Of a DNA stretch of 64,000 bases, positions 1 through 64,000 are shown one piece after another; the stretch's first letter is position 1; every line of letters begins with the position of its first letter. The stretch is from an uncultured Bacteroidales bacterium (lineage in GTDB: Bacteria > Bacteroidota > Bacteroidia > Bacteroidales > FEN-979), in assembly GCA_903916595.1 (NCBI GenBank), contig CAIWXI010000031.1, positions 107,154 to 171,153 on the forward strand, in the 5' to 3' direction. A program made the position numbers and the translations under genes. Under the pieces are notes generated by a model, which was not told where the DNA came from, ran no database searches, and saw only the letters and a list, made by a program, of their open reading frames with translations.

Positions 1-531
1 AAAATCAACCCGGCCGAGATATTGCTCTATGCCGAAAAGGAAATGGGCAATGGCATCATTGAAGATATACATGATGTGGTTTTTGTAGATCCCGACACCT
101 TCGATAAAACAAGGACCATGGAAATGGCCGATGAGATCAATCACATAAACCATGAATTTTTTAAAGAAGGCAAGAAGTATGTTCTGATCGGTCCGGGAAG
201 ATGGGGTACCCGCGATCGTTGGATCGGTGTTCCAGTGGCATGGCCCCAGATCAGTCAGGCGAAGATCATCGTTGAAACCAGCCTCGAAGGATTTCCCCTG
301 GATGCTTCTTCCGGATCTCACTTTTTTCATAATGTGACATCCATGAACGTGGGTTATTTCTGCGTTCAGCCAGAGATGTCGGGCAGTTACATCCGTTATG
401 AGATACTCAAACAGCAGCAAAATATCAGGAAAACAGAATATTTTTCCATCGTTCATTTTGAAGATCCATTGACCATCAGGATGGATGGGAAACAGAGGAT
501 CTCGGTGATCACCTGGAAACACGATAAATAA
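1..531 (+). CDS. PEP synthase / pyruvate phosphate dikinase-like protein, C-terminal part (truncated by window start)
   Basis: Frame 1 is open from base 1. GNGIIEDIHDVVFV...YVLIGPGRWGTRDRWIGVPVAWPQIS closely parallels the C-terminus of the 7388-10357 protein. Confidence 0.75.
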   Translation, partial: KINPAEILLYAEKEMGNGIIEDIHDVVFVDPDTFDKTRTMEMADEINHINHEFFKEGKKYVLIGPGRWGTRDRWIGVPVAWPQISQAKIIVETSLEGFPLDASSGSHFFHNVTSMNVGYFCVQPEMSGSYIRYEILKQQQNIRKTEYFSIVHFEDPLTIRMDGKQRISVITWKHDK

Positions 532-551
532 AAAGACTCAAAACTATCGAT

Positions 552-1070
552 ATGCGAATCGCACGAATAAATTCAAAGTCAGAAGACGATAAAAGCGAAA
601 CTGTTGATTTAAGGCTGATCGACCAGCTGATCGAGAAAAACAAAGCGAAAAAGGGGAATCTCATACCCCTTCTGCAGGGAGCCCAGGACATTTACGGGTT
701 TGTCCCGAGGCCTGTATTCGAAAAAATCAGCGCCGAATGTGGGATACCCCTTAGTGAAATGTTCGGGGTAGCCACGTTTTATGCGCAGTTCCGGCTCGCC
801 CCTGTTGGGAAACACATTATCAAGGTGTGTCACGGAACGGCCTGTCATGTGCAGAATGCCAAGGAGATTTCCGAATCTCTCGAAGAATCTCTGAAGATAA
901 AAGACGGTGAAACTACCGAAGACCGTTTTTATACTCTGGAGTCTGTTGCCTGTCTTGGCTGCTGTTCCCTCGCCCCGGTGATGATGATCGGAGACCAGAC
1001 TTACGGGAAACTCACGGGGAATGAGGCGGTTAGGATTGTGAAGAATATCAAGCTTGGAGAACAAAATTAA
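552..1070 (+). CDS. NADH dehydrogenase / bifurcating-oxidoreductase NuoE-like [2Fe-2S] subunit
   Basis: CHGTACHV...CLGCCSLAPVMMI thioredoxin-like ferredoxin motif; followed by a NuoF-like gene. Confidence 0.93.
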   Translation: MRIARINSKSEDDKSETVDLRLIDQLIEKNKAKKGNLIPLLQGAQDIYGFVPRPVFEKISAECGIPLSEMFGVATFYAQFRLAPVGKHIIKVCHGTACHVQNAKEISESLEESLKIKDGETTEDRFYTLESVACLGCCSLAPVMMIGDQTYGKLTGNEAVRIVKNIKLGEQN

Positions 1071-1136
1071 ATGGTGAAATGGTGAAATACATCGTAAATC
1101 GTACATCGTACATCGTAAATCGTAAATCGTACATTT
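1071..1136. repeat. Composite intergenic tandem repeat: 2x ATGGTGAA followed by CGTA[AC]AT heptamers
   Basis: Read directly; occupies most of the nuoE-nuoF gap. Confidence 0.95.
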
Positions 1137-1153
1137 AAAAGAATATTTCTAAC

Positions 1154-2929
1154 ATGAACATTACAGTAACAGTCGGTCTCGGCAGCTGCGGAATAGCCGC
1201 AGGAGCAAACAAGACTTACGAAAAGATCAAAGCATTGAAGGAACAGGAGAACCTGCCGTTTGACCTTCAGAAAACGTCGTGCATCGGTATGTGTTACCGG
1301 GAACCGCTGGTTGAGATCACCGATGAAACCGGGACTTATATTTATGGTGATGTGAACGAGGACCGTGCCGTTGAAGTGATAGAGAAGCATATTAATCAGC
1401 AGGATCCGATCAGGGAGTACATTGTTTATACCGATCTTTTTGAAGCTTCCGAGAACGACTTCATCCAGTCACAGGTCAAGATAGTTTTGCGCAACTGCGG
1501 CTATATGGATCCGGAATCCATAACCGAATATGAGCAAAGACATGGTTATACAGCCATGAAAATGATTGTGATGCAGAATATAACCCGAGAGGAAGTTATC
1601 AAAACCATTCTCGATTCCGGGCTTCGCGGTCGCGGAGGCGGTGGCTTCTCTACCGGCTTGAAATGGAAATTCGCCAATGCCAATAAATCGGAACAAAAAT
1701 ATGTGATCTGTAATGCGGATGAGGGAGACCCGGGTGCGTTCATGGACCGCTCTGTGCTGGAGGGCGACCCGCATTCCATCCTTGAGGGGATGATCATTGC
1801 AGCCTATGCAATAGAAGCCACGGGAGGCGTTATTTACTGCAGAGCTGAATATCCGCTGGCTATCAAGAGGCTTAATATCGCTATCGGGCAGGCCCATGAA
1901 AAGGGATATCTTGGCAAAAACATCTTCGGGATCAGGGGATGGGATTTCGATATTTATATTAAAGAAGGGGCAGGCGCTTTTGTTTGCGGAGAGGAAACAG
2001 CACTTATCGCGTCTATCGAAGGCGAACGAGGCATGCCCCGCAAACGTCCTCCGTTCCCTGCCGCTTCCGGGCTCTGGAAAAAACCCACTAATATCAATAA
2101 CGTTGAAACCTTTGCCAACGTTCCCTGGATCATTCTGAACGGAGCTGCGGCGTATTCAAAGTATGGTACTGAAAAAAGCAAAGGCACCAAGGTATTCGCG
2201 CTTGCTGGCAAAATAAGACGTTCGGGACTGGTAGAGGTTCCCATGGGAATGACTATCAAGGATGTGATCTTCAAACTTGGTGGCGGTATCAAGAACAACA
2301 AACGGTTTAAGGCCGTTCAGCTTGGAGGTCCATCAGGCGGCTGTATTCCCGATTATTTATCGGATACTATCGTGGACTACGATTCGGTGAATGCAACAGG
2401 CGCCATCATGGGATCAGGTGGGATGGTGGTTATGGACGAGACCACCTGCATGGTCGATGTGGCCAAATTCTTTCTCGACTTCACCCGAAAAGAAAGCTGC
2501 GGTAAATGTACTTTCTGCCGTATGGGAACCATGCGGATGCTCGAAATTCTCGAACGTATCACCAATGGCAAAGGCAGGGAAGACGATATTCAGAAACTTG
2601 AAGAGCTGGCCTACCAGATCAAAGATAATTCATTGTGTGGCCTCGGGCAGACAGCGCCGAACCCTGTTCTTACAACCATCAGGTATTTCAGGGATGAGTA
2701 TGAGGCACATATCATGCATAAGAAATGCCCCGCCAAGGTCTGCCGGCCCCTGCTAACTTATACAGTAGACCAGGAAAAATGTACAGGCTGCCTGGTTTGC
2801 ATGAAGAACTGCCCTGCAAAGGCCATTGCCGGAGAACGTAAAAAACCACATTTCATAAACCAGGAGCTCTGTACCAAATGCGGGGTCTGCTTTTCGAAAT
2901 GCAAGTTCGCATCGATCATCTTAACATAG
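1154..2929 (+). CDS. NuoF/HydB/HndC-like NADH-binding flavoprotein subunit with C-terminal 2x[4Fe-4S] ferredoxin domain
   Basis: GLRGRGGGGFSTGLKW, CNADEGDPGAFMDR, ESCGKCTFCRMGT; C-terminal CTGCLVCMKNCP and CTKCGVCFSKC. Confidence 0.95.
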   Translation: MNITVTVGLGSCGIAAGANKTYEKIKALKEQENLPFDLQKTSCIGMCYREPLVEITDETGTYIYGDVNEDRAVEVIEKHINQQDPIREYIVYTDLFEASENDFIQSQVKIVLRNCGYMDPESITEYEQRHGYTAMKMIVMQNITREEVIKTILDSGLRGRGGGGFSTGLKWKFANANKSEQKYVICNADEGDPGAFMDRSVLEGDPHSILEGMIIAAYAIEATGGVIYCRAEYPLAIKRLNIAIGQAHEKGYLGKNIFGIRGWDFDIYIKEGAGAFVCGEETALIASIEGERGMPRKRPPFPAASGLWKKPTNINNVETFANVPWIILNGAAAYSKYGTEKSKGTKVFALAGKIRRSGLVEVPMGMTIKDVIFKLGGGIKNNKRFKAVQLGGPSGGCIPDYLSDTIVDYDSVNATGAIMGSGGMVVMDETTCMVDVAKFFLDFTRKESCGKCTFCRMGTMRMLEILERITNGKGREDDIQKLEELAYQIKDNSLCGLGQTAPNPVLTTIRYFRDEYEAHIMHKKCPAKVCRPLLTYTVDQEKCTGCLVCMKNCPAKAIAGERKKPHFINQELCTKCGVCFSKCKFASIILT

Positions 2930-2946
2930 GCATCAAGATTATGAAA

Positions 2947-3100
2947 ATGTACGATGTACGATGTACGAATTAGCGGGAGTGATTCCTGTCGCCGATTCGA
3001 AACCCTTCGTTTATTGTATCTCGTACATTACAGTAAAAATTCAGAAAGAAAATAAATTCGTACATCGTACATCGTACATCGTACATCGTACATCGTACAT
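2947..3100. repeat. Inverted CGTACAT arrays (24-nt perfect arms 2947-2970 / 3056-3079) between nuoF-like and nuoG-like genes
   Basis: ATGTACGATGTACGATGTACGAAT vs ATTCGTACATCGTACATCGTACAT; right arm extends to 6 CGTACAT copies (3059-3100). Confidence 0.95.
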
Positions 3101-3116
3101 TAAAATAATAACATCC

Positions 3117-6100
3117 ATGTCCGACAACTCATTAAACATCATCCTAAACGGAACTATCGTAAAAGGCTACCCCGGCGAAACCATTTTAGACCTGTCGCGG
3201 CGGAACGGCGTTGAGATACCCACTTTATGTAATGACGACCGTCTTGAGCCTTTTACCTCCTGTTACGTCTGTGTTGTAGAGGTTGAAGGCATGCGTGGCC
3301 ATCAGCCCTCGTGCTCAACGAAACTTACTGAAGGGATGAAAATCATCACCGATAGCGACGGGATCAGAAAGTCAAGAAAAATGGCTCTGGAGCTGATGCT
3401 CAGCAACCATTATGCCGACTGCCTGGGCCCATGCAAGCAGACCTGTCCGGCGGGTGTGGACGTTCAGGGATATATCTCGCTCATCGACAAAGGCATGTAC
3501 AGCGAGGCTGTGGCTCTGATCAAAGACACCAATCCTCTGCCAGCGATCTGCGGCCGTGTTTGCGTGAGGCCCTGCGAGAACGAATGCCGAAGAAACCTGC
3601 TCGGGGAAGGCGCTGCTGTTGGTATCGATTACCTCAAGCGCTACGCGTCGGACCATGACCTTGAAAGCCCCGACAAATATATACCCGCCATAAAGCCATC
3701 CACCGGCAAAAAAATAGCCGTCATAGGCGCTGGTCCGGGAGGCTTGTCAGTAGGGCATTTCATGCAGATCGAAGGCCATCAGGTCGATATTTATGAAGCT
3801 GCTCCCAAATCGGGAGGCTGGCTCAGGTATGGTATTCCCGAATACCGTCTCCCAAACGATATCCTTGATAAGGAAGTGAAAAATATCACCGACCTGGGGG
3901 TCAATATTTATTACAATAAAAAGTTCGGACACAATCTAAGTTATAAAGAGATCAGGGAGAAATATAATGCTCTCGTGCTTACGATAGGTTCCCAGAAAGG
4001 GACCGGGGTTGGTTGTGAGGGCGACGATGCCGGAAATGTCTACTCCGGTATTGACTTTCTGAAAAACATGGAGGTGACAGGCCAGAAGTACAATTTCAAA
4101 GGCCGGACAATAGCGGTGGTTGGTGGTGGAAACACGGCCATGGACTGCTGCCGCACATCGATACGATGCAATGCCGACAAGGTATACGTGATTTACCGCC
4201 GCACCGAGAAGGAGATGCCGGCAAATCCAATAGAGATCCACGAATCCAAACTTGAAGGCGTAGAATATATGTTCCTGACCCTTCCGAAAAAGATCAATAA
4301 AAATTCAAACGGAGATGTCGAATCCATTACCTGTATTAAAATGGAACTCGGCGAACCCGATGCTTCAGGCCGCCGCAGGCCGGTTCCTGTTGAGGGTTCC
4401 GATTTCGAGCTGAAGGTCGATTATGTACTTGCCGCAATTGGGCAGAAGACCGAGGTGAGTTTTATGGATGACATAAATACTTATGCCGAAGGAGGGGAGC
4501 TTAAGGTTAACAAATGGGGCGACCTGGATGCGAATAAGAACACCCTGCAAACCGGCATCCCGTCGGTATTTGCAGCAGGCGACGGGGTGACCGGACCGGC
4601 TACCATCATCGAAGCCATTGCTCAGGCCCGGATCGCTTCCACAAGTGCACACCAGTATCTGATGGGGCTTCCGATTAAACCGCTTAATAAACCGTTTACC
4701 AGCAAACGCGATAACTTCAGGAAGCAGGTGGCTAAGGATTATCTGGATAAATATGAAAAGCAGCTTCGTGAAGAGATGCCTACACTGCCTGCCCCTGACC
4801 GTTCGAACTTCAGCGAAGTTGAACTTGGCTATGCCTCGGCCGAAGTAGCTCATCTTGAGACCCAGCGCTGTCTTGAATGTGGATGCACGGCCTTCTTTAA
4901 CTGTGATCTCCAGAAATATTCTTCTGAGTACAATGCACAGCAAAAGACTTTTGAAGGGGAATTCAAAGAATACACCGTCGATTTCCGCCATCCATACATA
5001 GAGATCGACAATAACAAATGCATTCTTTGTGCCCGTTGTGTAAGGATATGCAGGGAAGTCGCGGGAGCCAATTCCCTCGGCCTCATCAACCGTGGCTTCG
5101 ATACCAGCGTGGCGCCTTCCATGGGCGATGCCTTGCAGGATACACCATGTGAATCCTGCGGATTGTGTATCTCTACCTGTCCCACGGGAGCCATCACCGA
5201 GAATGTGATCTTCAAACCGGGGCCTGTAAAAACGAAGGCAGTTGAAAGCATCTGCTCCTATTGTTCCGTGGGCTGTGCCATCAACCTGCATAACGTAAAA
5301 GGATTTGTATACGGAGTAAGTGGAAGAAAAGGATTGGTCAACACCGACGGCAATATCTGCCGATATGCAAAATTCGGGTATACTTATATGAACGACCCTT
5401 TACGGATCACCCGGCCGATGCTCAAAGTGAACGGGAAATTCGAAGAGATCAGTTTCGAAAATGCTTTCAGCCTGATTAAAGAAAAGATCTCTGAAGTTAA
5501 ACCCGACGACAATGCATTCTTCGCCGGTGCCAGGCTCACCAACGAGGAAATGTATCTGGTACATAAGCTCGCCAGGCTGGCTGTAAAGACCAATAATGTG
5601 GGGAGTTTCCATTATATGGGAAGAGGTGAAAGCTACCGCGGGAACTGTGAAAATAATGTTCCTTTCGGCCAAATCAAAGATGCCAGCCTCATCTGTTTTA
5701 TCGGCACCGAAATCAACCGCGATCATGCCGTGGCAGGTTTTATGGCGCAGAATGCTCATTATCTGAAGAAGATCCCCCAGGTGCTGGTAACGGTAAAAGA
5801 GCACAACAGCCTTTCGCATAAGGTAAACCAGGAACTGAAAATAAAGTCTTACTACCATTTCATAAAGGCGATGAACCATTATTTTCTTTCGAATGGACTG
5901 GAGAATGGGCTCTTTCTTCGCGACAGGGTAGACGGACTTGAAGATTACCGAAAGCAGATTCTTGCCCTGAAATTCACTGACCTGCTGAAAGAGGCTGGAA
6001 TCGCTGAGCCGGAACTTGTGGCATTTGCTGAACTCTACAACCGGGAGATGAATGCCGTGATCCTGTTCTCTGAAAAGGAGATCTCAGGGGCCGCCTCCAG

Positions 6101-6818
6101 GGAACTGTTTAACCTGGCTATGATCACAGGAAAACTCGGGAAGACGGCCAGCGGACTGGTCTCTATCAGGGAGAAAAATAATTCACAGGGACTGTTCGAC
6201 ATGGGGGTTAGTCCGCATTACGGTATTGGAGGTCAGTCGCTTGACGATTCCGGATATGTTGCACGCATCCAGGAAAAATGGAAGGCTTCTCTGATTGCTG
6301 CTTCCGAAACCGAATGTCTGCACGGCAAAATGCAGGACGGCAAGGTGAAAAATGTTTTTATTTTTGGGGAAGACCCGCTTGGCTGTGCAATCGATAAACA
6401 GTATGCCGATTCAATGCTCAGGTCTGCAGATTTTATGGTAGTTCAGGATTATTTTATAACAGAAACTGCCGCAAAAGCAGACCTCATACTTCCGGCATCC
6501 CTGCCTGCCGAAACCGGGGGGTCATATACGAACTCTCAGAAAGTAATACAGCAGTTCCAGGCGGAGATGAAACCTAAAGTTGAACTTACCAATACGCGGC
6601 AGTTAGCCCATTTGCTGGCTTCTTTCGGCCATGTAATGAGCAGCAACCCGATTGATATTTTCATGGAAGTGATCACTCTTCTTCCAGAAAAGCACGATGA
6701 AGAAAAGCTACAGCTATGCATAACAGAAAAAGATAATCAACAACGCAGATACAACTTTGGTTGCGACACTGTGAGCAGGATTTTTGAAGAAGAATTTGAA
6801 AGAAAAATAGCGAAGTAG
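3117..6818 (+). CDS. Multidomain oxidoreductase: [2Fe-2S]/His-Cys [4Fe-4S] NuoG N-terminus + GltD-like FAD/NAD(P) domain + ferredoxin + molybdopterin-oxidoreductase-like domain
   Basis: CNDDRLEPFTSCYVCVVEV; HYADCLGPCKQTCPAGVD; IGAGPGGLSVGHFM and VVGGGNTAMDCCR; CILCARCVRIC, CESCGLCISTCP; CSYCSVGC. The ORF is open from 2961, but ATG 3117 (MSDNSLNIILNG) fits; residues upstream are repeat-derived. Confidence 0.9.
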   Translation: MSDNSLNIILNGTIVKGYPGETILDLSRRNGVEIPTLCNDDRLEPFTSCYVCVVEVEGMRGHQPSCSTKLTEGMKIITDSDGIRKSRKMALELMLSNHYADCLGPCKQTCPAGVDVQGYISLIDKGMYSEAVALIKDTNPLPAICGRVCVRPCENECRRNLLGEGAAVGIDYLKRYASDHDLESPDKYIPAIKPSTGKKIAVIGAGPGGLSVGHFMQIEGHQVDIYEAAPKSGGWLRYGIPEYRLPNDILDKEVKNITDLGVNIYYNKKFGHNLSYKEIREKYNALVLTIGSQKGTGVGCEGDDAGNVYSGIDFLKNMEVTGQKYNFKGRTIAVVGGGNTAMDCCRTSIRCNADKVYVIYRRTEKEMPANPIEIHESKLEGVEYMFLTLPKKINKNSNGDVESITCIKMELGEPDASGRRRPVPVEGSDFELKVDYVLAAIGQKTEVSFMDDINTYAEGGELKVNKWGDLDANKNTLQTGIPSVFAAGDGVTGPATIIEAIAQARIASTSAHQYLMGLPIKPLNKPFTSKRDNFRKQVAKDYLDKYEKQLREEMPTLPAPDRSNFSEVELGYASAEVAHLETQRCLECGCTAFFNCDLQKYSSEYNAQQKTFEGEFKEYTVDFRHPYIEIDNNKCILCARCVRICREVAGANSLGLINRGFDTSVAPSMGDALQDTPCESCGLCISTCPTGAITENVIFKPGPVKTKAVESICSYCSVGCAINLHNVKGFVYGVSGRKGLVNTDGNICRYAKFGYTYMNDPLRITRPMLKVNGKFEEISFENAFSLIKEKISEVKPDDNAFFAGARLTNEEMYLVHKLARLAVKTNNVGSFHYMGRGESYRGNCENNVPFGQIKDASLICFIGTEINRDHAVAGFMAQNAHYLKKIPQVLVTVKEHNSLSHKVNQELKIKSYYHFIKAMNHYFLSNGLENGLFLRDRVDGLEDYRKQILALKFTDLLKEAGIAEPELVAFAELYNREMNAVILFSEKEISGAASRELFNLAMITGKLGKTASGLVSIREKNNSQGLFDMGVSPHYGIGGQSLDDSGYVARIQEKWKASLIAASETECLHGKMQDGKVKNVFIFGEDPLGCAIDKQYADSMLRSADFMVVQDYFITETAAKADLILPASLPAETGGSYTNSQKVIQQFQAEMKPKVELTNTRQLAHLLASFGHVMSSNPIDIFMEVITLLPEKHDEEKLQLCITEKDNQQRRYNFGCDTVSRIFEEEFERKIAK

Positions 6819-6870
6819 CGAGGTACCGAAGTAGCGAGGTAGCGAAATAGCGAAAAAACGAAATAGCGAA
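6807..6870. repeat. 8 degenerate copies of octamer GTAGCGAR
   Basis: ATAGCGAA GTAGCGAG GTACCGAA GTAGCGAG GTAGCGAA ATAGCGAA AAAACGAA ATAGCGAA; includes the stop codon of the upstream CDS. Confidence 0.93.
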
Positions 6871-6897
6871 AACAGATTAATAATCATACTACGACAT

Positions 6898-7353
6898 ATG
6901 AGAGAATTCAAAAACATCACCGAGATCCTCGACTTCGCGATTGGCGAAGAACAGAGTGCTGTCGATTTTTATCTTCTTCTGGCAGCTCAGTCGAAAAGCG
7001 CTGAAACCAAAAAAGTTTTCTACGAATTTGCAGAGGAGGAAATGCGCCATAAGGCCAACCTCACTAAGTTAAAGGAAGACGGAACCCTTCGTTTGAGTGA
7101 TGAGAAGGTGAGCGATCTGAAGATCACCGAATACCTGGTCGACGTGAAACCTTCTCCAAACATGGCCTACCCTGAAGCTCTTATCCTGGCTATGAAAAAA
7201 GAGAAAGCCGCTTTTCGCATGTATACGGTACTTGCTGATCAGACCGATAATGCCGAAGTGAAGCAGCTGATGCAGTCATTGGCCATGGAAGAATCGAGGC
7301 ATAAGCTGAGATTCGAACTGGAATATGATGATGTGGTATTCAAAGAAAATTGA
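6898..7353 (+). CDS. Ferritin-like / rubrerythrin-family diiron protein
   Basis: Two EExxH-type helices: FAEEEMRHKANL and LAMEESRHKLRFE. Confidence 0.85.
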   Translation: MREFKNITEILDFAIGEEQSAVDFYLLLAAQSKSAETKKVFYEFAEEEMRHKANLTKLKEDGTLRLSDEKVSDLKITEYLVDVKPSPNMAYPEALILAMKKEKAAFRMYTVLADQTDNAEVKQLMQSLAMEESRHKLRFELEYDDVVFKEN

Positions 7354-7387
7354 TTTCACTACCTTCGTGCAAATTTCTGCTTGACTC

Positions 7388-10357
7388 ATGCAGGTAAAGC
7401 AAAACGCTCTAAATCCGAAGAAGTATTACTTCATCGACACGTCCTTCAACCTGATGATGAAACGGAGGATCTACCAGATCCTTCTCATCTCGAGTACCTA
7501 CGACTCCTTCATGCTGGAAGAAGACGGGAGGATTGATGAAACTATTTTCATGGAGTATGTTTCGCTCAACCTGCGCTATCCTCCGCAGTTTATCAAAGTG
7601 ACTTCCGAAAAGGAGGCTTTTGAAGTCCTCGAAGATAAAAGTATAGAGCTGGTCATCTCCATGCTCAACATCGAGCAGGCCGATACGTTTGATCTGGCGG
7701 TGAAGATCAAAACCAGGTATCCGAAAATCCCTATCGTGGCATTAACGCCTTTCTCGAGGGAGGTGAACCTGAAACTGACCGGAAATCGCCTTAACTTTAT
7801 TGATTACGTGTTCTCCTGGCTTGGCAATGCCGACATCCTGCTCGCTATCATCAAGCTTATCGAGGATAAGATGAACATGCCCCAGGATGTGAAGCAGGGT
7901 GTTCAGGCGATATTGCTTGTTGAAGACTCTATCAGGTTTTATTCAAGCTATCTGCCGAACATGTATAAGATTATGCTTAAACAGTCAAAGACTTTCATGA
8001 CCGAGGGGCTGAATGAGCATAATAAAATGCTGCGGATGAGGGGGCGGACGAAGATCGTGCTGGCGACCACATACGAGGAAGCGGTCGACCTCTGGGGCAA
8101 ATACAAGAACAACCTCTTGGGTATCATCACCGATATAAGCTTTCCCCGTCAGGGCGTGACCGATAAGGAGGCCGGGATCAGGTTCGTCGAAAAAGTGAAG
8201 GCCGAAGATGAGTTCATGCCTATCCTTCTGCAGTCGACCGACGTGGAATATGAGTCTCTGTCGGAAAAATTAGGTGTCGGATTTCTGAATAAAAACTCCA
8301 AAACCCTGGCCCTTGAGCTCAGAAACTACATCAACGAACATTTTTCTTTTGGAGATTTTGTGTTCATAGACCCAAGGTCAGGCCGTGAGATTACGAGGGT
8401 TGTCGACCTGAAAGCTATGCAGGATAAGATTTTCGAGATCCCCGACGATTCCCTGAAGTATCATATGCAGAGAAATCATTTCTCGAAATGGCTTAACGCC
8501 CGCGCTCTTTTTCCTATCGCTGAAATGTTTAAGGAAGTGTCTTTCTCGGAGTTTGCCGATGTAGATGAAGCAAAACGTTATATCTTCGATGGAATCACGG
8601 CATACCGTATCAATAAAGCGAAAGGGGTTATCGCCGATTTCGACAGGGAGAGGTACGACGAATATCTGCAATTTGCAAGAATAGGGGAGGGTTCCATTGG
8701 CGGGAAAGCACGCGGACTGGCGTTTCTCGATTCGCTGATCAAACGCAACAGGTTATCATACAAGTATCCTGATGTGGTGATCTCTATTCCCCGAACCGTG
8801 GTTATCGGCACCGATGTCTTCGATGAGTTTATGGAGGAAAATAACCTGCATGAGATTGCCTTGAGCGACCGCTCAGATTCTGAGATCCTTTCACGCTTTA
8901 TAAAGGCCCGCCTGCCTTACCGTATTCATGAAGACCTTTATGCTTTCGTTTCATGTATTAACACCCCTATTGCAATCCGCTCTTCCAGCCTGCTTGAAGA
9001 TTCCCATTACCAGCCCTTCGCGGGGATCTATTCCACCTACATGATCCCGAATGTGAAATCGAACGAAAGGCTGATGATTGAAACACTTACCGAAGCAATC
9101 AAAATGGTGTATGCTTCGGTGTATTTCAAGGACAGCAAATCATACATGACAGCCACCCTGAACATGATTGATGAGGAAAAGATGGGCGTGGTGCTGCAGG
9201 AGGTCATAGGAACCGAATATAACGAACGGTTTTATCCTGCTATCTCGGGAGTGGCCCGATCGATCAATTTTTATCCCATCGCACCCGAAAAACCTGAGGA
9301 TGGGATCGCGAACATCGCATTTGGACTGGGGAAATATATTGTTGACGGCGGAAATGGATTGAGGTTTTCGCCAAGGTTCCCGAAGAAGATATTACAGCTT
9401 TCTACACCTGAACTGGCACTGAGCGAGACCCAGAAGTTTTTTTATGCACTGGATCTTAAACCTGAGAGTTTTTCACCCGATACCGACGATACCATTAATC
9501 TGTTGAAGCTCAAAATCAAGGATGCCGAAAGTGATCCTGCCCTGAGACTTGTGGCTTCAACCTATGATTACGACAGCCACCAGCTGAAGGAAGGAACTAT
9601 GCATAACGGCAAACGGCTGATCACTTTTTCGCGTCAGCTCACTCATAATACTTTTCCTCTGGCCGAAATATTACAGGAAGTTCTTGAGATCGGGCAAAGG
9701 GAAATGAATAAGCCGGTAGAGATTGAATTCGCCGTTAACCTCGATGCCCCCGACAATGAGCCCAGGGTGTTCAGCCTTTTGCAAATCAGACCTATTGCAG
9801 GAAGAGACGAAACCATTCATATTGATGAGGCGAAAGTAACGCATGAAAATACCCTGCTTATCTCCACTACAGCCCTGGGCAATGGCATCATCAACGATAT
9901 TCATGATTTTCTGTATGTGAAACCGGCTGCCTGGGATGCATCAAAGACCCAGGAGATCGCTCTCAGGCTTGAAAAACGGAACGACTGGTTTCAGACCGAA
10001 AAAAAGTATTATGTGCTGGTTGGCCCGGGCCGATGGGGGTCCAGCGATCCATGGCTGGGTATACCTGTGCGCTGGCCCCAGATATCCAATTCAAGAGTAA
10101 TTGTGGAATCGGGCCTCGACAAATACCGCATCGATCCCAGCCAGGGAACTCATTTTTTTCAGAACCTGACCTCCTTCCGCGTGGGCTATTTCACCATTAA
10201 CCCATATATCGACGAAGGCTGGTACAACCTCGGCTTCCTCAACAGTCAGCCTGCACTCTTCGAAGACGAGTACATACGCCATGTTCGCTTTGAACAACCC
10301 ATCCGTGTAGAGATCGACGGCAAACGGAACTATGGAGTGGTATTTAAACCGGAGTAA
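7388..10357 (+). CDS. Receiver-like domain fused to PEP/pyruvate-binding (PEP synthase-like) protein
   Basis: GSIGGKARGLAFLDSL, IAIRSSSLLEDSHYQPFAGIYSTYM (PPDK N-domain); N-terminal segments resemble response-regulator receivers (AILLVEDSIRFYSSYLPNM). Confidence 0.85.
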   Translation: MQVKQNALNPKKYYFIDTSFNLMMKRRIYQILLISSTYDSFMLEEDGRIDETIFMEYVSLNLRYPPQFIKVTSEKEAFEVLEDKSIELVISMLNIEQADTFDLAVKIKTRYPKIPIVALTPFSREVNLKLTGNRLNFIDYVFSWLGNADILLAIIKLIEDKMNMPQDVKQGVQAILLVEDSIRFYSSYLPNMYKIMLKQSKTFMTEGLNEHNKMLRMRGRTKIVLATTYEEAVDLWGKYKNNLLGIITDISFPRQGVTDKEAGIRFVEKVKAEDEFMPILLQSTDVEYESLSEKLGVGFLNKNSKTLALELRNYINEHFSFGDFVFIDPRSGREITRVVDLKAMQDKIFEIPDDSLKYHMQRNHFSKWLNARALFPIAEMFKEVSFSEFADVDEAKRYIFDGITAYRINKAKGVIADFDRERYDEYLQFARIGEGSIGGKARGLAFLDSLIKRNRLSYKYPDVVISIPRTVVIGTDVFDEFMEENNLHEIALSDRSDSEILSRFIKARLPYRIHEDLYAFVSCINTPIAIRSSSLLEDSHYQPFAGIYSTYMIPNVKSNERLMIETLTEAIKMVYASVYFKDSKSYMTATLNMIDEEKMGVVLQEVIGTEYNERFYPAISGVARSINFYPIAPEKPEDGIANIAFGLGKYIVDGGNGLRFSPRFPKKILQLSTPELALSETQKFFYALDLKPESFSPDTDDTINLLKLKIKDAESDPALRLVASTYDYDSHQLKEGTMHNGKRLITFSRQLTHNTFPLAEILQEVLEIGQREMNKPVEIEFAVNLDAPDNEPRVFSLLQIRPIAGRDETIHIDEAKVTHENTLLISTTALGNGIINDIHDFLYVKPAAWDASKTQEIALRLEKRNDWFQTEKKYYVLVGPGRWGSSDPWLGIPVRWPQISNSRVIVESGLDKYRIDPSQGTHFFQNLTSFRVGYFTINPYIDEGWYNLGFLNSQPALFEDEYIRHVRFEQPIRVEIDGKRNYGVVFKPE

Positions 10358-10390
10358 GTAATTCCGGATTCGTCCGAGCTTAATTAATCA

Positions 10391-11302
10391 TCACATCCAT
10401 CGCTTGGTTCTGAAGTATATGATCATCAGTATAGCGATACCTAACATAGACCCGGAAACGAAAAAGAATGAGTAAGGATGGTCCTGCATGGGAAGTTTGA
10501 TGTTCATCCCGTATATGCTGGCAATAAATGTTAGCGGAAGCAGGATAGATGAAACCAGAGTCAGTATCTTGATCACTTCGTTGGTCTTGTTCACCAGCAT
10601 AGAGTCGAAGGTTGTGGAATACCCTTTGATAAGCTCTCCATCATCTTCCAGCATGTCCCAGATCTTCTGATAGTAATCGAGGATATTACCCCAGTAATCC
10701 AACATATTCCCGGCAAAGCCTTTTATTGTACCATTCTGCAGTTTGCTGAATAGTATCATCTGCGGCTTGAACATGGTGTTTAGAAGAATTACGTTTTTGC
10801 GGGTGATAGATATTTTCTCGATGATCTTCTCGGAATGCTTGGAGAACAATGCTTTTCCGCATTCATCAACATCCCTGTCGACCTTCTCAACCACCTTCCG
10901 CGATTCACCCATCACGAAATCGAGGATGCGATACAAGAGCGAGTCGCTGCTTCCAACATCCATTGGCTGGCCTGAAAGCGACAGGACTTTCTCGCTGTTG
11001 AACATTTCTTTGAAGAGCCATTTTGATCGCCCAATGGTGATGAGATAGTCTTTTCCCCAGAATAGCTTGATCTCATGGATGTCGACAAACAACTGTGATG
11101 CGTCAAAAATAGGAAATTGAAGGATCAGGAAGAGATAGTCACTATAGACATCGATCTTGGGACGGAGATTGATCGGTGACCGGCAGTCTTCAATGTCGAG
11201 GGGATGAAAGTGGTAATGATCTTTCAAAGCCTGGAAGTCTTCTTCATCCGGACGGATCACGTGCGACCAGCTTATGTTTCCGAATTTGAGAGTTTCTATC
11301 AT
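10391..11302 (-). CDS. corA: CorA-family magnesium/divalent cation transporter
   Basis: C-terminal YGMNIKLP signature between two TM helices; N-terminal HPLDIEDC. Confidence 0.92.
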   Translation of the reverse strand: MIETLKFGNISWSHVIRPDEEDFQALKDHYHFHPLDIEDCRSPINLRPKIDVYSDYLFLILQFPIFDASQLFVDIHEIKLFWGKDYLITIGRSKWLFKEMFNSEKVLSLSGQPMDVGSSDSLLYRILDFVMGESRKVVEKVDRDVDECGKALFSKHSEKIIEKISITRKNVILLNTMFKPQMILFSKLQNGTIKGFAGNMLDYWGNILDYYQKIWDMLEDDGELIKGYSTTFDSMLVNKTNEVIKILTLVSSILLPLTFIASIYGMNIKLPMQDHPYSFFFVSGSMLGIAILMIIYFRTKRWM

Positions 11303-11322
11303 CGGTTTTCTTTAACGAATTT

Positions 11323-13986
11323 TCAATTCCTGTAAATAATCAGTGAATTCTGGCTGTCTTTAGTTCCTATCCCCAGAAAATACTCTCCCGCCGGAAGGCC
11401 TGACAGGTTAAGCTTAAATGCATTTTTACCAGTGGTCAGCCATACCTGCTCACTGTAAACTGTTCTCCCGCTTTGATCTGTAACGGTTATGACTGCGGAT
11501 GTCTTCCTGCACGGGTTCACAGATATCGTGAACAGGCCGTCGGCAGATGGGTTTGGATACGCGGTAATCTCTGAGCTCAGGGTGTTTCTGAAAGCTGCAA
11601 TCCCGGTCGATGGCTCAAGCCTGAATTTACCTTTGCCTCCGAAATCAAGGATGTTCAACTTGTTAAGGGTATCATAAGTTATGGAAAGGATATTTCCTGA
11701 TACCACTTGCAAAGGGATTGGGTTGTATAGTGAGACCCTGCCATTGTCGCTGCAATAACCTTCGACTATTCCAGTCTGTATCTCATTCCAGGCCACAAGC
11801 ATAGGGTGGCTTGCAGCCAGCATGATCTGGTTTCCGTACTTAAGCTGATCGCCGCCCCGGAGCATGGCGAGGGAAACATGACCTGAAGGATTCAGGCTCA
11901 CGACATTGATTTGCCCGTTGCAGCTGACAGCTTCGGGTAAACCGCTCTGAGCCGCGGAAACCAGCTGTGCTGTGTTTGCAGATTGCGTGAGTGCGAAATC
12001 GCTGTATGAATGATACTTCAGCACTGAGACGCTGGCGCCCGGAACTCCCGTGACGGGCAGGCATACCGATGAATCGGAAGTATAAGGGAACATCAGAGTC
12101 TGGAAGCTGGCGCTGGCAGCAGAATCGGGCTGCAGCATCATATTGCTGTATTTCCTGTAAGTTGAGGATCCGATAGCCATGGAATCAGTCTCATACGAAA
12201 AGGCAAGCGGGGTTTTATCGCCCTGTACCTGCACAAGCAGAGATACCGTGTCGCGTTTATAAGTCCCCCTGAAATTGCCAAAATCAGCAATAAATGAGCC
12301 TTCGGCCGATGAGGGGCTGCTTCCTGATAAGCCGTTCCCCTGGAACTGGAATGTATATTTACGCTTGCTGCCGGCGATACAGAAATCGTTCAGTATAAAG
12401 TAGCGGTTCCTTAAGAAGAGGTTGCAGCGGATGATGCTGTCGCCCCAGTAGCTTGTTCGGACCTCCCCGTAATCAAGGCCGGAAGTATGGAAACAATCTT
12501 CGATATATGCAGTATTTGAATTCACATTCACAAACTCGCCCGTTGGTGGCTGAGGCCCGCCTCCATTCACGAGGATACAGTTGTGATTGGTTGCTTTATT
12601 AACGAAGTTGCTCTCGGGAGCACCAGGATAGCCGGGATCGACAGCCAGCAATTGCCCGTAGGCCATCAACGAAAAACTTGAGGCATCTCCCTGGTGGTGC
12701 GATTTGGCCCCCGTGAGTGCGATACCATGTTCGCCTATGAAATGCATATAGATCGCATCGGACTCCCAGGAAGAACGGAATACCAGGTTGCCTGCTGCGG
12801 GTAATGCCTGAAACAGGCTGTCGGTGCGAACGCCCTGTACGACATGGGTCGAGATATACTGTGTTCGTACAAACGGATCGTCATACGAAAAACCGGGGTT
12901 GGGAAGATTGAACTCAGGCTTGCCCGATAAGGCCATTATGTGAGTCCCGAAGCCAATAGGGCTGTCGTGGATTGCCGGTTCGCTTCCGTCGGGCATTTGT
13001 ATTTTATTCATCCAGTCATAGATCCGGTCATAGCCGGGATCGTACCAGGGATTCCGTATCATCCGTGGTTCCGAGTTAAAAGTCACCGCTATACTGTCGT
13101 CAGGCAAAAAATTATATAAAGAACGTATAAATGGAAAAGCATTCTGGAAGGCATAGTTGAAATAGCCCGGCCCTTCGGCATACCCGGCCAGGGTGTCGGG
13201 CTCCGAAACCCGGGGGTAGGGCCCGTTTTCGACCCAGAGGGTGTTGTCGAGGTTCCATAAGCCGGCATTGATCCAGTTCTGAGGCTGGTAGTTGATGTTG
13301 GCATCCTGATGATCATTCAGGACCACCGCTGCCAGGCCCAGGGCCGAAGCGGTCATGATGCTGTGATTGTCGAACTGGAAGTCGAAAAATTTAATCGGTA
13401 TGAAATAAATGGTATAGGTTGCCATTGCCCGGTAATAGAGGTTTCCCGTGAAGTGTATAAGCGAATCCCGGGCCGTGGAACCTGATATTCCGGCACCTTT
13501 CAGAAGGTCATAAGCGGTAAGATAAAAAATGAGCTCCTTTGAACGGTGCTGCCATTCCTGGTAAAACACCCAGCCCGACTGGTAGCCTACAATTGTATTT
13601 ATACTGTTCAGCAATGACAAGGCTTTTGAGCTCAGGGCATCCTTTTCAGATGGCAGAAGGGCAACGATATTTCCGTTTTCCCACTTCCGGTCCATGAGCA
13701 CCGCAAAAGCCGCTTCCCTGGCTATCAAAGCCCTGGTAAAACGGTCACCATCGGTGGAGTTTCCTGCAGGAACGGCACTGTTGGCAGTATTCCATATTGA
13801 TTGATAAAGATTAATGATGACGGGGTTTGTAAGACTGCCCCGGATCTCAGGAATTGAATTGCTGTCGAGGAGCGTCCTGGGATAACTCAGGTCGGCGCCA
13901 GACGGGTTCCAGGATCCCTGGGAAAATGCCATCCGGGGAACAAATCCAAAAACCAGGCATGCCCAAAGGATAATTTGCACTTTCAT
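11323..13986 (-). CDS. Heparinase II/III-like polysaccharide lyase family protein with C-terminal T9SS sorting domain
   Basis: FRSSWESDAIYMHFIGEHGIALTGAKSHHQGDASSFSLMAYGQLLAVDPGYPG; C-terminal YPNPSADGLFTISV...LPAGEYFLGI...IIYRN. Confidence 0.75.
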   Translation of the reverse strand: MKVQIILWACLVFGFVPRMAFSQGSWNPSGADLSYPRTLLDSNSIPEIRGSLTNPVIINLYQSIWNTANSAVPAGNSTDGDRFTRALIAREAAFAVLMDRKWENGNIVALLPSEKDALSSKALSLLNSINTIVGYQSGWVFYQEWQHRSKELIFYLTAYDLLKGAGISGSTARDSLIHFTGNLYYRAMATYTIYFIPIKFFDFQFDNHSIMTASALGLAAVVLNDHQDANINYQPQNWINAGLWNLDNTLWVENGPYPRVSEPDTLAGYAEGPGYFNYAFQNAFPFIRSLYNFLPDDSIAVTFNSEPRMIRNPWYDPGYDRIYDWMNKIQMPDGSEPAIHDSPIGFGTHIMALSGKPEFNLPNPGFSYDDPFVRTQYISTHVVQGVRTDSLFQALPAAGNLVFRSSWESDAIYMHFIGEHGIALTGAKSHHQGDASSFSLMAYGQLLAVDPGYPGAPESNFVNKATNHNCILVNGGGPQPPTGEFVNVNSNTAYIEDCFHTSGLDYGEVRTSYWGDSIIRCNLFLRNRYFILNDFCIAGSKRKYTFQFQGNGLSGSSPSSAEGSFIADFGNFRGTYKRDTVSLLVQVQGDKTPLAFSYETDSMAIGSSTYRKYSNMMLQPDSAASASFQTLMFPYTSDSSVCLPVTGVPGASVSVLKYHSYSDFALTQSANTAQLVSAAQSGLPEAVSCNGQINVVSLNPSGHVSLAMLRGGDQLKYGNQIMLAASHPMLVAWNEIQTGIVEGYCSDNGRVSLYNPIPLQVVSGNILSITYDTLNKLNILDFGGKGKFRLEPSTGIAAFRNTLSSEITAYPNPSADGLFTISVNPCRKTSAVITVTDQSGRTVYSEQVWLTTGKNAFKLNLSGLPAGEYFLGIGTKDSQNSLIIYRN

Positions 13987-14024
13987 GATTTCAAAGGTAA
14001 GATGTATTTTCTTAGCTTTACATC

Positions 14025-15320
14025 ATGAACTCACTGCATTCATACAATTCAGCAGGAATACTGTTTGGAATACTCTGTGTATGCCTCTGCCTGAATCTTT
14101 CCGTTATGGCCCAGCTTTCTGTTTCAGGGAGTGTGTCAGATGCAGACCATGACACCCCAATGCTTTTTGCCCAGATCGCGGTAAGCAATTCCACCATCGG
14201 CACAGTCTCGAATGAAGACGGACGGTTTTTTCTTGGCATCCCCGAAATCCATCTGAAGGATACACTGGTGGTTACCTACCTTGGCTATGAAACGGCCAGG
14301 CTGGCTGTTGCCGGGCTAATCGGCAAGAATACCCTGATCAGGCTTAAGCCAAAAGAGCTTCTTTTGAAGGAAGTTGAGGTCGTTGCACTCACTCCCGAAG
14401 AAGTGATGAGAAGGATGTCAGTCCGGATTTCCGCGAACTACGGCAGCGATTCTATACTGCTGACTGCTTTTTACCGCTCACAGAAATTCGCTGGAAAAAA
14501 GCTGGCCGAATATGCCGAAGCTGTAATTACAGATCTGAAAACGGGTTATTATGCCCTGAATACCATGAAGGAAATGAAGGAGTTGGCTTCTCACTCGAAT
14601 GTTACACTCCTGGTTAAGGGCAGAGTGGTATCTGATACCAGCCTGGTGAATTCCATGGGAGATGTGGGTAAAATGGCGGGCTGCCTGGGATGTATTTTCG
14701 CAGAAGATCTGGTCGAGAATAACTTCAGAACTATGTTCGGCGAGGAGGCTTTTCGTTACTATAAATATACCATGGAAGAACTTTCTAACCCGGAAGGGGG
14801 AAAGATATATCATATCAGGTTTGATCAGGCGGAAAAGAAAATAAAGGGATTTAAAGGCGAATTGTTCATCGACGGCAGTTCTTTCGCCATGATGAAGATT
14901 GTGCTCAGACCAAGTTACCAGGGTTTTGAGAAGTATGAAAAAGACAAAATGAAAAGGATCTACACGATACAAAATATTCCCGGTTGGATAGCCGGGATGC
15001 CTCTTTATGACCGAACTCTTACATACTCGAAACGAAAAGATTACTGGTGCCTTAGTACCATTCACGACGAACAATGGGTAACATTCACCCAGCCATCCAC
15101 AGGTCAAAGAATAAGAATGGGGTATAAAAATGACCTGGTGGTAACTGATGTATCCCGCGATCATGAGCAGCTGCGAGGTTTTACCGGAGATAAACAAGCC
15201 GGGGTAAACCGGCGCTGGGATCAGCTAGCCGGTCAGGCCGATGAAACGTTCTGGGCGAACTTCAACTACCTGCCGATCGAAGAGCAATTACGGAAAAATA
15301 TAAAAGGATTAGAGAAATGA
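14025..15320 (+). CDS. Carboxypeptidase-regulatory-like-domain outer membrane/secreted protein
   Basis: Signal peptide; VSGSVSDADHDTPMLFAQIAVSNSTIGTVSNEDGRFFL. Confidence 0.75.
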   Translation: MNSLHSYNSAGILFGILCVCLCLNLSVMAQLSVSGSVSDADHDTPMLFAQIAVSNSTIGTVSNEDGRFFLGIPEIHLKDTLVVTYLGYETARLAVAGLIGKNTLIRLKPKELLLKEVEVVALTPEEVMRRMSVRISANYGSDSILLTAFYRSQKFAGKKLAEYAEAVITDLKTGYYALNTMKEMKELASHSNVTLLVKGRVVSDTSLVNSMGDVGKMAGCLGCIFAEDLVENNFRTMFGEEAFRYYKYTMEELSNPEGGKIYHIRFDQAEKKIKGFKGELFIDGSSFAMMKIVLRPSYQGFEKYEKDKMKRIYTIQNIPGWIAGMPLYDRTLTYSKRKDYWCLSTIHDEQWVTFTQPSTGQRIRMGYKNDLVVTDVSRDHEQLRGFTGDKQAGVNRRWDQLAGQADETFWANFNYLPIEEQLRKNIKGLEK

Positions 15321-15343
15321 CATCAGCCATCTGCCATCTGATA

Positions 15344-16060
15344 TCAGATGTCAAGGTTATTCTGAATCACCATCTCCATCGATTCCAGCTCCAGTGCAAC
15401 GAGATTGCCGAAACCCTCTTTTCCTGACATATACGGACCGTTGTCGAGGTCGATGAATTTGTAGATCTTGTTCCTTACAGCCAGCATAATGAGTTCCATG
15501 TTAACCGGCACATGCCCGTGAATGATCTTTCTGCGGCCTATTTTCTCGGGTTGTATCTCGTACTCGCGCAGCCACAGCATAGCCCTCTGGTCTTCAAAAG
15601 GATCTTCATTTTTAAAATTCAGTCCGGCATGAACCAAAACGAACTTATCCAGCAAGATATAATACTTCAGTCCGCGCATCCATTCAATATAATCAACGGG
15701 AACATCCCGTACATGGGTTACCCCGAAGCTTGAAAGGGTTGCTTTTCCCCCGATTTCCATCCAAACCTTATGCTTCCTGTCGCCCAGCCTGTGCCACCAG
15801 GTATTCCTTGCCTGCTTTTCAGCATCATACAATTCAACCATAAAGTCTTCATGATTCCCTTTCAGAGCGGTCACATTATAGCCGTCGTTCTTAAGGTTAC
15901 GGATGAAATCAATAACACCCTTTGAATCCGCTCCCCGGTCAACATAATCGCCCAGAAAATAAAGTTCATCATTCCTCGTGGGGTTGATCAGGTTATTGAC
16001 CAGGCCTTTAAGGGTCTTTGAACAGCCGTGTATGTCGGGGATCACCCAGCGTTTTGGCAT
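15344..16060 (-). CDS. Serine/threonine-type metallophosphoesterase
   Basis: IPDIHGC, FLGDYVDRGADS, LKGNHEDFM, HAGL motifs. Confidence 0.92.
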   Translation of the reverse strand: MPKRWVIPDIHGCSKTLKGLVNNLINPTRNDELYFLGDYVDRGADSKGVIDFIRNLKNDGYNVTALKGNHEDFMVELYDAEKQARNTWWHRLGDRKHKVWMEIGGKATLSSFGVTHVRDVPVDYIEWMRGLKYYILLDKFVLVHAGLNFKNEDPFEDQRAMLWLREYEIQPEKIGRRKIIHGHVPVNMELIMLAVRNKIYKFIDLDNGPYMSGKEGFGNLVALELESMEMVIQNNLDI

Positions 16061-16062
16061 AT

Positions 16063-16809
16063 TTATTTTTTCTTTCCCTGGTTAGCGACTTCTTCCATGA
16101 GTTTTTTTATGACTTCCGGATCTCCGAGAAAGTAGTCCTTTTGCAGGTTCATCGAATCGTCAAACTCGAACACATACGGTATACCGGTAGGCAGGTTAAG
16201 GCCCACGATATCCTCATCAGAGATATTTTTAAGATATTTCACAATGCCCCGGAGGCTGTTGCCGTGGGCTGCCACCAGCACCTCCTTGTGAATGATCAGA
16301 TTAGGTTCCATTTCGTCTTTCCAGTAGGGAACGATCCTGTTCACTGTATCTTTAAGAGCTTCCGTTGCCGGGATATCTTTCGGGTCAAGGTCAATGTAAC
16401 GGGGGTCAAACCTGGGATGCCGGGGATCGTCGGCGGGCAGGGGAGGAGGTGCGATATCATAACTCCTTCTCCAGATCAGCACCTGCTTGTCGCCGTATTT
16501 CTCTACCATCTCGGCTTTGTTAAGCCCCTGCAGAATACCGTAATGCTTTTCGTTCAGCCTCCAGGTCTTGTATACCGGTAACCATAACAGGTTCATCTGT
16601 TCCTGGATCAGCCAAAGGGTACGTATAGCCCTGGTCAGGTAAGAAGTGTAGGCTATCTTGAAATTAAATCCTTCTTTCCTTAGAGTTTGTCCGGCTTCGG
16701 TAGCTTCCCTTATGCCCCGTTCAGAAAGCTCTACATCGGTCCATCCGGTAAAACGATTTTCTTTGTTCCATGTGCTTTCGCCATGACGAATTAAAACGAG
16801 TTTGTTCAT
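16063..16809 (-). CDS. gpmA: 2,3-bisphosphoglycerate-dependent phosphoglycerate mutase
   Basis: [62 protein letters not shown]. Confidence 0.97.
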
Positions 16810-16834
16810 AGTGTCTGAGATTGCAGTTCAGGTG

Positions 16835-16842
16835 CAAAAGTA
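16835..16842 (-). promoter_or_regulatory. Putative -7 box TACTTTTG for gpmA
   Basis: Bacteroidota TAnnTTTG consensus ~26 nt upstream of gpmA ATG; divergent to the 16864 box. Confidence 0.5.
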
Positions 16843-16863
16843 TAAAATAATCAGCATTTTCCC

Positions 16864-16871
16864 TACCTTTG
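16864..16871 (+). promoter_or_regulatory. Putative -7 box TACCTTTG for DUF2723 gene
   Basis: Consensus match ~20 nt before ATG 16892. Confidence 0.55.
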
Positions 16872-16891
16872 TGCGATACAAGTAATTCGTT

Positions 16892-19800
16892 ATGCAGCAA
16901 TACAAGCGACTGAACAATATTCTTGGCTGGATGGTATTTGTCCTGGCCTCCACCGTATTTATCATCACTTCCGAGCCAACCATGAGCTATTGGGATTGCG
17001 GTGAGTATATCTCAACAAGTTATAAGCTCGAAGTAGGGCATGCCCCCGGGGCTCCCCTGTTCCAGATGCTCGGCAGGTTTTTTTCGCTGTTTGCCTTTGG
17101 CGACAAAAGCATGGTTGCCAGGATGGTAAATACCATGTCGGCACTCTCGAGCGGCTTCACCATTCTGTTCCTTTTCTGGAGTATTACTATGCTGGCACGT
17201 AAGATTGTTCAGCGGAATGAAGAAATGACGAAGGCAAAAATGCATCTTATTTTTGCTGCCGGATTAATTGGTTCCCTGGCTTATACATTCACCGATTCCT
17301 TTTGGTTTTCGGCCGTGGAAGGAGAGGTCTATGCCATGTCGGCCTTCTTCACTGCCGTCGTTTTCTGGGCTATGCTGAAGTGGGAAGAGCATGCCGATGA
17401 GTCGCACAACTACCGCTGGCTTATCCTGATTGCTTATCTGATGGGCCTTTCCATCGGCGTTCATATGCTGAACCTGCTCACGATCCCGGCCATGACCATG
17501 ATCTGGTATTTCAAGAAATCAAAGAACCCCAGCTTAAAAGGGATACTGCTTGCCCTGGTGGTCTCAGTACTTATTCTCGGCATTGTGATGTCGGTGATCA
17601 TTCCCTGGGTTCTTAAGCTGGCGGCCTGGTTCGAGTTTTTCTCGGTCAATTCCTTAAAGCTGCCTTTTAACGTCGGAACCATTATTTTCTTTGTCATTCT
17701 GATTGCCTCTATTGTGATAGGACTGCGGTATTCGGCCGGCCGGATGAAGCCGGTAATAAATGCCATCATCCTTGCTTTCTCATTTATTCTGATAGGATAT
17801 TCTTCTTTTTTCATGCTCGTCATCCGCAGTAATGCAGATACACCTATTGATGAGAACAACCCGGAGAATGCGATGTACCTGCTGGCTTACCTTAACCGCG
17901 AGCAATATGGCGACTGGCCTATCCTCAGCGGGCCGTATTATAATGCACCTGTAGTGGACCATACCGATGGAACCCCGGTATACGCCAAAGACAAAAAGAC
18001 AGGCCGTTACGAGATCAGCGATAAAAGGGAGAAGGTAAACCCGGTATATGATCAGAAGTTTACCACGATCTTCCCCAGGATGTGGTCAAACCGTGAAACC
18101 CGGCATGCGAGAGATTATGTAAAATGGGGCCATGTTCAGGGAGTGCCTGTGCAGGTTCAGACAGGCGATGGAACAGAAACGCGTATGCGGCCCACCTTCG
18201 GTGAAAATCTGACGTTTTTCTGGAACTACCAGCTCGTCCATATGTACTATCGTTATTTTATGTGGAATTTCGCCGGGAAGCAGAACGACCTGCAGGGAGA
18301 TGGCAGTAAGATCGAAGGGAACTGGAAAAGCGGAATCCGTTTTATTGACCAATGGAGGCTTGGCAACCAGGATGTCCCGGAAGGCCGGAAAAATAAGGGG
18401 GATAACAGTTTTTATTTTCTACCTCTGATTTTCGGGCTGCTGGGTATGTTCTTCACCTTAAAAAAAGATTACAAAACGTTTATCATTATCGGATTGTTGT
18501 TCCTGATGACAGGCTTCGCCATTTTGATATACCTGAATCAGTATTCACCCCAGCCCAGGGAGAGGGATTACGCTTACGCCGGCTCCTTCTATGCCTTTGC
18601 AATATGGATAGGCTTCGGGGTGATCTTTTTAGCCGAAAAACTCGGACGATGGATGAAATCGAATATGGCGCTGATCATCTCGTTTGTACTTGGGCTGATC
18701 ACTGTTGGCGTGATGGCTCAGCAGGGATGGGACGACCATGACCGCTCCGGTCGCTATACAGCGCTCGCGATGGCCGGGAACTACCTGAATTCATGCGCTC
18801 CGAACGCGATCCTTTTTACAAATGGAGATAATGACACCTTCCCTCTTTGGTACGCACAGGAAGTGGAAGGGATACGCACCGATGTGCGCGTGGTCAATCT
18901 GAGTCTTCTGAACACCGACTGGTATATCGACCAGATGAAGCGTAAGGCTTACGACTCAGACCCGGTACCTTTTTCGATGACGCACGAGACATACCGCCAG
19001 GGGAATCACGACGTGACTTATCTGATCCCGGACCCTTCGTTTAAAGATCAGTACGTCGACATCCGCCAGATATTCCAGATCATTAATACAGACGACACCA
19101 AGCTGAAAATGAACCCCGGCGAAGGCTCCGGCATGATAGATTTTTTTCCTACCAGGAGATTTCTCCTGCCTTCCGATACGGCTGAACTGCTCAGAAGCGG
19201 CGCCGTTCCGGCGAAATATGCAGGAAGGATAGAGCCTCTAAGGTGGGAGATCAAGAACCAGGGCATAGAAAAGGCCAACCTGATGGTGCTTGACCTTCTG
19301 GCAACCAATGACTGGAAGCGCCCGGTTTATTTTGTAGCGACCACGGGCACGGATACTTATGTCGGACTCGATAAGTATTTTCACCAGGAAGGGCTGGCAT
19401 ACCGCCTGCTGCCGGTTCGGGCCATCGCCTCGGAGCAGGAAATCGGAGATGTGAATACGGCCCTGATGTACGACAACCTGATGAACAAGTTCAAGTTTGG
19501 CGGGCTGAACAACCCCAAGGTATATCTCGATGAAAATACCATGCGCATGGTCATGAACCTCCGTTCTGTTTATGCCCGTCTCGCTTCTGCACTCCTTACT
19601 GAAGGCAAAAAGGATTCGGCCCTCAAAGTGATTGAACGCTGTCTGGCCGAGATGCCCGATAACACTGTACCCTACGATTATTTCGTGGTCACCCTGGCCG
19701 ACGGGTTGTATAAAACGGGCAATCCTCAGAAAGCCGGTCAGATAGCAGAAAAACTTATCACTTCTTCCACGGCAAAACTGGCCTACTATTTTTCATTCCC

Positions 19801-19972
19801 AGATCAGGACCTTAAAGCAATGGAAACTCCGATGCAGGAAGCCTTGTTTACTCTTCAAAAGATAGGTGTTATTGCCAGGGAGGCAAATCAGGAGAAACTT
19901 GCTGTGCTGGCCGATGAAAATCTGAATAAATACTACGAAATGTATGTGAACAAGGTGTACAAGCCCGAGTAG
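16892..19972 (+). CDS. DUF2723 family multi-pass membrane protein (putative protein O-glycosyltransferase)
   Basis: EPTMSYWDCGEYISTSYKLEVGHAPGAPLFQMLGRFFSLF and FTNGDNDTFPLWYAQEVEGIRTDVRVVNLSLLNTDWYI. Confidence 0.9.
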   Translation: MQQYKRLNNILGWMVFVLASTVFIITSEPTMSYWDCGEYISTSYKLEVGHAPGAPLFQMLGRFFSLFAFGDKSMVARMVNTMSALSSGFTILFLFWSITMLARKIVQRNEEMTKAKMHLIFAAGLIGSLAYTFTDSFWFSAVEGEVYAMSAFFTAVVFWAMLKWEEHADESHNYRWLILIAYLMGLSIGVHMLNLLTIPAMTMIWYFKKSKNPSLKGILLALVVSVLILGIVMSVIIPWVLKLAAWFEFFSVNSLKLPFNVGTIIFFVILIASIVIGLRYSAGRMKPVINAIILAFSFILIGYSSFFMLVIRSNADTPIDENNPENAMYLLAYLNREQYGDWPILSGPYYNAPVVDHTDGTPVYAKDKKTGRYEISDKREKVNPVYDQKFTTIFPRMWSNRETRHARDYVKWGHVQGVPVQVQTGDGTETRMRPTFGENLTFFWNYQLVHMYYRYFMWNFAGKQNDLQGDGSKIEGNWKSGIRFIDQWRLGNQDVPEGRKNKGDNSFYFLPLIFGLLGMFFTLKKDYKTFIIIGLLFLMTGFAILIYLNQYSPQPRERDYAYAGSFYAFAIWIGFGVIFLAEKLGRWMKSNMALIISFVLGLITVGVMAQQGWDDHDRSGRYTALAMAGNYLNSCAPNAILFTNGDNDTFPLWYAQEVEGIRTDVRVVNLSLLNTDWYIDQMKRKAYDSDPVPFSMTHETYRQGNHDVTYLIPDPSFKDQYVDIRQIFQIINTDDTKLKMNPGEGSGMIDFFPTRRFLLPSDTAELLRSGAVPAKYAGRIEPLRWEIKNQGIEKANLMVLDLLATNDWKRPVYFVATTGTDTYVGLDKYFHQEGLAYRLLPVRAIASEQEIGDVNTALMYDNLMNKFKFGGLNNPKVYLDENTMRMVMNLRSVYARLASALLTEGKKDSALKVIERCLAEMPDNTVPYDYFVVTLADGLYKTGNPQKAGQIAEKLITSSTAKLAYYFSFPDQDLKAMETPMQEALFTLQKIGVIAREANQEKLAVLADENLNKYYEMYVNKVYKPE

Positions 19973-19975
19973 ATC

Positions 19976-20662
19976 ATGTACGCAGTAACTCCCCCCTGGT
20001 TCTACCGGGCTTTCAGCCCTCAATATCTTCTTTGCCAGGTACCCACGCTGGAAAAAGTGGCCTGGCTCACTTTCGATGATGGCCCCGTTCCTGAAGCCAC
20101 ACCGGAGGTTTTGCAGATCCTGAGCAAATATAAAGTCAAAGCCACTTTTTTCTGTGTAGGCGACAATGTGCGCAAATACCGACAGATATTTGACGATGTT
20201 ATTGCCGAGGGACATGCAGTGGGGAATCATACATACAGCCATATCAGCGGCTGGAAGGCTTCGCCCGGGGCATACTACAACAACGTGATGCACTGCCGCG
20301 ATTATTTCGAAAGCAAGCTGTTCAGACCGCCCCACGGCAGGTTCACCCCGGGGCAGTATTTTCTGCTCAGGAATGATTTCCGTTGGGTGCTTTGGTCGGC
20401 GCTCACCATGGACTACCACCATTCTGTTAGCCCGGAGCAATGCCTCCGCAATGCCGTCGACAACCTGAAACCCGGCGCAGTCATAGTGTTTCACGACTCC
20501 ATCAAGGCCCGGGAAAAGCTGCTGTATGCCCTACCCAGGTTCATTGAATATGCGTTTGAGCAGGGCTTCACATTTGCCCTACATTTCCCCCTGGTCGGCG
20601 AAACTGTAATAGCTGTCGTCGCCCACGATAATATGGTCGAGCACACTGATATCGAGCAGTAG
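19976..20662 (+). CDS. Polysaccharide deacetylase (NodB-like) family protein
   Basis: VAWLTFDDGPVPEATPEVLQILSKYKVKATFFCVGDNV; GNHTYSHI. The C-terminus overlaps convergent radC. Confidence 0.93.
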   Translation: MYAVTPPWFYRAFSPQYLLCQVPTLEKVAWLTFDDGPVPEATPEVLQILSKYKVKATFFCVGDNVRKYRQIFDDVIAEGHAVGNHTYSHISGWKASPGAYYNNVMHCRDYFESKLFRPPHGRFTPGQYFLLRNDFRWVLWSALTMDYHHSVSPEQCLRNAVDNLKPGAVIVFHDSIKAREKLLYALPRFIEYAFEQGFTFALHFPLVGETVIAVVAHDNMVEHTDIEQ

Positions 20663-21277
20663 CCCGGCATCGCGTACCTTCAGGGTAAGTTTCTTGTCGG
20701 CCTCGCTGGGTTCCACGTTTCCCGAGGGATGGTTATGCCCGATAATGATCGATGAAGCATGAAACTCAAGCACAATATTGAATATCTTTTTCGGATCGAC
20801 CACGGTACCCGAGATACCTCCTTCGCTGATCATTACCTTACGCAAAAGGCGGTTGTTACGGTTCAGCAGCAGCATCCAGAACTGTTCGTAATGATGTTCC
20901 CCCATGAGACTCCTGAAGATCTCGTACGCCTGCCTGCTTTGGGTGATCTTATCGAGGCTCACCGCCCCGGCTTCATTCCTGCGGCGGCCCAGTTCAAGCG
21001 CTGCGATGATCGTAAGAGCCTTCACTTTGCCGATACCTTTTTCTTTGATCATGTCGCTTAGGCATAGCTTTGACAGCTCGATAAGGTTATTCCCTGCCTT
21101 TTGCAGCAGGTTTTTCGAAAGATCCACAGCCGAACCGTGTTTCGTGCCGGTATTGATAAGGATTGCCAGCAATTCAGCATCGCTCAGGGCGTGCCTCCCC
21201 TTCATCTCAAGTTTTTCCCGGGGCCGGTCATCCTCGGCCCATTTGCTGATAGGAATGTGATTGATGTAATTATCCAT
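20579..21277 (-). CDS. radC: RadC family JAB-domain protein
   Basis: DDRPREKLEMKGRHALSDAELLAILINTGTK; HNHPSGNVEPSEADKKLT. Confidence 0.96.
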   Translation of the reverse strand: MDNYINHIPISKWAEDDRPREKLEMKGRHALSDAELLAILINTGTKHGSAVDLSKNLLQKAGNNLIELSKLCLSDMIKEKGIGKVKALTIIAALELGRRRNEAGAVSLDKITQSRQAYEIFRSLMGEHHYEQFWMLLLNRNNRLLRKVMISEGGISGTVVDPKKIFNIVLEFHASSIIIGHNHPSGNVEPSEADKKLTLKVRDAGLLLDISVLDHIIVGDDSYYSFADQGEM

Positions 21278-21362
21278 TTTGTTTTCTCTCTTAATCCGCC
21301 ATCCGCCTTAAAGTGATATACTTTTCGCAATTATATTTAAGTTTGCAGATGAAATCTGCGAA

Positions 21363-22130
21363 ATGAAGGTTGATGTTATTTTTCTCGAAAGCACCGGCTC
21401 CACCAACACCAGCGCCCGGCAACTCCTGAACGATTCCAGTGCTTCAGAAGGCAGCTTGATATGGGCTGCCGGGCAGCTTGAAGGCCGCGGACAGGGGAGT
21501 AATTCCTGGCATTCACAACCGGGATTGAACCTTACTTTCAGCCTGGTACTCGAGCCTCTGTTTCTGCCACCCGATCGTCAGTTCAGCCTGAATAAAGCAA
21601 TGGCTCTGGGCGTTCTGCAAACGGTTCGTCAGGCTTTACCTCACGACATCAGCGCCTGCATCAAATGGCCGAACGATATCTATGCTTCCGGCAAAAAAAT
21701 TTCGGGCATACTTATTGAACACAGCATACAGGGCAACGTGATAAAAAATTCCATCATCGGCATTGGGATTAACCTCAATCAGGATGAGTTCCCGGCATGG
21801 CTTCCAAAGGCTGCTTCATTAAAGCAATTAAGCGGCTCAGCCTGTGATATCAGGGAAATGCTTGAAAAAACCTGTGCAAACCTGGCCGGGGAATATGCCC
21901 GCTTGAAAAACGATGATTTTCAGGCCGTACAAACAGAATACAATTCTTCTCTCTGCGGATGTGGACGGGACCTTGAATTTACAGCCGGTTCATCCTCATT
22001 TACAGGCCGTATCCTGGGTGTTGATGATTTCGGAAGACTTTGTGTTCTAACTGCGGATGGCGGTGTACGCGTGTTCAGCCATGGGGAAATATCTTTTAGC
22101 GAAGTGCGTGATCAAGATCGAGAGATTTGA
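21363..22130 (+). CDS. birA: Biotin--[acetyl-CoA-carboxylase] ligase
   Basis: STGSTNTSARQLL, GRGQGSNSWHSQPGLNLTFSLVL, CIKWPNDIYASGKKISGILIE. Confidence 0.95.
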   Translation: MKVDVIFLESTGSTNTSARQLLNDSSASEGSLIWAAGQLEGRGQGSNSWHSQPGLNLTFSLVLEPLFLPPDRQFSLNKAMALGVLQTVRQALPHDISACIKWPNDIYASGKKISGILIEHSIQGNVIKNSIIGIGINLNQDEFPAWLPKAASLKQLSGSACDIREMLEKTCANLAGEYARLKNDDFQAVQTEYNSSLCGCGRDLEFTAGSSSFTGRILGVDDFGRLCVLTADGGVRVFSHGEISFSEVRDQDREI

Positions 22131-22144
22131 TCCTGCCTTAGTCT

Positions 22145-22806
22145 CTTATCGCGGCAATTAACTCATTCAAAGTATCGGGGACACCAACAATTTTTTTTTG
22201 TTTTTGCATCAAACAGAACCATTACCGGAGTGGCCAGAACATAGTAATCGGCGGCAACTTTGCTGCGAACGCCTTCGGCGGCATGCAGATGTAACCAGCC
22301 CTTCAGCTCCTTTATTTTTTCGTTATAGGATTTGATTTCTGTTTCAGTCTCATCAAGGCTTATGGCTACGACCCTGAGTTTCTGCTGTATGTCTGTTTGC
22401 TGTTGCCAGGGGTAAAGCGCATTGACTGTTTCCATGCAATGGCTGCATTATCCTTTAACCCAATATCCGGTGCAATACTTCCAGTAAACAGTGTTGCCAT
22501 GCCTTTCAGCCTCCGGGATATCTTCTGTCTTTTCGAAGTGAGGCAGGTTGAATCATTCAGATATGGTTCCAGAATCTTCATCCCGGCGGTTATGCCGTTG
22601 GTTTCATAACCCCGGTAGAAATAGTCGACCATCCAGCCATACACCCGTGGGTTACCTTGCCGGGCTTTTTCAATGGCGGTTTTGCCTGCTGCAGGGAATA
22701 AAGAATCGCGCAGGGCGATGGTTGTGGCAGATTGGCCGTACAGGTTGACGTACCCGTCGATCCATTTATTCATTTCCGCTGTTTTAATCACTAAAGGATC
22801 TGTGAG
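22145..22806 (-). pseudogene. Degraded TlpA/thioredoxin-like thiol-disulfide protein (5'-truncated, internally deleted, frameshifted)
   Basis: Upstream part in one frame (NLTDPLVIKTAEMNKW...TGSIAPDIGLKD), then SHCMETVNALYPWQQ in another frame with the expected ~25 aa core missing; a third shift at a 9-nt homopolymer (22191-22199) hides a normal C-terminus ...KKIVGVPDTLNELIAAIRD. Confidence 0.8.
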
Positions 22807-22807
22807 A

Positions 22808-24256
22808 TTATTTTGATTTGGAGGGAACGGGTGAATCGGTCGCGATGTTTCTGATCATTCCCTTGAAGATCAACCAGTGAAATGGAAGCATAGCGGTCCA
22901 GTAAAGTCTTCCCCAGATTCCTTTGGGACGGAAGGTGGCGGTTTGTTTCAGCACATCATCAGGGCCTATGGTAAATTCAAGCCAGGCTTCGCCGGGAAGC
23001 TTCATTTCGGCAAAGAGTAAAAATCTTTTTTCCTTTTTATTGGCATAGATAACCCTCCAGAAATCCAGGGCATCGCCTGCAGCAATCTCTTCGGGACTGG
23101 TCCTGCCTCTGCGAATGCCTACCCCGCCAATGAGTTTATCCATAAAACCCCTTATGTTCCAGAGCAGATCGGCATAATACCATCCGTTTTCACCTCCTAT
23201 TGACCAGATTTTCTCCAATGACTTTGCGGTATCCGGCACCTTTAGTTGCTTGATGTCTTTGAAGCATCCGTAAATCGGAACTTCAATGAAATTGGATAAT
23301 CCTTTTTCGAGTTCTGTACTGGTAAGCGCATCTTTCCAGCTCGACAGTACCTGATGTTGCTCAATCCTGTCAAAAGCCAGCTCTATCGACTGGTTATAGG
23401 TTATTGGTAAAATGCCAAGCATCTTTTCCAGTTCATTGTCTTTGCACACAACTTCTACCTTCATGCTGTTCACAAGGTGATTGGCCAGTGAAAAGGAAAC
23501 GGGGGTAATGAAATTCAGCCAATAGGATGAAAGCGTGGGAGTCATCACCGGCACAAGGCCGATCCACCGCCGCAGCCCCCTGATCTTTGCAAACCGAAGG
23601 AGCATCTCCTTGTAAGTAAGCACATCCGGCCCGCCGATGTCAAAGCTTTTGCAATACGTCTCAGGTTTCAGCATAACCCCCGATAAAAACTGAACCACAT
23701 TGCGGATTGCAATGGGCTGGCATTTGGTGCCAAGCCATTTGGGTGCGATCATCACGGGCATTTTTTCGACCAGGTCGCGGATAATTTCAAAGGAAGCGCT
23801 GCCCGAACCAACTATAATCCCTGCTTTGAGAGTAGTGAGGGAATATACCCTGGAAGAAAGAATTTCTTCCACGTTTTTTCGAGAGGAGAGGTGTTTGGAA
23901 AGCTCTTTTTCGTTGACGATCCCGCTCAGGTAGATAACCTGCTTTACCCTTGTCTGCTCAAGTCTGATTTTAAAATTTTCAGCAGAAATGGCTTCCATTT
24001 TTTCAAAACTTCCATGAGTTGATGCCATGGAATGAATGAGGTAAAACGCCACATCAATGTCTTCAGGAATCCTTGCCAATTCATCGGAATGTAAAAAGTC
24101 TACTTCAACAACGCTCAGTTTGTTATTGTGAAATCTGCTTGTGTCGAACCTGTTGGTATCGCGCACACAACATATCACTTCATGGTTGTTTTCAAGCAAA
24201 ACCGGTAAGAGGCGTTTAGCAATATAGCCGGTGGCGCCTGTAAGTAGTATTTTCAT
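22808..24256 (-). CDS. SDR/NAD(P)-binding protein with DUF2867-like C-terminal domain
   Basis: ILLTGATGYIAKRLLPVLLENNHEVICCVRD; C-terminal WRVIYANKKEKRFLLFAEMKLPGEAWLEF. Confidence 0.85.
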   Translation of the reverse strand: MKILLTGATGYIAKRLLPVLLENNHEVICCVRDTNRFDTSRFHNNKLSVVEVDFLHSDELARIPEDIDVAFYLIHSMASTHGSFEKMEAISAENFKIRLEQTRVKQVIYLSGIVNEKELSKHLSSRKNVEEILSSRVYSLTTLKAGIIVGSGSASFEIIRDLVEKMPVMIAPKWLGTKCQPIAIRNVVQFLSGVMLKPETYCKSFDIGGPDVLTYKEMLLRFAKIRGLRRWIGLVPVMTPTLSSYWLNFITPVSFSLANHLVNSMKVEVVCKDNELEKMLGILPITYNQSIELAFDRIEQHQVLSSWKDALTSTELEKGLSNFIEVPIYGCFKDIKQLKVPDTAKSLEKIWSIGGENGWYYADLLWNIRGFMDKLIGGVGIRRGRTSPEEIAAGDALDFWRVIYANKKEKRFLLFAEMKLPGEAWLEFTIGPDDVLKQTATFRPKGIWGRLYWTAMLPFHWLIFKGMIRNIATDSPVPSKSK

Positions 24257-24312
24257 GGCAGGTTGTTGGTTCTGGTTCTTCTCAATGATAAGACATCCTT
24301 CTCCCTGGCGGC

Positions 24313-25071
24313 TTAGCGGTTATACCTCTTTCCGAACATCACACTCACATATAAGGTGAGAAAGAAACTCTGTTTGGGATTAAGAGCCATGATAGGAATA
24401 GGAATTGGGCTGTAATCAAGAGTGGCACCCACTTCCAATGAGGAGATCATCTTATTCTGGCTTCCGAATTCGAAATCCAGTCCGGTTTTTGTGTAGAGTC
24501 CGGGAAAAAAATTAAGTTCAAGAATACCGGCCAGGAATGAACCACGGCCGTATATGTAATCGGGGTTGATATCGGGAGTGTAACGTTGTTCCCTCAATTC
24601 ATAATTTGCTCCGGTGGTCTGATAGGCCACGAAAACATAAGCCGGTTTCGCAATGCCGATACTTAATCCGCCGTAAACAAGTCCGCTTACCTGAACCCCA
24701 CCCCAGTAAGGTTTGCGGTTGAAGATGTAATTCAGTCCCACGCCTCCTCTTAGGAAGGATACATAATTGAGTTTGCCGAAAAAATAGGGTTTGGAATCTG
24801 AATAATAGGGATTGACAACCCGCACTTCCTTGGCCGATTTATAAGTTGACCATTCGATCTCCCACATGAATTGCCTGAGAAAAGTGAGGTTGTATCCTTT
24901 ACGGAATTTAAAACCCCAGCCGTTGGTATGCAATATTGCCCCCAGGCTCCACTGCCGCTCAAAAAGCACATTGTCGGGCACGGAATCACTGTAATCAGTG
25001 AATTTCTCCTGAGCCTGAACAAGGCAGGGGACAGAGATCAGCAGAAATACCAGGCAGACGATCGTTTTCAT
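24313..25071 (-). CDS. Conserved exported (probable outer-membrane beta-barrel) protein
   Basis: Signal peptide; alternating aromatic beta-strand pattern; ends MFGKRYNR. Confidence 0.6.
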   Translation of the reverse strand: MKTIVCLVFLLISVPCLVQAQEKFTDYSDSVPDNVLFERQWSLGAILHTNGWGFKFRKGYNLTFLRQFMWEIEWSTYKSAKEVRVVNPYYSDSKPYFFGKLNYVSFLRGGVGLNYIFNRKPYWGGVQVSGLVYGGLSIGIAKPAYVFVAYQTTGANYELREQRYTPDINPDYIYGRGSFLAGILELNFFPGLYTKTGLDFEFGSQNKMISSLEVGATLDYSPIPIPIMALNPKQSFFLTLYVSVMFGKRYNR

Positions 25072-25109
25072 TGTCCAAGGAAAATCAGAACAAAAGTAAG
25101 GAAAATAAA

Positions 25110-25141
25110 AAGGCTGCCCTTCTCTAGCAAGAGGCAGCCTT
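25110..25141 (-). terminator. Intrinsic terminator hairpin downstream of the small lipoprotein gene
   Basis: AAGGCTGCC(N14)GGCAGCCTT; read on the minus strand the stem is followed by TTTTTATTTTCC. Confidence 0.75.
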
Positions 25142-25162
25142 AAAAATTCTTAAAAAAGCAAA

Positions 25163-25285
25163 TCAGCGACGTTCCATTTGGTATCTTTGCTTTTCACCAT
25201 AAGCAGCGCAACCCCTGTTCGAGGTGCATGAAGAAACAATACCTAAAACGATTACTGACAGTAATAAGATTGCTATTTTTTTCAT
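25163..25285 (-). CDS. Small (40 aa) lipoprotein, not in ORF track
   Basis: MKKIAILLLSVIVLGIVSSCTSNRGCAAYGEKQRYQMERR; lipobox VSSC; TAACTTTG -7-type box upstream (25315-25322) and intrinsic-terminator hairpin downstream (25110-25141). Confidence 0.82.
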   Translation of the reverse strand: MKKIAILLLSVIVLGIVSSCTSNRGCAAYGEKQRYQMERR

Positions 25286-25314
25286 CTTGATCAACCAGGA
25301 TTATTAAAGTTTTG

Positions 25315-25322
25315 CAAAGTTA
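25315..25322 (-). promoter_or_regulatory. Bacteroidota-type -7 box (TAACTTTG) for the small lipoprotein gene
   Basis: Minus-strand TAACTTTG about 30 nt upstream of the ATG at 25285. Confidence 0.5.
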
Positions 25323-25406
25323 TGCAATATTAGAGAATAAACTCAGGTTTGGTCACGATATTGTTTAAAGTTATCAACGAGGTTTAGTTTATAACCCGAA
25401 TCGCCA

Positions 25407-26087
25407 ATGGAACAGCAAAATCCTGCCATTGAAGAAAGCTGGAAAAAAGTTCTTTCACAGGAATTCGCCAAGCCATATATGGCTGAGCTTAAGCTGTTTT
25501 TGCTGGAAGAAAAAAAACATTACCGGGTTTTTCCTCCCGGGCCATTGATGTTCAACGCATTTAATCAAACTCCTTTCGACTGTGTAAACGTTGTGATTTT
25601 GGGGCAGGATCCCTATCATGGCTTTGGAGAAGCTCACGGATTATGTTTTTCGGTTCAGGATGGCATCAAAAAACCTCCTTCACTTGTCAATATCTTCAAA
25701 GAGATAGAAAAGGACCTTGGGTTTGACCCGCCCCGGTCGGGAAACCTTACTGCCTGGGCAGCCCGGGGGGTTCTGCTTCTCAATGCGACCCTTACCGTGC
25801 GTGAGAATCAGCCGGGTTCACATCAGAATAAAGGCTGGGAAATATTTTCCGATGAAGCCATTAAGCAACTTTCTGCCCAAAAAGAAGGTCTTATCTTTGT
25901 GCTATGGGGAAAATTTGCTGAAGCCAAGGCTGTTTTGATCGATAAATCCAAACATTTTATCCTCACTTCGCCCCACCCTTCACCTTTCTCGGCCAACAAG
26001 GGGTTCTTCGGCTGCAGGCATTTTTCGCGCATTAATGAATTACTCAGGCAAATGGGCAAAAAGGAAATCGACTGGAGGTTGGAATGA
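25407..26087 (+). CDS. ung: Uracil-DNA glycosylase
   Basis: VVILGQDPYHGFGEAHGLCFSV; GVLLLNATLTVRENQPGSH; LTSPHPSPFSANKGFFGCRHF. Confidence 0.98.
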   Translation: MEQQNPAIEESWKKVLSQEFAKPYMAELKLFLLEEKKHYRVFPPGPLMFNAFNQTPFDCVNVVILGQDPYHGFGEAHGLCFSVQDGIKKPPSLVNIFKEIEKDLGFDPPRSGNLTAWAARGVLLLNATLTVRENQPGSHQNKGWEIFSDEAIKQLSAQKEGLIFVLWGKFAEAKAVLIDKSKHFILTSPHPSPFSANKGFFGCRHFSRINELLRQMGKKEIDWRLE

Positions 26088-26920
26088 TGACATCAAAAAT
26101 TTGTGTTTTCGCAAGCTGGATTCTTATGATTCTCGGTTCGCTGATGTATATATCGTGCCAACGGTCAGAAATTGCTGAAGATGGCCCTACTAAAGCTACA
26201 ACGCTCGTCGTACGCTTTGAGAATCTGGTCGACAGCCTGCCTTTAATTCTTGATTCGCTGATGTATGAAAATTCCTCGGGTGATGTCTACGAGGTGACCG
26301 ACCTTCAGTACTTCATCTCCGGCCTTACTTTACACAGGGACGACGGGTATAATTATACTGTGATTGACAACGCCGGAGTTCATTATGTGGATGCAAGAAT
26401 TCCCGAAAGTCTCTTCTGGACACTCAGCGTATCTTTGCCCTACGGTAATTTCGACTCGATTTCTTTTACTTTCGGCATCGATGAGTTCGGAAATTATTCA
26501 AACCGCTTTCCAAACCCTCCCGAAAGGGATATGAACTGGCCGGATGTACTGGGAGGTGGATATCATTATATGAAAATGAACCTGTTGTGGAAAAAAACCG
26601 GGCTGTTCCGAACTTTCCCTTTTAATTTTCATATCGGTATCGGGCAGATCTATAAAGGCAATGTGATAGAACCGGATTCGATTATTGGTTTCGTGCAGAA
26701 TTATTTTGACGTGAACCTGCCGGCTTCTGCTTACTCGATCGAAAAAGGTCAGATCAAGCATCTGGTGATCTCAATGAATGTGAACCAGTGGTTTACGGGT
26801 AACAATGAGTTCGATTTCGCAAAATACCCGAATACCATGATGCAGCATCAGGCGACCATGAACAATGCATGTTTGAATGGAAGGAATGCTTTTCGCGTGA
26901 GGTTTACCAGCGGGCCGTGA
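26084..26920 (+). CDS. MbnP-family protein (copper-partner of diheme peroxidase-like MbnH)
   Basis: Lipoprotein signal (YISCQ); TTLVVRFENLVDSLPLILDSLMYENSSGDVYEVTDLQYFISGLTL; MNWPDVLGGGYHYMKMNLLW; directly upstream of a diheme cytochrome c peroxidase. Confidence 0.7.
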   Translation: MMTSKICVFASWILMILGSLMYISCQRSEIAEDGPTKATTLVVRFENLVDSLPLILDSLMYENSSGDVYEVTDLQYFISGLTLHRDDGYNYTVIDNAGVHYVDARIPESLFWTLSVSLPYGNFDSISFTFGIDEFGNYSNRFPNPPERDMNWPDVLGGGYHYMKMNLLWKKTGLFRTFPFNFHIGIGQIYKGNVIEPDSIIGFVQNYFDVNLPASAYSIEKGQIKHLVISMNVNQWFTGNNEFDFAKYPNTMMQHQATMNNACLNGRNAFRVRFTSGP

Positions 26921-26921
26921 C

Positions 26922-26960
26922 TGATTGATTGATTGATTGATTCATTGATTCATTGATTGA
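26922..26960. repeat. GATT/CATT tetramer microsatellite between MbnP- and MbnH-like genes
   Basis: GATTGATTGATTGATTGATTCATTGATTCATTGATTGA. Confidence 0.93.
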
Positions 26961-26971
26961 AGGATTGAATT

Positions 26972-28150
26972 ATGCGTTTTCGCCATTTCGCCATTTCACC
27001 ATTTCACCATTTCGCCATTTCACTTCCATTAATCTTGCTGTTCGCTGCCCTGCCTGGCTGCAAGAAGGATTCACCGGATACGAGTACTTTTAATCCGACG
27101 CCATACGTCATCAGCATACCAAAATATTTTCCGACACAACTGAATATCCCTGCCGATAACCCGATGACTGTTGATGGTGTTGAACTGGGGCGTACTCTTT
27201 TTTATGACGGACGGATTTCGGGCCGTACCGATGCCGATTCGCTCATGAGCTGTTCAACCTGCCATCTGCAGTCCAGATCATTTATCTGCGGAATTGATAA
27301 TCCACGCTTTCCGGGCGGTCATCCCTACGGGCTTGCCGGCATTTTTACACCTCACTTCATGCTGCCGCTGATAAACCTGGCATGGGTCAATAATGGTTTT
27401 CTCTGGGATGGTTCTCTTGCTGCTGGTAATCCCCTAAAGTCGAAACGACAGCTCGAAGATATCTGCTGGTTGGCTATTGTGGCTCCTCATGAAATGGCCG
27501 GAGATACAAACCGCTCAAAAGCCCTCATTCAAACCATCAAGGGATATCCGGAACTATTTGAGAAAGCCTTTGGCAGCAAAACTGTGACCGTGAAGAACAT
27601 GGGCCGGGCCATTGCTCAGTTTGTAAGAACGCTGATCTCGGCTGATTCAAAATTCGACCGTTTTCTGGCAGGCAAAACAGAACTCAATGAAAAGGAACGC
27701 CGGGGGTATGTGCTTTTCATGACCGAAACGGGAGGCGACTGTTTCCATTGTCATGGAGGCGAAGGAAATCCTCTGTTCACTACCAATCTTTTTTACAATA
27801 ACGGGAAGGACAGCGTGTTTAGTGATGCCGGCGACAGGTATGGGGTTACCAATAGCCCTATGGATGTCGGAGCCTATGTGGCGCCCACCCTGCGAAATGT
27901 GGTTTTTACAGCGCCTTATATGCACGACGGGCGGTTTAAAACCCTCGAAGAAGTAATAGATTTTTATAGTTCTGGCGTGGTTTGGTCACCCGCCATCAGC
28001 CCGCTTATGCATCATGTTATAACCCACGGGGTTCAACTTACTCCTTCTCAGAAATCAGACCTTAAAGATTTCATCTTAACTTTGACCGATAGTAATTTTG
28101 TTAAAAATCCTGCATTCGCAAGGCCTGTGATCTTACCGGGCGAAGAATAA
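26972..28150 (+). CDS. Diheme cytochrome c peroxidase / MbnH-like lipoprotein
   Basis: Two CxxCH motifs (CSTCH, CFHCH); LGRTLFYDGRIS; YMHDGRFKTLEEVIDFY; lipobox ALPGC. Confidence 0.93.
   Translation: MRFRHFAISPFHHFAISLPLILLFAALPGCKKDSPDTSTFNPTPYVISIPKYFPTQLNIPADNPMTVDGVELGRTLFYDGRISGRTDADSLMSCSTCHLQSRSFICGIDNPRFPGGHPYGLAGIFTPHFMLPLINLAWVNNGFLWDGSLAAGNPLKSKRQLEDICWLAIVAPHEMAGDTNRSKALIQTIKGYPELFEKAFGSKTVTVKNMGRAIAQFVRTLISADSKFDRFLAGKTELNEKERRGYVLFMTETGGDCFHCHGGEGNPLFTTNLFYNNGKDSVFSDAGDRYGVTNSPMDVGAYVAPTLRNVVFTAPYMHDGRFKTLEEVIDFYSSGVVWSPAISPLMHHVITHGVQLTPSQKSDLKDFILTLTDSNFVKNPAFARPVILPGEE
26979..27023. repeat. TTCRCCAT octamer array inside the 5' end of the peroxidase CDS
   Basis: TTCGCCAT x2, TTCACCAT x2, TTCGCCAT, TTCAC; translated as RHFAISPFHHFAIS. 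Confidence 0.93.
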
Positions 28151-28157
28151 AATACGT

Positions 28158-28973
28158 ATGATAGTAAAACCGAATTGTAAAATTAACCTTGGACTTAATA
28201 TCGTGAGAAAGCGTATTGATGGCTATCATGATATTGAAACTGTGTTCTACCCTGTCGGCATATGCGATTCTATTGAGATCAATCCTTCTGATGATGGCAT
28301 GTTTCATTTCTCATCCTCAGGCTTAAAAATACCGGGCGATCCGGCTACCAACCTATGCGTTCAGGCCTATAACCTGATGAAGGAACATTTCAATGTACCG
28401 CCGGTGACGATCCATCTTCAGAAAAACATACCGATGGGCTCCGGTCTTGGCGGAGGATCTTCCGATGGCGCCTATACCCTGAAAGCCCTGAATGAACTGA
28501 TCAAACCCCGATTGACCAGTGAACACCTCAAGGCCTTTGCTTCCCGCCTGGGTAGCGACTGCACGTTTTTTGTTGATAACAAACCCGCGTTTGCAAAAGG
28601 AAGGGGAGAGCTTCTCTCAACAGTATCTGTTCCACTCCCGGGATTGTACCTGCTCATCGTTATTCCTCAGGTTCATGTAAATACAATTGAAGCGTATTCG
28701 TTGATTCAACCAGCTCGTCCCGTAACTTCAATCAAAGAGACCATCAATCTGCCGGTAAGCCAATGGAAAGGAAGGATGATTAATGATTTTGAAGATGTTG
28801 TTTTTCGTAAATACCCCCTCATAGGTCAGATCAAAGAACAACTTTATGAAAAAGGGGCGGTCTATGCTTCCATGAGCGGCAGCGGCTCAGCGGTTTATGG
28901 CCTTTTCAATGAAACACCTGCGGTTTATGGCCTTTTCCCAGGCTGCTTTGTCTGGATGGCAGATAGCAGATAA
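28158..28973 (+). CDS. ispE: 4-diphosphocytidyl-2-C-methyl-D-erythritol kinase
   Basis: KINLGLNIVRKRIDGYHDIETVFYPV; IPMGSGLGGGSSDGAYTL; SMSGSGSAVYGLF. Confidence 0.96.
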   Translation: MIVKPNCKINLGLNIVRKRIDGYHDIETVFYPVGICDSIEINPSDDGMFHFSSSGLKIPGDPATNLCVQAYNLMKEHFNVPPVTIHLQKNIPMGSGLGGGSSDGAYTLKALNELIKPRLTSEHLKAFASRLGSDCTFFVDNKPAFAKGRGELLSTVSVPLPGLYLLIVIPQVHVNTIEAYSLIQPARPVTSIKETINLPVSQWKGRMINDFEDVVFRKYPLIGQIKEQLYEKGAVYASMSGSGSAVYGLFNETPAVYGLFPGCFVWMADSR

Positions 28974-28987
28974 CAGATGACAGATAA
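28960..28987. repeat. 4 copies of heptamer CAGATAN (one CAGATGA) overlapping ispE stop
   Basis: CAGATAG CAGATAA CAGATGA CAGATAA; ispE TAA = 28971-28973. Confidence 0.9.
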
Positions 28988-28995
28988 ATTTCACC

Positions 28996-29062
28996 ATTTA
29001 TTCACGAATTGTTTATTTCTATGGTGTTCATTACGGCTTCGCCGAACACCATTTCACCATTT
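28996..29062. repeat. 67-nt hairpin repeat element, copy A
   Basis: Identical to the reverse complement of 53235-53301; contains GGTGTT-CATTA-CGGC-TTC-GCCG-AACACC hairpin (29023-29050). Confidence 0.95.
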
Positions 29063-30137
29063 ACTTCGGCGCCAGCCGTAACAGCACAAATGCAATAATC
29101 CCGAAAATTACGTTTGGTATCCATACGGCCAATAAAGGATGCAGATTGCCAAATGTGGCAAATACTGTCGATATCTGCATGAACAGGATATAGAGAAACG
29201 TAAGCGACAAGCCAAGTCCGAGATGGTAGCCAATACCACCCCTGACCTTACGCGACGAGACAGCGACACCGATCAGCGTAAGAATGAGGGTTGCAAATGG
29301 ATCAGATATCCGGGTGTAACCTTTGACTTTATATTTCATGACATCCGGATCGCCCCGGAGTTCTTTTTTTCGGATATGTTCTTTGAGCACAAAGTAATTC
29401 ATGATCTTCACTTCTTCGATATCTTCAGTAAAATCGGCCGGGACCAATGGAAGCAAAGTGTCGAGTTTCGCACCTTTACGAAAACTCTCGGTCAGTTTGC
29501 CCATACTTCTTACATAATAATTCGAAATGATCCAGCGCTGCCGTATAGTGTCCCAGTCAATCCGTTCGGCCTTAAGTTTATAGACCAGTTCCCTGTTCAC
29601 AAATTTCTCGATGGTGAATTTCCATCCGCTGTTGGTCCTGAGATTAAAATTCTCAAGAAAAATAAAGGTTCCGGGGCTGATCTGCCGGTGCACATTCATA
29701 TCGTTGAATTCCTTTGGATCTTTGATGTATTTTTTTTCAAAGGCGAACATTCCCTGGTTGGTATAGGGAATGATGAAATTTGCCAGGACAAACGACAGCA
29801 AAGCGAGGATCATCGCCGACAGGATGTATGGAAACAAAAACCTTCTGAAACTTATCCCGCTGGCCAGAATAGCGACGATCTCAGAATCAGAAGCCATCTT
29901 TGATGTAAAAAAAATAACGGCAATAAACGTAAGGAGGTAACTGAAAAGATTGATGAAATAAGGGATAAAGTTGAAATAGTAGTTGAAAATAATTGCAAAC
30001 AATGGAGGTTTGGTGCGAAGGAAATCGTCAATCCTTTCAGAAATATCAAAGATCACGACAATGAATATCAGCAGGATCAGGGTAAAGAAGAAAGTCCCCA
30101 GGAATTTGCGGATAATATACAGGTCAAGGGTTCGCAT
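29061..30137 (-). CDS. LptF/LptG-family permease (YjgP/YjgQ)
   Basis: MRTLDLYIIRKFLGTFFFTLILLIFIVVIFDISERID start; multi-pass; ATG 30137 overlaps the upstream gene's stop (TGATG). Confidence 0.9.
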   Translation of the reverse strand: MRTLDLYIIRKFLGTFFFTLILLIFIVVIFDISERIDDFLRTKPPLFAIIFNYYFNFIPYFINLFSYLLTFIAVIFFTSKMASDSEIVAILASGISFRRFLFPYILSAMILALLSFVLANFIIPYTNQGMFAFEKKYIKDPKEFNDMNVHRQISPGTFIFLENFNLRTNSGWKFTIEKFVNRELVYKLKAERIDWDTIRQRWIISNYYVRSMGKLTESFRKGAKLDTLLPLVPADFTEDIEEVKIMNYFVLKEHIRKKELRGDPDVMKYKVKGYTRISDPFATLILTLIGVAVSSRKVRGGIGYHLGLGLSLTFLYILFMQISTVFATFGNLHPLLAVWIPNVIFGIIAFVLLRLAPK

Positions 30138-31840
30138 CAGTAAATTTCCATCATTTGATAATTCATATTCCTGGCTGCAGGTATCCAGCCGGTAGAAACA
30201 GAAACCCAAAAGTAATAATTCCCTGGCAGGGAAGGAGTATCGAAGCGAATGCTTGTATCCCTGGTGCTTGTAGTAATGACCATATTAGTAATATCAGTTG
30301 AAGGCACCATCCGGGCAACATAATCATCTTTATAATGCAAATGGTAAACCAGCGATGAGGGCAGCCATTTATTTTCATTGAACCTCACGGTATCCTTGTA
30401 CGGATTAATAATAGTTACCGGCAAAATAATACTTGCATTGGCCGGAAAACGGAGATCCTTGATTTTAAACTTAAGCCCGAGCTTGTAGTGAGATCTGAAA
30501 TTATTCCAATAGCCGTAGTATGTGATGATGTTATTGCTGGTCACAAATGCCTTTCTGCCCGGGAGCCATCGCCAGGGGGCAAAATCAACTACCATGATTT
30601 CCTTACCCTGTATGCTTTGCTCAATATCGCTCCAGTAATAATACTGCGTTCTGTGCCCTGAGTAATCCTCCATGGTATAAGCGGGCTTTCCTGTATAAAA
30701 AATATACTTTGAGGTTCTCTGGTAGGAATTCAAAAAAAGCACAGGTCTGCCGCCTGCCTTTTTCTCAACTTCCTTCGACCATTCCTTCCATCCGTATAAC
30801 TCAGACAGATTCACCAGAGAGCGGGGAAATTTCAGGTAATCAACCATCAGATAAGCTCTGAATGCAAATAAAACTACTATGCTGATGGCAGCGACCGGGA
30901 GAATCCATTTTCTGAGTTTTATTTTTTCTGCGGATGTCCGGTAGGCCATGATCAGAAGCGCCACGAAAGCCGGAACGGTCCAGTTTGGCTCCACCTTTCC
31001 GCGGAAAGTATAGGCCAGAAAAAACATTATTATCCCGATGGCATTGAATTTGAGGCTTTTGTCGAAGATGTCTTTAGGTTTGAACACGATCATGGCCCAA
31101 AAGAACACTATGGCCATAAAAGGTCCATAAATAGCGAACTGACCCACGAAGAATTCACTGAAATACTGAAAGAAGCTGAACTGATCGAAATTCCGCTCCA
31201 TCAGATGGTAGTATATTGTCGGATGATCGTTGTTGAATGACCACAGGATATGGGGAATCATGAAGATGATCCCACTCAGAGCGGCAATATAAAATGAGCG
31301 GCTTTTCAGAAGCCTGAAGTTCGAAATAATGGTAAAGAATATCACCAGTATGCCGTTGTATTTGCTGTAAATCATGGCCGCCATAATCATACCCCAAAGC
31401 ACAGAAAGAATGATGCTGTTGTTATCGAGTAGTTTTTTATAGACCAGGAAATACAGAATTGTAAAAAAGAGCAAAGCAACATCCGGGGCCGCCATAAATC
31501 CGCCTACCTGGGCGATCAGTGTGGAAAACGCCAGGGCCCCGAAGAGGATAGGGTCTTTGACCCCGGCCAGCCGTGAAAGCAGATAAAACGAGAGGGTGTT
31601 GATGATCACAAAGAAAAACCTGACCCCGAATTCATTGTGGAAGAAAGTATAACCTGCCCTGATCAGAATACCAACCATAGGAGGATGCTCATAATACCCC
31701 CAGGCCGGTCGCTGACCATACATCCAGAACAGGGCCTCATCGTCGAACAAGCCAGTAAATGCCGCCTGGATGAAATTGATAATCATCCAGCCGATCAGGA
31801 TATATAGCAGTAATTTTCTTTTATCTGTAGTTTCGTTCAT
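30137..31840 (-). CDS. ArnT/GT39-like membrane glycosyltransferase
   Basis: FTGLFDDEALFWMYGQRPAWGYYEHPPMVGILIRAGYTFF (acidic D-E plus Y-HPP motif), multi-pass. Confidence 0.85.
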   Translation of the reverse strand: MNETTDKRKLLLYILIGWMIINFIQAAFTGLFDDEALFWMYGQRPAWGYYEHPPMVGILIRAGYTFFHNEFGVRFFFVIINTLSFYLLSRLAGVKDPILFGALAFSTLIAQVGGFMAAPDVALLFFTILYFLVYKKLLDNNSIILSVLWGMIMAAMIYSKYNGILVIFFTIISNFRLLKSRSFYIAALSGIIFMIPHILWSFNNDHPTIYYHLMERNFDQFSFFQYFSEFFVGQFAIYGPFMAIVFFWAMIVFKPKDIFDKSLKFNAIGIIMFFLAYTFRGKVEPNWTVPAFVALLIMAYRTSAEKIKLRKWILPVAAISIVVLFAFRAYLMVDYLKFPRSLVNLSELYGWKEWSKEVEKKAGGRPVLFLNSYQRTSKYIFYTGKPAYTMEDYSGHRTQYYYWSDIEQSIQGKEIMVVDFAPWRWLPGRKAFVTSNNIITYYGYWNNFRSHYKLGLKFKIKDLRFPANASIILPVTIINPYKDTVRFNENKWLPSSLVYHLHYKDDYVARMVPSTDITNMVITTSTRDTSIRFDTPSLPGNYYFWVSVSTGWIPAARNMNYQMMEIY

Positions 31841-31888
31841 TTCACCATTTCACCATTTCACCATTTCACCATTTCACCATTTCACCAT
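31841..31888. repeat. 6 perfect copies of octamer ATGGTGAA (minus strand)
   Basis: Exactly fills the gap between tgt stop (31889) and the next ATG (31840). Confidence 0.97.
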
Positions 31889-33043
31889 TTACAATCTCCC
31901 CATTAGCCTAACAACCATCTCCGCTTTCCAAGCCGCGAAATCCCCTTCAAGTATATGTGCCCTTGCTTCCTTCATAAGCCAGATATAAAAGCCCAGATTA
32001 TGCATCGTGGCTATCATGGGGGCAAGCATCTCACCCGAGATAAACAGATGCCTCAGGAATGCCTTTGAATATAATGTATCGGAAAACACATCACCACCGG
32101 CTTCAAGAGGGGAGAAGTCATCCTTCCATTTTTCATTTTTAATATTAATAATACCATCTCTGGTAAAGAGCATGCCGTTGCGGCCGTTCCGGGTTGGGAT
32201 CACACAGTCGAACATGTCGATACCCAGAGCGATACATTCAAGGATATTGGCCGGTGTTCCCACTCCCATAAGATATCTGGGCTTTTCCTGAGGAAGGATG
32301 CCGCAAACCAGGGCGGTTATCGAATACATGATCTTTGCAGGTTCGCCAACCGATAATCCCCCGATGGCATAGCCCGAAGCTTCTTTTGATGCTAAATATT
32401 CGGCTGACTGCATCCTCAGGTCTTCAAACGTACTACCCTGGACAATAGGAAACAAAGCTTGTGAGTAGCCGTGAGGACATTCAGTTTTATCAAAATGTTC
32501 AAGGCAGCGGTCGAGCCATTGATGAGTACGTTTTAAAGATTTCTTCGCATATTCGTACTCGCAGGGCCAAGGAGTACACTCGTCGAAGGCCATGATGATA
32601 TCGGCGCCCAGCGAACGCTGAATGTCGATAGCCGATTCAGGTGTAAAATGATGCCTTGAACCATCGATATGTGACTGGAATATAACTCCCTCGTCGGTGA
32701 TCTTCCTTATGCCTGCCAGGGAATAGATCTGAAACCCGCCGCTGTCGGTCAGAATGGGCCGGTCCCAGCCGTTGAACTTATGCAGTCCGCCTGCATCGGA
32801 GATGATTTTTGTGCCGGGACGAAGATAGAGATGATAGGTGTTGCTGAGCATGATTTCTGCCCCGATCTCATTCTTCAGATCTCTGATATGCAAGGCTTTT
32901 ACTGCTCCGGCTGTGCCTACCGGCATGAAAAAAGGTGTGTGAATTAATCCGTGATCAGTGATCAGTGACCCTGCCCTGGCTGAGCTACCTGGATCGCGAT
33001 GTTCAATTCTGAAGTTCAAACTAAGATGCCTATTTATCGACAA
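31889..33043 (-). CDS. tgt: Queuine tRNA-ribosyltransferase
   Basis: TPFFMPVGTAGAVKAL, LSNTYHLYLRPG, ILTDSGGFQIYSL, GGLSVGEP, PRYLMGVGTP. Confidence 0.97.
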   Translation of the reverse strand: MSINRHLSLNFRIEHRDPGSSARAGSLITDHGLIHTPFFMPVGTAGAVKALHIRDLKNEIGAEIMLSNTYHLYLRPGTKIISDAGGLHKFNGWDRPILTDSGGFQIYSLAGIRKITDEGVIFQSHIDGSRHHFTPESAIDIQRSLGADIIMAFDECTPWPCEYEYAKKSLKRTHQWLDRCLEHFDKTECPHGYSQALFPIVQGSTFEDLRMQSAEYLASKEASGYAIGGLSVGEPAKIMYSITALVCGILPQEKPRYLMGVGTPANILECIALGIDMFDCVIPTRNGRNGMLFTRDGIINIKNEKWKDDFSPLEAGGDVFSDTLYSKAFLRHLFISGEMLAPMIATMHNLGFYIWLMKEARAHILEGDFAAWKAEMVVRLMGRL

Positions 33044-33070
33044 AGGTAGGTTTTTCTGCCGGATTCTGAA

Positions 33071-33078
33071 TATCTTTG
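33071..33078 (+). promoter_or_regulatory. Putative -7 box TATCTTTG for GT2 gene
   Basis: Consensus match 27 nt before ATG 33106. Confidence 0.5.
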
Positions 33079-33105
33079 CCGAAACCTACAGTTAAATCTT
33101 GTTAA

Positions 33106-34239
33106 ATGCTTGACCTGCTTGTAAATATCGATACTGTCCCACTGGTGTTGCTGATCGTTTTTTGCTGTTTCTTTCTGATCCAGATTACCTATTACCTGCT
33201 TATTTTTCTGAGGCTTGCAAGGTATAAAGGAGCTCGTCCGGGCCAGTCGAAAACAGGCGTTTCAGTAGTTATTTGTGCACGTAATGAATATTATAATCTG
33301 AAGGCTAACCTGCCTCTTGTGCTTGATCAGGACTATCCCGAGTTTGAAGTGCTGGTAGTAAACCATGCCTCTGATGACGAGACTTTGAACCTGCTTTCGG
33401 ATTTGCAGCGCGAATATCCGCACTTGAAAAGCATCGAGATACAAAAAGACCTGAATTTTTTCTCAGGCAAAAAATTTCCGCTTTCCATCGGAATCAAATC
33501 GGCCAAATATGACCAGATACTATTAACCGATGCCGACTGCAGACCCTCTTCCAGGAACTGGATCACCGAAATGCAATCAGCATACAGTAAGGGAATTAAA
33601 GTAACTCTCGGGTATAGCCCGTATACTCAAAACAAAGGCCTGCTTAACAAGCTGATCCGTTTCGACACAGCCCATATAGCCGTTCAGTATCTTTCATACG
33701 CTCTGGCGGGTTTACCGTATATGGGGGTTGGCAGGAACCTCTCGTACCATCGCTCGGTGTTTTACGACAACGGGGGTTTTATTCCGCATTACAGGATACG
33801 CTCGGGCGACGACGATCTGTTTATCAACCGGGTTGCAAAAAAAGCCAACACTGCAGTGGTCGTCACGGAAAACAGCTATACCCTGTCGGAACCCAAGAAG
33901 ACCTTCGGCCAATGGATAACCCAGAAAAGACGACACCTTTCTACTTCCATGCATTACCGCTTCAGACATAAGTTTCTGCTTGGGTTGTACTCTTTCAGTC
34001 TTTTGTTTTACTACCTGTTTTTTTTGCTGATGCTTTCGCTCAATTACTCAATATTCCCTGTCCTTGGCTTGTTTGTTATCAGATTGGCTATACAGTATCT
34101 GATCCTCTCCCGCTGCTTTAAACAGTTGCATGAAAAAGATCTTATCCTTTTTATTCCATTACTTGAAATTGTACTTTTACTGCTGAATACTGGCATCGGC
34201 ATCACAAACCTTTTCCGCGAACCGAATAAATGGAAATAG
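33106..34239 (+). CDS. Family 2 glycosyltransferase, membrane-anchored
   Basis: GVSVVICARNEYYNLKANLPLVLDQDYPEFEVLVVNHASDDET; DADCRPSSRNWI; Q-R-R-like QKRRHLSTS. Confidence 0.92.
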   Translation: MLDLLVNIDTVPLVLLIVFCCFFLIQITYYLLIFLRLARYKGARPGQSKTGVSVVICARNEYYNLKANLPLVLDQDYPEFEVLVVNHASDDETLNLLSDLQREYPHLKSIEIQKDLNFFSGKKFPLSIGIKSAKYDQILLTDADCRPSSRNWITEMQSAYSKGIKVTLGYSPYTQNKGLLNKLIRFDTAHIAVQYLSYALAGLPYMGVGRNLSYHRSVFYDNGGFIPHYRIRSGDDDLFINRVAKKANTAVVVTENSYTLSEPKKTFGQWITQKRRHLSTSMHYRFRHKFLLGLYSFSLLFYYLFFLLMLSLNYSIFPVLGLFVIRLAIQYLILSRCFKQLHEKDLILFIPLLEIVLLLLNTGIGITNLFREPNKWK

Positions 34240-34838
34240 TAAACCATCTTACCGAGAAAGGGCAGAGGGATTACCAACTTGTTCAGCTTGCGCGGAATAA
34301 GGGGGATCAGAAAGCATATGCGGAATTGCTTAACAATTACCGCGATTCATTGTATTTCATGATGCTAAAGATGACGAGAAATGCAACAGATGCCGAGGAT
34401 CTTACCATCGAAGCTTTCGGAAAGGCTTTCAGGAATCTGGCCAATTACACTACCGAATATGCTTTCAGCACCTGGCTTTTTAAGATAGGCGCTAATAACT
34501 GTATAGATTTTCTCAGGAAAAACAAGAGGTTGGAATTTACAGGTTACGAGTGGGGAGACGAGGAGGATTCGATGGATATAAAATCGGTGATACCTGCCGA
34601 CACTCTTGATCCGGAGGAACATGTGATTGCCAAACAAAAGGTGAAACTCATGCGCGAGGTGGTTGAAAAACTCAAGCCTCACTACAGGCATATGATAGAA
34701 TTGAGGTATTTCCAGGAATGGTCGTATGAGGAGATCGCATCGAACCTTGACCTTCCTCTCGGCACTGTAAAAGCCCAGCTTTTCAGAGCCCGGGAGCTTC
34801 TTTATCAGATACTGAAAGGGGCGGAGGACAAGATATAG
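34230..34838 (+). CDS. ECF-type RNA polymerase sigma factor
   Basis: ATDAEDLTIEAFGKAFRNL; LRYFQEWSYEEIASNLDLPLGTVKAQLFRARELL. Confidence 0.95.
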   Translation: MEIVNHLTEKGQRDYQLVQLARNKGDQKAYAELLNNYRDSLYFMMLKMTRNATDAEDLTIEAFGKAFRNLANYTTEYAFSTWLFKIGANNCIDFLRKNKRLEFTGYEWGDEEDSMDIKSVIPADTLDPEEHVIAKQKVKLMREVVEKLKPHYRHMIELRYFQEWSYEEIASNLDLPLGTVKAQLFRARELLYQILKGAEDKI

Positions 34839-34846
34839 GAATGAAT

Positions 34847-34870
34847 TTCACCATTTCGCCATTTCACCAT
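34847..34870. repeat. 3 copies of TTCRCCAT octamer upstream of hutU
   Basis: TTCACCAT TTCGCCAT TTCACCAT. Confidence 0.93.
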
Positions 34871-34883
34871 TTAACATTCGATT

Positions 34884-36875
34884 ATGGACTTTAAACAGCA
34901 AATACTTCAGGGCATTCCTTCAGATTTGCCGGAACCATGGCTCATTGATGAAAGCGTAAGCCACGCTCCTGTAAGAAAAGACATCCTGAACGCCGATGAG
35001 AAGAAGCTGGCCGTTCGCAATGCTCTCCGGTATTTCCCTGCTCACTTACACGAGGTACTTTCAAAGGAGTTCGCGGAAGAACTCAAAAGATATGGCCGCA
35101 TTTATATGTACCGTTTTCGCCCGTCATATGCCATGCATGCCCGCCATATCAGCGAGTATCCATGCAAATCGATACAGGCTGCCGCTGTGATGCTGATGAT
35201 ACAGAACAACCTTGACCCTGCTGTGGCCCAACATCCATATGAACTTATTACCTACGGAGGCAACGGCTCTGTTTTCCAGAACTGGGCTCAGTACCTGATT
35301 ACCATGCAATACCTTGCCACTATGACTGGTGAGCAAACCCTGGTGATGTATTCAGGGCATCCGATGGGTCTGTTCCCATCGCATAAAGACGCCCCAAGGG
35401 TGGTAGTTACCAACGGGATGATGATCCCGAATTACAGTAAGCCTGACGACTGGGAACGGTTCAATGCTCTCGGGGTAACTCAGTATGGCCAGATGACGGC
35501 AGGTTCTTACATGTATATCGGACCTCAGGGTATTGTGCACGGTACAACCATCACTCTGCTGAATGCCGCACGGCGACAGGCTTCGGGCGACATCAGGGGC
35601 ATGATATTCGTTACTTCCGGACTTGGGGGCATGTCGGGAGCCCAGGCCAAAGCATCAGTTATTGCAGGGGCTATCGGGGTTGTGGCCGAGATAAATCCAC
35701 GGGCGGTTCAGAAACGGCATTCCCAGGGCTGGGTCGATGAAGTGTATACCGACCTTGATGAACTGATCGCAAGAATGCTGAATGCCCGCACGAAAAAGGA
35801 AGCGGTTTCCCTTGCTTACCAGGGCAACATCGTTGATTTGTGGGAAAAGCTGGTCGAAAAAAATATAGAAATAGAACTTGGTTCCGACCAGACTTCATTA
35901 CACAATCCATGGGCCGGGGGATATTATCCTGCTGGGCTCACTCTTGAGGAATCGAACCGCCTGATGGTGCAGGATCCGCCAAAGTTCATGCAAGAGGTAC
36001 AGAGATCCCTGCGCCTCCAGGTTGCCGCGATCAACAAAATGTCGGCCAAAGGAACATACTTCTGGGATTATGGCAATGCTTTTCTTCTTGAAGCCGGCCG
36101 CGCCGGGGCTGAAGTGATGAAAGCGGACGGTACTTTTATCTATCCATCATACGTTCAGGATATCATGGGCCCCCTGTTCTTTGATTACGGGTTCGGGCCT
36201 TTCCGCTGGGTATGTACTTCCTGCGACCCAAAGGATCTCGAAATCACCGACCGGATAGCGGGAGATGTCCTTGAGGAAATAGCAACAGGCTCGCCCGGCG
36301 AGATACAGATGCAGATGAGGGATAACATACACTGGATACGCAAGGCCGGGAAAAATAAAATGGTCGTTGGCTCCCAGGCCAGGATACTGTATGCCGACTG
36401 TGAAGGTCGTATTAAGATAGCCTCTGCCTTTAACGAGGCAATCCGTACCGGCAAGATCTCGGCCCCAGTGGTTCTCGGCAGGGATCATCATGATGTTTCA
36501 GGTACCGATTCTCCGTTTCGCGAAACTTCAAATATTTACGACGGCTCTTCTTTTACTGCGGATATGGCGGTACAAAATGTGATAGGCGACAGTTTTCGCG
36601 GAGCTACCTGGGTTTCGGTGCATAACGGAGGAGGAGTTGGCTGGGGTGAAGTCATCAACGGGGGTTTCGGAATGGTTCTCGATGGCTCTGCTGATGCTGA
36701 TCGCCGCCTTCGTTCAATGCTCCTCTGGGATGTGAATAACGGGATCTCGCGCCGGGCCTGGGCAAGGAATGATGAAGCTTGTTTTGCGATAACACGGGCC
36801 ATGCAGGAGAACCCTTCATTAAAGGTGACTCTGCCTAACAGGGTGGAAGATTCGCTGCTGAAAGATCTCTTCTGA
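34884..36875 (+). CDS. hutU: Urocanate hydratase
   Basis: ITYGGNGSVFQNWAQYLITMQYLATM; YIGPQGIVHGTTITLLNAARR; GGVGWGEVINGGFGMVLDGS. Confidence 0.95.
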   Translation: MDFKQQILQGIPSDLPEPWLIDESVSHAPVRKDILNADEKKLAVRNALRYFPAHLHEVLSKEFAEELKRYGRIYMYRFRPSYAMHARHISEYPCKSIQAAAVMLMIQNNLDPAVAQHPYELITYGGNGSVFQNWAQYLITMQYLATMTGEQTLVMYSGHPMGLFPSHKDAPRVVVTNGMMIPNYSKPDDWERFNALGVTQYGQMTAGSYMYIGPQGIVHGTTITLLNAARRQASGDIRGMIFVTSGLGGMSGAQAKASVIAGAIGVVAEINPRAVQKRHSQGWVDEVYTDLDELIARMLNARTKKEAVSLAYQGNIVDLWEKLVEKNIEIELGSDQTSLHNPWAGGYYPAGLTLEESNRLMVQDPPKFMQEVQRSLRLQVAAINKMSAKGTYFWDYGNAFLLEAGRAGAEVMKADGTFIYPSYVQDIMGPLFFDYGFGPFRWVCTSCDPKDLEITDRIAGDVLEEIATGSPGEIQMQMRDNIHWIRKAGKNKMVVGSQARILYADCEGRIKIASAFNEAIRTGKISAPVVLGRDHHDVSGTDSPFRETSNIYDGSSFTADMAVQNVIGDSFRGATWVSVHNGGGVGWGEVINGGFGMVLDGSADADRRLRSMLLWDVNNGISRRAWARNDEACFAITRAMQENPSLKVTLPNRVEDSLLKDLF

Positions 36876-36889
36876 TTTTTTTCATCGTT

Positions 36890-38488
36890 TTATTCACCAA
36901 GAGGCGCATCATTTTCCAAAGGATCGATACGGTAGAGTGTGGGTTCATTTGCAATTTTGCCGGCTGTAAAGAATACAAGCCGTGATACCCTGGCCGCTTT
37001 GTTAAAATCTGACTTATCGGGATTGTCGCCGGGCTGATGATAATCTTTGTGCAGCCCGGTAAAGAAAAACATAAACGGCACATTGTGCTTGTAAAAATAA
37101 TAATGATCGCTGCCTCCCAAAAAATCGCTGTCCTTTACTACCAGGGTAAATTTTGTTTTTTTATTCTCACGTCTGATGATATTGGTAATGTCAGGACTCT
37201 GTGAGGCGCCTTCAAGGTATAGCGAGTCAGGATTGTTTCTGCTGATCATATCGAGGTTCAGCATAGCTACCGTGGATGCGAGAGGGTAAAGGGGATTGGA
37301 GATATAATACCGCGATCCGAACAATCCTTTTTCTTCACCCGCAAACAAGATAAACATGAGGCTTCGTTTGGACTTTTCTTTCAAGCTGCTGAAGGCATGG
37401 GCTACCGCCATCACCCCTGATGTTCCGGATGCATTGTCGTCGGCGCCGTTATAAATATAGTCTTCACCATTATTATGCTCTTTTTTATATCCCACGTGAT
37501 CGTAATGCGCCCCTATGATCACAAGCTGTTTACTTAAAACCGGGTCGCTTCCCCTGATATATCCCGCAACGTTCCGGGCAATTGAAGTAGTCGTTTTTAT
37601 GTCGGCATGCATACTGATCCTTGTATCAGGCAATTCAAAAGAAACACAGGAAAGATCCTTCTCTATCCTCGCTTCAAGATTTTTCAGAGAATCCACATTT
37701 CCAAAAAGAAGGTTCACCACTTCTTCACCTATACTAATTACAGGGATCTGGTCCTCGCGGTCAATGCACAAATGCAGTGGAACGGCATCTTTCGGGATCA
37801 CTTTCGATAAAGATGGCCAGGGATACCCGCGGGCTTTAACGGAGCTGTATTGAAGAGGACCGTTAACTACCAGCATCCCGGCTGCGCCATGCTGTATGGC
37901 GTTTTTCATTTTGTCTTTCAGAGAAATATATTTACTGTCATCTTTACCGTTGAAAACAGATAGAGAATCATCCTTTTGGGGCTCATTTCTGAAAATGAGG
38001 ACGATCTTGCCTTTAGTTTCAACCCCCTTGTAATCATCATATTTATAGTCCGGAGCAGTAATTCCGTATCCGGCAAAAACCACGGAAGCTGTCACAGAAA
38101 CTGCAGATGAGAAATCATAGGGCACATAGTCCGCCTTAATAGTCATCTGAAAACTTGCACCGTTACGGATTATCGCCAGCTCATTGCTGTCGCCCAGCTG
38201 ATCGGAACAAATCGGGACTTCCTGAAAAAAGCTTCCTTTCCAGGGTTCAATGCCCCATTGCTTAAAATTCCGCGCTATATAAGAGGCTGCCGAATCAAGC
38301 TGTGGACTGGGAGTGTTCCTTCCCTTCATGGAATCTGAAGCCAGATAGCTGATCTGCTTGCCCATAAAGTCAGGAGTAATGAGTTTTTTTCCGTTTCCCG
38401 AACTGAATTGTACACCCGAACATCCTGCCATCACGAAGGATAGTAAAATGAAATATCTTGAAATGCTGAATTCAGGTAGTTTTTTCAT
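36890..38488 (-). CDS. M28-family zinc aminopeptidase lipoprotein
   Basis: IIGAHYDHVGY...YNGADDNASGTSGVMAVAHAF; LFAGEEKGLFGSRYY; start MKKLPEFSISRYFILLSFVMAGCSG at 38488. Confidence 0.92.
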   Translation of the reverse strand: MKKLPEFSISRYFILLSFVMAGCSGVQFSSGNGKKLITPDFMGKQISYLASDSMKGRNTPSPQLDSAASYIARNFKQWGIEPWKGSFFQEVPICSDQLGDSNELAIIRNGASFQMTIKADYVPYDFSSAVSVTASVVFAGYGITAPDYKYDDYKGVETKGKIVLIFRNEPQKDDSLSVFNGKDDSKYISLKDKMKNAIQHGAAGMLVVNGPLQYSSVKARGYPWPSLSKVIPKDAVPLHLCIDREDQIPVISIGEEVVNLLFGNVDSLKNLEARIEKDLSCVSFELPDTRISMHADIKTTTSIARNVAGYIRGSDPVLSKQLVIIGAHYDHVGYKKEHNNGEDYIYNGADDNASGTSGVMAVAHAFSSLKEKSKRSLMFILFAGEEKGLFGSRYYISNPLYPLASTVAMLNLDMISRNNPDSLYLEGASQSPDITNIIRRENKKTKFTLVVKDSDFLGGSDHYYFYKHNVPFMFFFTGLHKDYHQPGDNPDKSDFNKAARVSRLVFFTAGKIANEPTLYRIDPLENDAPLGE

Positions 38489-38541
38489 ACGGAAATTGCT
38501 CGAAACTGAAAGAATGAATGTCGAACTCCCGCTAATTGTTT

Positions 38542-38570
38542 CTTGCCATTTCACCATTTCACCATTTCAC
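38542..38570. repeat. ~3 copies of TTCACCAT octamer upstream of M28 peptidase gene
   Basis: CTTGCCATTTCACCATTTCACCATTTCAC. Confidence 0.9.
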
Positions 38571-38796
38571 TCCTTACGCATACAAACGTACTTGAAATAA
38601 GTAAAATGGACAAATTTCATCATACAATCAATAAAAATAATTTTTTTTCTGATTTTTTTTCTTTCACGCAACTAATTGCATCTATAGCCTGTCTTCTACA
38701 TAACAACAGGCAATCTGGCCCACGCCTCTGATTTTTATTTTTCAACAATCGTATCACTTTTTGGTTTATCCCGGATAAAGAAGGAGATTTTCTTTT

Positions 38797-39378
38797 ATGA
38801 TTTTGCTGTACACAAACGAACGGCTGATTAAGGGACTGCTGGAGGGAAAGGATTCCTGCATTAAATTTCTTTACAGGGAATATTTTCCAATGGTAAGGTC
38901 TATTGTCAGCACCCAGAACGGTAGCCAGGAAGACGCCGAAGATGTTTTCCATGATGGCTTGATTATAATTTACAATCGCCTCAAAAACAAGAGGTTTAAA
39001 CTTAACAGTACCCTTAAGACCTACCTTTTCTCTGTCTGCAAGAATATCTGGATGAGAAGATGTGAGCGGAAGTACAGGTTGCTTTATGGAGCCGACTCTC
39101 TGGTTAATGAGACTGAAGGACCTTATTCTCAGGAGGCATCGGAGGAAGAGGAAACTGAGAAATTCAGGCTTTACAAGAAGCATTTTCTTGAATTGCCTGA
39201 ATTCTGCAGAATCATTCTTACTCATTATCTCTGCAAGACACCTTTACCCGAAATAGCCAGGATATTAGACTATAAGGACACGGAATATGTGAAGGCAAGA
39301 AAATATTACTGCAAAAACCTGCTCCGTAAAAAAATACTGAGCGATCCGAAATGTAAACAATTTATGAACTATGAATGA
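38797..39378 (+). CDS. ECF-like sigma-70 family factor
   Basis: QEDAEDVFHDGLIIIYNRL region 2; EIARILDYKDTEYVKARKYYCKNLL region 4. Confidence 0.85.
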   Translation: MILLYTNERLIKGLLEGKDSCIKFLYREYFPMVRSIVSTQNGSQEDAEDVFHDGLIIIYNRLKNKRFKLNSTLKTYLFSVCKNIWMRRCERKYRLLYGADSLVNETEGPYSQEASEEEETEKFRLYKKHFLELPEFCRIILTHYLCKTPLPEIARILDYKDTEYVKARKYYCKNLLRKKILSDPKCKQFMNYE

Positions 39379-40153
39379 TTTTTTTAAACTCAGCCATTGG
39401 ATAGGAAAATTCACCGACAATGAGCTGACGCCTGAAGAGGAGGACAGTCTTCTGATAGGGGCATCGCGTAATCCAATACTCAGGAATGAACTACGGCTTG
39501 ACCGGGAGATCAGTGGGCTTCTGGATGACTACCAGCGGATCAGACTATCTGAAACCATAAAAAGAACAATGAAAGCGGAAGAGGGGAAAGTTGTCATCCC
39601 GTTCTGTTATCAAATTGCTGCTTCCATGATTATTCTCATGACACTTGCCTGCCTTACAGGTTTCGTGATTCATTATTCAAATCAGAATGCCGCTCATCCT
39701 TTACTTGCAATTAGCACGATTCTGGAACCAAAGGTTAAGGATTTGCTGGTTCTTTTTAATGGGAAGGAGCGGCAGGACAGGCTTTTTTCTCCTTTAAAAC
39801 GAAAAGTAACTGCCCAGCCCGTCAATGAGGATCGACTGTATACTCCGAAGCCGGAATATGAATTTCTTGTGGGCTCTGTAATGAGAGATGTTTCAGTAAT
39901 CGTTCTTTCTCCAATGCCCAGGGTTAGCTGTAAATCTGACAGTCTGTTGCAGTTCAGCTGGCGATGGCTTAACGGCTCAGTACCGGTTAGTATTGAGGTA
40001 TTTGATATTCACGACCGGCTAGCATTCGATTACATACAGAAGACCGGTGAAGCTTATGTTTTGAACATGAACCATTGGGCAAGAGGGCTTTATTATTATA
40101 AAATTTCAAGCGGGGAAGAATTAATAACAATGGGCAGCATTTCAATTTATTGA
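39371..40153 (+). CDS. Single-pass membrane protein, putative anti-sigma factor-like
   Basis: Overlaps the sigma gene by 8 nt; cytosolic N-terminus, one TM (IAASMIILMTLACLTGFVI), ~170 aa probably periplasmic C-terminus. Confidence 0.6.
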   Translation: MNDFFKLSHWIGKFTDNELTPEEEDSLLIGASRNPILRNELRLDREISGLLDDYQRIRLSETIKRTMKAEEGKVVIPFCYQIAASMIILMTLACLTGFVIHYSNQNAAHPLLAISTILEPKVKDLLVLFNGKERQDRLFSPLKRKVTAQPVNEDRLYTPKPEYEFLVGSVMRDVSVIVLSPMPRVSCKSDSLLQFSWRWLNGSVPVSIEVFDIHDRLAFDYIQKTGEAYVLNMNHWARGLYYYKISSGEELITMGSISIY

Positions 40154-41397
40154 ACGAGATGGATCCGAAGGTTTTATTGCTCATGATCTTATTACTTTTC
40201 GTGATTCCCTGTTTTCTGACTTCAGCCAGGGCCCAGGCTCAGGAGGTCGAGTCGTTTATTCCTGTTTCAGGACATTCTCAGCAAGAGCCTGATCCGGGCA
40301 TGCTGCTGATGATCCAGAGCCTGCTTTCAAAACAGGAAGTGATACTGGAATATTTTCCTTCCGATACGATGCTTATTATTATTGTAATAACTAAGGAGTC
40401 AACCGAAAAATTCGTTTTAAGAACAGGTCTTGAGCTCAGGTCTGGGGTGAGCAGGGTTCTTAAAAAGATCAGGCTGGCCGATTTAGGGGATTATAAAAAA
40501 CAGTCAGAGGGTTTAAGTGAAGTTCTGCTTGAAACAGTCGCAATGAAACTTAAAGGAAAGAACAAGGCAATCATCATAGCACATAATTTTCTCAATGGGT
40601 TTCCATTTGAAGCGCTTTTGTACCATGTTATAAATGCAGGTACACATGCATGTAATTCTACTTATTTTATCGAAGCGAAAGAGGTAGTTTATAATAACTC
40701 TCTTAACCAATGGCTGAGTAAGCGCTTACACGAAAAGATTTCAGAAGTGAATAAAAAATCTGAAAATACCATTGCATTTGCAGGATTTTCGCCTGGTTTT
40801 GAATTTCATGAATGTGTTCAGGAGCTTAGGGATGCGCCGAATGAGATCAGCACAATTGGACGAATGTTCAATGATAGAGGAAAAACGCCATTGCTTTTAC
40901 TGAATGAAAATTCAAATGAAAATAATTTCAAGTCGATTGCCTGTTTCAGCCATATAATTCATATTGCCACGCATTCGATTTCGGGTGATGATGATCAGAA
41001 GATGAACGGACTTCTGTTCAATGAGTTCGGAGCACGACAGAATTATTGCGGCACGGATGACGGGCTGCTGGCTATCAGTGAAATCTGCGAACTGAGAATC
41101 AGTGCCGATTTAATCGTGCTTAATTCCTGTTCCTCTGCAAATATCAGAAGCCGGATAGGTAGAAACTGGATTTCCTGTGCCGATTGTTTCATGAAGGCAG
41201 GAGCAAATAACGTAATCTGCACTTTATGGAATGTCACCGACTGTTTTGCAGAACGGTTCATGGTGGAGTTCTACCGTTACTTTCTCTCAGGCATGTCGTT
41301 TAGCAAAGCGCTGCAACAGGTCAAAGTGAAAATGATCAGGGAAAGGTCCACTTCTCTGCCCGTGAACTGGGCAGCATATGTACTAATTGGTGAATAA
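40150..41397 (+). CDS. CHAT-domain (caspase-like) protease with N-terminal signal peptide
   Basis: HIIHIATHSISGDD (His), ADLIVLNSCSSA (Cys), GANNVICTLWNV, RYFLSGMSFSKALQQVKVKMI; leader MDPKVLLLMILLLFVIPCFLTSARAQA. Overlaps upstream ORF by 4 nt if TTG 40150 is used; ATG at 40159 is the alternative. Confidence 0.88.
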   Translation: MNEMDPKVLLLMILLLFVIPCFLTSARAQAQEVESFIPVSGHSQQEPDPGMLLMIQSLLSKQEVILEYFPSDTMLIIIVITKESTEKFVLRTGLELRSGVSRVLKKIRLADLGDYKKQSEGLSEVLLETVAMKLKGKNKAIIIAHNFLNGFPFEALLYHVINAGTHACNSTYFIEAKEVVYNNSLNQWLSKRLHEKISEVNKKSENTIAFAGFSPGFEFHECVQELRDAPNEISTIGRMFNDRGKTPLLLLNENSNENNFKSIACFSHIIHIATHSISGDDDQKMNGLLFNEFGARQNYCGTDDGLLAISEICELRISADLIVLNSCSSANIRSRIGRNWISCADCFMKAGANNVICTLWNVTDCFAERFMVEFYRYFLSGMSFSKALQQVKVKMIRERSTSLPVNWAAYVLIGE

Positions 41398-41404
41398 ACC
41401 GGCA

Positions 41405-41782
41405 CTATTTGCTGGCAATGGTTTCAATCTCAATGAGTGATCCCAGGGGAAGCGCTGTAACTGCATAGGCAGCGCGGGCGGGTGCATTCCCGGGGAACCA
41501 GGTTCCGTAAACCGAATTAACAGCCGGGTAGTTTGCCATGTCGCTTAAAAGGCAGGTTGTTTTAACCACATCCGCGAAAGAATATCCTGCGGCATCAAGG
41601 ATAGCCCCGATATTTTTCATCACCTGCCGGGTCTGTTCTTCGATCCCTCCCTCAACCATTTTGCCGGTCGATGGATCAATAGGGACCTGCCCCGAGATAA
41701 ATAGCATGCCATTTGCTTCTACAGCCTGGCTGTATGCCGCGATGGCCTTAGGCGCATCGGGAGTGGAAATAAATCTTTTCAT
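41405..41782 (-). CDS. ridA: RidA family enamine/imine deaminase
   Basis: FISGQVPIDPSTGKMVEGGIEEQTRQVMKNIGAIL; PARAAYAVTALPLGSLIEIE. Confidence 0.96.
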   Translation of the reverse strand: MKRFISTPDAPKAIAAYSQAVEANGMLFISGQVPIDPSTGKMVEGGIEEQTRQVMKNIGAILDAAGYSFADVVKTTCLLSDMANYPAVNSVYGTWFPGNAPARAAYAVTALPLGSLIEIETIASK

Positions 41783-41820
41783 GTTTATTTTTAGTTTTTT
41801 GTTGTTTTATCCCCATCTGC

Positions 41821-41845
41821 CATCAGATATCAGATATCAGATATT
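41821..41845. repeat. ATCAGAT heptamer array abutting lptD stop
   Basis: CATCAGATATCAGATATCAGATATT. Confidence 0.9.
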
Positions 41846-44612
41846 AGTTTGAAAAGTCACGGAAATCTTTCTTTTTATTCAGCTTAAGGTCCTGCAACAT
41901 AGATGCTTTAACATTGATTGAAAAGCTCCAGTTCTGCTGTCCTCCTTTCGGAACCCAGCCAAACCGCATTTCCCAGCAATGCAGGTCGCGGTAAACGTCG
42001 ATGGAAGTATACGACAGCTGGCCGTGGGTAAAGTCCCATCCGGTAGTCACCGAAATCTTCCATTTCGGGGTGATATTAAGCGAACCGCTAACCCCCAGGG
42101 TTTGTGTAAACTGGTCCGTATTATGGTAGACGGCAGAGGTATAGGAGTTTATATAATGGAAGTTGTACGAGACACTGAACTGCCACGGGATGTCGAAATC
42201 AACGTAGTAGTCGTAGTCAGGGACTACCTCCATCTTTTGCTGAGGCGTTTCCGGGCCAGGGCTGGTACTGGCAGCGGGGCTGCCTGCAGCGGCCGGGGCG
42301 GGTTTCTTTTTCCTGGCTTTATCTGAAGTCAGGCTGTAATTAAATCCAACGTCAAGGCTGGAGTTGTCAAACTTCAGCAGTCTGTTGGTCGCCTTCAATG
42401 TTGTTTGGTTCACCCGTCTGCCCAGGGAATCATGCACGTACATGTCCCACTGGGCCCCATATTGTATGCTTAGTCCCGGGATTATAGTACTTCGGGCCGA
42501 CAGTTGCAGGGGAGACCAGTTCAGAGAATCTTTTGTAAGGTCATATGAGATGCGGACACTCAGATTATCAATGAGGGCGAATTTTTTTGTTCCTGTCACG
42601 GTGTCTTTACGGTTGCGGACCTTCATTTCCACATTGTTGTCCAGAACAAAACTCACTACACCCGCTCTGAACTGAGGCGGGCCGCCGTAAATACCATTTT
42701 GGAAAATCGAATACTTCTGAGGATTTAAGGTGTTGGTGTCATTCTCGATATAACGGTAATATCCAAGCTTGGATCCGCCGAAATCGGGAGTATAGGAAAA
42801 CGAGACCGTGGGTGTCATCATATGCCTGATTGCGACAAGCGGTCCTTTCTTGAAAGTATACATGCCATAGATCCTTGTATTCAGGGAAGATGAAAAGCTG
42901 GCATCGACCGCATTTGCAAAACCGCTTACCATGTACGACTTATACCCCGGCAGTATGATACGGCCGGAACTTATAATCGTGTCTTTCTGATAATATTTCC
43001 TGATGGTCATGAAGTACATCTTGTCGCTCAGGTTTACCGAGTTGGTCCAGGTAAAGAACTTCAGCACCCTTATTGAGGCGCTGACCGGAACGGAATGCCT
43101 GATGCCGTTTTGAAGACTGTCGAGCCAGTTCCCTTTGAAAAGCAGGGAATCAACGGTATTATACCTGTTTTCAATATCCAGGTTGTATTTCATTGTGATG
43201 TTCTCGTACCATCTGAGATTTCCTATCGGGTTTTTTCTGCGGAAAGGGTTAAATTGGTTCACCGACAAGGCAATCTGTGGAAAAGCGACGTTGATAGATT
43301 TTGATAGAGTATTCTGGCTGTGGTTGAAGTTAAGGGTAAGAAAAACCTTGCCTCCAAAATTTGTTGAATAATTCACACTAGAAGTAAATGTATTCGACAG
43401 ATAATTCTGCACGCTGGAGCTAAGGTTATACTTATTGTATGTGTTGCTTACCAGGTTGACATTAGCAGAAAATGTTGACTTTGGCCTTGCTTTTGGATCC
43501 TGCGAATGGTTCCAGTGAAATTCGAAATCCTTTTTTATCTGGAAATTAGGTGCGTCCTGAGAACCAATCCTGTTCAGGGCATAGCCAAACCTTACACCCC
43601 CGGTGTATTTATATCGTTTGGTGTAACGGAATGTGGGCCTTATCGCCCAGCTGCCGTGAGTGTAAATGTCGCCCTGAACCGTCAGGTCCATATACTGGTT
43701 CATGGCCCAATAGTAACCCAGGTTCTGAAAATAAAAGCCCCTGTTATCCGTTTCACCATAAGTAGGAAGAAGAATCCCGGAACGTCTTCCGGAACGGCTT
43801 GGAAAATATCCGAAAGGAACAATGATTGGGGTAGAAACCCCTGCTATTTCCATAAAGGCCGGACCTGTGATAACCCTCTTGCCCGGGATAACTTTGGCCT
43901 TTCCGAAACGAAACGCGAAATGAGGGTCTTCCGGCAAATCACAGGTTGTATATGCACCGCTCTGTACATAGGTCACATCATTTTCCATCTTCTTTACCAC
44001 CGTGCCGTGCAGGTAACCCTCGTCCTGCTTCGTAAATACAGTCTTTATAAAGCCCCGTTTGGTATTGTAGTTATACCGCATCTCTTTTGACTTGAACGAT
44101 AGCGCTCCCTGCGTGAAGTCAGGAATACCCTGATCCTTACCCGTGGTATCCGGAACACCCGTGGCATAAACTTCGCTTTTCGGAAAATCAATCTCAAGGT
44201 AAGCCGCTTTCATGGTGATGTCTTCGTACTTTACTTCAGCCTCCTTGTACATATAAACTTTTTGTTTGTCGATCTCGAATCTCAGAGAATCAGTTGCTTT
44301 AAAGTCAACTTTTGATTTCAGTTTAATAGTTGGAGCTTTTTTTTGAGGGAGGCTGTCCTTCTTAAGTGTGTCATGGGCAGCAGTAATACTGGCTTCCCTG
44401 GGTATTTCAGGCGAAGTGGCAGAATCCACTGAAAGCAACCTCCCGTCCTGGTCACGTATTACCGCATTCTTCAGAGTGTTCCAAACCGCTGCACTGTCGG
44501 GGTTGTTTCTTTTTACCGTGTCATTCGGAGCAGGCCGGAATGCATGAAGAGTAAACCCCATAAATACAAAAAGGAGCAAGAAGGCAGTCCTTGTTAATAA
44601 TTTGGTTAACAA
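41844..44612 (-). CDS. lptD: LptD/OstA-like LPS-assembly outer membrane protein
   Basis: OstA-type N-domain (KVYMYKEAEVKYEDITMKAAYLEIDF), IPFGYFPSRSGRRSGILLPTYGETDNRGFYFQNLGYYWAMNQYMDL. Confidence 0.9.
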   Translation of the reverse strand: MLTKLLTRTAFLLLFVFMGFTLHAFRPAPNDTVKRNNPDSAAVWNTLKNAVIRDQDGRLLSVDSATSPEIPREASITAAHDTLKKDSLPQKKAPTIKLKSKVDFKATDSLRFEIDKQKVYMYKEAEVKYEDITMKAAYLEIDFPKSEVYATGVPDTTGKDQGIPDFTQGALSFKSKEMRYNYNTKRGFIKTVFTKQDEGYLHGTVVKKMENDVTYVQSGAYTTCDLPEDPHFAFRFGKAKVIPGKRVITGPAFMEIAGVSTPIIVPFGYFPSRSGRRSGILLPTYGETDNRGFYFQNLGYYWAMNQYMDLTVQGDIYTHGSWAIRPTFRYTKRYKYTGGVRFGYALNRIGSQDAPNFQIKKDFEFHWNHSQDPKARPKSTFSANVNLVSNTYNKYNLSSSVQNYLSNTFTSSVNYSTNFGGKVFLTLNFNHSQNTLSKSINVAFPQIALSVNQFNPFRRKNPIGNLRWYENITMKYNLDIENRYNTVDSLLFKGNWLDSLQNGIRHSVPVSASIRVLKFFTWTNSVNLSDKMYFMTIRKYYQKDTIISSGRIILPGYKSYMVSGFANAVDASFSSSLNTRIYGMYTFKKGPLVAIRHMMTPTVSFSYTPDFGGSKLGYYRYIENDTNTLNPQKYSIFQNGIYGGPPQFRAGVVSFVLDNNVEMKVRNRKDTVTGTKKFALIDNLSVRISYDLTKDSLNWSPLQLSARSTIIPGLSIQYGAQWDMYVHDSLGRRVNQTTLKATNRLLKFDNSSLDVGFNYSLTSDKARKKKPAPAAAGSPAASTSPGPETPQQKMEVVPDYDYYVDFDIPWQFSVSYNFHYINSYTSAVYHNTDQFTQTLGVSGSLNITPKWKISVTTGWDFTHGQLSYTSIDVYRDLHCWEMRFGWVPKGGQQNWSFSINVKASMLQDLKLNKKKDFRDFSN

Positions 44613-44806
44613 CTTCTCTTCCGTATTCTGAGGTTTATAATATATCTTTGTTCTGAAAACAGACTGGATTAATGAATGAAAATCCTTGTTTTTCGAAGCT
44701 CAAAACTAATCAAAATACTTAGATCGATTGGTCTTTTTATGAATCTTTAACAATAAAACAAAGGCTTTCAGGCATTTACATAATACATGCTGAGTTCTTT
44801 CCCAAC

Positions 44807-46039
44807 ATGCAAAAAACAACAATCCGATTAACTGTCTGGTTTTATCTTCTCTGTCTTCTTTTATTGTCGCTGAGTCTTAATGTTTGGGCTCAGAAAAAAG
44901 TCACTATTAAACGTGTCGTAATTGATGCAGGTCACGGAGGTCAGGACCCCGGGGCGACAGGCCGGCGGGCAAAAGAAAAAAACCTCAACCTTGCCATCGC
45001 CCTGAAACTGGGCAATATGATCCAGAAAAACTGTAAAGATGTCAAAGTCATATTTACCCGCGACCGTGATGTATTCGTGGAGCTGAACCGCAGGGCCCAG
45101 TTTGCAAATGACATGAAAGCCGATCTGTTTATTTCCATACATTGTAATGCCAACACTAACCATAATCTAAAAGGAGCCGAGACCTATGTTATGGGGCTTC
45201 ACAGAAGTCAGGCCAATCTTGAAATTGCGAAGATGGAGAATTCATCAATCCTTATGGAGGCTGATTACGCGAACCATTATGATGGGTTTAACCCGAATTC
45301 CGATGAATCCTATATCACTTTTTCAATGTTCCAGGATGCCTATATGGAACAGAGCATGGAATTTGCAGCAGAAGTGCAGAAGCAGTTCGAAGAAAGGGTG
45401 GGAATGAACGACAGGGGCGTGCGTCAGGCCGGGTTCCTGGTCATATACAAGACCACAATGCCCAGCGTTCTCATCGAAACCGGGTATCTGAGTAATCAGC
45501 AGGAAGAAACTTTCATGGTTACCGATAAGGGACAGGAATATATAGCCTCGGCAATTTACAGAGCCTTTAAAACATTTAAACAAAATGTTGAGCATCCCGA
45601 GCTTACAGTGAGCCAGCAATATCCAAAATCTTACATGCCAAAGGCAGAAACTGCTCAATTTAAAAAACCAGCACTGGATTCTTCTCCGGTAAAACAGTAT
45701 TCCAGACCTGCAAAGCAAGAGAATGTTCATTCAGGCTATCACGCCCCTGCCGTTAAGCCTTCGTCGACGGGTCCGGTTTCAATAAGAATTCAGATTGCCT
45801 CCATGGCCAGAGAAGTGGAAACATCATCTCCGGTTTTTTCCGGACTATCGGGCGTGAGGATGTACCAGCATAACGGTATGTTTAAATATACCGTGGGTGA
45901 TGAAGCAAGCACCGCTACAGCAGAGCGCCTCCTTTCTGATGTGAGGTCGAAAGGGTTTAAAGATGCCTTTATTGTTTATTTTAAAAACGATTTGAGGATA
46001 ACGAAAGAAGAAGCTTTGTCAACACCGGGTGTAAAATGA
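44807..46039 (+). CDS. N-acetylmuramoyl-L-alanine amidase
   Basis: VVIDAGHGGQDPGATG; FISIHCNANTN; PSVLIETGYLSNQQEE; signal peptide. Confidence 0.96.
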   Translation: MQKTTIRLTVWFYLLCLLLLSLSLNVWAQKKVTIKRVVIDAGHGGQDPGATGRRAKEKNLNLAIALKLGNMIQKNCKDVKVIFTRDRDVFVELNRRAQFANDMKADLFISIHCNANTNHNLKGAETYVMGLHRSQANLEIAKMENSSILMEADYANHYDGFNPNSDESYITFSMFQDAYMEQSMEFAAEVQKQFEERVGMNDRGVRQAGFLVIYKTTMPSVLIETGYLSNQQEETFMVTDKGQEYIASAIYRAFKTFKQNVEHPELTVSQQYPKSYMPKAETAQFKKPALDSSPVKQYSRPAKQENVHSGYHAPAVKPSSTGPVSIRIQIASMAREVETSSPVFSGLSGVRMYQHNGMFKYTVGDEASTATAERLLSDVRSKGFKDAFIVYFKNDLRITKEEALSTPGVK

Positions 46040-46057
46040 TATTTTCAGATTTTAGTT

Positions 46058-46065
46058 TACCTTTG
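46058..46065 (+). promoter_or_regulatory. Putative -7 box TACCTTTG for mlaD-like gene
   Basis: Consensus match 11 nt before ATG 46077. Confidence 0.45.
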
Positions 46066-46076
46066 TAAAAAAAATT

Positions 46077-47030
46077 ATGACCATCAAATATCAACGGGAG
46101 ATCAGGATTGGCGTTGTATTTATTATCGCCACCCTGGTGCTTATCTGGGGTTTGATGTACCTGAAAGGTCTTGAATTGTTAACCCCCAGCAGAACATTTT
46201 ATGCCGTTTATGATAATGTGGATGGCCTGGTGGTTTCAAATCCGGTAACACTTAACGGATTACAGGTTGGCCAGGTAAACGTGCTGAAGTTTGACCAGAG
46301 GCACAACGGTAAAATAATCTGTGAATTATACATAAAAGGCGATTATCCTTTTCCGAAAAATTCAATTGCCCGCATTCGCAGTTCCAGCCTGCTTGGGTCG
46401 AAGGAAGTGGCGCTGATCCTCGGGAACTCGCCAACAGCAGCCAAAAATGGTGATACACTTAATAATGAAATTGAAGCTTCCCTCAGCGCTGAAGTCAACA
46501 AGCAGCTGCTCCCGCTCAAACGCAAAGCCGAGAACCTGATCAGCTCAATCGATTCGGTGGTTGTAATCGTTCAACTGGTGCTGAACAAAAATACCCGCGA
46601 AAATCTGGTACAGGCCATCGACCATGTAAAAGAAGCCCTGGCTAATATAGCCCATGCCACCTTTGCCCTTGACACTCTTGTTTCTACCCAGCGTGCGAAC
46701 ATTGCCGGTATCATCGGGAACGTAGAATCTATCAGCAGAAATCTCAAACAGAACAACGACAAGATCAGTCATATACTATCTAATCTTTCCGATGTGAGCG
46801 ATTCACTGGCTAAAGCAAGAATTCCGGCGACCATCATGCAGGTCAACCAGACTGTGAAAAGCCTCAATACGACTCTTGAAAAGATCAATAAAGGGGAAGG
46901 CTCGCTCGGCTTGCTGATCAATGATCAGAAATTATATCTCGATCTGGAAAGTGCCGCCCGCAATCTCAACCTTCTGATCGAAGACATGAAGGCAAATCCT
47001 AAGAAATATCTGAAGATTTCGGTGTTTTGA
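46077..47030 (+). CDS. MlaD/MCE-family lipid-transport protein
   Basis: TYAVYDNVDGL-like FYAVYDNVDGLVVSNPVTLNGLQVGQV; IRSSSLLGSKEVALILG. Confidence 0.93.
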   Translation: MTIKYQREIRIGVVFIIATLVLIWGLMYLKGLELLTPSRTFYAVYDNVDGLVVSNPVTLNGLQVGQVNVLKFDQRHNGKIICELYIKGDYPFPKNSIARIRSSSLLGSKEVALILGNSPTAAKNGDTLNNEIEASLSAEVNKQLLPLKRKAENLISSIDSVVVIVQLVLNKNTRENLVQAIDHVKEALANIAHATFALDTLVSTQRANIAGIIGNVESISRNLKQNNDKISHILSNLSDVSDSLAKARIPATIMQVNQTVKSLNTTLEKINKGEGSLGLLINDQKLYLDLESAARNLNLLIEDMKANPKKYLKISVF

Positions 47031-47033
47031 TGG

Positions 47034-47055
47034 GGATTAGGGATTAGGGGTTAGT
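47034..47055. repeat. GGGATTA-type short tandem repeat after mlaD-like gene
   Basis: GGGATTAGGGATTAGGGGTTAG. Confidence 0.75.
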
Positions 47056-47082
47056 GTGGTTATTCCAATCCCCAACCCCCAA

Positions 47083-48624
47083 TCACCACACAAAAATATC
47101 CTGCCTGGTCTTCGGCCGCCGGTCTTCAAGCCATTTGAAATTCTTGAGTTTCAGGTCGTATGGGCTTACGTCCTTCTCGGGATAGATGGCGCCGGTAGTG
47201 CTTCCAAGGTATGTAATACTCTTTAGCTGGTTGTTGCTGATAAAAACCAGCATGTCGCTGGAAACGGCTTTCTGAATGCCGATCAGGGTCTTGTCTTCCT
47301 CCCTTCCCCAGTAAACGGTTTCGGCGTTTCCAAGCACCTTGATCTTGTAAAGTTCATTCTTTTTAAAATACCCGGCCATGTCGCGGCCCTTGATCTGGTT
47401 GTATTTTCCGGTATCATCCTGTGATATCAGGAAGGCCGAATTATACAGGGCCATGGTATCCATTACACCGTTCTTCATAACCAGCCTGATAGAATCGGCC
47501 GTCATCTGGTTTTTGACAGACCATATGACCGGTTCATGATACATTACCATGGCCGAATCTTTGCTATGCCAGACCAGGGAATCGCACATCCCCTGAAGAT
47601 CGGGCCGGAAAAATTTCACTTTGTAATAAGCATATACACTGCGGATGTTATTGCTGGAATCAAACCAGGCTTTCACCGAATCACCGTGAATATGCAGAGC
47701 CGTTTTCTTATCGACCATAATAGCCACCGCGCTGTCGGTCATAAACGCAAAACCCCTGTCGCGATGCATTTCCCCGTAATTCCCGGTAAGCATCATATTC
47801 TGGATCGAATCGAAAATGACTGCGTGACGGAAAACCTGGCCAAACCCGGGTTTCCGCTCATAATACATGCTGTCGCCGGTCAAATACTGCGATTCATGAA
47901 AGATTTTCGCCCTTTCTTTGAAACTGGCAATGTCTATTTTAGTATTGTACCATCCGTTCTCGGTATAAATTGAATCGACTTTGTCTTTACTGACAATTTG
48001 TGAGGGTCCGAAAAAATAAGCCACCGAAGTTGCGGTATTGTACATCAGTGTATCGGATTTCATCGTGTAATCAGGATTCAGCAGCAATACCTTATCCTTG
48101 AAGAAGAACTCCTTCTTATCAGTATAATAATAGCCGTGTTTGCTGATCAGGATATTTTTTTCATTGACGATCTTGCCCCAGTAATTGTAAGTGGCAATCT
48201 GGGTATTTCGGTCATAGATCAGGGTATCGGTAGTAAGCGTGGTCTCGTTGTCGATAAGTTTCACATTGCTCCAAACCCTTGCCTGCTTGGTATTGCCGTT
48301 ATAGGTAAGAGAATCTCCGAACAGGTTGAGAGTATCGCTGAGGTGAATATGCACGTTATGGTAAGCATAAACGGTATTGGAAGCCTCATTCAGATAAGCG
48401 CTGTCGCAATACATCAGGGCACTGTCGTGGCGAAGTATCACATTTCCTATGATACGCTGGGCATCGGGCCTGATCTCCTTGTTGAAATCCCAGCGGTCGC
48501 CTTTTTCGAGCAGGATCTTGGTGGTGTCCTGGGCAAACACGGCGGCCGGCCTCAGGAATACGAAGCAGCAAAGAAACAAAGTCAGCAACTTAAAAAGCCT
48601 GATCATCAGCCGGAGTTTTTGCAA
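47083..48624 (-). CDS. OstA-like (LptA-fold) periplasmic protein
   Basis: IIGNVILRHDSALMYCDSAYLNEASNTVYAYHNVHIHLSDTLNLFGDSLTYNGNTKQARVWSNVKLID. Confidence 0.88.
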   Translation of the reverse strand: MQKLRLMIRLFKLLTLFLCCFVFLRPAAVFAQDTTKILLEKGDRWDFNKEIRPDAQRIIGNVILRHDSALMYCDSAYLNEASNTVYAYHNVHIHLSDTLNLFGDSLTYNGNTKQARVWSNVKLIDNETTLTTDTLIYDRNTQIATYNYWGKIVNEKNILISKHGYYYTDKKEFFFKDKVLLLNPDYTMKSDTLMYNTATSVAYFFGPSQIVSKDKVDSIYTENGWYNTKIDIASFKERAKIFHESQYLTGDSMYYERKPGFGQVFRHAVIFDSIQNMMLTGNYGEMHRDRGFAFMTDSAVAIMVDKKTALHIHGDSVKAWFDSSNNIRSVYAYYKVKFFRPDLQGMCDSLVWHSKDSAMVMYHEPVIWSVKNQMTADSIRLVMKNGVMDTMALYNSAFLISQDDTGKYNQIKGRDMAGYFKKNELYKIKVLGNAETVYWGREEDKTLIGIQKAVSSDMLVFISNNQLKSITYLGSTTGAIYPEKDVSPYDLKLKNFKWLEDRRPKTRQDIFVW

Positions 48625-48631
48625 AGATATT

Positions 48632-48919
48632 TTATTTCGGCCGAAGATAGCTATTCAAGGCTGCTACATATTTCTCGAAAGCCGAAATACCGGCCGGTGT
48701 AATCCGGCAAGTGGTTCTTGGCATTTTACCCCTGAATGATTTCTCAACAGAGATGTAACCGGCTTCACGAAGTTTCTCAATCTGTACGCTCAGGTTGCCG
48801 GCCGTGGCATTTGTCTTCTCCCTGATAAAGACAAAGTCGGCTTCCTCGCTGCCTATCAGGATGGATATCACAGCCAGCCTGAGCTGGGAATGAAGCAGGG
48901 GATCAAGATCCTTGAACAT
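48632..48919 (-). CDS. Winged-helix transcriptional regulator
   Basis: LRLAVISILIGSEEADFVFIREKTNATAGNLSVQIEKLREAGYISVEKSFRGKMPRTTCRITPAG. Confidence 0.9.
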   Translation of the reverse strand: MFKDLDPLLHSQLRLAVISILIGSEEADFVFIREKTNATAGNLSVQIEKLREAGYISVEKSFRGKMPRTTCRITPAGISAFEKYVAALNSYLRPK

Positions 48920-49580
48920 ATTTTTTCTCCTTCCTGTTAAGCAGGTGACCCGGGATCACAAATCCGGCGACAGCCGAAATGAACAGGGCGAACATCTGGA
49001 CGCCATAAACACCCGTCTTGTGCAGGCTGAAAAGCAGGACAAAGGATGCTGCAAAGCAGAATATCCCGCCGAGGGTCAGAGGTTTGAACTCATAGGCCTT
49101 TCCTGAGACAAACAGGGCAAACCCGTACAGGCAAAGCATGAAAGGCACTAACAGCAGCCAATGGAACCAGCGTACGAATTCATGGCCTGGCTTTACTGCT
49201 TCTGCCACTGTATTGACGATCAGGGAGTCGATGAGCATCCCGGACACGACCACAAGGATGGAAATGGTAAAACCAATCCATACCCTGTTCATCAGGCCAT
49301 CGATATAGGTTCGCACCCGGTTTTCACGATCGATCTTTTTCACCAGCATGTAATGGAACGGGTAAGCGGCGACCATCAGGAACCACAGATAAAATGCATG
49401 GTAACGCGTTTCATGGGGCAGGTTCTCCAGCAATACCCAGGTCGCAAGACTGAAACCGGCTACGAGGTAACCCCAAAAGAGGATGATCTTTGCTGTACCC
49501 TTTTGCAGATTGTTCTTCGCCGTGTTGATCATCTGCCCGATCAGGTCCAGGCTTTCTTTTTCGGTTAATAAATTTTCCAT
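48903..49580 (-). CDS. Multi-pass membrane protein in operon with wHTH regulator
   Basis: At least five hydrophobic segments; overlaps the regulator gene by 17 nt. Confidence 0.65.
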   Translation of the reverse strand: MENLLTEKESLDLIGQMINTAKNNLQKGTAKIILFWGYLVAGFSLATWVLLENLPHETRYHAFYLWFLMVAAYPFHYMLVKKIDRENRVRTYIDGLMNRVWIGFTISILVVVSGMLIDSLIVNTVAEAVKPGHEFVRWFHWLLLVPFMLCLYGFALFVSGKAYEFKPLTLGGIFCFAASFVLLFSLHKTGVYGVQMFALFISAVAGFVIPGHLLNRKEKKYVQGS

Positions 49581-49817
49581 TTTCGTTTGTTTTTTTTACC
49601 CTCCTGTTCCGAACCATTTTTTAAAACCCAGGGAGGGGGGAGCAGGGTTTATTTATTTAAACAACTTTGCAAATATAAAGTAGTTTATAAGATAAACCAA
49701 ATATTTTAGCATTTATTTTCATTTATCCTGAAGTTTTGCACAATAATTAACAGCAGCTCGGTCTGTCCCGCGGAAATGCCTAATTTTACCTCTTCTTTTG
49801 AAACTATCCCTTTCTTG

Positions 49818-51785
49818 ATGATGAAACAACAATTTGACCCTAAGCGCAACTATGAAGAGACCCGGAGAGCCATCGGGTACATCGGGCGCAAACAAGCCAC
49901 CCAGGCCGATTATGACCGTATCGGATTCATGTCGGGACTGGAAGTGCACCAGCAACTGAATACCAAACAGAAACTTTTTTGCCGCTGTCCGGCCGGTATA
50001 TTTCAGAAACCTGAGGAATTCGACGCAGAACTCATCCGCCATATGAGACCAACACTCAGTGAACTGGGCGAATACGACGGAACGGCCCTGATGGAGTTTA
50101 AAACGCGGAAAGAGATCGTTTACCGGATATCCAATACCACGGCCTGTACCTACGACGTGGACGACACTCCGCCTTTTCCCCTGAACAGGGAAGCTTTGAA
50201 TATTGCCATCGCGATATCCGTGCTTTCGAAACTTAAAATCGTGGGGGAGGTGCATATCACCCGCAAACAGTATCTCGACGGAAGCATACCTACAGGATTT
50301 CAGCGAACAGCTATCATCGGCGTGGAAGGCGAGATTCAGCTTAAGAACAAAAAAGTACGGCTGATCCAGCTGAGCCTTGAAGAAGATTCCTGCAGGGAAG
50401 TTTCCGATATCGGTCATGTGAGAATTTACCGTACCGACCGGTTGGGAATGCCGCTGATTGAAACGGTGACATATCCCGATTTTGCAAATCCTGATGAGGT
50501 GAAGGAAGGGGCTGATTACATTCGCTTTCTGAACAGAAGTACCGGTAAAGTGCGACAGGGGATAGGTTCAACCCGGGCCGATGTGAATGTAAGCTGCCGC
50601 GGAGGTACGAGAGTTGAGATTAAAGGTGTTGCACATAATTCATGGATGCCCGAGCTCACTCATGTCGAGGCTTTCAGGCAATGGGCTCTTCTGCAGATAA
50701 AGGAACTTCTGCTGAAATCGGTTAAAGATGCTTCGGTCTGGAAAATCTCTTCAAAAGAAGTCAGCCTGAAAGAAATAAAAATCGAGCTTCCCGAAGTCCA
50801 CAAAACCAATAAATCAACAAAAATATACATCGTCAACCTGCCGCAGTTCCGCGGAATTCTTTCCCATTTTACCCAGCCTGGCAAAATGTTCGCCGATGAG
50901 ATCACCGACCGTTTGAAAGTGATTGCATGCATCGAAAAGCCCAATATGATCCATTCAGAGATGCTCGAGGATATGGCCCGCGACAAGGTGTGGACTAAGG
51001 TAAGGACGATACTGGGCAGCAGGGAAGAAGATTCACAGATCATTTTCTGGGGGCCTGAGGCCGATATAAAAACGGCGCTGGATACGATTGAAGAGCGCTG
51101 CAAAATGGCTTTGAGCGGCGTTCCCAACGAAACCCGTAAGTCGTTTGAAAACGGGACAACGATTTTCGAAAGGGTGCTTCCGGGTGCCGACCGCATGTAT
51201 CCCGATACCGATTCCGCCCCTATCCCACTTGAAGACGAAGTGATTGAAAACCTGAGGAAAGACCTTGCTCCCGATATTTGTGACCGTTACAGTCAGTTGG
51301 CAGCCTGGGGAGTTCCGGCTGATACTTTCACTTTTATCCTGAAATACAACCTTGTGCCCTTGATCGAGAAATGCTCCGGTGAACTGGGCATAGCTCCTAA
51401 GTTCGTTGCCACTCTTCTGGGTCATAACCTGAAACATCTTCAGGGAAAATACAATGCTTTTCAATTATTCCGGAACGCCATGGTATTTGAGCTGCTGAAA
51501 TACATCAAACAACGGGGGCTCGACCTTGCCATCGCAGCAAACATGATGAGGGTACTTTTCGATCATCCGAAGATGGATTTTGATTCCATACTGTTCACCC
51601 TGGGTTATAAGGAAGTTACGAAGGAAGAGATCCTGGGTAAACTTCCCTTCCTGGTAAAAAAGTACAAGGAAACCAGGACCTCAAAAGAAGATGCAGCCGG
51701 CCACCGCTGGATCATGGGAAGCCTCCACAAACTCGCCCTCGGCAACATATCTTTACGGGAGCTGAACAATCATATAATTCTTTGA
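49818..51785 (+). CDS. gatE: Glu-tRNA(Gln) amidotransferase subunit E (archaeal-type GatE)
   Basis: GFMSGLEVHQQLNTKQKLFCRCP; GAD-type insert IIFWGPEADIKTALDTIEERCKMALSGVPNETRKSFENGTTIFERVLPGADRMYPDTDSAPI; C-terminal YqeY-like tail; followed by gatD. Confidence 0.88.
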   Translation: MMKQQFDPKRNYEETRRAIGYIGRKQATQADYDRIGFMSGLEVHQQLNTKQKLFCRCPAGIFQKPEEFDAELIRHMRPTLSELGEYDGTALMEFKTRKEIVYRISNTTACTYDVDDTPPFPLNREALNIAIAISVLSKLKIVGEVHITRKQYLDGSIPTGFQRTAIIGVEGEIQLKNKKVRLIQLSLEEDSCREVSDIGHVRIYRTDRLGMPLIETVTYPDFANPDEVKEGADYIRFLNRSTGKVRQGIGSTRADVNVSCRGGTRVEIKGVAHNSWMPELTHVEAFRQWALLQIKELLLKSVKDASVWKISSKEVSLKEIKIELPEVHKTNKSTKIYIVNLPQFRGILSHFTQPGKMFADEITDRLKVIACIEKPNMIHSEMLEDMARDKVWTKVRTILGSREEDSQIIFWGPEADIKTALDTIEERCKMALSGVPNETRKSFENGTTIFERVLPGADRMYPDTDSAPIPLEDEVIENLRKDLAPDICDRYSQLAAWGVPADTFTFILKYNLVPLIEKCSGELGIAPKFVATLLGHNLKHLQGKYNAFQLFRNAMVFELLKYIKQRGLDLAIAANMMRVLFDHPKMDFDSILFTLGYKEVTKEEILGKLPFLVKKYKETRTSKEDAAGHRWIMGSLHKLALGNISLRELNNHIIL

Positions 51786-51786
51786 T

Positions 51787-51810
51787 TTCACCATTTCACC
51801 ATTTCACCAT
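51787..51810. repeat. 3 copies of TTCACCAT between gatE and gatD
   Basis: Starts 1 nt after gatE stop; ends 7 nt before gatD ATG. Confidence 0.95.
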
Positions 51811-51817
51811 TTCAATT

Positions 51818-53203
51818 ATGACTGAAGATATTTTCCAGGGATACAAAGGGCGCGCACTCGCAATAATGCAGAAATTCAATGCACGGGTTTGGGCCAAGGT
51901 AAAGGTTGATACAAGCCGGGGCGTTTTTGAAGGCACTATCCTGCCAAGGGCAGAAAACACAGACGACAAGCACCTGGTGCTGAAATTTTTTACCGGGTAC
52001 AACATTGGTGTTGATGTAGAGACTATTACAGACATTACCGAGCTTGGGTATAAGAAAGCAGTATACAAGATCCCCGAAAAAGAATTCCCGTATACCAAGG
52101 GATTACCCAGTGTTAAATTACTCGGGACCGGCGGAACCATCGCTTCCAGGCTTGATTACCGCACCGGGGCTGTCATCCCTGCATTTTCACCCGGCGAATT
52201 ATACGGGGCCGTACCCGAGCTGGCCGATATCTGCAACCTGACCACCGAAAAGATATTCGCCGTATTCAGCGAGAACATGGGGCCTGAGCAGTACAGGAAA
52301 CTGGCTATTGCCATCGGGGAGGAGATCGAAAAAGGCATACAGGGTATCATCATCGGGCATGGCACCGATACCATGCATTATACATCCGCAGCTCTAACCT
52401 ATATGGTACAGAATTCGCCCATACCTATCGTACTTGTGGGATCCCAGCGTTCGTCTGACCGCCCCAGTTCCGATGCTGCACTGAACCTTATGCATGCCGC
52501 TACTGCTGCAGGCCATGGTGATATTGCAGAAGTTATGGTTTGCATGTTTGGACCTACGTCGGATGAGTACGGGTTTTTACACAGAGGTACCCGGGTTCGC
52601 AAGATGCACTCATCGTATCGTTCCACCTTCCGTACCATAGGCGATACGCCGATAGCAACGGTAAGCCGCAAAGGCGTTCTTCCGATCAAGACCGATTACA
52701 ACCGCCGCCGCAGCGACCGCAACGTGAAGATCACACCGGTGTTCGAGGAAAAGGTGGCCATGATCTATTATTATACAAACATGCAGCCCGACATGATTGA
52801 TTCACTGGTCGATAATGGTTATAAAGGGATTATCATCATTGGTACCGGCCTGGGTCATGTGAACAAACCCCTGTATCCCGCCATCGAAAGGGCGAGAGAA
52901 AAAGGAGTAGCCATCTTTATGACGGTACAAACCATATGGGGTTACGTGCATATGTTCGTGTACGATACCGGCCGGGATCTGATGGCCAAAGGCGTGGTTC
53001 CTCTCGAAAACATGCTGCCCGAAGTAGCTTATATCAAGCTGGGTTGGGCCCTCGGACAAACTTCAGACATTGAAGAAGTAAAAAAGATCATGCTGACCCC
53101 AATCAACAGCGACATCACCCCCCGTGAACCATACAACGGCTACCTGGTTTACCAGGGCGGTGTGCCGGAGGTGGAAGAGTTTATACGGAAGTTCCATAAA
53201 TAA
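51818..53203 (+). CDS. gatD: Glu-tRNA(Gln) amidotransferase subunit D (GatD, asparaginase-like)
   Basis: N-terminal beta-barrel (WAKVKVDTSRGVFEGTILPRAENTDDKHLVLKFFTGYNIGVDVE); LLGTGGTIASRLDYRTGAVIPAFSPGELYGAVPEL; GHGTDTMHYTSAALTYM. Confidence 0.9.
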   Translation: MTEDIFQGYKGRALAIMQKFNARVWAKVKVDTSRGVFEGTILPRAENTDDKHLVLKFFTGYNIGVDVETITDITELGYKKAVYKIPEKEFPYTKGLPSVKLLGTGGTIASRLDYRTGAVIPAFSPGELYGAVPELADICNLTTEKIFAVFSENMGPEQYRKLAIAIGEEIEKGIQGIIIGHGTDTMHYTSAALTYMVQNSPIPIVLVGSQRSSDRPSSDAALNLMHAATAAGHGDIAEVMVCMFGPTSDEYGFLHRGTRVRKMHSSYRSTFRTIGDTPIATVSRKGVLPIKTDYNRRRSDRNVKITPVFEEKVAMIYYYTNMQPDMIDSLVDNGYKGIIIIGTGLGHVNKPLYPAIERAREKGVAIFMTVQTIWGYVHMFVYDTGRDLMAKGVVPLENMLPEVAYIKLGWALGQTSDIEEVKKIMLTPINSDITPREPYNGYLVYQGGVPEVEEFIRKFHK

Positions 53204-53204
53204 A

Positions 53205-53301
53205 ATGGTGAAATGGTGAAATGGTGAAATGGTGAAATGGTGAAATGGTGTTCGGCGAAGCCGTAATGAACACCATAGAAATAAACAATTCGTGAATAAA
53301 T
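53205..53301. repeat. 5x ATGGTGAA plus 67-nt hairpin repeat element, copy B
   Basis: Element 53235-53301 identical (inverted) to 28996-29062; fills the gap between convergent stops 53203 and 53304. Confidence 0.95.
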
Positions 53302-53303
53302 CG

Positions 53304-53579
53304 TCAAAGCATTCCGGCTTGTGTAAATTTCCGATCCCAAAAAGCAAATCCGAATACGCTTACCATCATTGCAGTAAAAATTCCAATGATTGCCCACAGG
53401 AAATTGAAAAGCTGATCGAAACGGGTATTTACTTCAGAATGAAATGATTCCAGCTTTTGTTCGGTCCTGATAATCCGGTCGCGGTCATCTAAAGTAAACG
53501 GAATTTCCTTCACTTCAGCCTTCAGTACCAAAGGGAAGAAAAACAAAAAAATACAAAAAAACTTCCTGAATGTTTTCAT
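53304..53579 (-). CDS. Small exported/membrane-anchored hypothetical protein
   Basis: MKTFRKFFCIFLFFFPLVLKAEVKEIPFTLDDRDRIIRTEQKLESFHSEVNTRFDQLFNFLWAIIGIFTAMMVSVFGFAFWDRKF; TACTTTTG -7 box at 53623-53630 on the same strand. Confidence 0.7.
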   Translation of the reverse strand: MKTFRKFFCIFLFFFPLVLKAEVKEIPFTLDDRDRIIRTEQKLESFHSEVNTRFDQLFNFLWAIIGIFTAMMVSVFGFAFWDRKFTQAGML

Positions 53580-53683
53580 ATTGATTTGGATTAAGTTATT
53601 TACACTTAATCCTTCTAAACCACAAAAGTAATACAGAAAAAGCGAAAAAATTTCAACAGCAGGGAGAAATAGTTTCCACCGGG

Positions 53684-54124
<441 letters not shown>

Positions 54125-54365
54125 TTATTTAATATTAGCTCTTGAGCATATCACTGAGTGTTATGTCCTATATTTGACTTTCGGAGAACCGCAATTGGCT
54201 GAAAGGATAGATATCAATGATGGTCCGTACGCGGGCATGCTTTTAAGAAGAATACGAAAAAAGACAGAAATAGTAAGTTTTTTGCTGCTGCGTTTTTTTA
54301 GTCTCACGATGCCGGATTAATAATAATCAAGCTTTCGGATTCTGGTAATAACCACTTTTTATTGT

Positions 54366-54373
54366 TACTTTTG
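54366..54373 (+). promoter_or_regulatory. Putative -7 box TACTTTTG for FGE/VR gene
   Basis: Consensus match 64 nt before ATG 54438, consistent with the internal start. Confidence 0.5.
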
Positions 54374-54437
54374 TATGTATAAGGCAAGGTCTGTCATCGA
54401 GCATGTTATAAGATTAACGTATGAAAACCCATTTGCG

Positions 54438-55436
54438 ATGAAATATATTTTTATTGTTTTGTTTCTTTTCCCGCTTTGTCTTCGGGCTCAGCAGATCACA
54501 AACGTGAGCGCTATGCAGGACGGGAAGAACATCATTGTTTCGTATGATCTCCCGGGAAAACAGGGGCAGACGTTCACGGTCAGTCTTTTTGTATCGGAGA
54601 ACGGAGGCTCAACCTGGCAGGGGCCTTTAAACAGTGTTACAGGTGATAAGGGGCAGGGGATAAACCCTGGAACCGGCAAACGGATCATCTGGAATGTTTT
54701 GCAGGACAGGGACAAACTGCAAGGCTCCGCTATTGCATTTAAAATCAGGGCGAGTTATGCAGCCAGCGGTGCTTCAGGCAGCATCGAAATGGTGTATGTT
54801 GAAGGCGGAACGTTTCAGATGGGCAGTAACGACGGAGAAGCCGATGAAAAACCGGTACATTCAGTAACCCTGAACAGCTTTAATATTGGCAAATACGAAG
54901 TAACCCAGAAGCAATGGCAGGATGTGATGGGATCAAATCCATCAAATTTTACAGGATGCAATAACTGTCCGGTTGAGAAGGTTAGCTGGAACGATGTTCA
55001 GGATTTTATTCAAAGGCTCAATACAAAAACCGGCAGTAATTACCGTTTACCTACCGAGGCGGAATGGGAATATGCCGCCAGAGGAGGTAATAAAAGCCGT
55101 GGATATAAATATTCAGGAGGTGATGATATCGAGGCGGTTGCATGGTATAATGACAACAGCGGCTCAAAGACACATACAGTAGGTCAAAAACAAGCCAATG
55201 AACTAGGGATTTACGACATGAGCGGCAACGTTTGGGAATGGTGCAGCGACTGGTATGGGAATTATTCCTCAAATTCCCAAAATAATCCGAAGGGCTATTC
55301 ATCGGGCTCCGGCCGCGTGAGTCGCGGCGGCGGCTGGAGCAGCGGCGCTCAGGGCTGCCGCGCATCGAATCGCGGCGGCGGCGGCCCCGGCAACCGCGGC
55401 AGCTATTTAGGCTTTCGTCTGGTTGTTGTCCCATAG
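54438..55436 (+). CDS. Exported FGE-sulfatase / C-type-lectin-fold (SUMF1-like) protein with DGR-like variable 3' end
   Basis: Signal peptide MKYIFIVLFLFPLCLRAQ; MVYVEGGTFQMGSNDGEADEKPVHSVTLNSFNIGKYEVTQKQWQDVMG; YRLPTEAEWEYAARGG; DMSGNVWEWCSDWYG; C-terminus RVSRGGGWSSGAQGCRASNRGGGGPGNRGSYLGFRLVVVP. Confidence 0.92.
   Translation: MKYIFIVLFLFPLCLRAQQITNVSAMQDGKNIIVSYDLPGKQGQTFTVSLFVSENGGSTWQGPLNSVTGDKGQGINPGTGKRIIWNVLQDRDKLQGSAIAFKIRASYAASGASGSIEMVYVEGGTFQMGSNDGEADEKPVHSVTLNSFNIGKYEVTQKQWQDVMGSNPSNFTGCNNCPVEKVSWNDVQDFIQRLNTKTGSNYRLPTEAEWEYAARGGNKSRGYKYSGGDDIEAVAWYNDNSGSKTHTVGQKQANELGIYDMSGNVWEWCSDWYGNYSSNSQNNPKGYSSGSGRVSRGGGWSSGAQGCRASNRGGGGPGNRGSYLGFRLVVVP
55314..55421 (+). other. Candidate diversity-generating-retroelement variable region (VR)
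   Basis: 36 codons at the 3' end of the CLec-fold gene; 12 of the 13 codons where comparable proteins carry Asn/Asp clusters are NNC (AGC/GGC/AAC, the exception TAT), consistent with AAC template codons substituted at A positions. Confidence 0.62.
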
Positions 55437-55540
55437 TTCAGTGGCAGCTTTTTGTGCCATACCTTTTGAGCAAAAGAAATGTTTGGCTAAAGGTGAGTGA
55501 GGGACGAGCGAGCAAAGAGCCAACGAGTAAAACAAACAAA

Positions 55541-57253
55541 ATGCAACCAATTGAAAATTTTATGAAAAAGACGGGTTTGATCGTGGGATATTGGTTTATG
55601 GTTATAAACCTGTATTCCCAAAACACTGTTGAAGGCATCAGTCCGGTGTATCAGTTCAGTATTTCAAAAGAGATTAAACCACCGGTGTTGAATATGGATG
55701 CGACTTCTATCACGTTTATAGATCAAAACGGCAATCATGCAATTGATGCGAACGAAAACTGTACTCTGAAGTTCAGTCTTGGAAATACCGGGTATGGCGA
55801 CGGGATCGGGCTTACAGCAAGGGTGAGCGTTTCGGGTACTTCCAACGGAGTTTCATTTTCACAATCCACCCCCCTTCCCATCATCAAAATAGGCGAAACA
55901 AAAGCCGTGGAGATCCCTGTAAAGAGTGATCTTAATACAATTGATGGTTCTGTTACATTTACTTTGCAGGTGGATGAACCTAACGGTTTTGGCGTTTCTC
56001 CCCAGCAGATCGAGGTTCAGACCCGTAAATTCATTTCTCCTATGATCGAGATCGCCGATTACTCGATCACGAGCCAGATGTCGGGAAACCTGCGCAAAAA
56101 ATTACCGTTCGATCTGCAAGTTCTGGTTCAGAATACACAATATGGAGCCGCCGAAGATGTGCAGGTCTTTCTCGGTCTGCCGCCTGAAGTGATCTGCATT
56201 TCATCCAATACTTCCATTCATTATGATAAACTGAATGCCGGTGAAAAGAAGGATATCGTGTATACCCTCATCGTGAGCGATAATTACGTTTCCCAAACCA
56301 TTCCTGTACATATTAAAATTTCAGAGAAATACGGCAAATTCTCTAAGGATAAGGACATCAGCCTCACTCTCAACCAGTCTATGGCTGTGAATAAACTCGT
56401 GGTGGAAGCCGATAAAAAACAGGAACAAACTGCTCAGATTATTATTGGTTCGCTTAGCAGTGATGTCGACAAAGCCATCCCCCAGGGGCCATCAACTCAT
56501 CCCGAAAGGTATGCCCTTATTATTGGCAATGAGGATTACAGCTCATTTCAGTCAGGCCTTTCCACCGAATCTAATGTTGATTTTGCCGCCAATGATGCCA
56601 GGATATTCCGGGATTATATTGAACAGACTCTGGGCGTGCCTAAGACTCAGATCAAATTGCTGACCAATGCCACAGCCGGTCAGATCAATCAGTCCCTGGC
56701 CTGGATCGCACAAAATGCTAAAGTGGAAAACGGTAACGCTGAATTGTTATTCTATTATTCAGGTCATGGGCTGCCGGATGAGAATTCTCATGAACCCTAT
56801 CTGATTCCCGTGGATGTGAGTGGAACGAATATCCAGCAGGCTATCAGGTTAAGCGCAGTATACCAGAAACTGAGCGAATTCCCATCCAAACGGATCACTG
56901 TATTTCTCGATGCATGCTTCAGCGGGGGAGCCAGAAACCAGAGTCTGATCGCGATGAAAAGTGTGAAGGTCAAACCTGCAGAATTTGAATTAAGCGGGAA
57001 TATGGTCGTTTTCTCATCCAGCTCAGGCGAGGAAACTTCGAATGTTTACCGCGAAAAGCAGCATGGTTTCTTTACTTACTTCCTTCTGAAGGAACTCCAA
57101 AGCACAAAAGGCGATATTACCTATAAACAGTTAGCCGATTATCTCCGCGATAAAGTCCTGAGAGGAACCTCCCTGATCAGTAAGCCCCAGACACCAATGG
57201 CGCTCTACAGCGAATCGGCCCGGGATCAGTGGGAGAACTGGAAGATGGAATAA
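55541..57253 (+). CDS. Exported caspase-family (peptidase C14-like) protein
   Basis: YALIIGNEDYSSF...; LLFYYSGHGLPDE (His), ITVFLDACFSGGARN (Cys), GFFTYFLLKELQ; signal peptide MKKTGLIVGYWFMVINLYSQ within the N-terminus; tandem Ig-like/CARDB-type N-terminal region. Confidence 0.9.
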   Translation: MQPIENFMKKTGLIVGYWFMVINLYSQNTVEGISPVYQFSISKEIKPPVLNMDATSITFIDQNGNHAIDANENCTLKFSLGNTGYGDGIGLTARVSVSGTSNGVSFSQSTPLPIIKIGETKAVEIPVKSDLNTIDGSVTFTLQVDEPNGFGVSPQQIEVQTRKFISPMIEIADYSITSQMSGNLRKKLPFDLQVLVQNTQYGAAEDVQVFLGLPPEVICISSNTSIHYDKLNAGEKKDIVYTLIVSDNYVSQTIPVHIKISEKYGKFSKDKDISLTLNQSMAVNKLVVEADKKQEQTAQIIIGSLSSDVDKAIPQGPSTHPERYALIIGNEDYSSFQSGLSTESNVDFAANDARIFRDYIEQTLGVPKTQIKLLTNATAGQINQSLAWIAQNAKVENGNAELLFYYSGHGLPDENSHEPYLIPVDVSGTNIQQAIRLSAVYQKLSEFPSKRITVFLDACFSGGARNQSLIAMKSVKVKPAEFELSGNMVVFSSSSGEETSNVYREKQHGFFTYFLLKELQSTKGDITYKQLADYLRDKVLRGTSLISKPQTPMALYSESARDQWENWKME

Positions 57254-57268
57254 ATCTGCCATCTGATA

Positions 57269-59086
57269 TCATTCTTCAGAGAATTGCTTCAGCAACTTGC
57301 GATATTCCGAAAAGACGGTGGCCCGGCTCATGAAGCCTATATACTTGCCATCCTTCAGTACGGGTATGTTGAAGCGATCGTTTCTCTGGAAGAGCGACAT
57401 GATCTTCTCCATATCGTCATCGGGCGTAATAAAGAATTCGGGCATGTACATCAGGTCTCTCACGAATTTTTTATTGTACAGTTCCCGGTTGAACATGATG
57501 CCCCTGATATGATCGAGGGTGACGATGCCATGAAAGGTGTTTTCGGCATCCACCACCGGAAATATATTTCTGGAAGCTTCGGCCACGACTTTTACCAGGT
57601 CGCCCAGACTGGCGTCGGGAAGGACTGTCTTAAAATTCTTCTCGATAAGACCGGCCGGGTCCATAAAGGTAAGAATGGCATTGTCTTTATGATGGGTGAT
57701 GAGTTCCTTGCGCATAGCCAGCTGGCGTGCATAAATCGAATGGGGTTCGAAATAAAACACAGTGAGGTACGACACCGTCGATGATATAATGAGAGGCGTG
57801 AGTAATTCATACCCCCCGGTGATCTCAGCGATGAGGAAGATGGCGGTGAGGGGAGCGTGCATCACCCCGGTCATCAGGCCGGCCATGCCTACCAGGGCAA
57901 AGTTGCTTTCGGGAAGATGGGAGCCTAAACCCAGATTGATACCCCGTGAAAGGAAGAGCCCGCTGATCACGCCAACAAACAGGGTCGGGGCAAAGGTCCC
58001 GCCTATGCCACCGCTTCCCTGGGTAAACGACATGGCTATGACTTTCGAGAGGATCAGTCCGAAGATGATCATAAGGAAAAGATACGGGCTGTTCTTCATC
58101 CATCCGAAGAACTCCGGGTTTCCAATGGTTTCGGCATGGCCTTTCAGAACTTCTTTCAAAATAGTATACCCTTCACCAAACAGAGAGGGGTAAATGAAGA
58201 TCAGCATAGCTAAGACCACTCCGGCCAAAGGGAGTCTCACCCCGGTTGGGATCTTCGCGAGAAGGCGTTCCATCCAGACGCTGCCGCGTATAAAATAAAC
58301 GGAAACAAGACCGGTAAAAATTCCAAGAAGTATATAGTATCCTGTTTCATGAAAATGGAAAGGGGAAAGAAGGACGAATGAAAACAAAACATCCTTACCC
58401 ATCAGCAAGGAGGAAACCAGGGAGCCTGTAACGGCCGATATCAGCAAAGGGATAAGGTTGGTCATGGTGAGGTCCATCAGCAGCACCTCTATTACGAATA
58501 CCACACCTGCAATAGGTGCAGCAAAGAGGCTCGCCAGGGCGCCTGCCGCCCCGCAACCAAGCAGCAGTGTCGTGTTTTTATAATCCTGCCGGAACAGGCG
58601 TGCCATGTTGGAACCAATCGCTGATCCGGTAAGCACTCCGGGGGCTTCTGGTCCGACAGATCCTCCAAAACCCAGGGTAAGCGTACAAGCCACCAACGAA
58701 GTCCAGGTGTTGCCTGGTTTTATCTGGCTATGGTTTTTCGAAATACCATAGAGCACTTTGCTCACTCCATGACTGATATTGTCTTTTACAACATATTTCA
58801 TGAAGAGATATGTCAATACCAGTCCGCACATCGGATACAGCAGGTACAAAAAGGTGATGGCCTGAAAAGTAAACCCGTTGGTGAGAAAGAAGTTCGTGTA
58901 ATACAGGGTATTCTTCAATACCACCCCTGCAAGCCCGCTGAGTATACCCACGAAAAAACTGAGCACCAGTAAGAACTGTCTTGGTTTTAAGACTTTATAC
59001 TGGTACAGGTAGATCCTGTCGAAAAGCGTATGTCGTGACATAATGCTGCAAATGTAGCAGTATATTCTTACTTTTGATGAAAACAT
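57269..59086 (-). CDS. ClC-family chloride channel/antiporter with C-terminal CBS domains
   Basis: GFGGSVGPEAPGVLTGSAIGSNMARLF; GSGGIGGTFAPTLFVG; CBS-like tail FPVVDAENTFHGIVTLDHIRGIM. Confidence 0.95.
   Translation of the reverse strand: MFSSKVRIYCYICSIMSRHTLFDRIYLYQYKVLKPRQFLLVLSFFVGILSGLAGVVLKNTLYYTNFFLTNGFTFQAITFLYLLYPMCGLVLTYLFMKYVVKDNISHGVSKVLYGISKNHSQIKPGNTWTSLVACTLTLGFGGSVGPEAPGVLTGSAIGSNMARLFRQDYKNTTLLLGCGAAGALASLFAAPIAGVVFVIEVLLMDLTMTNLIPLLISAVTGSLVSSLLMGKDVLFSFVLLSPFHFHETGYYILLGIFTGLVSVYFIRGSVWMERLLAKIPTGVRLPLAGVVLAMLIFIYPSLFGEGYTILKEVLKGHAETIGNPEFFGWMKNSPYLFLMIIFGLILSKVIAMSFTQGSGGIGGTFAPTLFVGVISGLFLSRGINLGLGSHLPESNFALVGMAGLMTGVMHAPLTAIFLIAEITGGYELLTPLIISSTVSYLTVFYFEPHSIYARQLAMRKELITHHKDNAILTFMDPAGLIEKNFKTVLPDASLGDLVKVVAEASRNIFPVVDAENTFHGIVTLDHIRGIMFNRELYNKKFVRDLMYMPEFFITPDDDMEKIMSLFQRNDRFNIPVLKDGKYIGFMSRATVFSEYRKLLKQFSEE
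59069..59076 (+). promoter_or_regulatory. Putative -7 box TACTTTTG for xth
   Basis: Consensus match 16 nt before ATG 59093. Confidence 0.5.
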
Positions 59087-59092
59087 AGAAAC

Positions 59093-59860
59093 ATGAAAAG
59101 GATCATATCATATAATGTAAACGGGATCAGGTCGGCAGTTTCGAAAGGCCTTTCCGACTGGCTCCTTGCGGCTGACCCCGATATCGTTTGTTTCCAGGAA
59201 ACCAAGGCTCAGCCCGACCAGATTCCTGTTGAACTGTTCGAAGCCCTCGGTTACCATCATTACTGGTTTTCGGCTGTAAAGAAAGGATACAGCGGAGTTG
59301 GTATTCTTTCGAAAATCAAGCCCGATCACGTGGATTTTGGCATGAACGTTCAGAAGTATGATGATGAAGGAAGGACCATCATGGCGCATTTCGGGGATAT
59401 TACGGTGATGAGCGTATATCATCCCTCAGGAACCAGCGGGGATGTACGACAGGGCTTTAAAATGGGCTGGCTGGATGATTTCCTTGATTACGCCGGCGAA
59501 CTACGTAAGACCCGCCCAAATCTTATCCTCTGCGGCGATTTTAACATCTGTCATAAGCCCATCGATATTCATGATCCGATCAGAAATGCCACGAGCAGCG
59601 GCTTCTTACCCGAAGAAAGAGAGTGGCTCACGAAATTTTTCGACAGCGGGTTCATTGATACTTTCAGATTGTTCAACCGGGAGCCAAAGCAATACACCTG
59701 GTGGAGTTTCCGTGCGGGCGCCCGGTCAAAGAACCTTGGCTGGCGTATCGATTACCAGGTGGTGACGCCTCCGCTCGAGAATCGTTTGATGAGGGCCGCG
59801 GTTCTGCCCGACGCCAGGCATTCAGACCATTGTCCGACCATGCTCGAAGTCGATTTTTGA
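59093..59860 (+). CDS. xth: Exodeoxyribonuclease III / AP endonuclease
   Basis: IISYNVNGIRSAVSKGLSDWLLAADPDIVCFQETKAQ; LCGDFNICHKPIDIHDP; WRIDYQVVTPPL; RHSDHCPTMLEVDF. Confidence 0.97.
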   Translation: MKRIISYNVNGIRSAVSKGLSDWLLAADPDIVCFQETKAQPDQIPVELFEALGYHHYWFSAVKKGYSGVGILSKIKPDHVDFGMNVQKYDDEGRTIMAHFGDITVMSVYHPSGTSGDVRQGFKMGWLDDFLDYAGELRKTRPNLILCGDFNICHKPIDIHDPIRNATSSGFLPEEREWLTKFFDSGFIDTFRLFNREPKQYTWWSFRAGARSKNLGWRIDYQVVTPPLENRLMRAAVLPDARHSDHCPTMLEVDF

Positions 59861-59928
59861 CCATAAGGCCTGATCGGCGGGCCGATGCAAAGAAACAAGC
59901 TCAGAAGCGTCCTGTAATTTTGAGGGTT

Positions 59929-62865
59929 TCAGAAATTCACCGCGTAAACAAACTGGCAGCCCCAGCTGTTATTGCCGGGGAAATACATGGGCCTTACTCC
60001 CAGATCGAAGGGGTAGGCAAACCTCAGGAGATGCAACTGGGCCGTGAGCTCGGAACCAATGGTCTGGTAAAGATCAGGGAGGTTCCAGTTGATGGTTGTG
60101 TCATCGTCGCCCATGGCCTGGTCATAAAAAAGGTTCAGGATGAAGCGTTTGAAATAAAACACTCCACCCACACTCCAGTCGGGGCAAAACAGGGGGAATT
60201 TATAGTTTACTGAAAAACTGATCAGGTGGTTGTCATAACCATTTGTATATCCCCTGGGATAAGGGATGACTTCTGAATAGCTGTAACCGTAAACCGTATT
60301 TTCATTTCTCTGCTGATAGCCGCCATAAAGCCAGATGCCGTGATGTCTGAGCATGCCGGGAAAATACAGATTGGTCTGCACAGCCCAGATAGAACCCATA
60401 TCATTACTTCCAAAAGGGCAATTCGTAAGGCTTGCCGAGAAGCTCTGTCCCCAGCGGGGATACATGTCCTGGTAATTCGAACGCTTGTATTGATAATAAC
60501 TCAAACTATAGCTTAAGGTGTTGACCCAGCCTTTGGTGAATGGTTCTGGGGTGGTCTTGTCGTGGATCACATCAATGAGGGAAGCGCTGATCGAGGGCGT
60601 CAGTCCGCGGTACCACGTTCCACGAGTAAAATTCAAAGGTACAGAAACCTGAACGCTAAGCTTGAACTCGTTCCAGGTGAACCTTGTTCTTGGCGAGGTA
60701 TTGCTGGTGATGTAATACCCCGCCCTTTTTCCAAAAGAGGCATTCATGTCAAACACCGGAAAAAGTCCCTGGTAGCTGAAATTCAGATAGAACTGCCCGG
60801 TCCTGTCATTGTAATCCCAGTCATAGCCCGCAGAGGCAAATGCCGAGCTGAGCAGGTTTTGCGATAAAGCCATCACCCCGGGATGTAAAGTCAGGTTGGA
60901 AATACTGAGCGATACCGGCGCCCAGGAGTGAATATTGAACAGGTGTGCGGCCTTTGAATATTTTGATGACGGATAAGTACTGTGGCGAATCCCCACCGAG
61001 TCCCAGTTCTGCGAAGGCTCCCCGAACATCTTGTACAAACGGTCATTTAAGAGTGTGTCCTGAATGTTTACCTTATCCTGTGCGGCTAAGATATCATAGA
61101 GTTTGAAAGAGTTATCCTGCAATTTGTTCAAAGGTGTCCAGGTGGATGTGTCTGTATTGGCTTCAGATATCATCAGCCCGTCGCTGCAGTATTCCGAGTA
61201 AAGAAACTTTGTCTTGCCGGAGTTGAAATCGGGATCATAAGCGCCGAAGGGAGCTGAAGTGACCTGCGAGATGATGTCGGTGACGGTATCGGTAGCGTAA
61301 AGGTTCTCGATCCCCGTATAGTCCGACGAAAATAAAAGCTTGTCTTTATACATATGCGACGGGCCGTCGATGCCTGTATACGTATATGCCAACTGGTATT
61401 TCGTATCATTTGTTGAAAGGTTCCATGTTGAGATGGTTTTTCCTTTTTCGTTCATGTAAATGCATACGACCTGATTGTCGTCATCGGTAAAGTCGGGCGA
61501 CTGGAACGTGGCGCTGCCTTCAGCCTTTTTAGAGTACAGCACTTTGCCATTTGCTGTGCTCAGGACTTCCAGAAAAGATTCCCCTTGTGGGCTATTTCTA
61601 ACGGCCACTATCATATCGCCTTTGTTTGAAAGTACAGGAGCGAAGTATCTGGATCTGGTAGTGAGGTGGCGGGTTTTACGGGTCTTCAGGTCATAAATTA
61701 AAATGCAGGAATAATCTCTGTTCTCCCAGCGGATGTCGGGCTCATATTCAGCCCAGGCGATGAGATTGCCCGAGATGGAGTTACTGCCATCCTCATAAGC
61801 TCCAATCTGAAAAAGTTTCTTCTCCCGGCCATTCATATCAATGCTTACAAAGCGGTCAACATCTTCATTGGTCTTTCGCTCGGCAATGATGACGCTGTCG
61901 TTATAGTACATGGGATGAGTGAATGTTGTATAATTTTTCGGATTTCGCTTTGTGATCATCCTGGATTTGGTCCTGGGTGTTTTACGGTCCTGTTCCTTCC
62001 ATAGGCTGTCTAGCTCGCCCAGAGATTTTTTATACCATTTTACCATTGAAAGCCCTGTGGTACGTCTGATGCCATCGGCAAACGGCACAACCATGAAGGG
62101 ATACTTCGCCACGTGGTCAAGGCTGTAATTCCAAAGCTCAGGTCCATAATTTTTTCTTCCCATACCCACAAGGTAATATCCCAGCTCATAAGCGTCGGGA
62201 ATAAAGGTTTTATAAGAACCCAGAACGGCCCGGTTGAAGTTATATATCCCTTTTTCGAGTAGCTGGGCCCGCAACACGGCTTCAAACCAGCCGGAACGGC
62301 CGCGCCCCGACTTGCTCAGGGAAGTTTCGGTAACCGTGGCATCACCTTCAAGGAACCATCTCGGGACAAATGCGCCCAATATTCCGCCGGTAGCCTGCTC
62401 ACCAAAGACATAATACAATGCCCTGGTAAACCCCTTGTTCATCTTGTTGATCTGCAGGGCGTGACGGTACTCATGAATAGAGAGTTGCTCTAACCATTCT
62501 TCGGCGTATTCGTCGGGATCAGGAGCGGTATAATATTCAATGCGTTTGGGAGCCCAAACAGTGATCCCGTTGGAAATGCTAGATTGGGTATGGATCAGAA
62601 TCGGAATCCTTGGCAGCTTTGCCGAGAGGGTTTTTGTCTCGTACAGGCAAACCTTATCCATGATGTTGGCAATGTACTGGGCGTGGATTTCGTAGGTCGA
62701 AGGATAGATAACTTTATAATGATCTGTCTTGATCTGTTTCCATCGAATGGATGCCGGATCCTGGCCGGTAGAGAAATACTGGCCCATAAGGGTAAGAGGA
62801 AGACTTCCGATAAGAAATGGAATGAAGATTACTATCAGAAATAGCCTTAGACCGGTGGTTCTCAT
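59929..62865 (-). CDS. Exported HExxH metalloprotease-like / beta-propeller / outer-membrane-barrel protein
   Basis: HEYRHALQINKMN (HExxH) and WFLEGDATVTET; WD40/TolB-like repeats; C-terminal alternating aromatic strands ending QFVYAVNF; start MRTTGLRLFLIVIFIPFLIG at 62865. Confidence 0.72.
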   Translation of the reverse strand: MRTTGLRLFLIVIFIPFLIGSLPLTLMGQYFSTGQDPASIRWKQIKTDHYKVIYPSTYEIHAQYIANIMDKVCLYETKTLSAKLPRIPILIHTQSSISNGITVWAPKRIEYYTAPDPDEYAEEWLEQLSIHEYRHALQINKMNKGFTRALYYVFGEQATGGILGAFVPRWFLEGDATVTETSLSKSGRGRSGWFEAVLRAQLLEKGIYNFNRAVLGSYKTFIPDAYELGYYLVGMGRKNYGPELWNYSLDHVAKYPFMVVPFADGIRRTTGLSMVKWYKKSLGELDSLWKEQDRKTPRTKSRMITKRNPKNYTTFTHPMYYNDSVIIAERKTNEDVDRFVSIDMNGREKKLFQIGAYEDGSNSISGNLIAWAEYEPDIRWENRDYSCILIYDLKTRKTRHLTTRSRYFAPVLSNKGDMIVAVRNSPQGESFLEVLSTANGKVLYSKKAEGSATFQSPDFTDDDNQVVCIYMNEKGKTISTWNLSTNDTKYQLAYTYTGIDGPSHMYKDKLLFSSDYTGIENLYATDTVTDIISQVTSAPFGAYDPDFNSGKTKFLYSEYCSDGLMISEANTDTSTWTPLNKLQDNSFKLYDILAAQDKVNIQDTLLNDRLYKMFGEPSQNWDSVGIRHSTYPSSKYSKAAHLFNIHSWAPVSLSISNLTLHPGVMALSQNLLSSAFASAGYDWDYNDRTGQFYLNFSYQGLFPVFDMNASFGKRAGYYITSNTSPRTRFTWNEFKLSVQVSVPLNFTRGTWYRGLTPSISASLIDVIHDKTTPEPFTKGWVNTLSYSLSYYQYKRSNYQDMYPRWGQSFSASLTNCPFGSNDMGSIWAVQTNLYFPGMLRHHGIWLYGGYQQRNENTVYGYSYSEVIPYPRGYTNGYDNHLISFSVNYKFPLFCPDWSVGGVFYFKRFILNLFYDQAMGDDDTTINWNLPDLYQTIGSELTAQLHLLRFAYPFDLGVRPMYFPGNNSWGCQFVYAVNF

Positions 62866-62866
62866 T

Positions 62867-63832
62867 TCAATAATATCTTGCTGACTGCAGGTAGGCCTGA
62901 ACATACTCAGTGATCCCTTCTTCAAGGCTGTGGAAGGGTTTTGAATAGCCTGCCTGAACTAATTTATCCATTTTCGCTTCGGTGAAATACTGGTATTTGT
63001 CGCGGATATCGGCCGGGGTATCGATGAATTCAATCCTGGGTTCCAGCTCCTGAGCTTTAAAGACAGTCTTCGCCAGGTCAAGGAATGCACGGGCTTTCCC
63101 TGTGCCCAGATTGTAGATGCCCTGATTTTCACGGTGTTCGTATAGGAAAAACAACACATCCACAACATCTTTCACATAGATGAAATCACGCAGCTGCATC
63201 CCATCCTGATAATCGGGATGGTGTGAACGGAAGAGCTTCACTTTTCCTGAAGTCCGGATCTGGTTAAAAGCATGAAAAACCACCGATGCCATCCGCCCTT
63301 TATGAAATTCATTGGGGCCGTAAACGTTGAAAAATTTTAATCCGAACCAGGCCGGGGGAGCAGAAACCTGCTTTAAAACCCATTTGTCAAAGTCGTTTTT
63401 CGAAACCCCGTATGGGTTCAGAGGGTGAAGACGGGCTACCAGCCCGTGGCTGTCGTCATACCCAAGCGAGCCGTCGCCGTAAGTGGCCGCTGAAGATGCG
63501 TAAACCAGCGGGATACCATGCTCAGTGCAGAAAGTCCAGATCTTTTTACTGTAGCCAAGATTCAGTTCATCGAATACCTGCATATTGAATTCAGTAGTGT
63601 CGGTGCGGGCGCCGATATGAAAAATGAACTCAATTTCTTTTGCATGAGCAGGCAGCCATGAGAAAAGATCCTTTCTCTCTACTTTTTCACGGAATACTTT
63701 ATGAGTAAAATTATTACTCTTTTCGGGATGCGAAAAATCATCCACAATAACAATATCCCTGATTCCCTTATTGTTAAGCTTGCCTACAAGACAACTTCCT
63801 ATAAATCCAGCCGCTCCTGTTACTATGATCAT
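62867..63832 (-). CDS. hldD: ADP-L-glycero-D-manno-heptose-6-epimerase
   Basis: MIIVTGAAGFIGSCLVGKLNNKGIRDIVIVDDFS; YASSAATYGDGSLGYDD; NPYGVSKNDFDKWV; KFFNVYGPNEFHKGRMASV. Confidence 0.96.
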   Translation of the reverse strand: MIIVTGAAGFIGSCLVGKLNNKGIRDIVIVDDFSHPEKSNNFTHKVFREKVERKDLFSWLPAHAKEIEFIFHIGARTDTTEFNMQVFDELNLGYSKKIWTFCTEHGIPLVYASSAATYGDGSLGYDDSHGLVARLHPLNPYGVSKNDFDKWVLKQVSAPPAWFGLKFFNVYGPNEFHKGRMASVVFHAFNQIRTSGKVKLFRSHHPDYQDGMQLRDFIYVKDVVDVLFFLYEHRENQGIYNLGTGKARAFLDLAKTVFKAQELEPRIEFIDTPADIRDKYQYFTEAKMDKLVQAGYSKPFHSLEEGITEYVQAYLQSARYY

Positions 63833-63866
63833 AATTCGTTATGCGTTATTGCGTTCAGTGTTAAAT

Positions 63867-64000
63867 CGTACATCGTACATCGTACATCGTACATCGTACA
63901 TCGTACATCGTACATCGTACATCGTACATCGTACATCGTACATCGTACATCGTACATCGTACATCGTACATCGTACATCGTACATCGTACATCGTACATC
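63867..64000. repeat. Perfect CGTACAT heptamer array, 19 copies, running off the window end
   Basis: Uniform CGTACAT from 63867 to 63999 with no interspersed sequence. Confidence 0.97.

Follow-up and report, generated by a model that had tools for sequence, protein, structure and literature searches.

The window, that is, the whole stretch of 64,000 nucleotides that was analyzed, comes from a Bacteroidales genome, and the ORF list placed three adjacent genes at positions 38797–41397 of it, encoding a sigma factor, a membrane protein (hereafter MID) and a CHAT protease. Based on family searches, alignments of relatives, profile comparison (hhalign) and AlphaFold models, the following features were assigned.

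38620–38796, + strand: upstream region, candidate promoter and 5' UTR (sequence blocks kept in six relatives)
38797–39378, + strand: ECF-type sigma factor, 193 amino acid residues (family searches)
39371–40153, + strand: MID, one-pass membrane anti-sigma-like protein, 260 residues (relatives, AlphaFold, hhalign)
39371–39595, + strand: MID residues 1–75, predicted cytoplasmic helical sigma-binding domain lacking zinc ligands (hhalign, 98.5%)
39608–39670, + strand: MID transmembrane segment, residues about 80–100 (AlphaFold helix 79–105)
39839–39889, + strand: MID juxtamembrane motif YTPKPEYEFLVGSVMRD, residues 157–173 (alignments of both MID classes)
39884–39886, + strand: codon of MID R172 (conserved in the alignments)
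39890–40150, + strand: predicted periplasmic Ig-like beta-sandwich of MID, residues 174–260 (AlphaFold, fold matches, hhalign)
40159–41397, + strand: CHAT protease without TPR repeats, predicted to be exported, 412 residues (PF12770, catalytic dyad, relatives)
40159–40233, + strand: predicted signal peptide, CHAT residues 1–25, ending in SARA (read from the sequence; conserved in relatives)
40972–40974, + strand: codon of the catalytic His, the second His of HIATHS, residue 272 of the 412-residue form (138 of 138 frames)
41128–41130, + strand: codon of the catalytic Cys in LNSCSS, residue 324 (138 of 138 frames)

The three ORFs had been proposed in a first-pass annotation of this DNA, and all were found where it had placed them. 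The 8-nt overlap that it described between the sigma and MID genes (39371–39378) was real and was identical in all five close relatives. The 4-nt overlap between MID and CHAT did not hold up: it needs a TTG start at 40150, whereas a conserved ATG at 40159 was favored by the relatives. Because the close relatives start at this same ATG, it is most likely the CHAT start, and it lies 5 nt past the MID stop codon, which leaves a gap. An antisense ORF (38620–39225) that overlaps the sigma gene was taken to be a by-product.

The first gene product matched the NCBIfam sigma70-ECF model (6e-16, residues 23–179) and Pfam Sigma70_r2 (1.4e-8), both above the cut-off, with sigma2 at residues 25–92. A region-4-like helix-turn-helix was recognized at residues about 130–180, and no separate region-4 hit was obtained in the Pfam search. 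With sigma2- and sigma4-type regions only and about 190 residues, the protein is an ECF sigma factor, as first proposed, and its counterparts in the five relatives were 72–80% identical to it. Upstream of the gene, conserved blocks (CTGTC..AACAGG..CTGGCC..TATCACTTTT..CCCGGAT) were observed in six relatives, although the next gene upstream varies; this region (38620–38796) is possibly an autoregulated promoter or a 5' UTR element. A second ECF-type sigma gene is located about 4 kb upstream of the trio (34230–34838). It overlaps a glycosyltransferase gene at the latter's end, a urocanate-hydratase-like gene follows, and no anti-sigma-like ORF adjoins it.

No family was found above the cut-off for MID in the family searches, in which its C-terminus showed a weak, sub-cut-off likeness to T9SS sorting domains. 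The AlphaFold model contains N-terminal helices, a transmembrane helix (residues 79–105) and a C-terminal beta-sandwich, with usable confidence in the C-terminal part only; this helix and the one hydrophobic segment in the sequence bore out the earlier description of a single-pass membrane protein. Lys and Arg residues on the N-terminal side of the segment suggest an N-in orientation. The beta-sandwich resembles the DUF3244 folds 3d33, 4g5a and 3sd2 (E 4e-4 to 9e-4), and PDB searches gave no significant match of the MID N-terminus to a solved anti-sigma structure.

Three architectures were found among the CHAT-linked MIDs: a helical N-terminus, a transmembrane segment and an Ig-like domain, as in the window; a zinc-finger N-terminus, a transmembrane segment and the same Ig-like domain (L095, L098 and L101, with zf-HC2 scores of 9e-4, 3.6e-4 and 2e-5, above the cut-off in L101 only); and a helical N-terminus, a transmembrane segment and TPR repeats. 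In hhalign, the N-terminus of MID matched that of the TPR-type CHAT-linked membrane proteins at 98.5%, and its C-terminal domain matched, at 99.7%, a domain that distant relatives carry joined to anti-sigma zinc fingers of the zf-HC2 type. A direct match between the N-termini of MID and of the zf-HC2 proteins was not obtained (probability 0.8%), so that the shared C-terminal domain is the sole connection between them. The N-termini of the TPR class gave sub-threshold anti-sigma matches in NCBIfam. MID also has the layout of a class I membrane anti-sigma factor, since it adjoins an ECF sigma gene (with the 8-nt overlap in six genomes) and has a predicted cytoplasmic N-terminal domain and one transmembrane segment. 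Because of the homology to the TPR and zf-HC2 classes, together with the adjoining sigma gene, MID is probably an anti-sigma factor. The earlier pairing of sigma with anti-sigma is therefore favored, both halves of MID being homologous, by profile comparison, to parts of CHAT-linked membrane proteins encoded beside sigma genes.

The third gene product matched PF12770 with 5.4e-44 and 151 bits against a cut-off of 24, and its gene was the sole CHAT gene found in the genome. The catalytic His (HIATHS) and Cys (LNSCSSA), previously read as intact, are both present, and the aligned positions were kept in every CHAT frame covering the site (138 of 138), which argues that catalysis is maintained by selection. 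Export is predicted from the hydrophobic N-terminus and the A-x-A site read in the window protein; the same prediction in the first-pass annotation was strengthened by hydrophobic N-termini in 30 of the 31 sigma/MID-linked CHATs. In 23 of these 30, a hydrophobic segment was also located at the C-terminus, mostly in partners of TPR-type MIDs, which suggests a C-terminal membrane anchor that has no counterpart in the window CHAT. Proteins hydrophobic at both ends include those of L102, L111, L121, L126 and L155, among others. The AlphaFold model of CHAT was unusable (mean pLDDT 37; the six-row alignment was too shallow), and the PDB sequence search gave no significant match. In the CHAT tree, the partners of Ig-type MIDs formed one group (support 90/98) apart from the partners of TPR-type MIDs, the row labeled TPR_L034 being a close relative of the window that belongs to the Ig type. 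Thus, the type of MID tracks the phylogeny of CHAT.

Conservation of the locus was analyzed at several depths. The MID search retrieved five MAG loci labeled Bacteroidales or Bacteroidetes, all with sigma and MID genes overlapping by 8 nt and followed by CHAT (in one case cut by the contig end), and with a RidA gene downstream of the trio wherever the contig extends. Identities to the window proteins in these loci were 49–56% for MID and 58–64% for complete copies of CHAT. All eight genomes of the same genus had MID, as did 26 of the 29 that represent other genera of the family; in the family loci read, the sigma gene lies upstream of it and CHAT downstream. From the other families of the order MID was nearly absent at the sensitivity used. 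Judged by gene content, the genus has the trio as a fixed feature, and the family very nearly so. Two genomes are consistent with joint loss of MID and CHAT: G320 has neither gene, and in G319 MID is missing and CHAT is broken. Since the trio is kept in relatives although MID is only about 49–56% identical, its conservation goes beyond chance, and by this comparative evidence sigma–MID–CHAT is a real, conserved module.

At this locus, sister genera encode a long TPR-type CHAT (frames of 838–1074 residues), often next to prolyl-oligopeptidase and RidA genes as in the window; the short CHAT (403–467 residues) was found in the genus of the window and in three other genera. Such a difference of architecture at an unchanged position was seen when L049, L058, L059 and L063–L066 were compared with window positions 40159–41397. 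Given that CHAT usually comes with TPR repeats in this phylum, the simpler reading is that the window CHAT arose by loss of the TPR part.

CHAT proteins were present in 148 of 297 sampled Bacteroidota genomes, and 100 CHAT loci of about 11 kb each were searched for sigma and MID with iterated profiles. A sigma gene was found near CHAT in 35 of the 100 loci and both sigma and MID in 32, against an expectation of about 3.5 sigma-bearing loci calculated from 4.76 sigma genes per Mb (26 genomes) and a 7.4-kb flank; this is about tenfold enrichment (binomial P = 9e-26). At the sensitivity used, the other 65 loci had no sigma gene nearby. Linkage in related genomes, on which the first-pass annotation had made its reading depend, was thus observed in the genus, in the family and across the phylum. 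Among 31 resolved arrangements, 19 were convergent, seven divergent and five co-directional, so that the linkage outlasts inversions, which points to shared function and not to operon inertia. As the trio recurs across the phylum and is often rearranged, the protease very probably works together with MID. That the genes are accidental, functionally unrelated neighbors is very improbable: apart from the 65 loci without sigma nothing was found in its favor, and the enrichment and the persistence through inversions stand against it.

The association was also seen from the side of the membrane protein. Seven full-length Ig-type MIDs were found in six of the 297 genomes, each abutting a CHAT gene, and no unlinked full-length Ig-type MID was found among these genomes. 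For the TPR type, 33 of the best 40 matches lay within about 12 kb of a CHAT gene. Part of this co-location is circular, since profiles A4 and A5 were themselves derived from MIDs linked to CHAT: of the 33 linked matches of the TPR type, nine are profile rows, leaving 24 linked among 31 independent ones, and the second copy in G120 is the sole independent Ig-type match. Two CHAT loci on cyanobacterial plasmids had no annotated sigma neighbor; in one of them, on a Nostoc plasmid (L259, 4537–9264), the TPR-CHAT gene is directly followed by a peptidase C14 caspase gene.

Between the transmembrane segment and the periplasmic domain, both MID classes carry a motif consisting of an aromatic residue, any residue and Pro, followed further on by Arg and then by S, G, D or A; YFAPYSNVEYPITRS, HFKPYPMVLNQRS and YYEVYKPLSAFRS are examples from TPR-type MIDs. 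In the window this Arg is R172. It is constant in the MID family alignment, and when 11 diverse Ig-type MIDs were compared, nine columns were invariant, that of R172 among them. Because the domains that follow the motif are unrelated, a natural way to account for it is a partner common to both classes, for which CHAT is the obvious choice. The motif may serve for cleavage, for docking or in some other way. It was missing or altered in some CHAT-linked MIDs (L131/G194, L202/G293) and present in two TPR-type MIDs (L239 in G286, L255 in G222) from genomes in which no CHAT was detected; recent CHAT loss, an assembly gap or a substitute protease are possible causes in G286 and G222. The proposal that the motif marks CHAT-linked anti-sigma factors only is weakened by these CHAT-less genomes. 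Moreover, orthologues of Craspase cut at non-conserved sites (PMC11106740), and for this reason the conserved Arg is no more than a lead.

The best single explanation, to which about an even chance is given, is an envelope signaling module in which CHAT acts as the site-1 protease on MID. MID would hold the sigma factor at the inner membrane, and a periplasmic signal would be sensed via its Ig-like domain or by CHAT itself. CHAT would then cleave MID within the juxtamembrane stretch, with R172 or its immediate surroundings as the most likely site, and an RseP homologue and cytoplasmic proteases would subsequently free the sigma factor. The whole would amount to regulated intramembrane proteolysis whose site-1 protease has a caspase fold. 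Since the CHAT of the window lineage has no TPR repeats, recognition would probably reside either in MID or in the N-terminal part of CHAT, which is some 100 residues long. A candidate for the site-2 step is encoded in the genome, namely one M50 protein of 439 residues with an HEMGH motif (the RseP homologue). We infer the topology, the binding of sigma, the cleavage of MID and the cascade from sequence. The site-1 hypothesis had already been put forward in the first-pass annotation; it is plausible and partly supported, being in agreement with the compartment, the catalysis, the linkage, the motif and the RseP homologue. Counted against it are the mismatch between the Arg motif and the presence of CHAT, the variable cut sites of the Craspase orthologues, the 65 of 100 CHAT loci without sigma, the failure of the MID N-terminus to match a solved anti-sigma structure significantly, the partial circularity of the co-location counts, and the low overall confidence of the structure models of both MID and CHAT.

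Alternatively, CHAT may be an output of the pathway: the sigma/anti-sigma pair would respond to envelope stress by way of another site-1 protease, and CHAT would be a main member of the regulon, an envelope protease with other substrates. ECF sigma factors commonly activate their own operon and neighboring genes, CHAT is mostly a separate, convergent transcription unit in the linked pairs, and the sequence upstream of the sigma gene is conserved, all of which would suit such an arrangement. A simple regulon relation, however, does not require the type of MID to track the CHAT phylogeny, nor full-length Ig-type MIDs to be seen beside CHAT only, and this account is considered rather unlikely, if a serious one.

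Slightly less probable again is contact between MID and CHAT without cleavage, in which the periplasmic domain of MID would bind CHAT, restrain it or read its state, and relay a change in CHAT, such as the binding of a substrate or ligand, to the sigma factor. A motif ahead of two unrelated types of domain could be a docking peptide just as well as a cut site, and its retention in some genomes without CHAT and absence in some with CHAT fit here too; a purely structural role would, however, make the dyad kept in all 138 frames unnecessary.

An envelope defense or self-killing device, in which triggered CHAT would attack envelope proteins of its own cell and the sigma system would merely tune its level, is improbable. 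It draws on the occurrence of CHAT or caspase proteins with ECF sigma factors in proposed conflict systems (PMC8195603) and of CHAT with an ECF sigma factor in type III-E CRISPR (PMC10028731). Yet the locus is stable at one address in the family, with slow change of gene content unlike that of typical defense genes, and no defense-island signature was found, PADLOC matches being marginal only.

The reading of CHAT as a site-1 protease has its nearest known mechanism in the Csx29–Csx30–CASP-sigma system of type III-E CRISPR, in which the CHAT protease Csx29 cuts Csx30, the inhibitor of an ECF sigma factor, CASP-sigma (PMC10028731). In both cases a CHAT protease is encoded with an ECF sigma factor and a restraining protein, and proteolysis is proposed to lift the restraint. 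Craspase, in contrast, is cytoplasmic and RNA-activated, and its TPR-CHAT acts with Cas7-11 and no membrane-bound partner (PMC10028731), whereas the window CHAT lacks TPR repeats and has a predicted signal peptide, and MID is a one-pass membrane protein. Membership of the type III-E CASP systems was rejected, as no Cas7-11/gRAMP effector adjoins the locus; the neighbors of the trio are peptidases, RidA and an outer-membrane-protein-like gene. A caspase-fold protease is likewise encoded near an ECF sigma factor in the EACC/caspase systems, which include ECF sigma and DUF1822 genes and are predicted to act in signaling; their partners, unlike those here, are EACC, DUF1822 and TRADD-N, autoproteolytic activation is proposed, and the accessible part of that source describes no one-pass anti-sigma factor of the MID kind (PMC8195603).

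The proteolysis of RseA (by DegS and RseP) and of RsiW is similar in logic, as a one-pass anti-sigma factor with a periplasmic part is involved and an RseP homologue is present in the genome here. The type of protease differs: the known site-1 proteases are DegS, PrsW-like proteins and signal peptidases, and a caspase-fold site-1 protease would be new. A full-text search found no earlier description of the Bacteroidota trio; the main ECF classification lies outside its coverage, and a prior mention there is possible.

To our knowledge, most CHAT proteins of Bacteroidota have no assigned function. The linkage ties a sizeable share of them to a specific pair of partners and names a candidate substrate and residue, and it suggests that caspase-fold proteases control transcription via the envelope outside CRISPR. 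A bolder generalization is regarded as possible but doubtful: in CRISPR-independent signaling across the phylum, exported CHAT would be the site-1 protease of ECF anti-sigma factors, cutting at the conserved Arg of the shared juxtamembrane motif whether an Ig-like or a TPR domain follows. If this is true, the Csx29–Csx30–CASP-sigma system could be related, as a cytoplasmic form, to a housekeeping circuit older than itself, and the anti-sigma-like target of Craspase would gain an evolutionary background.
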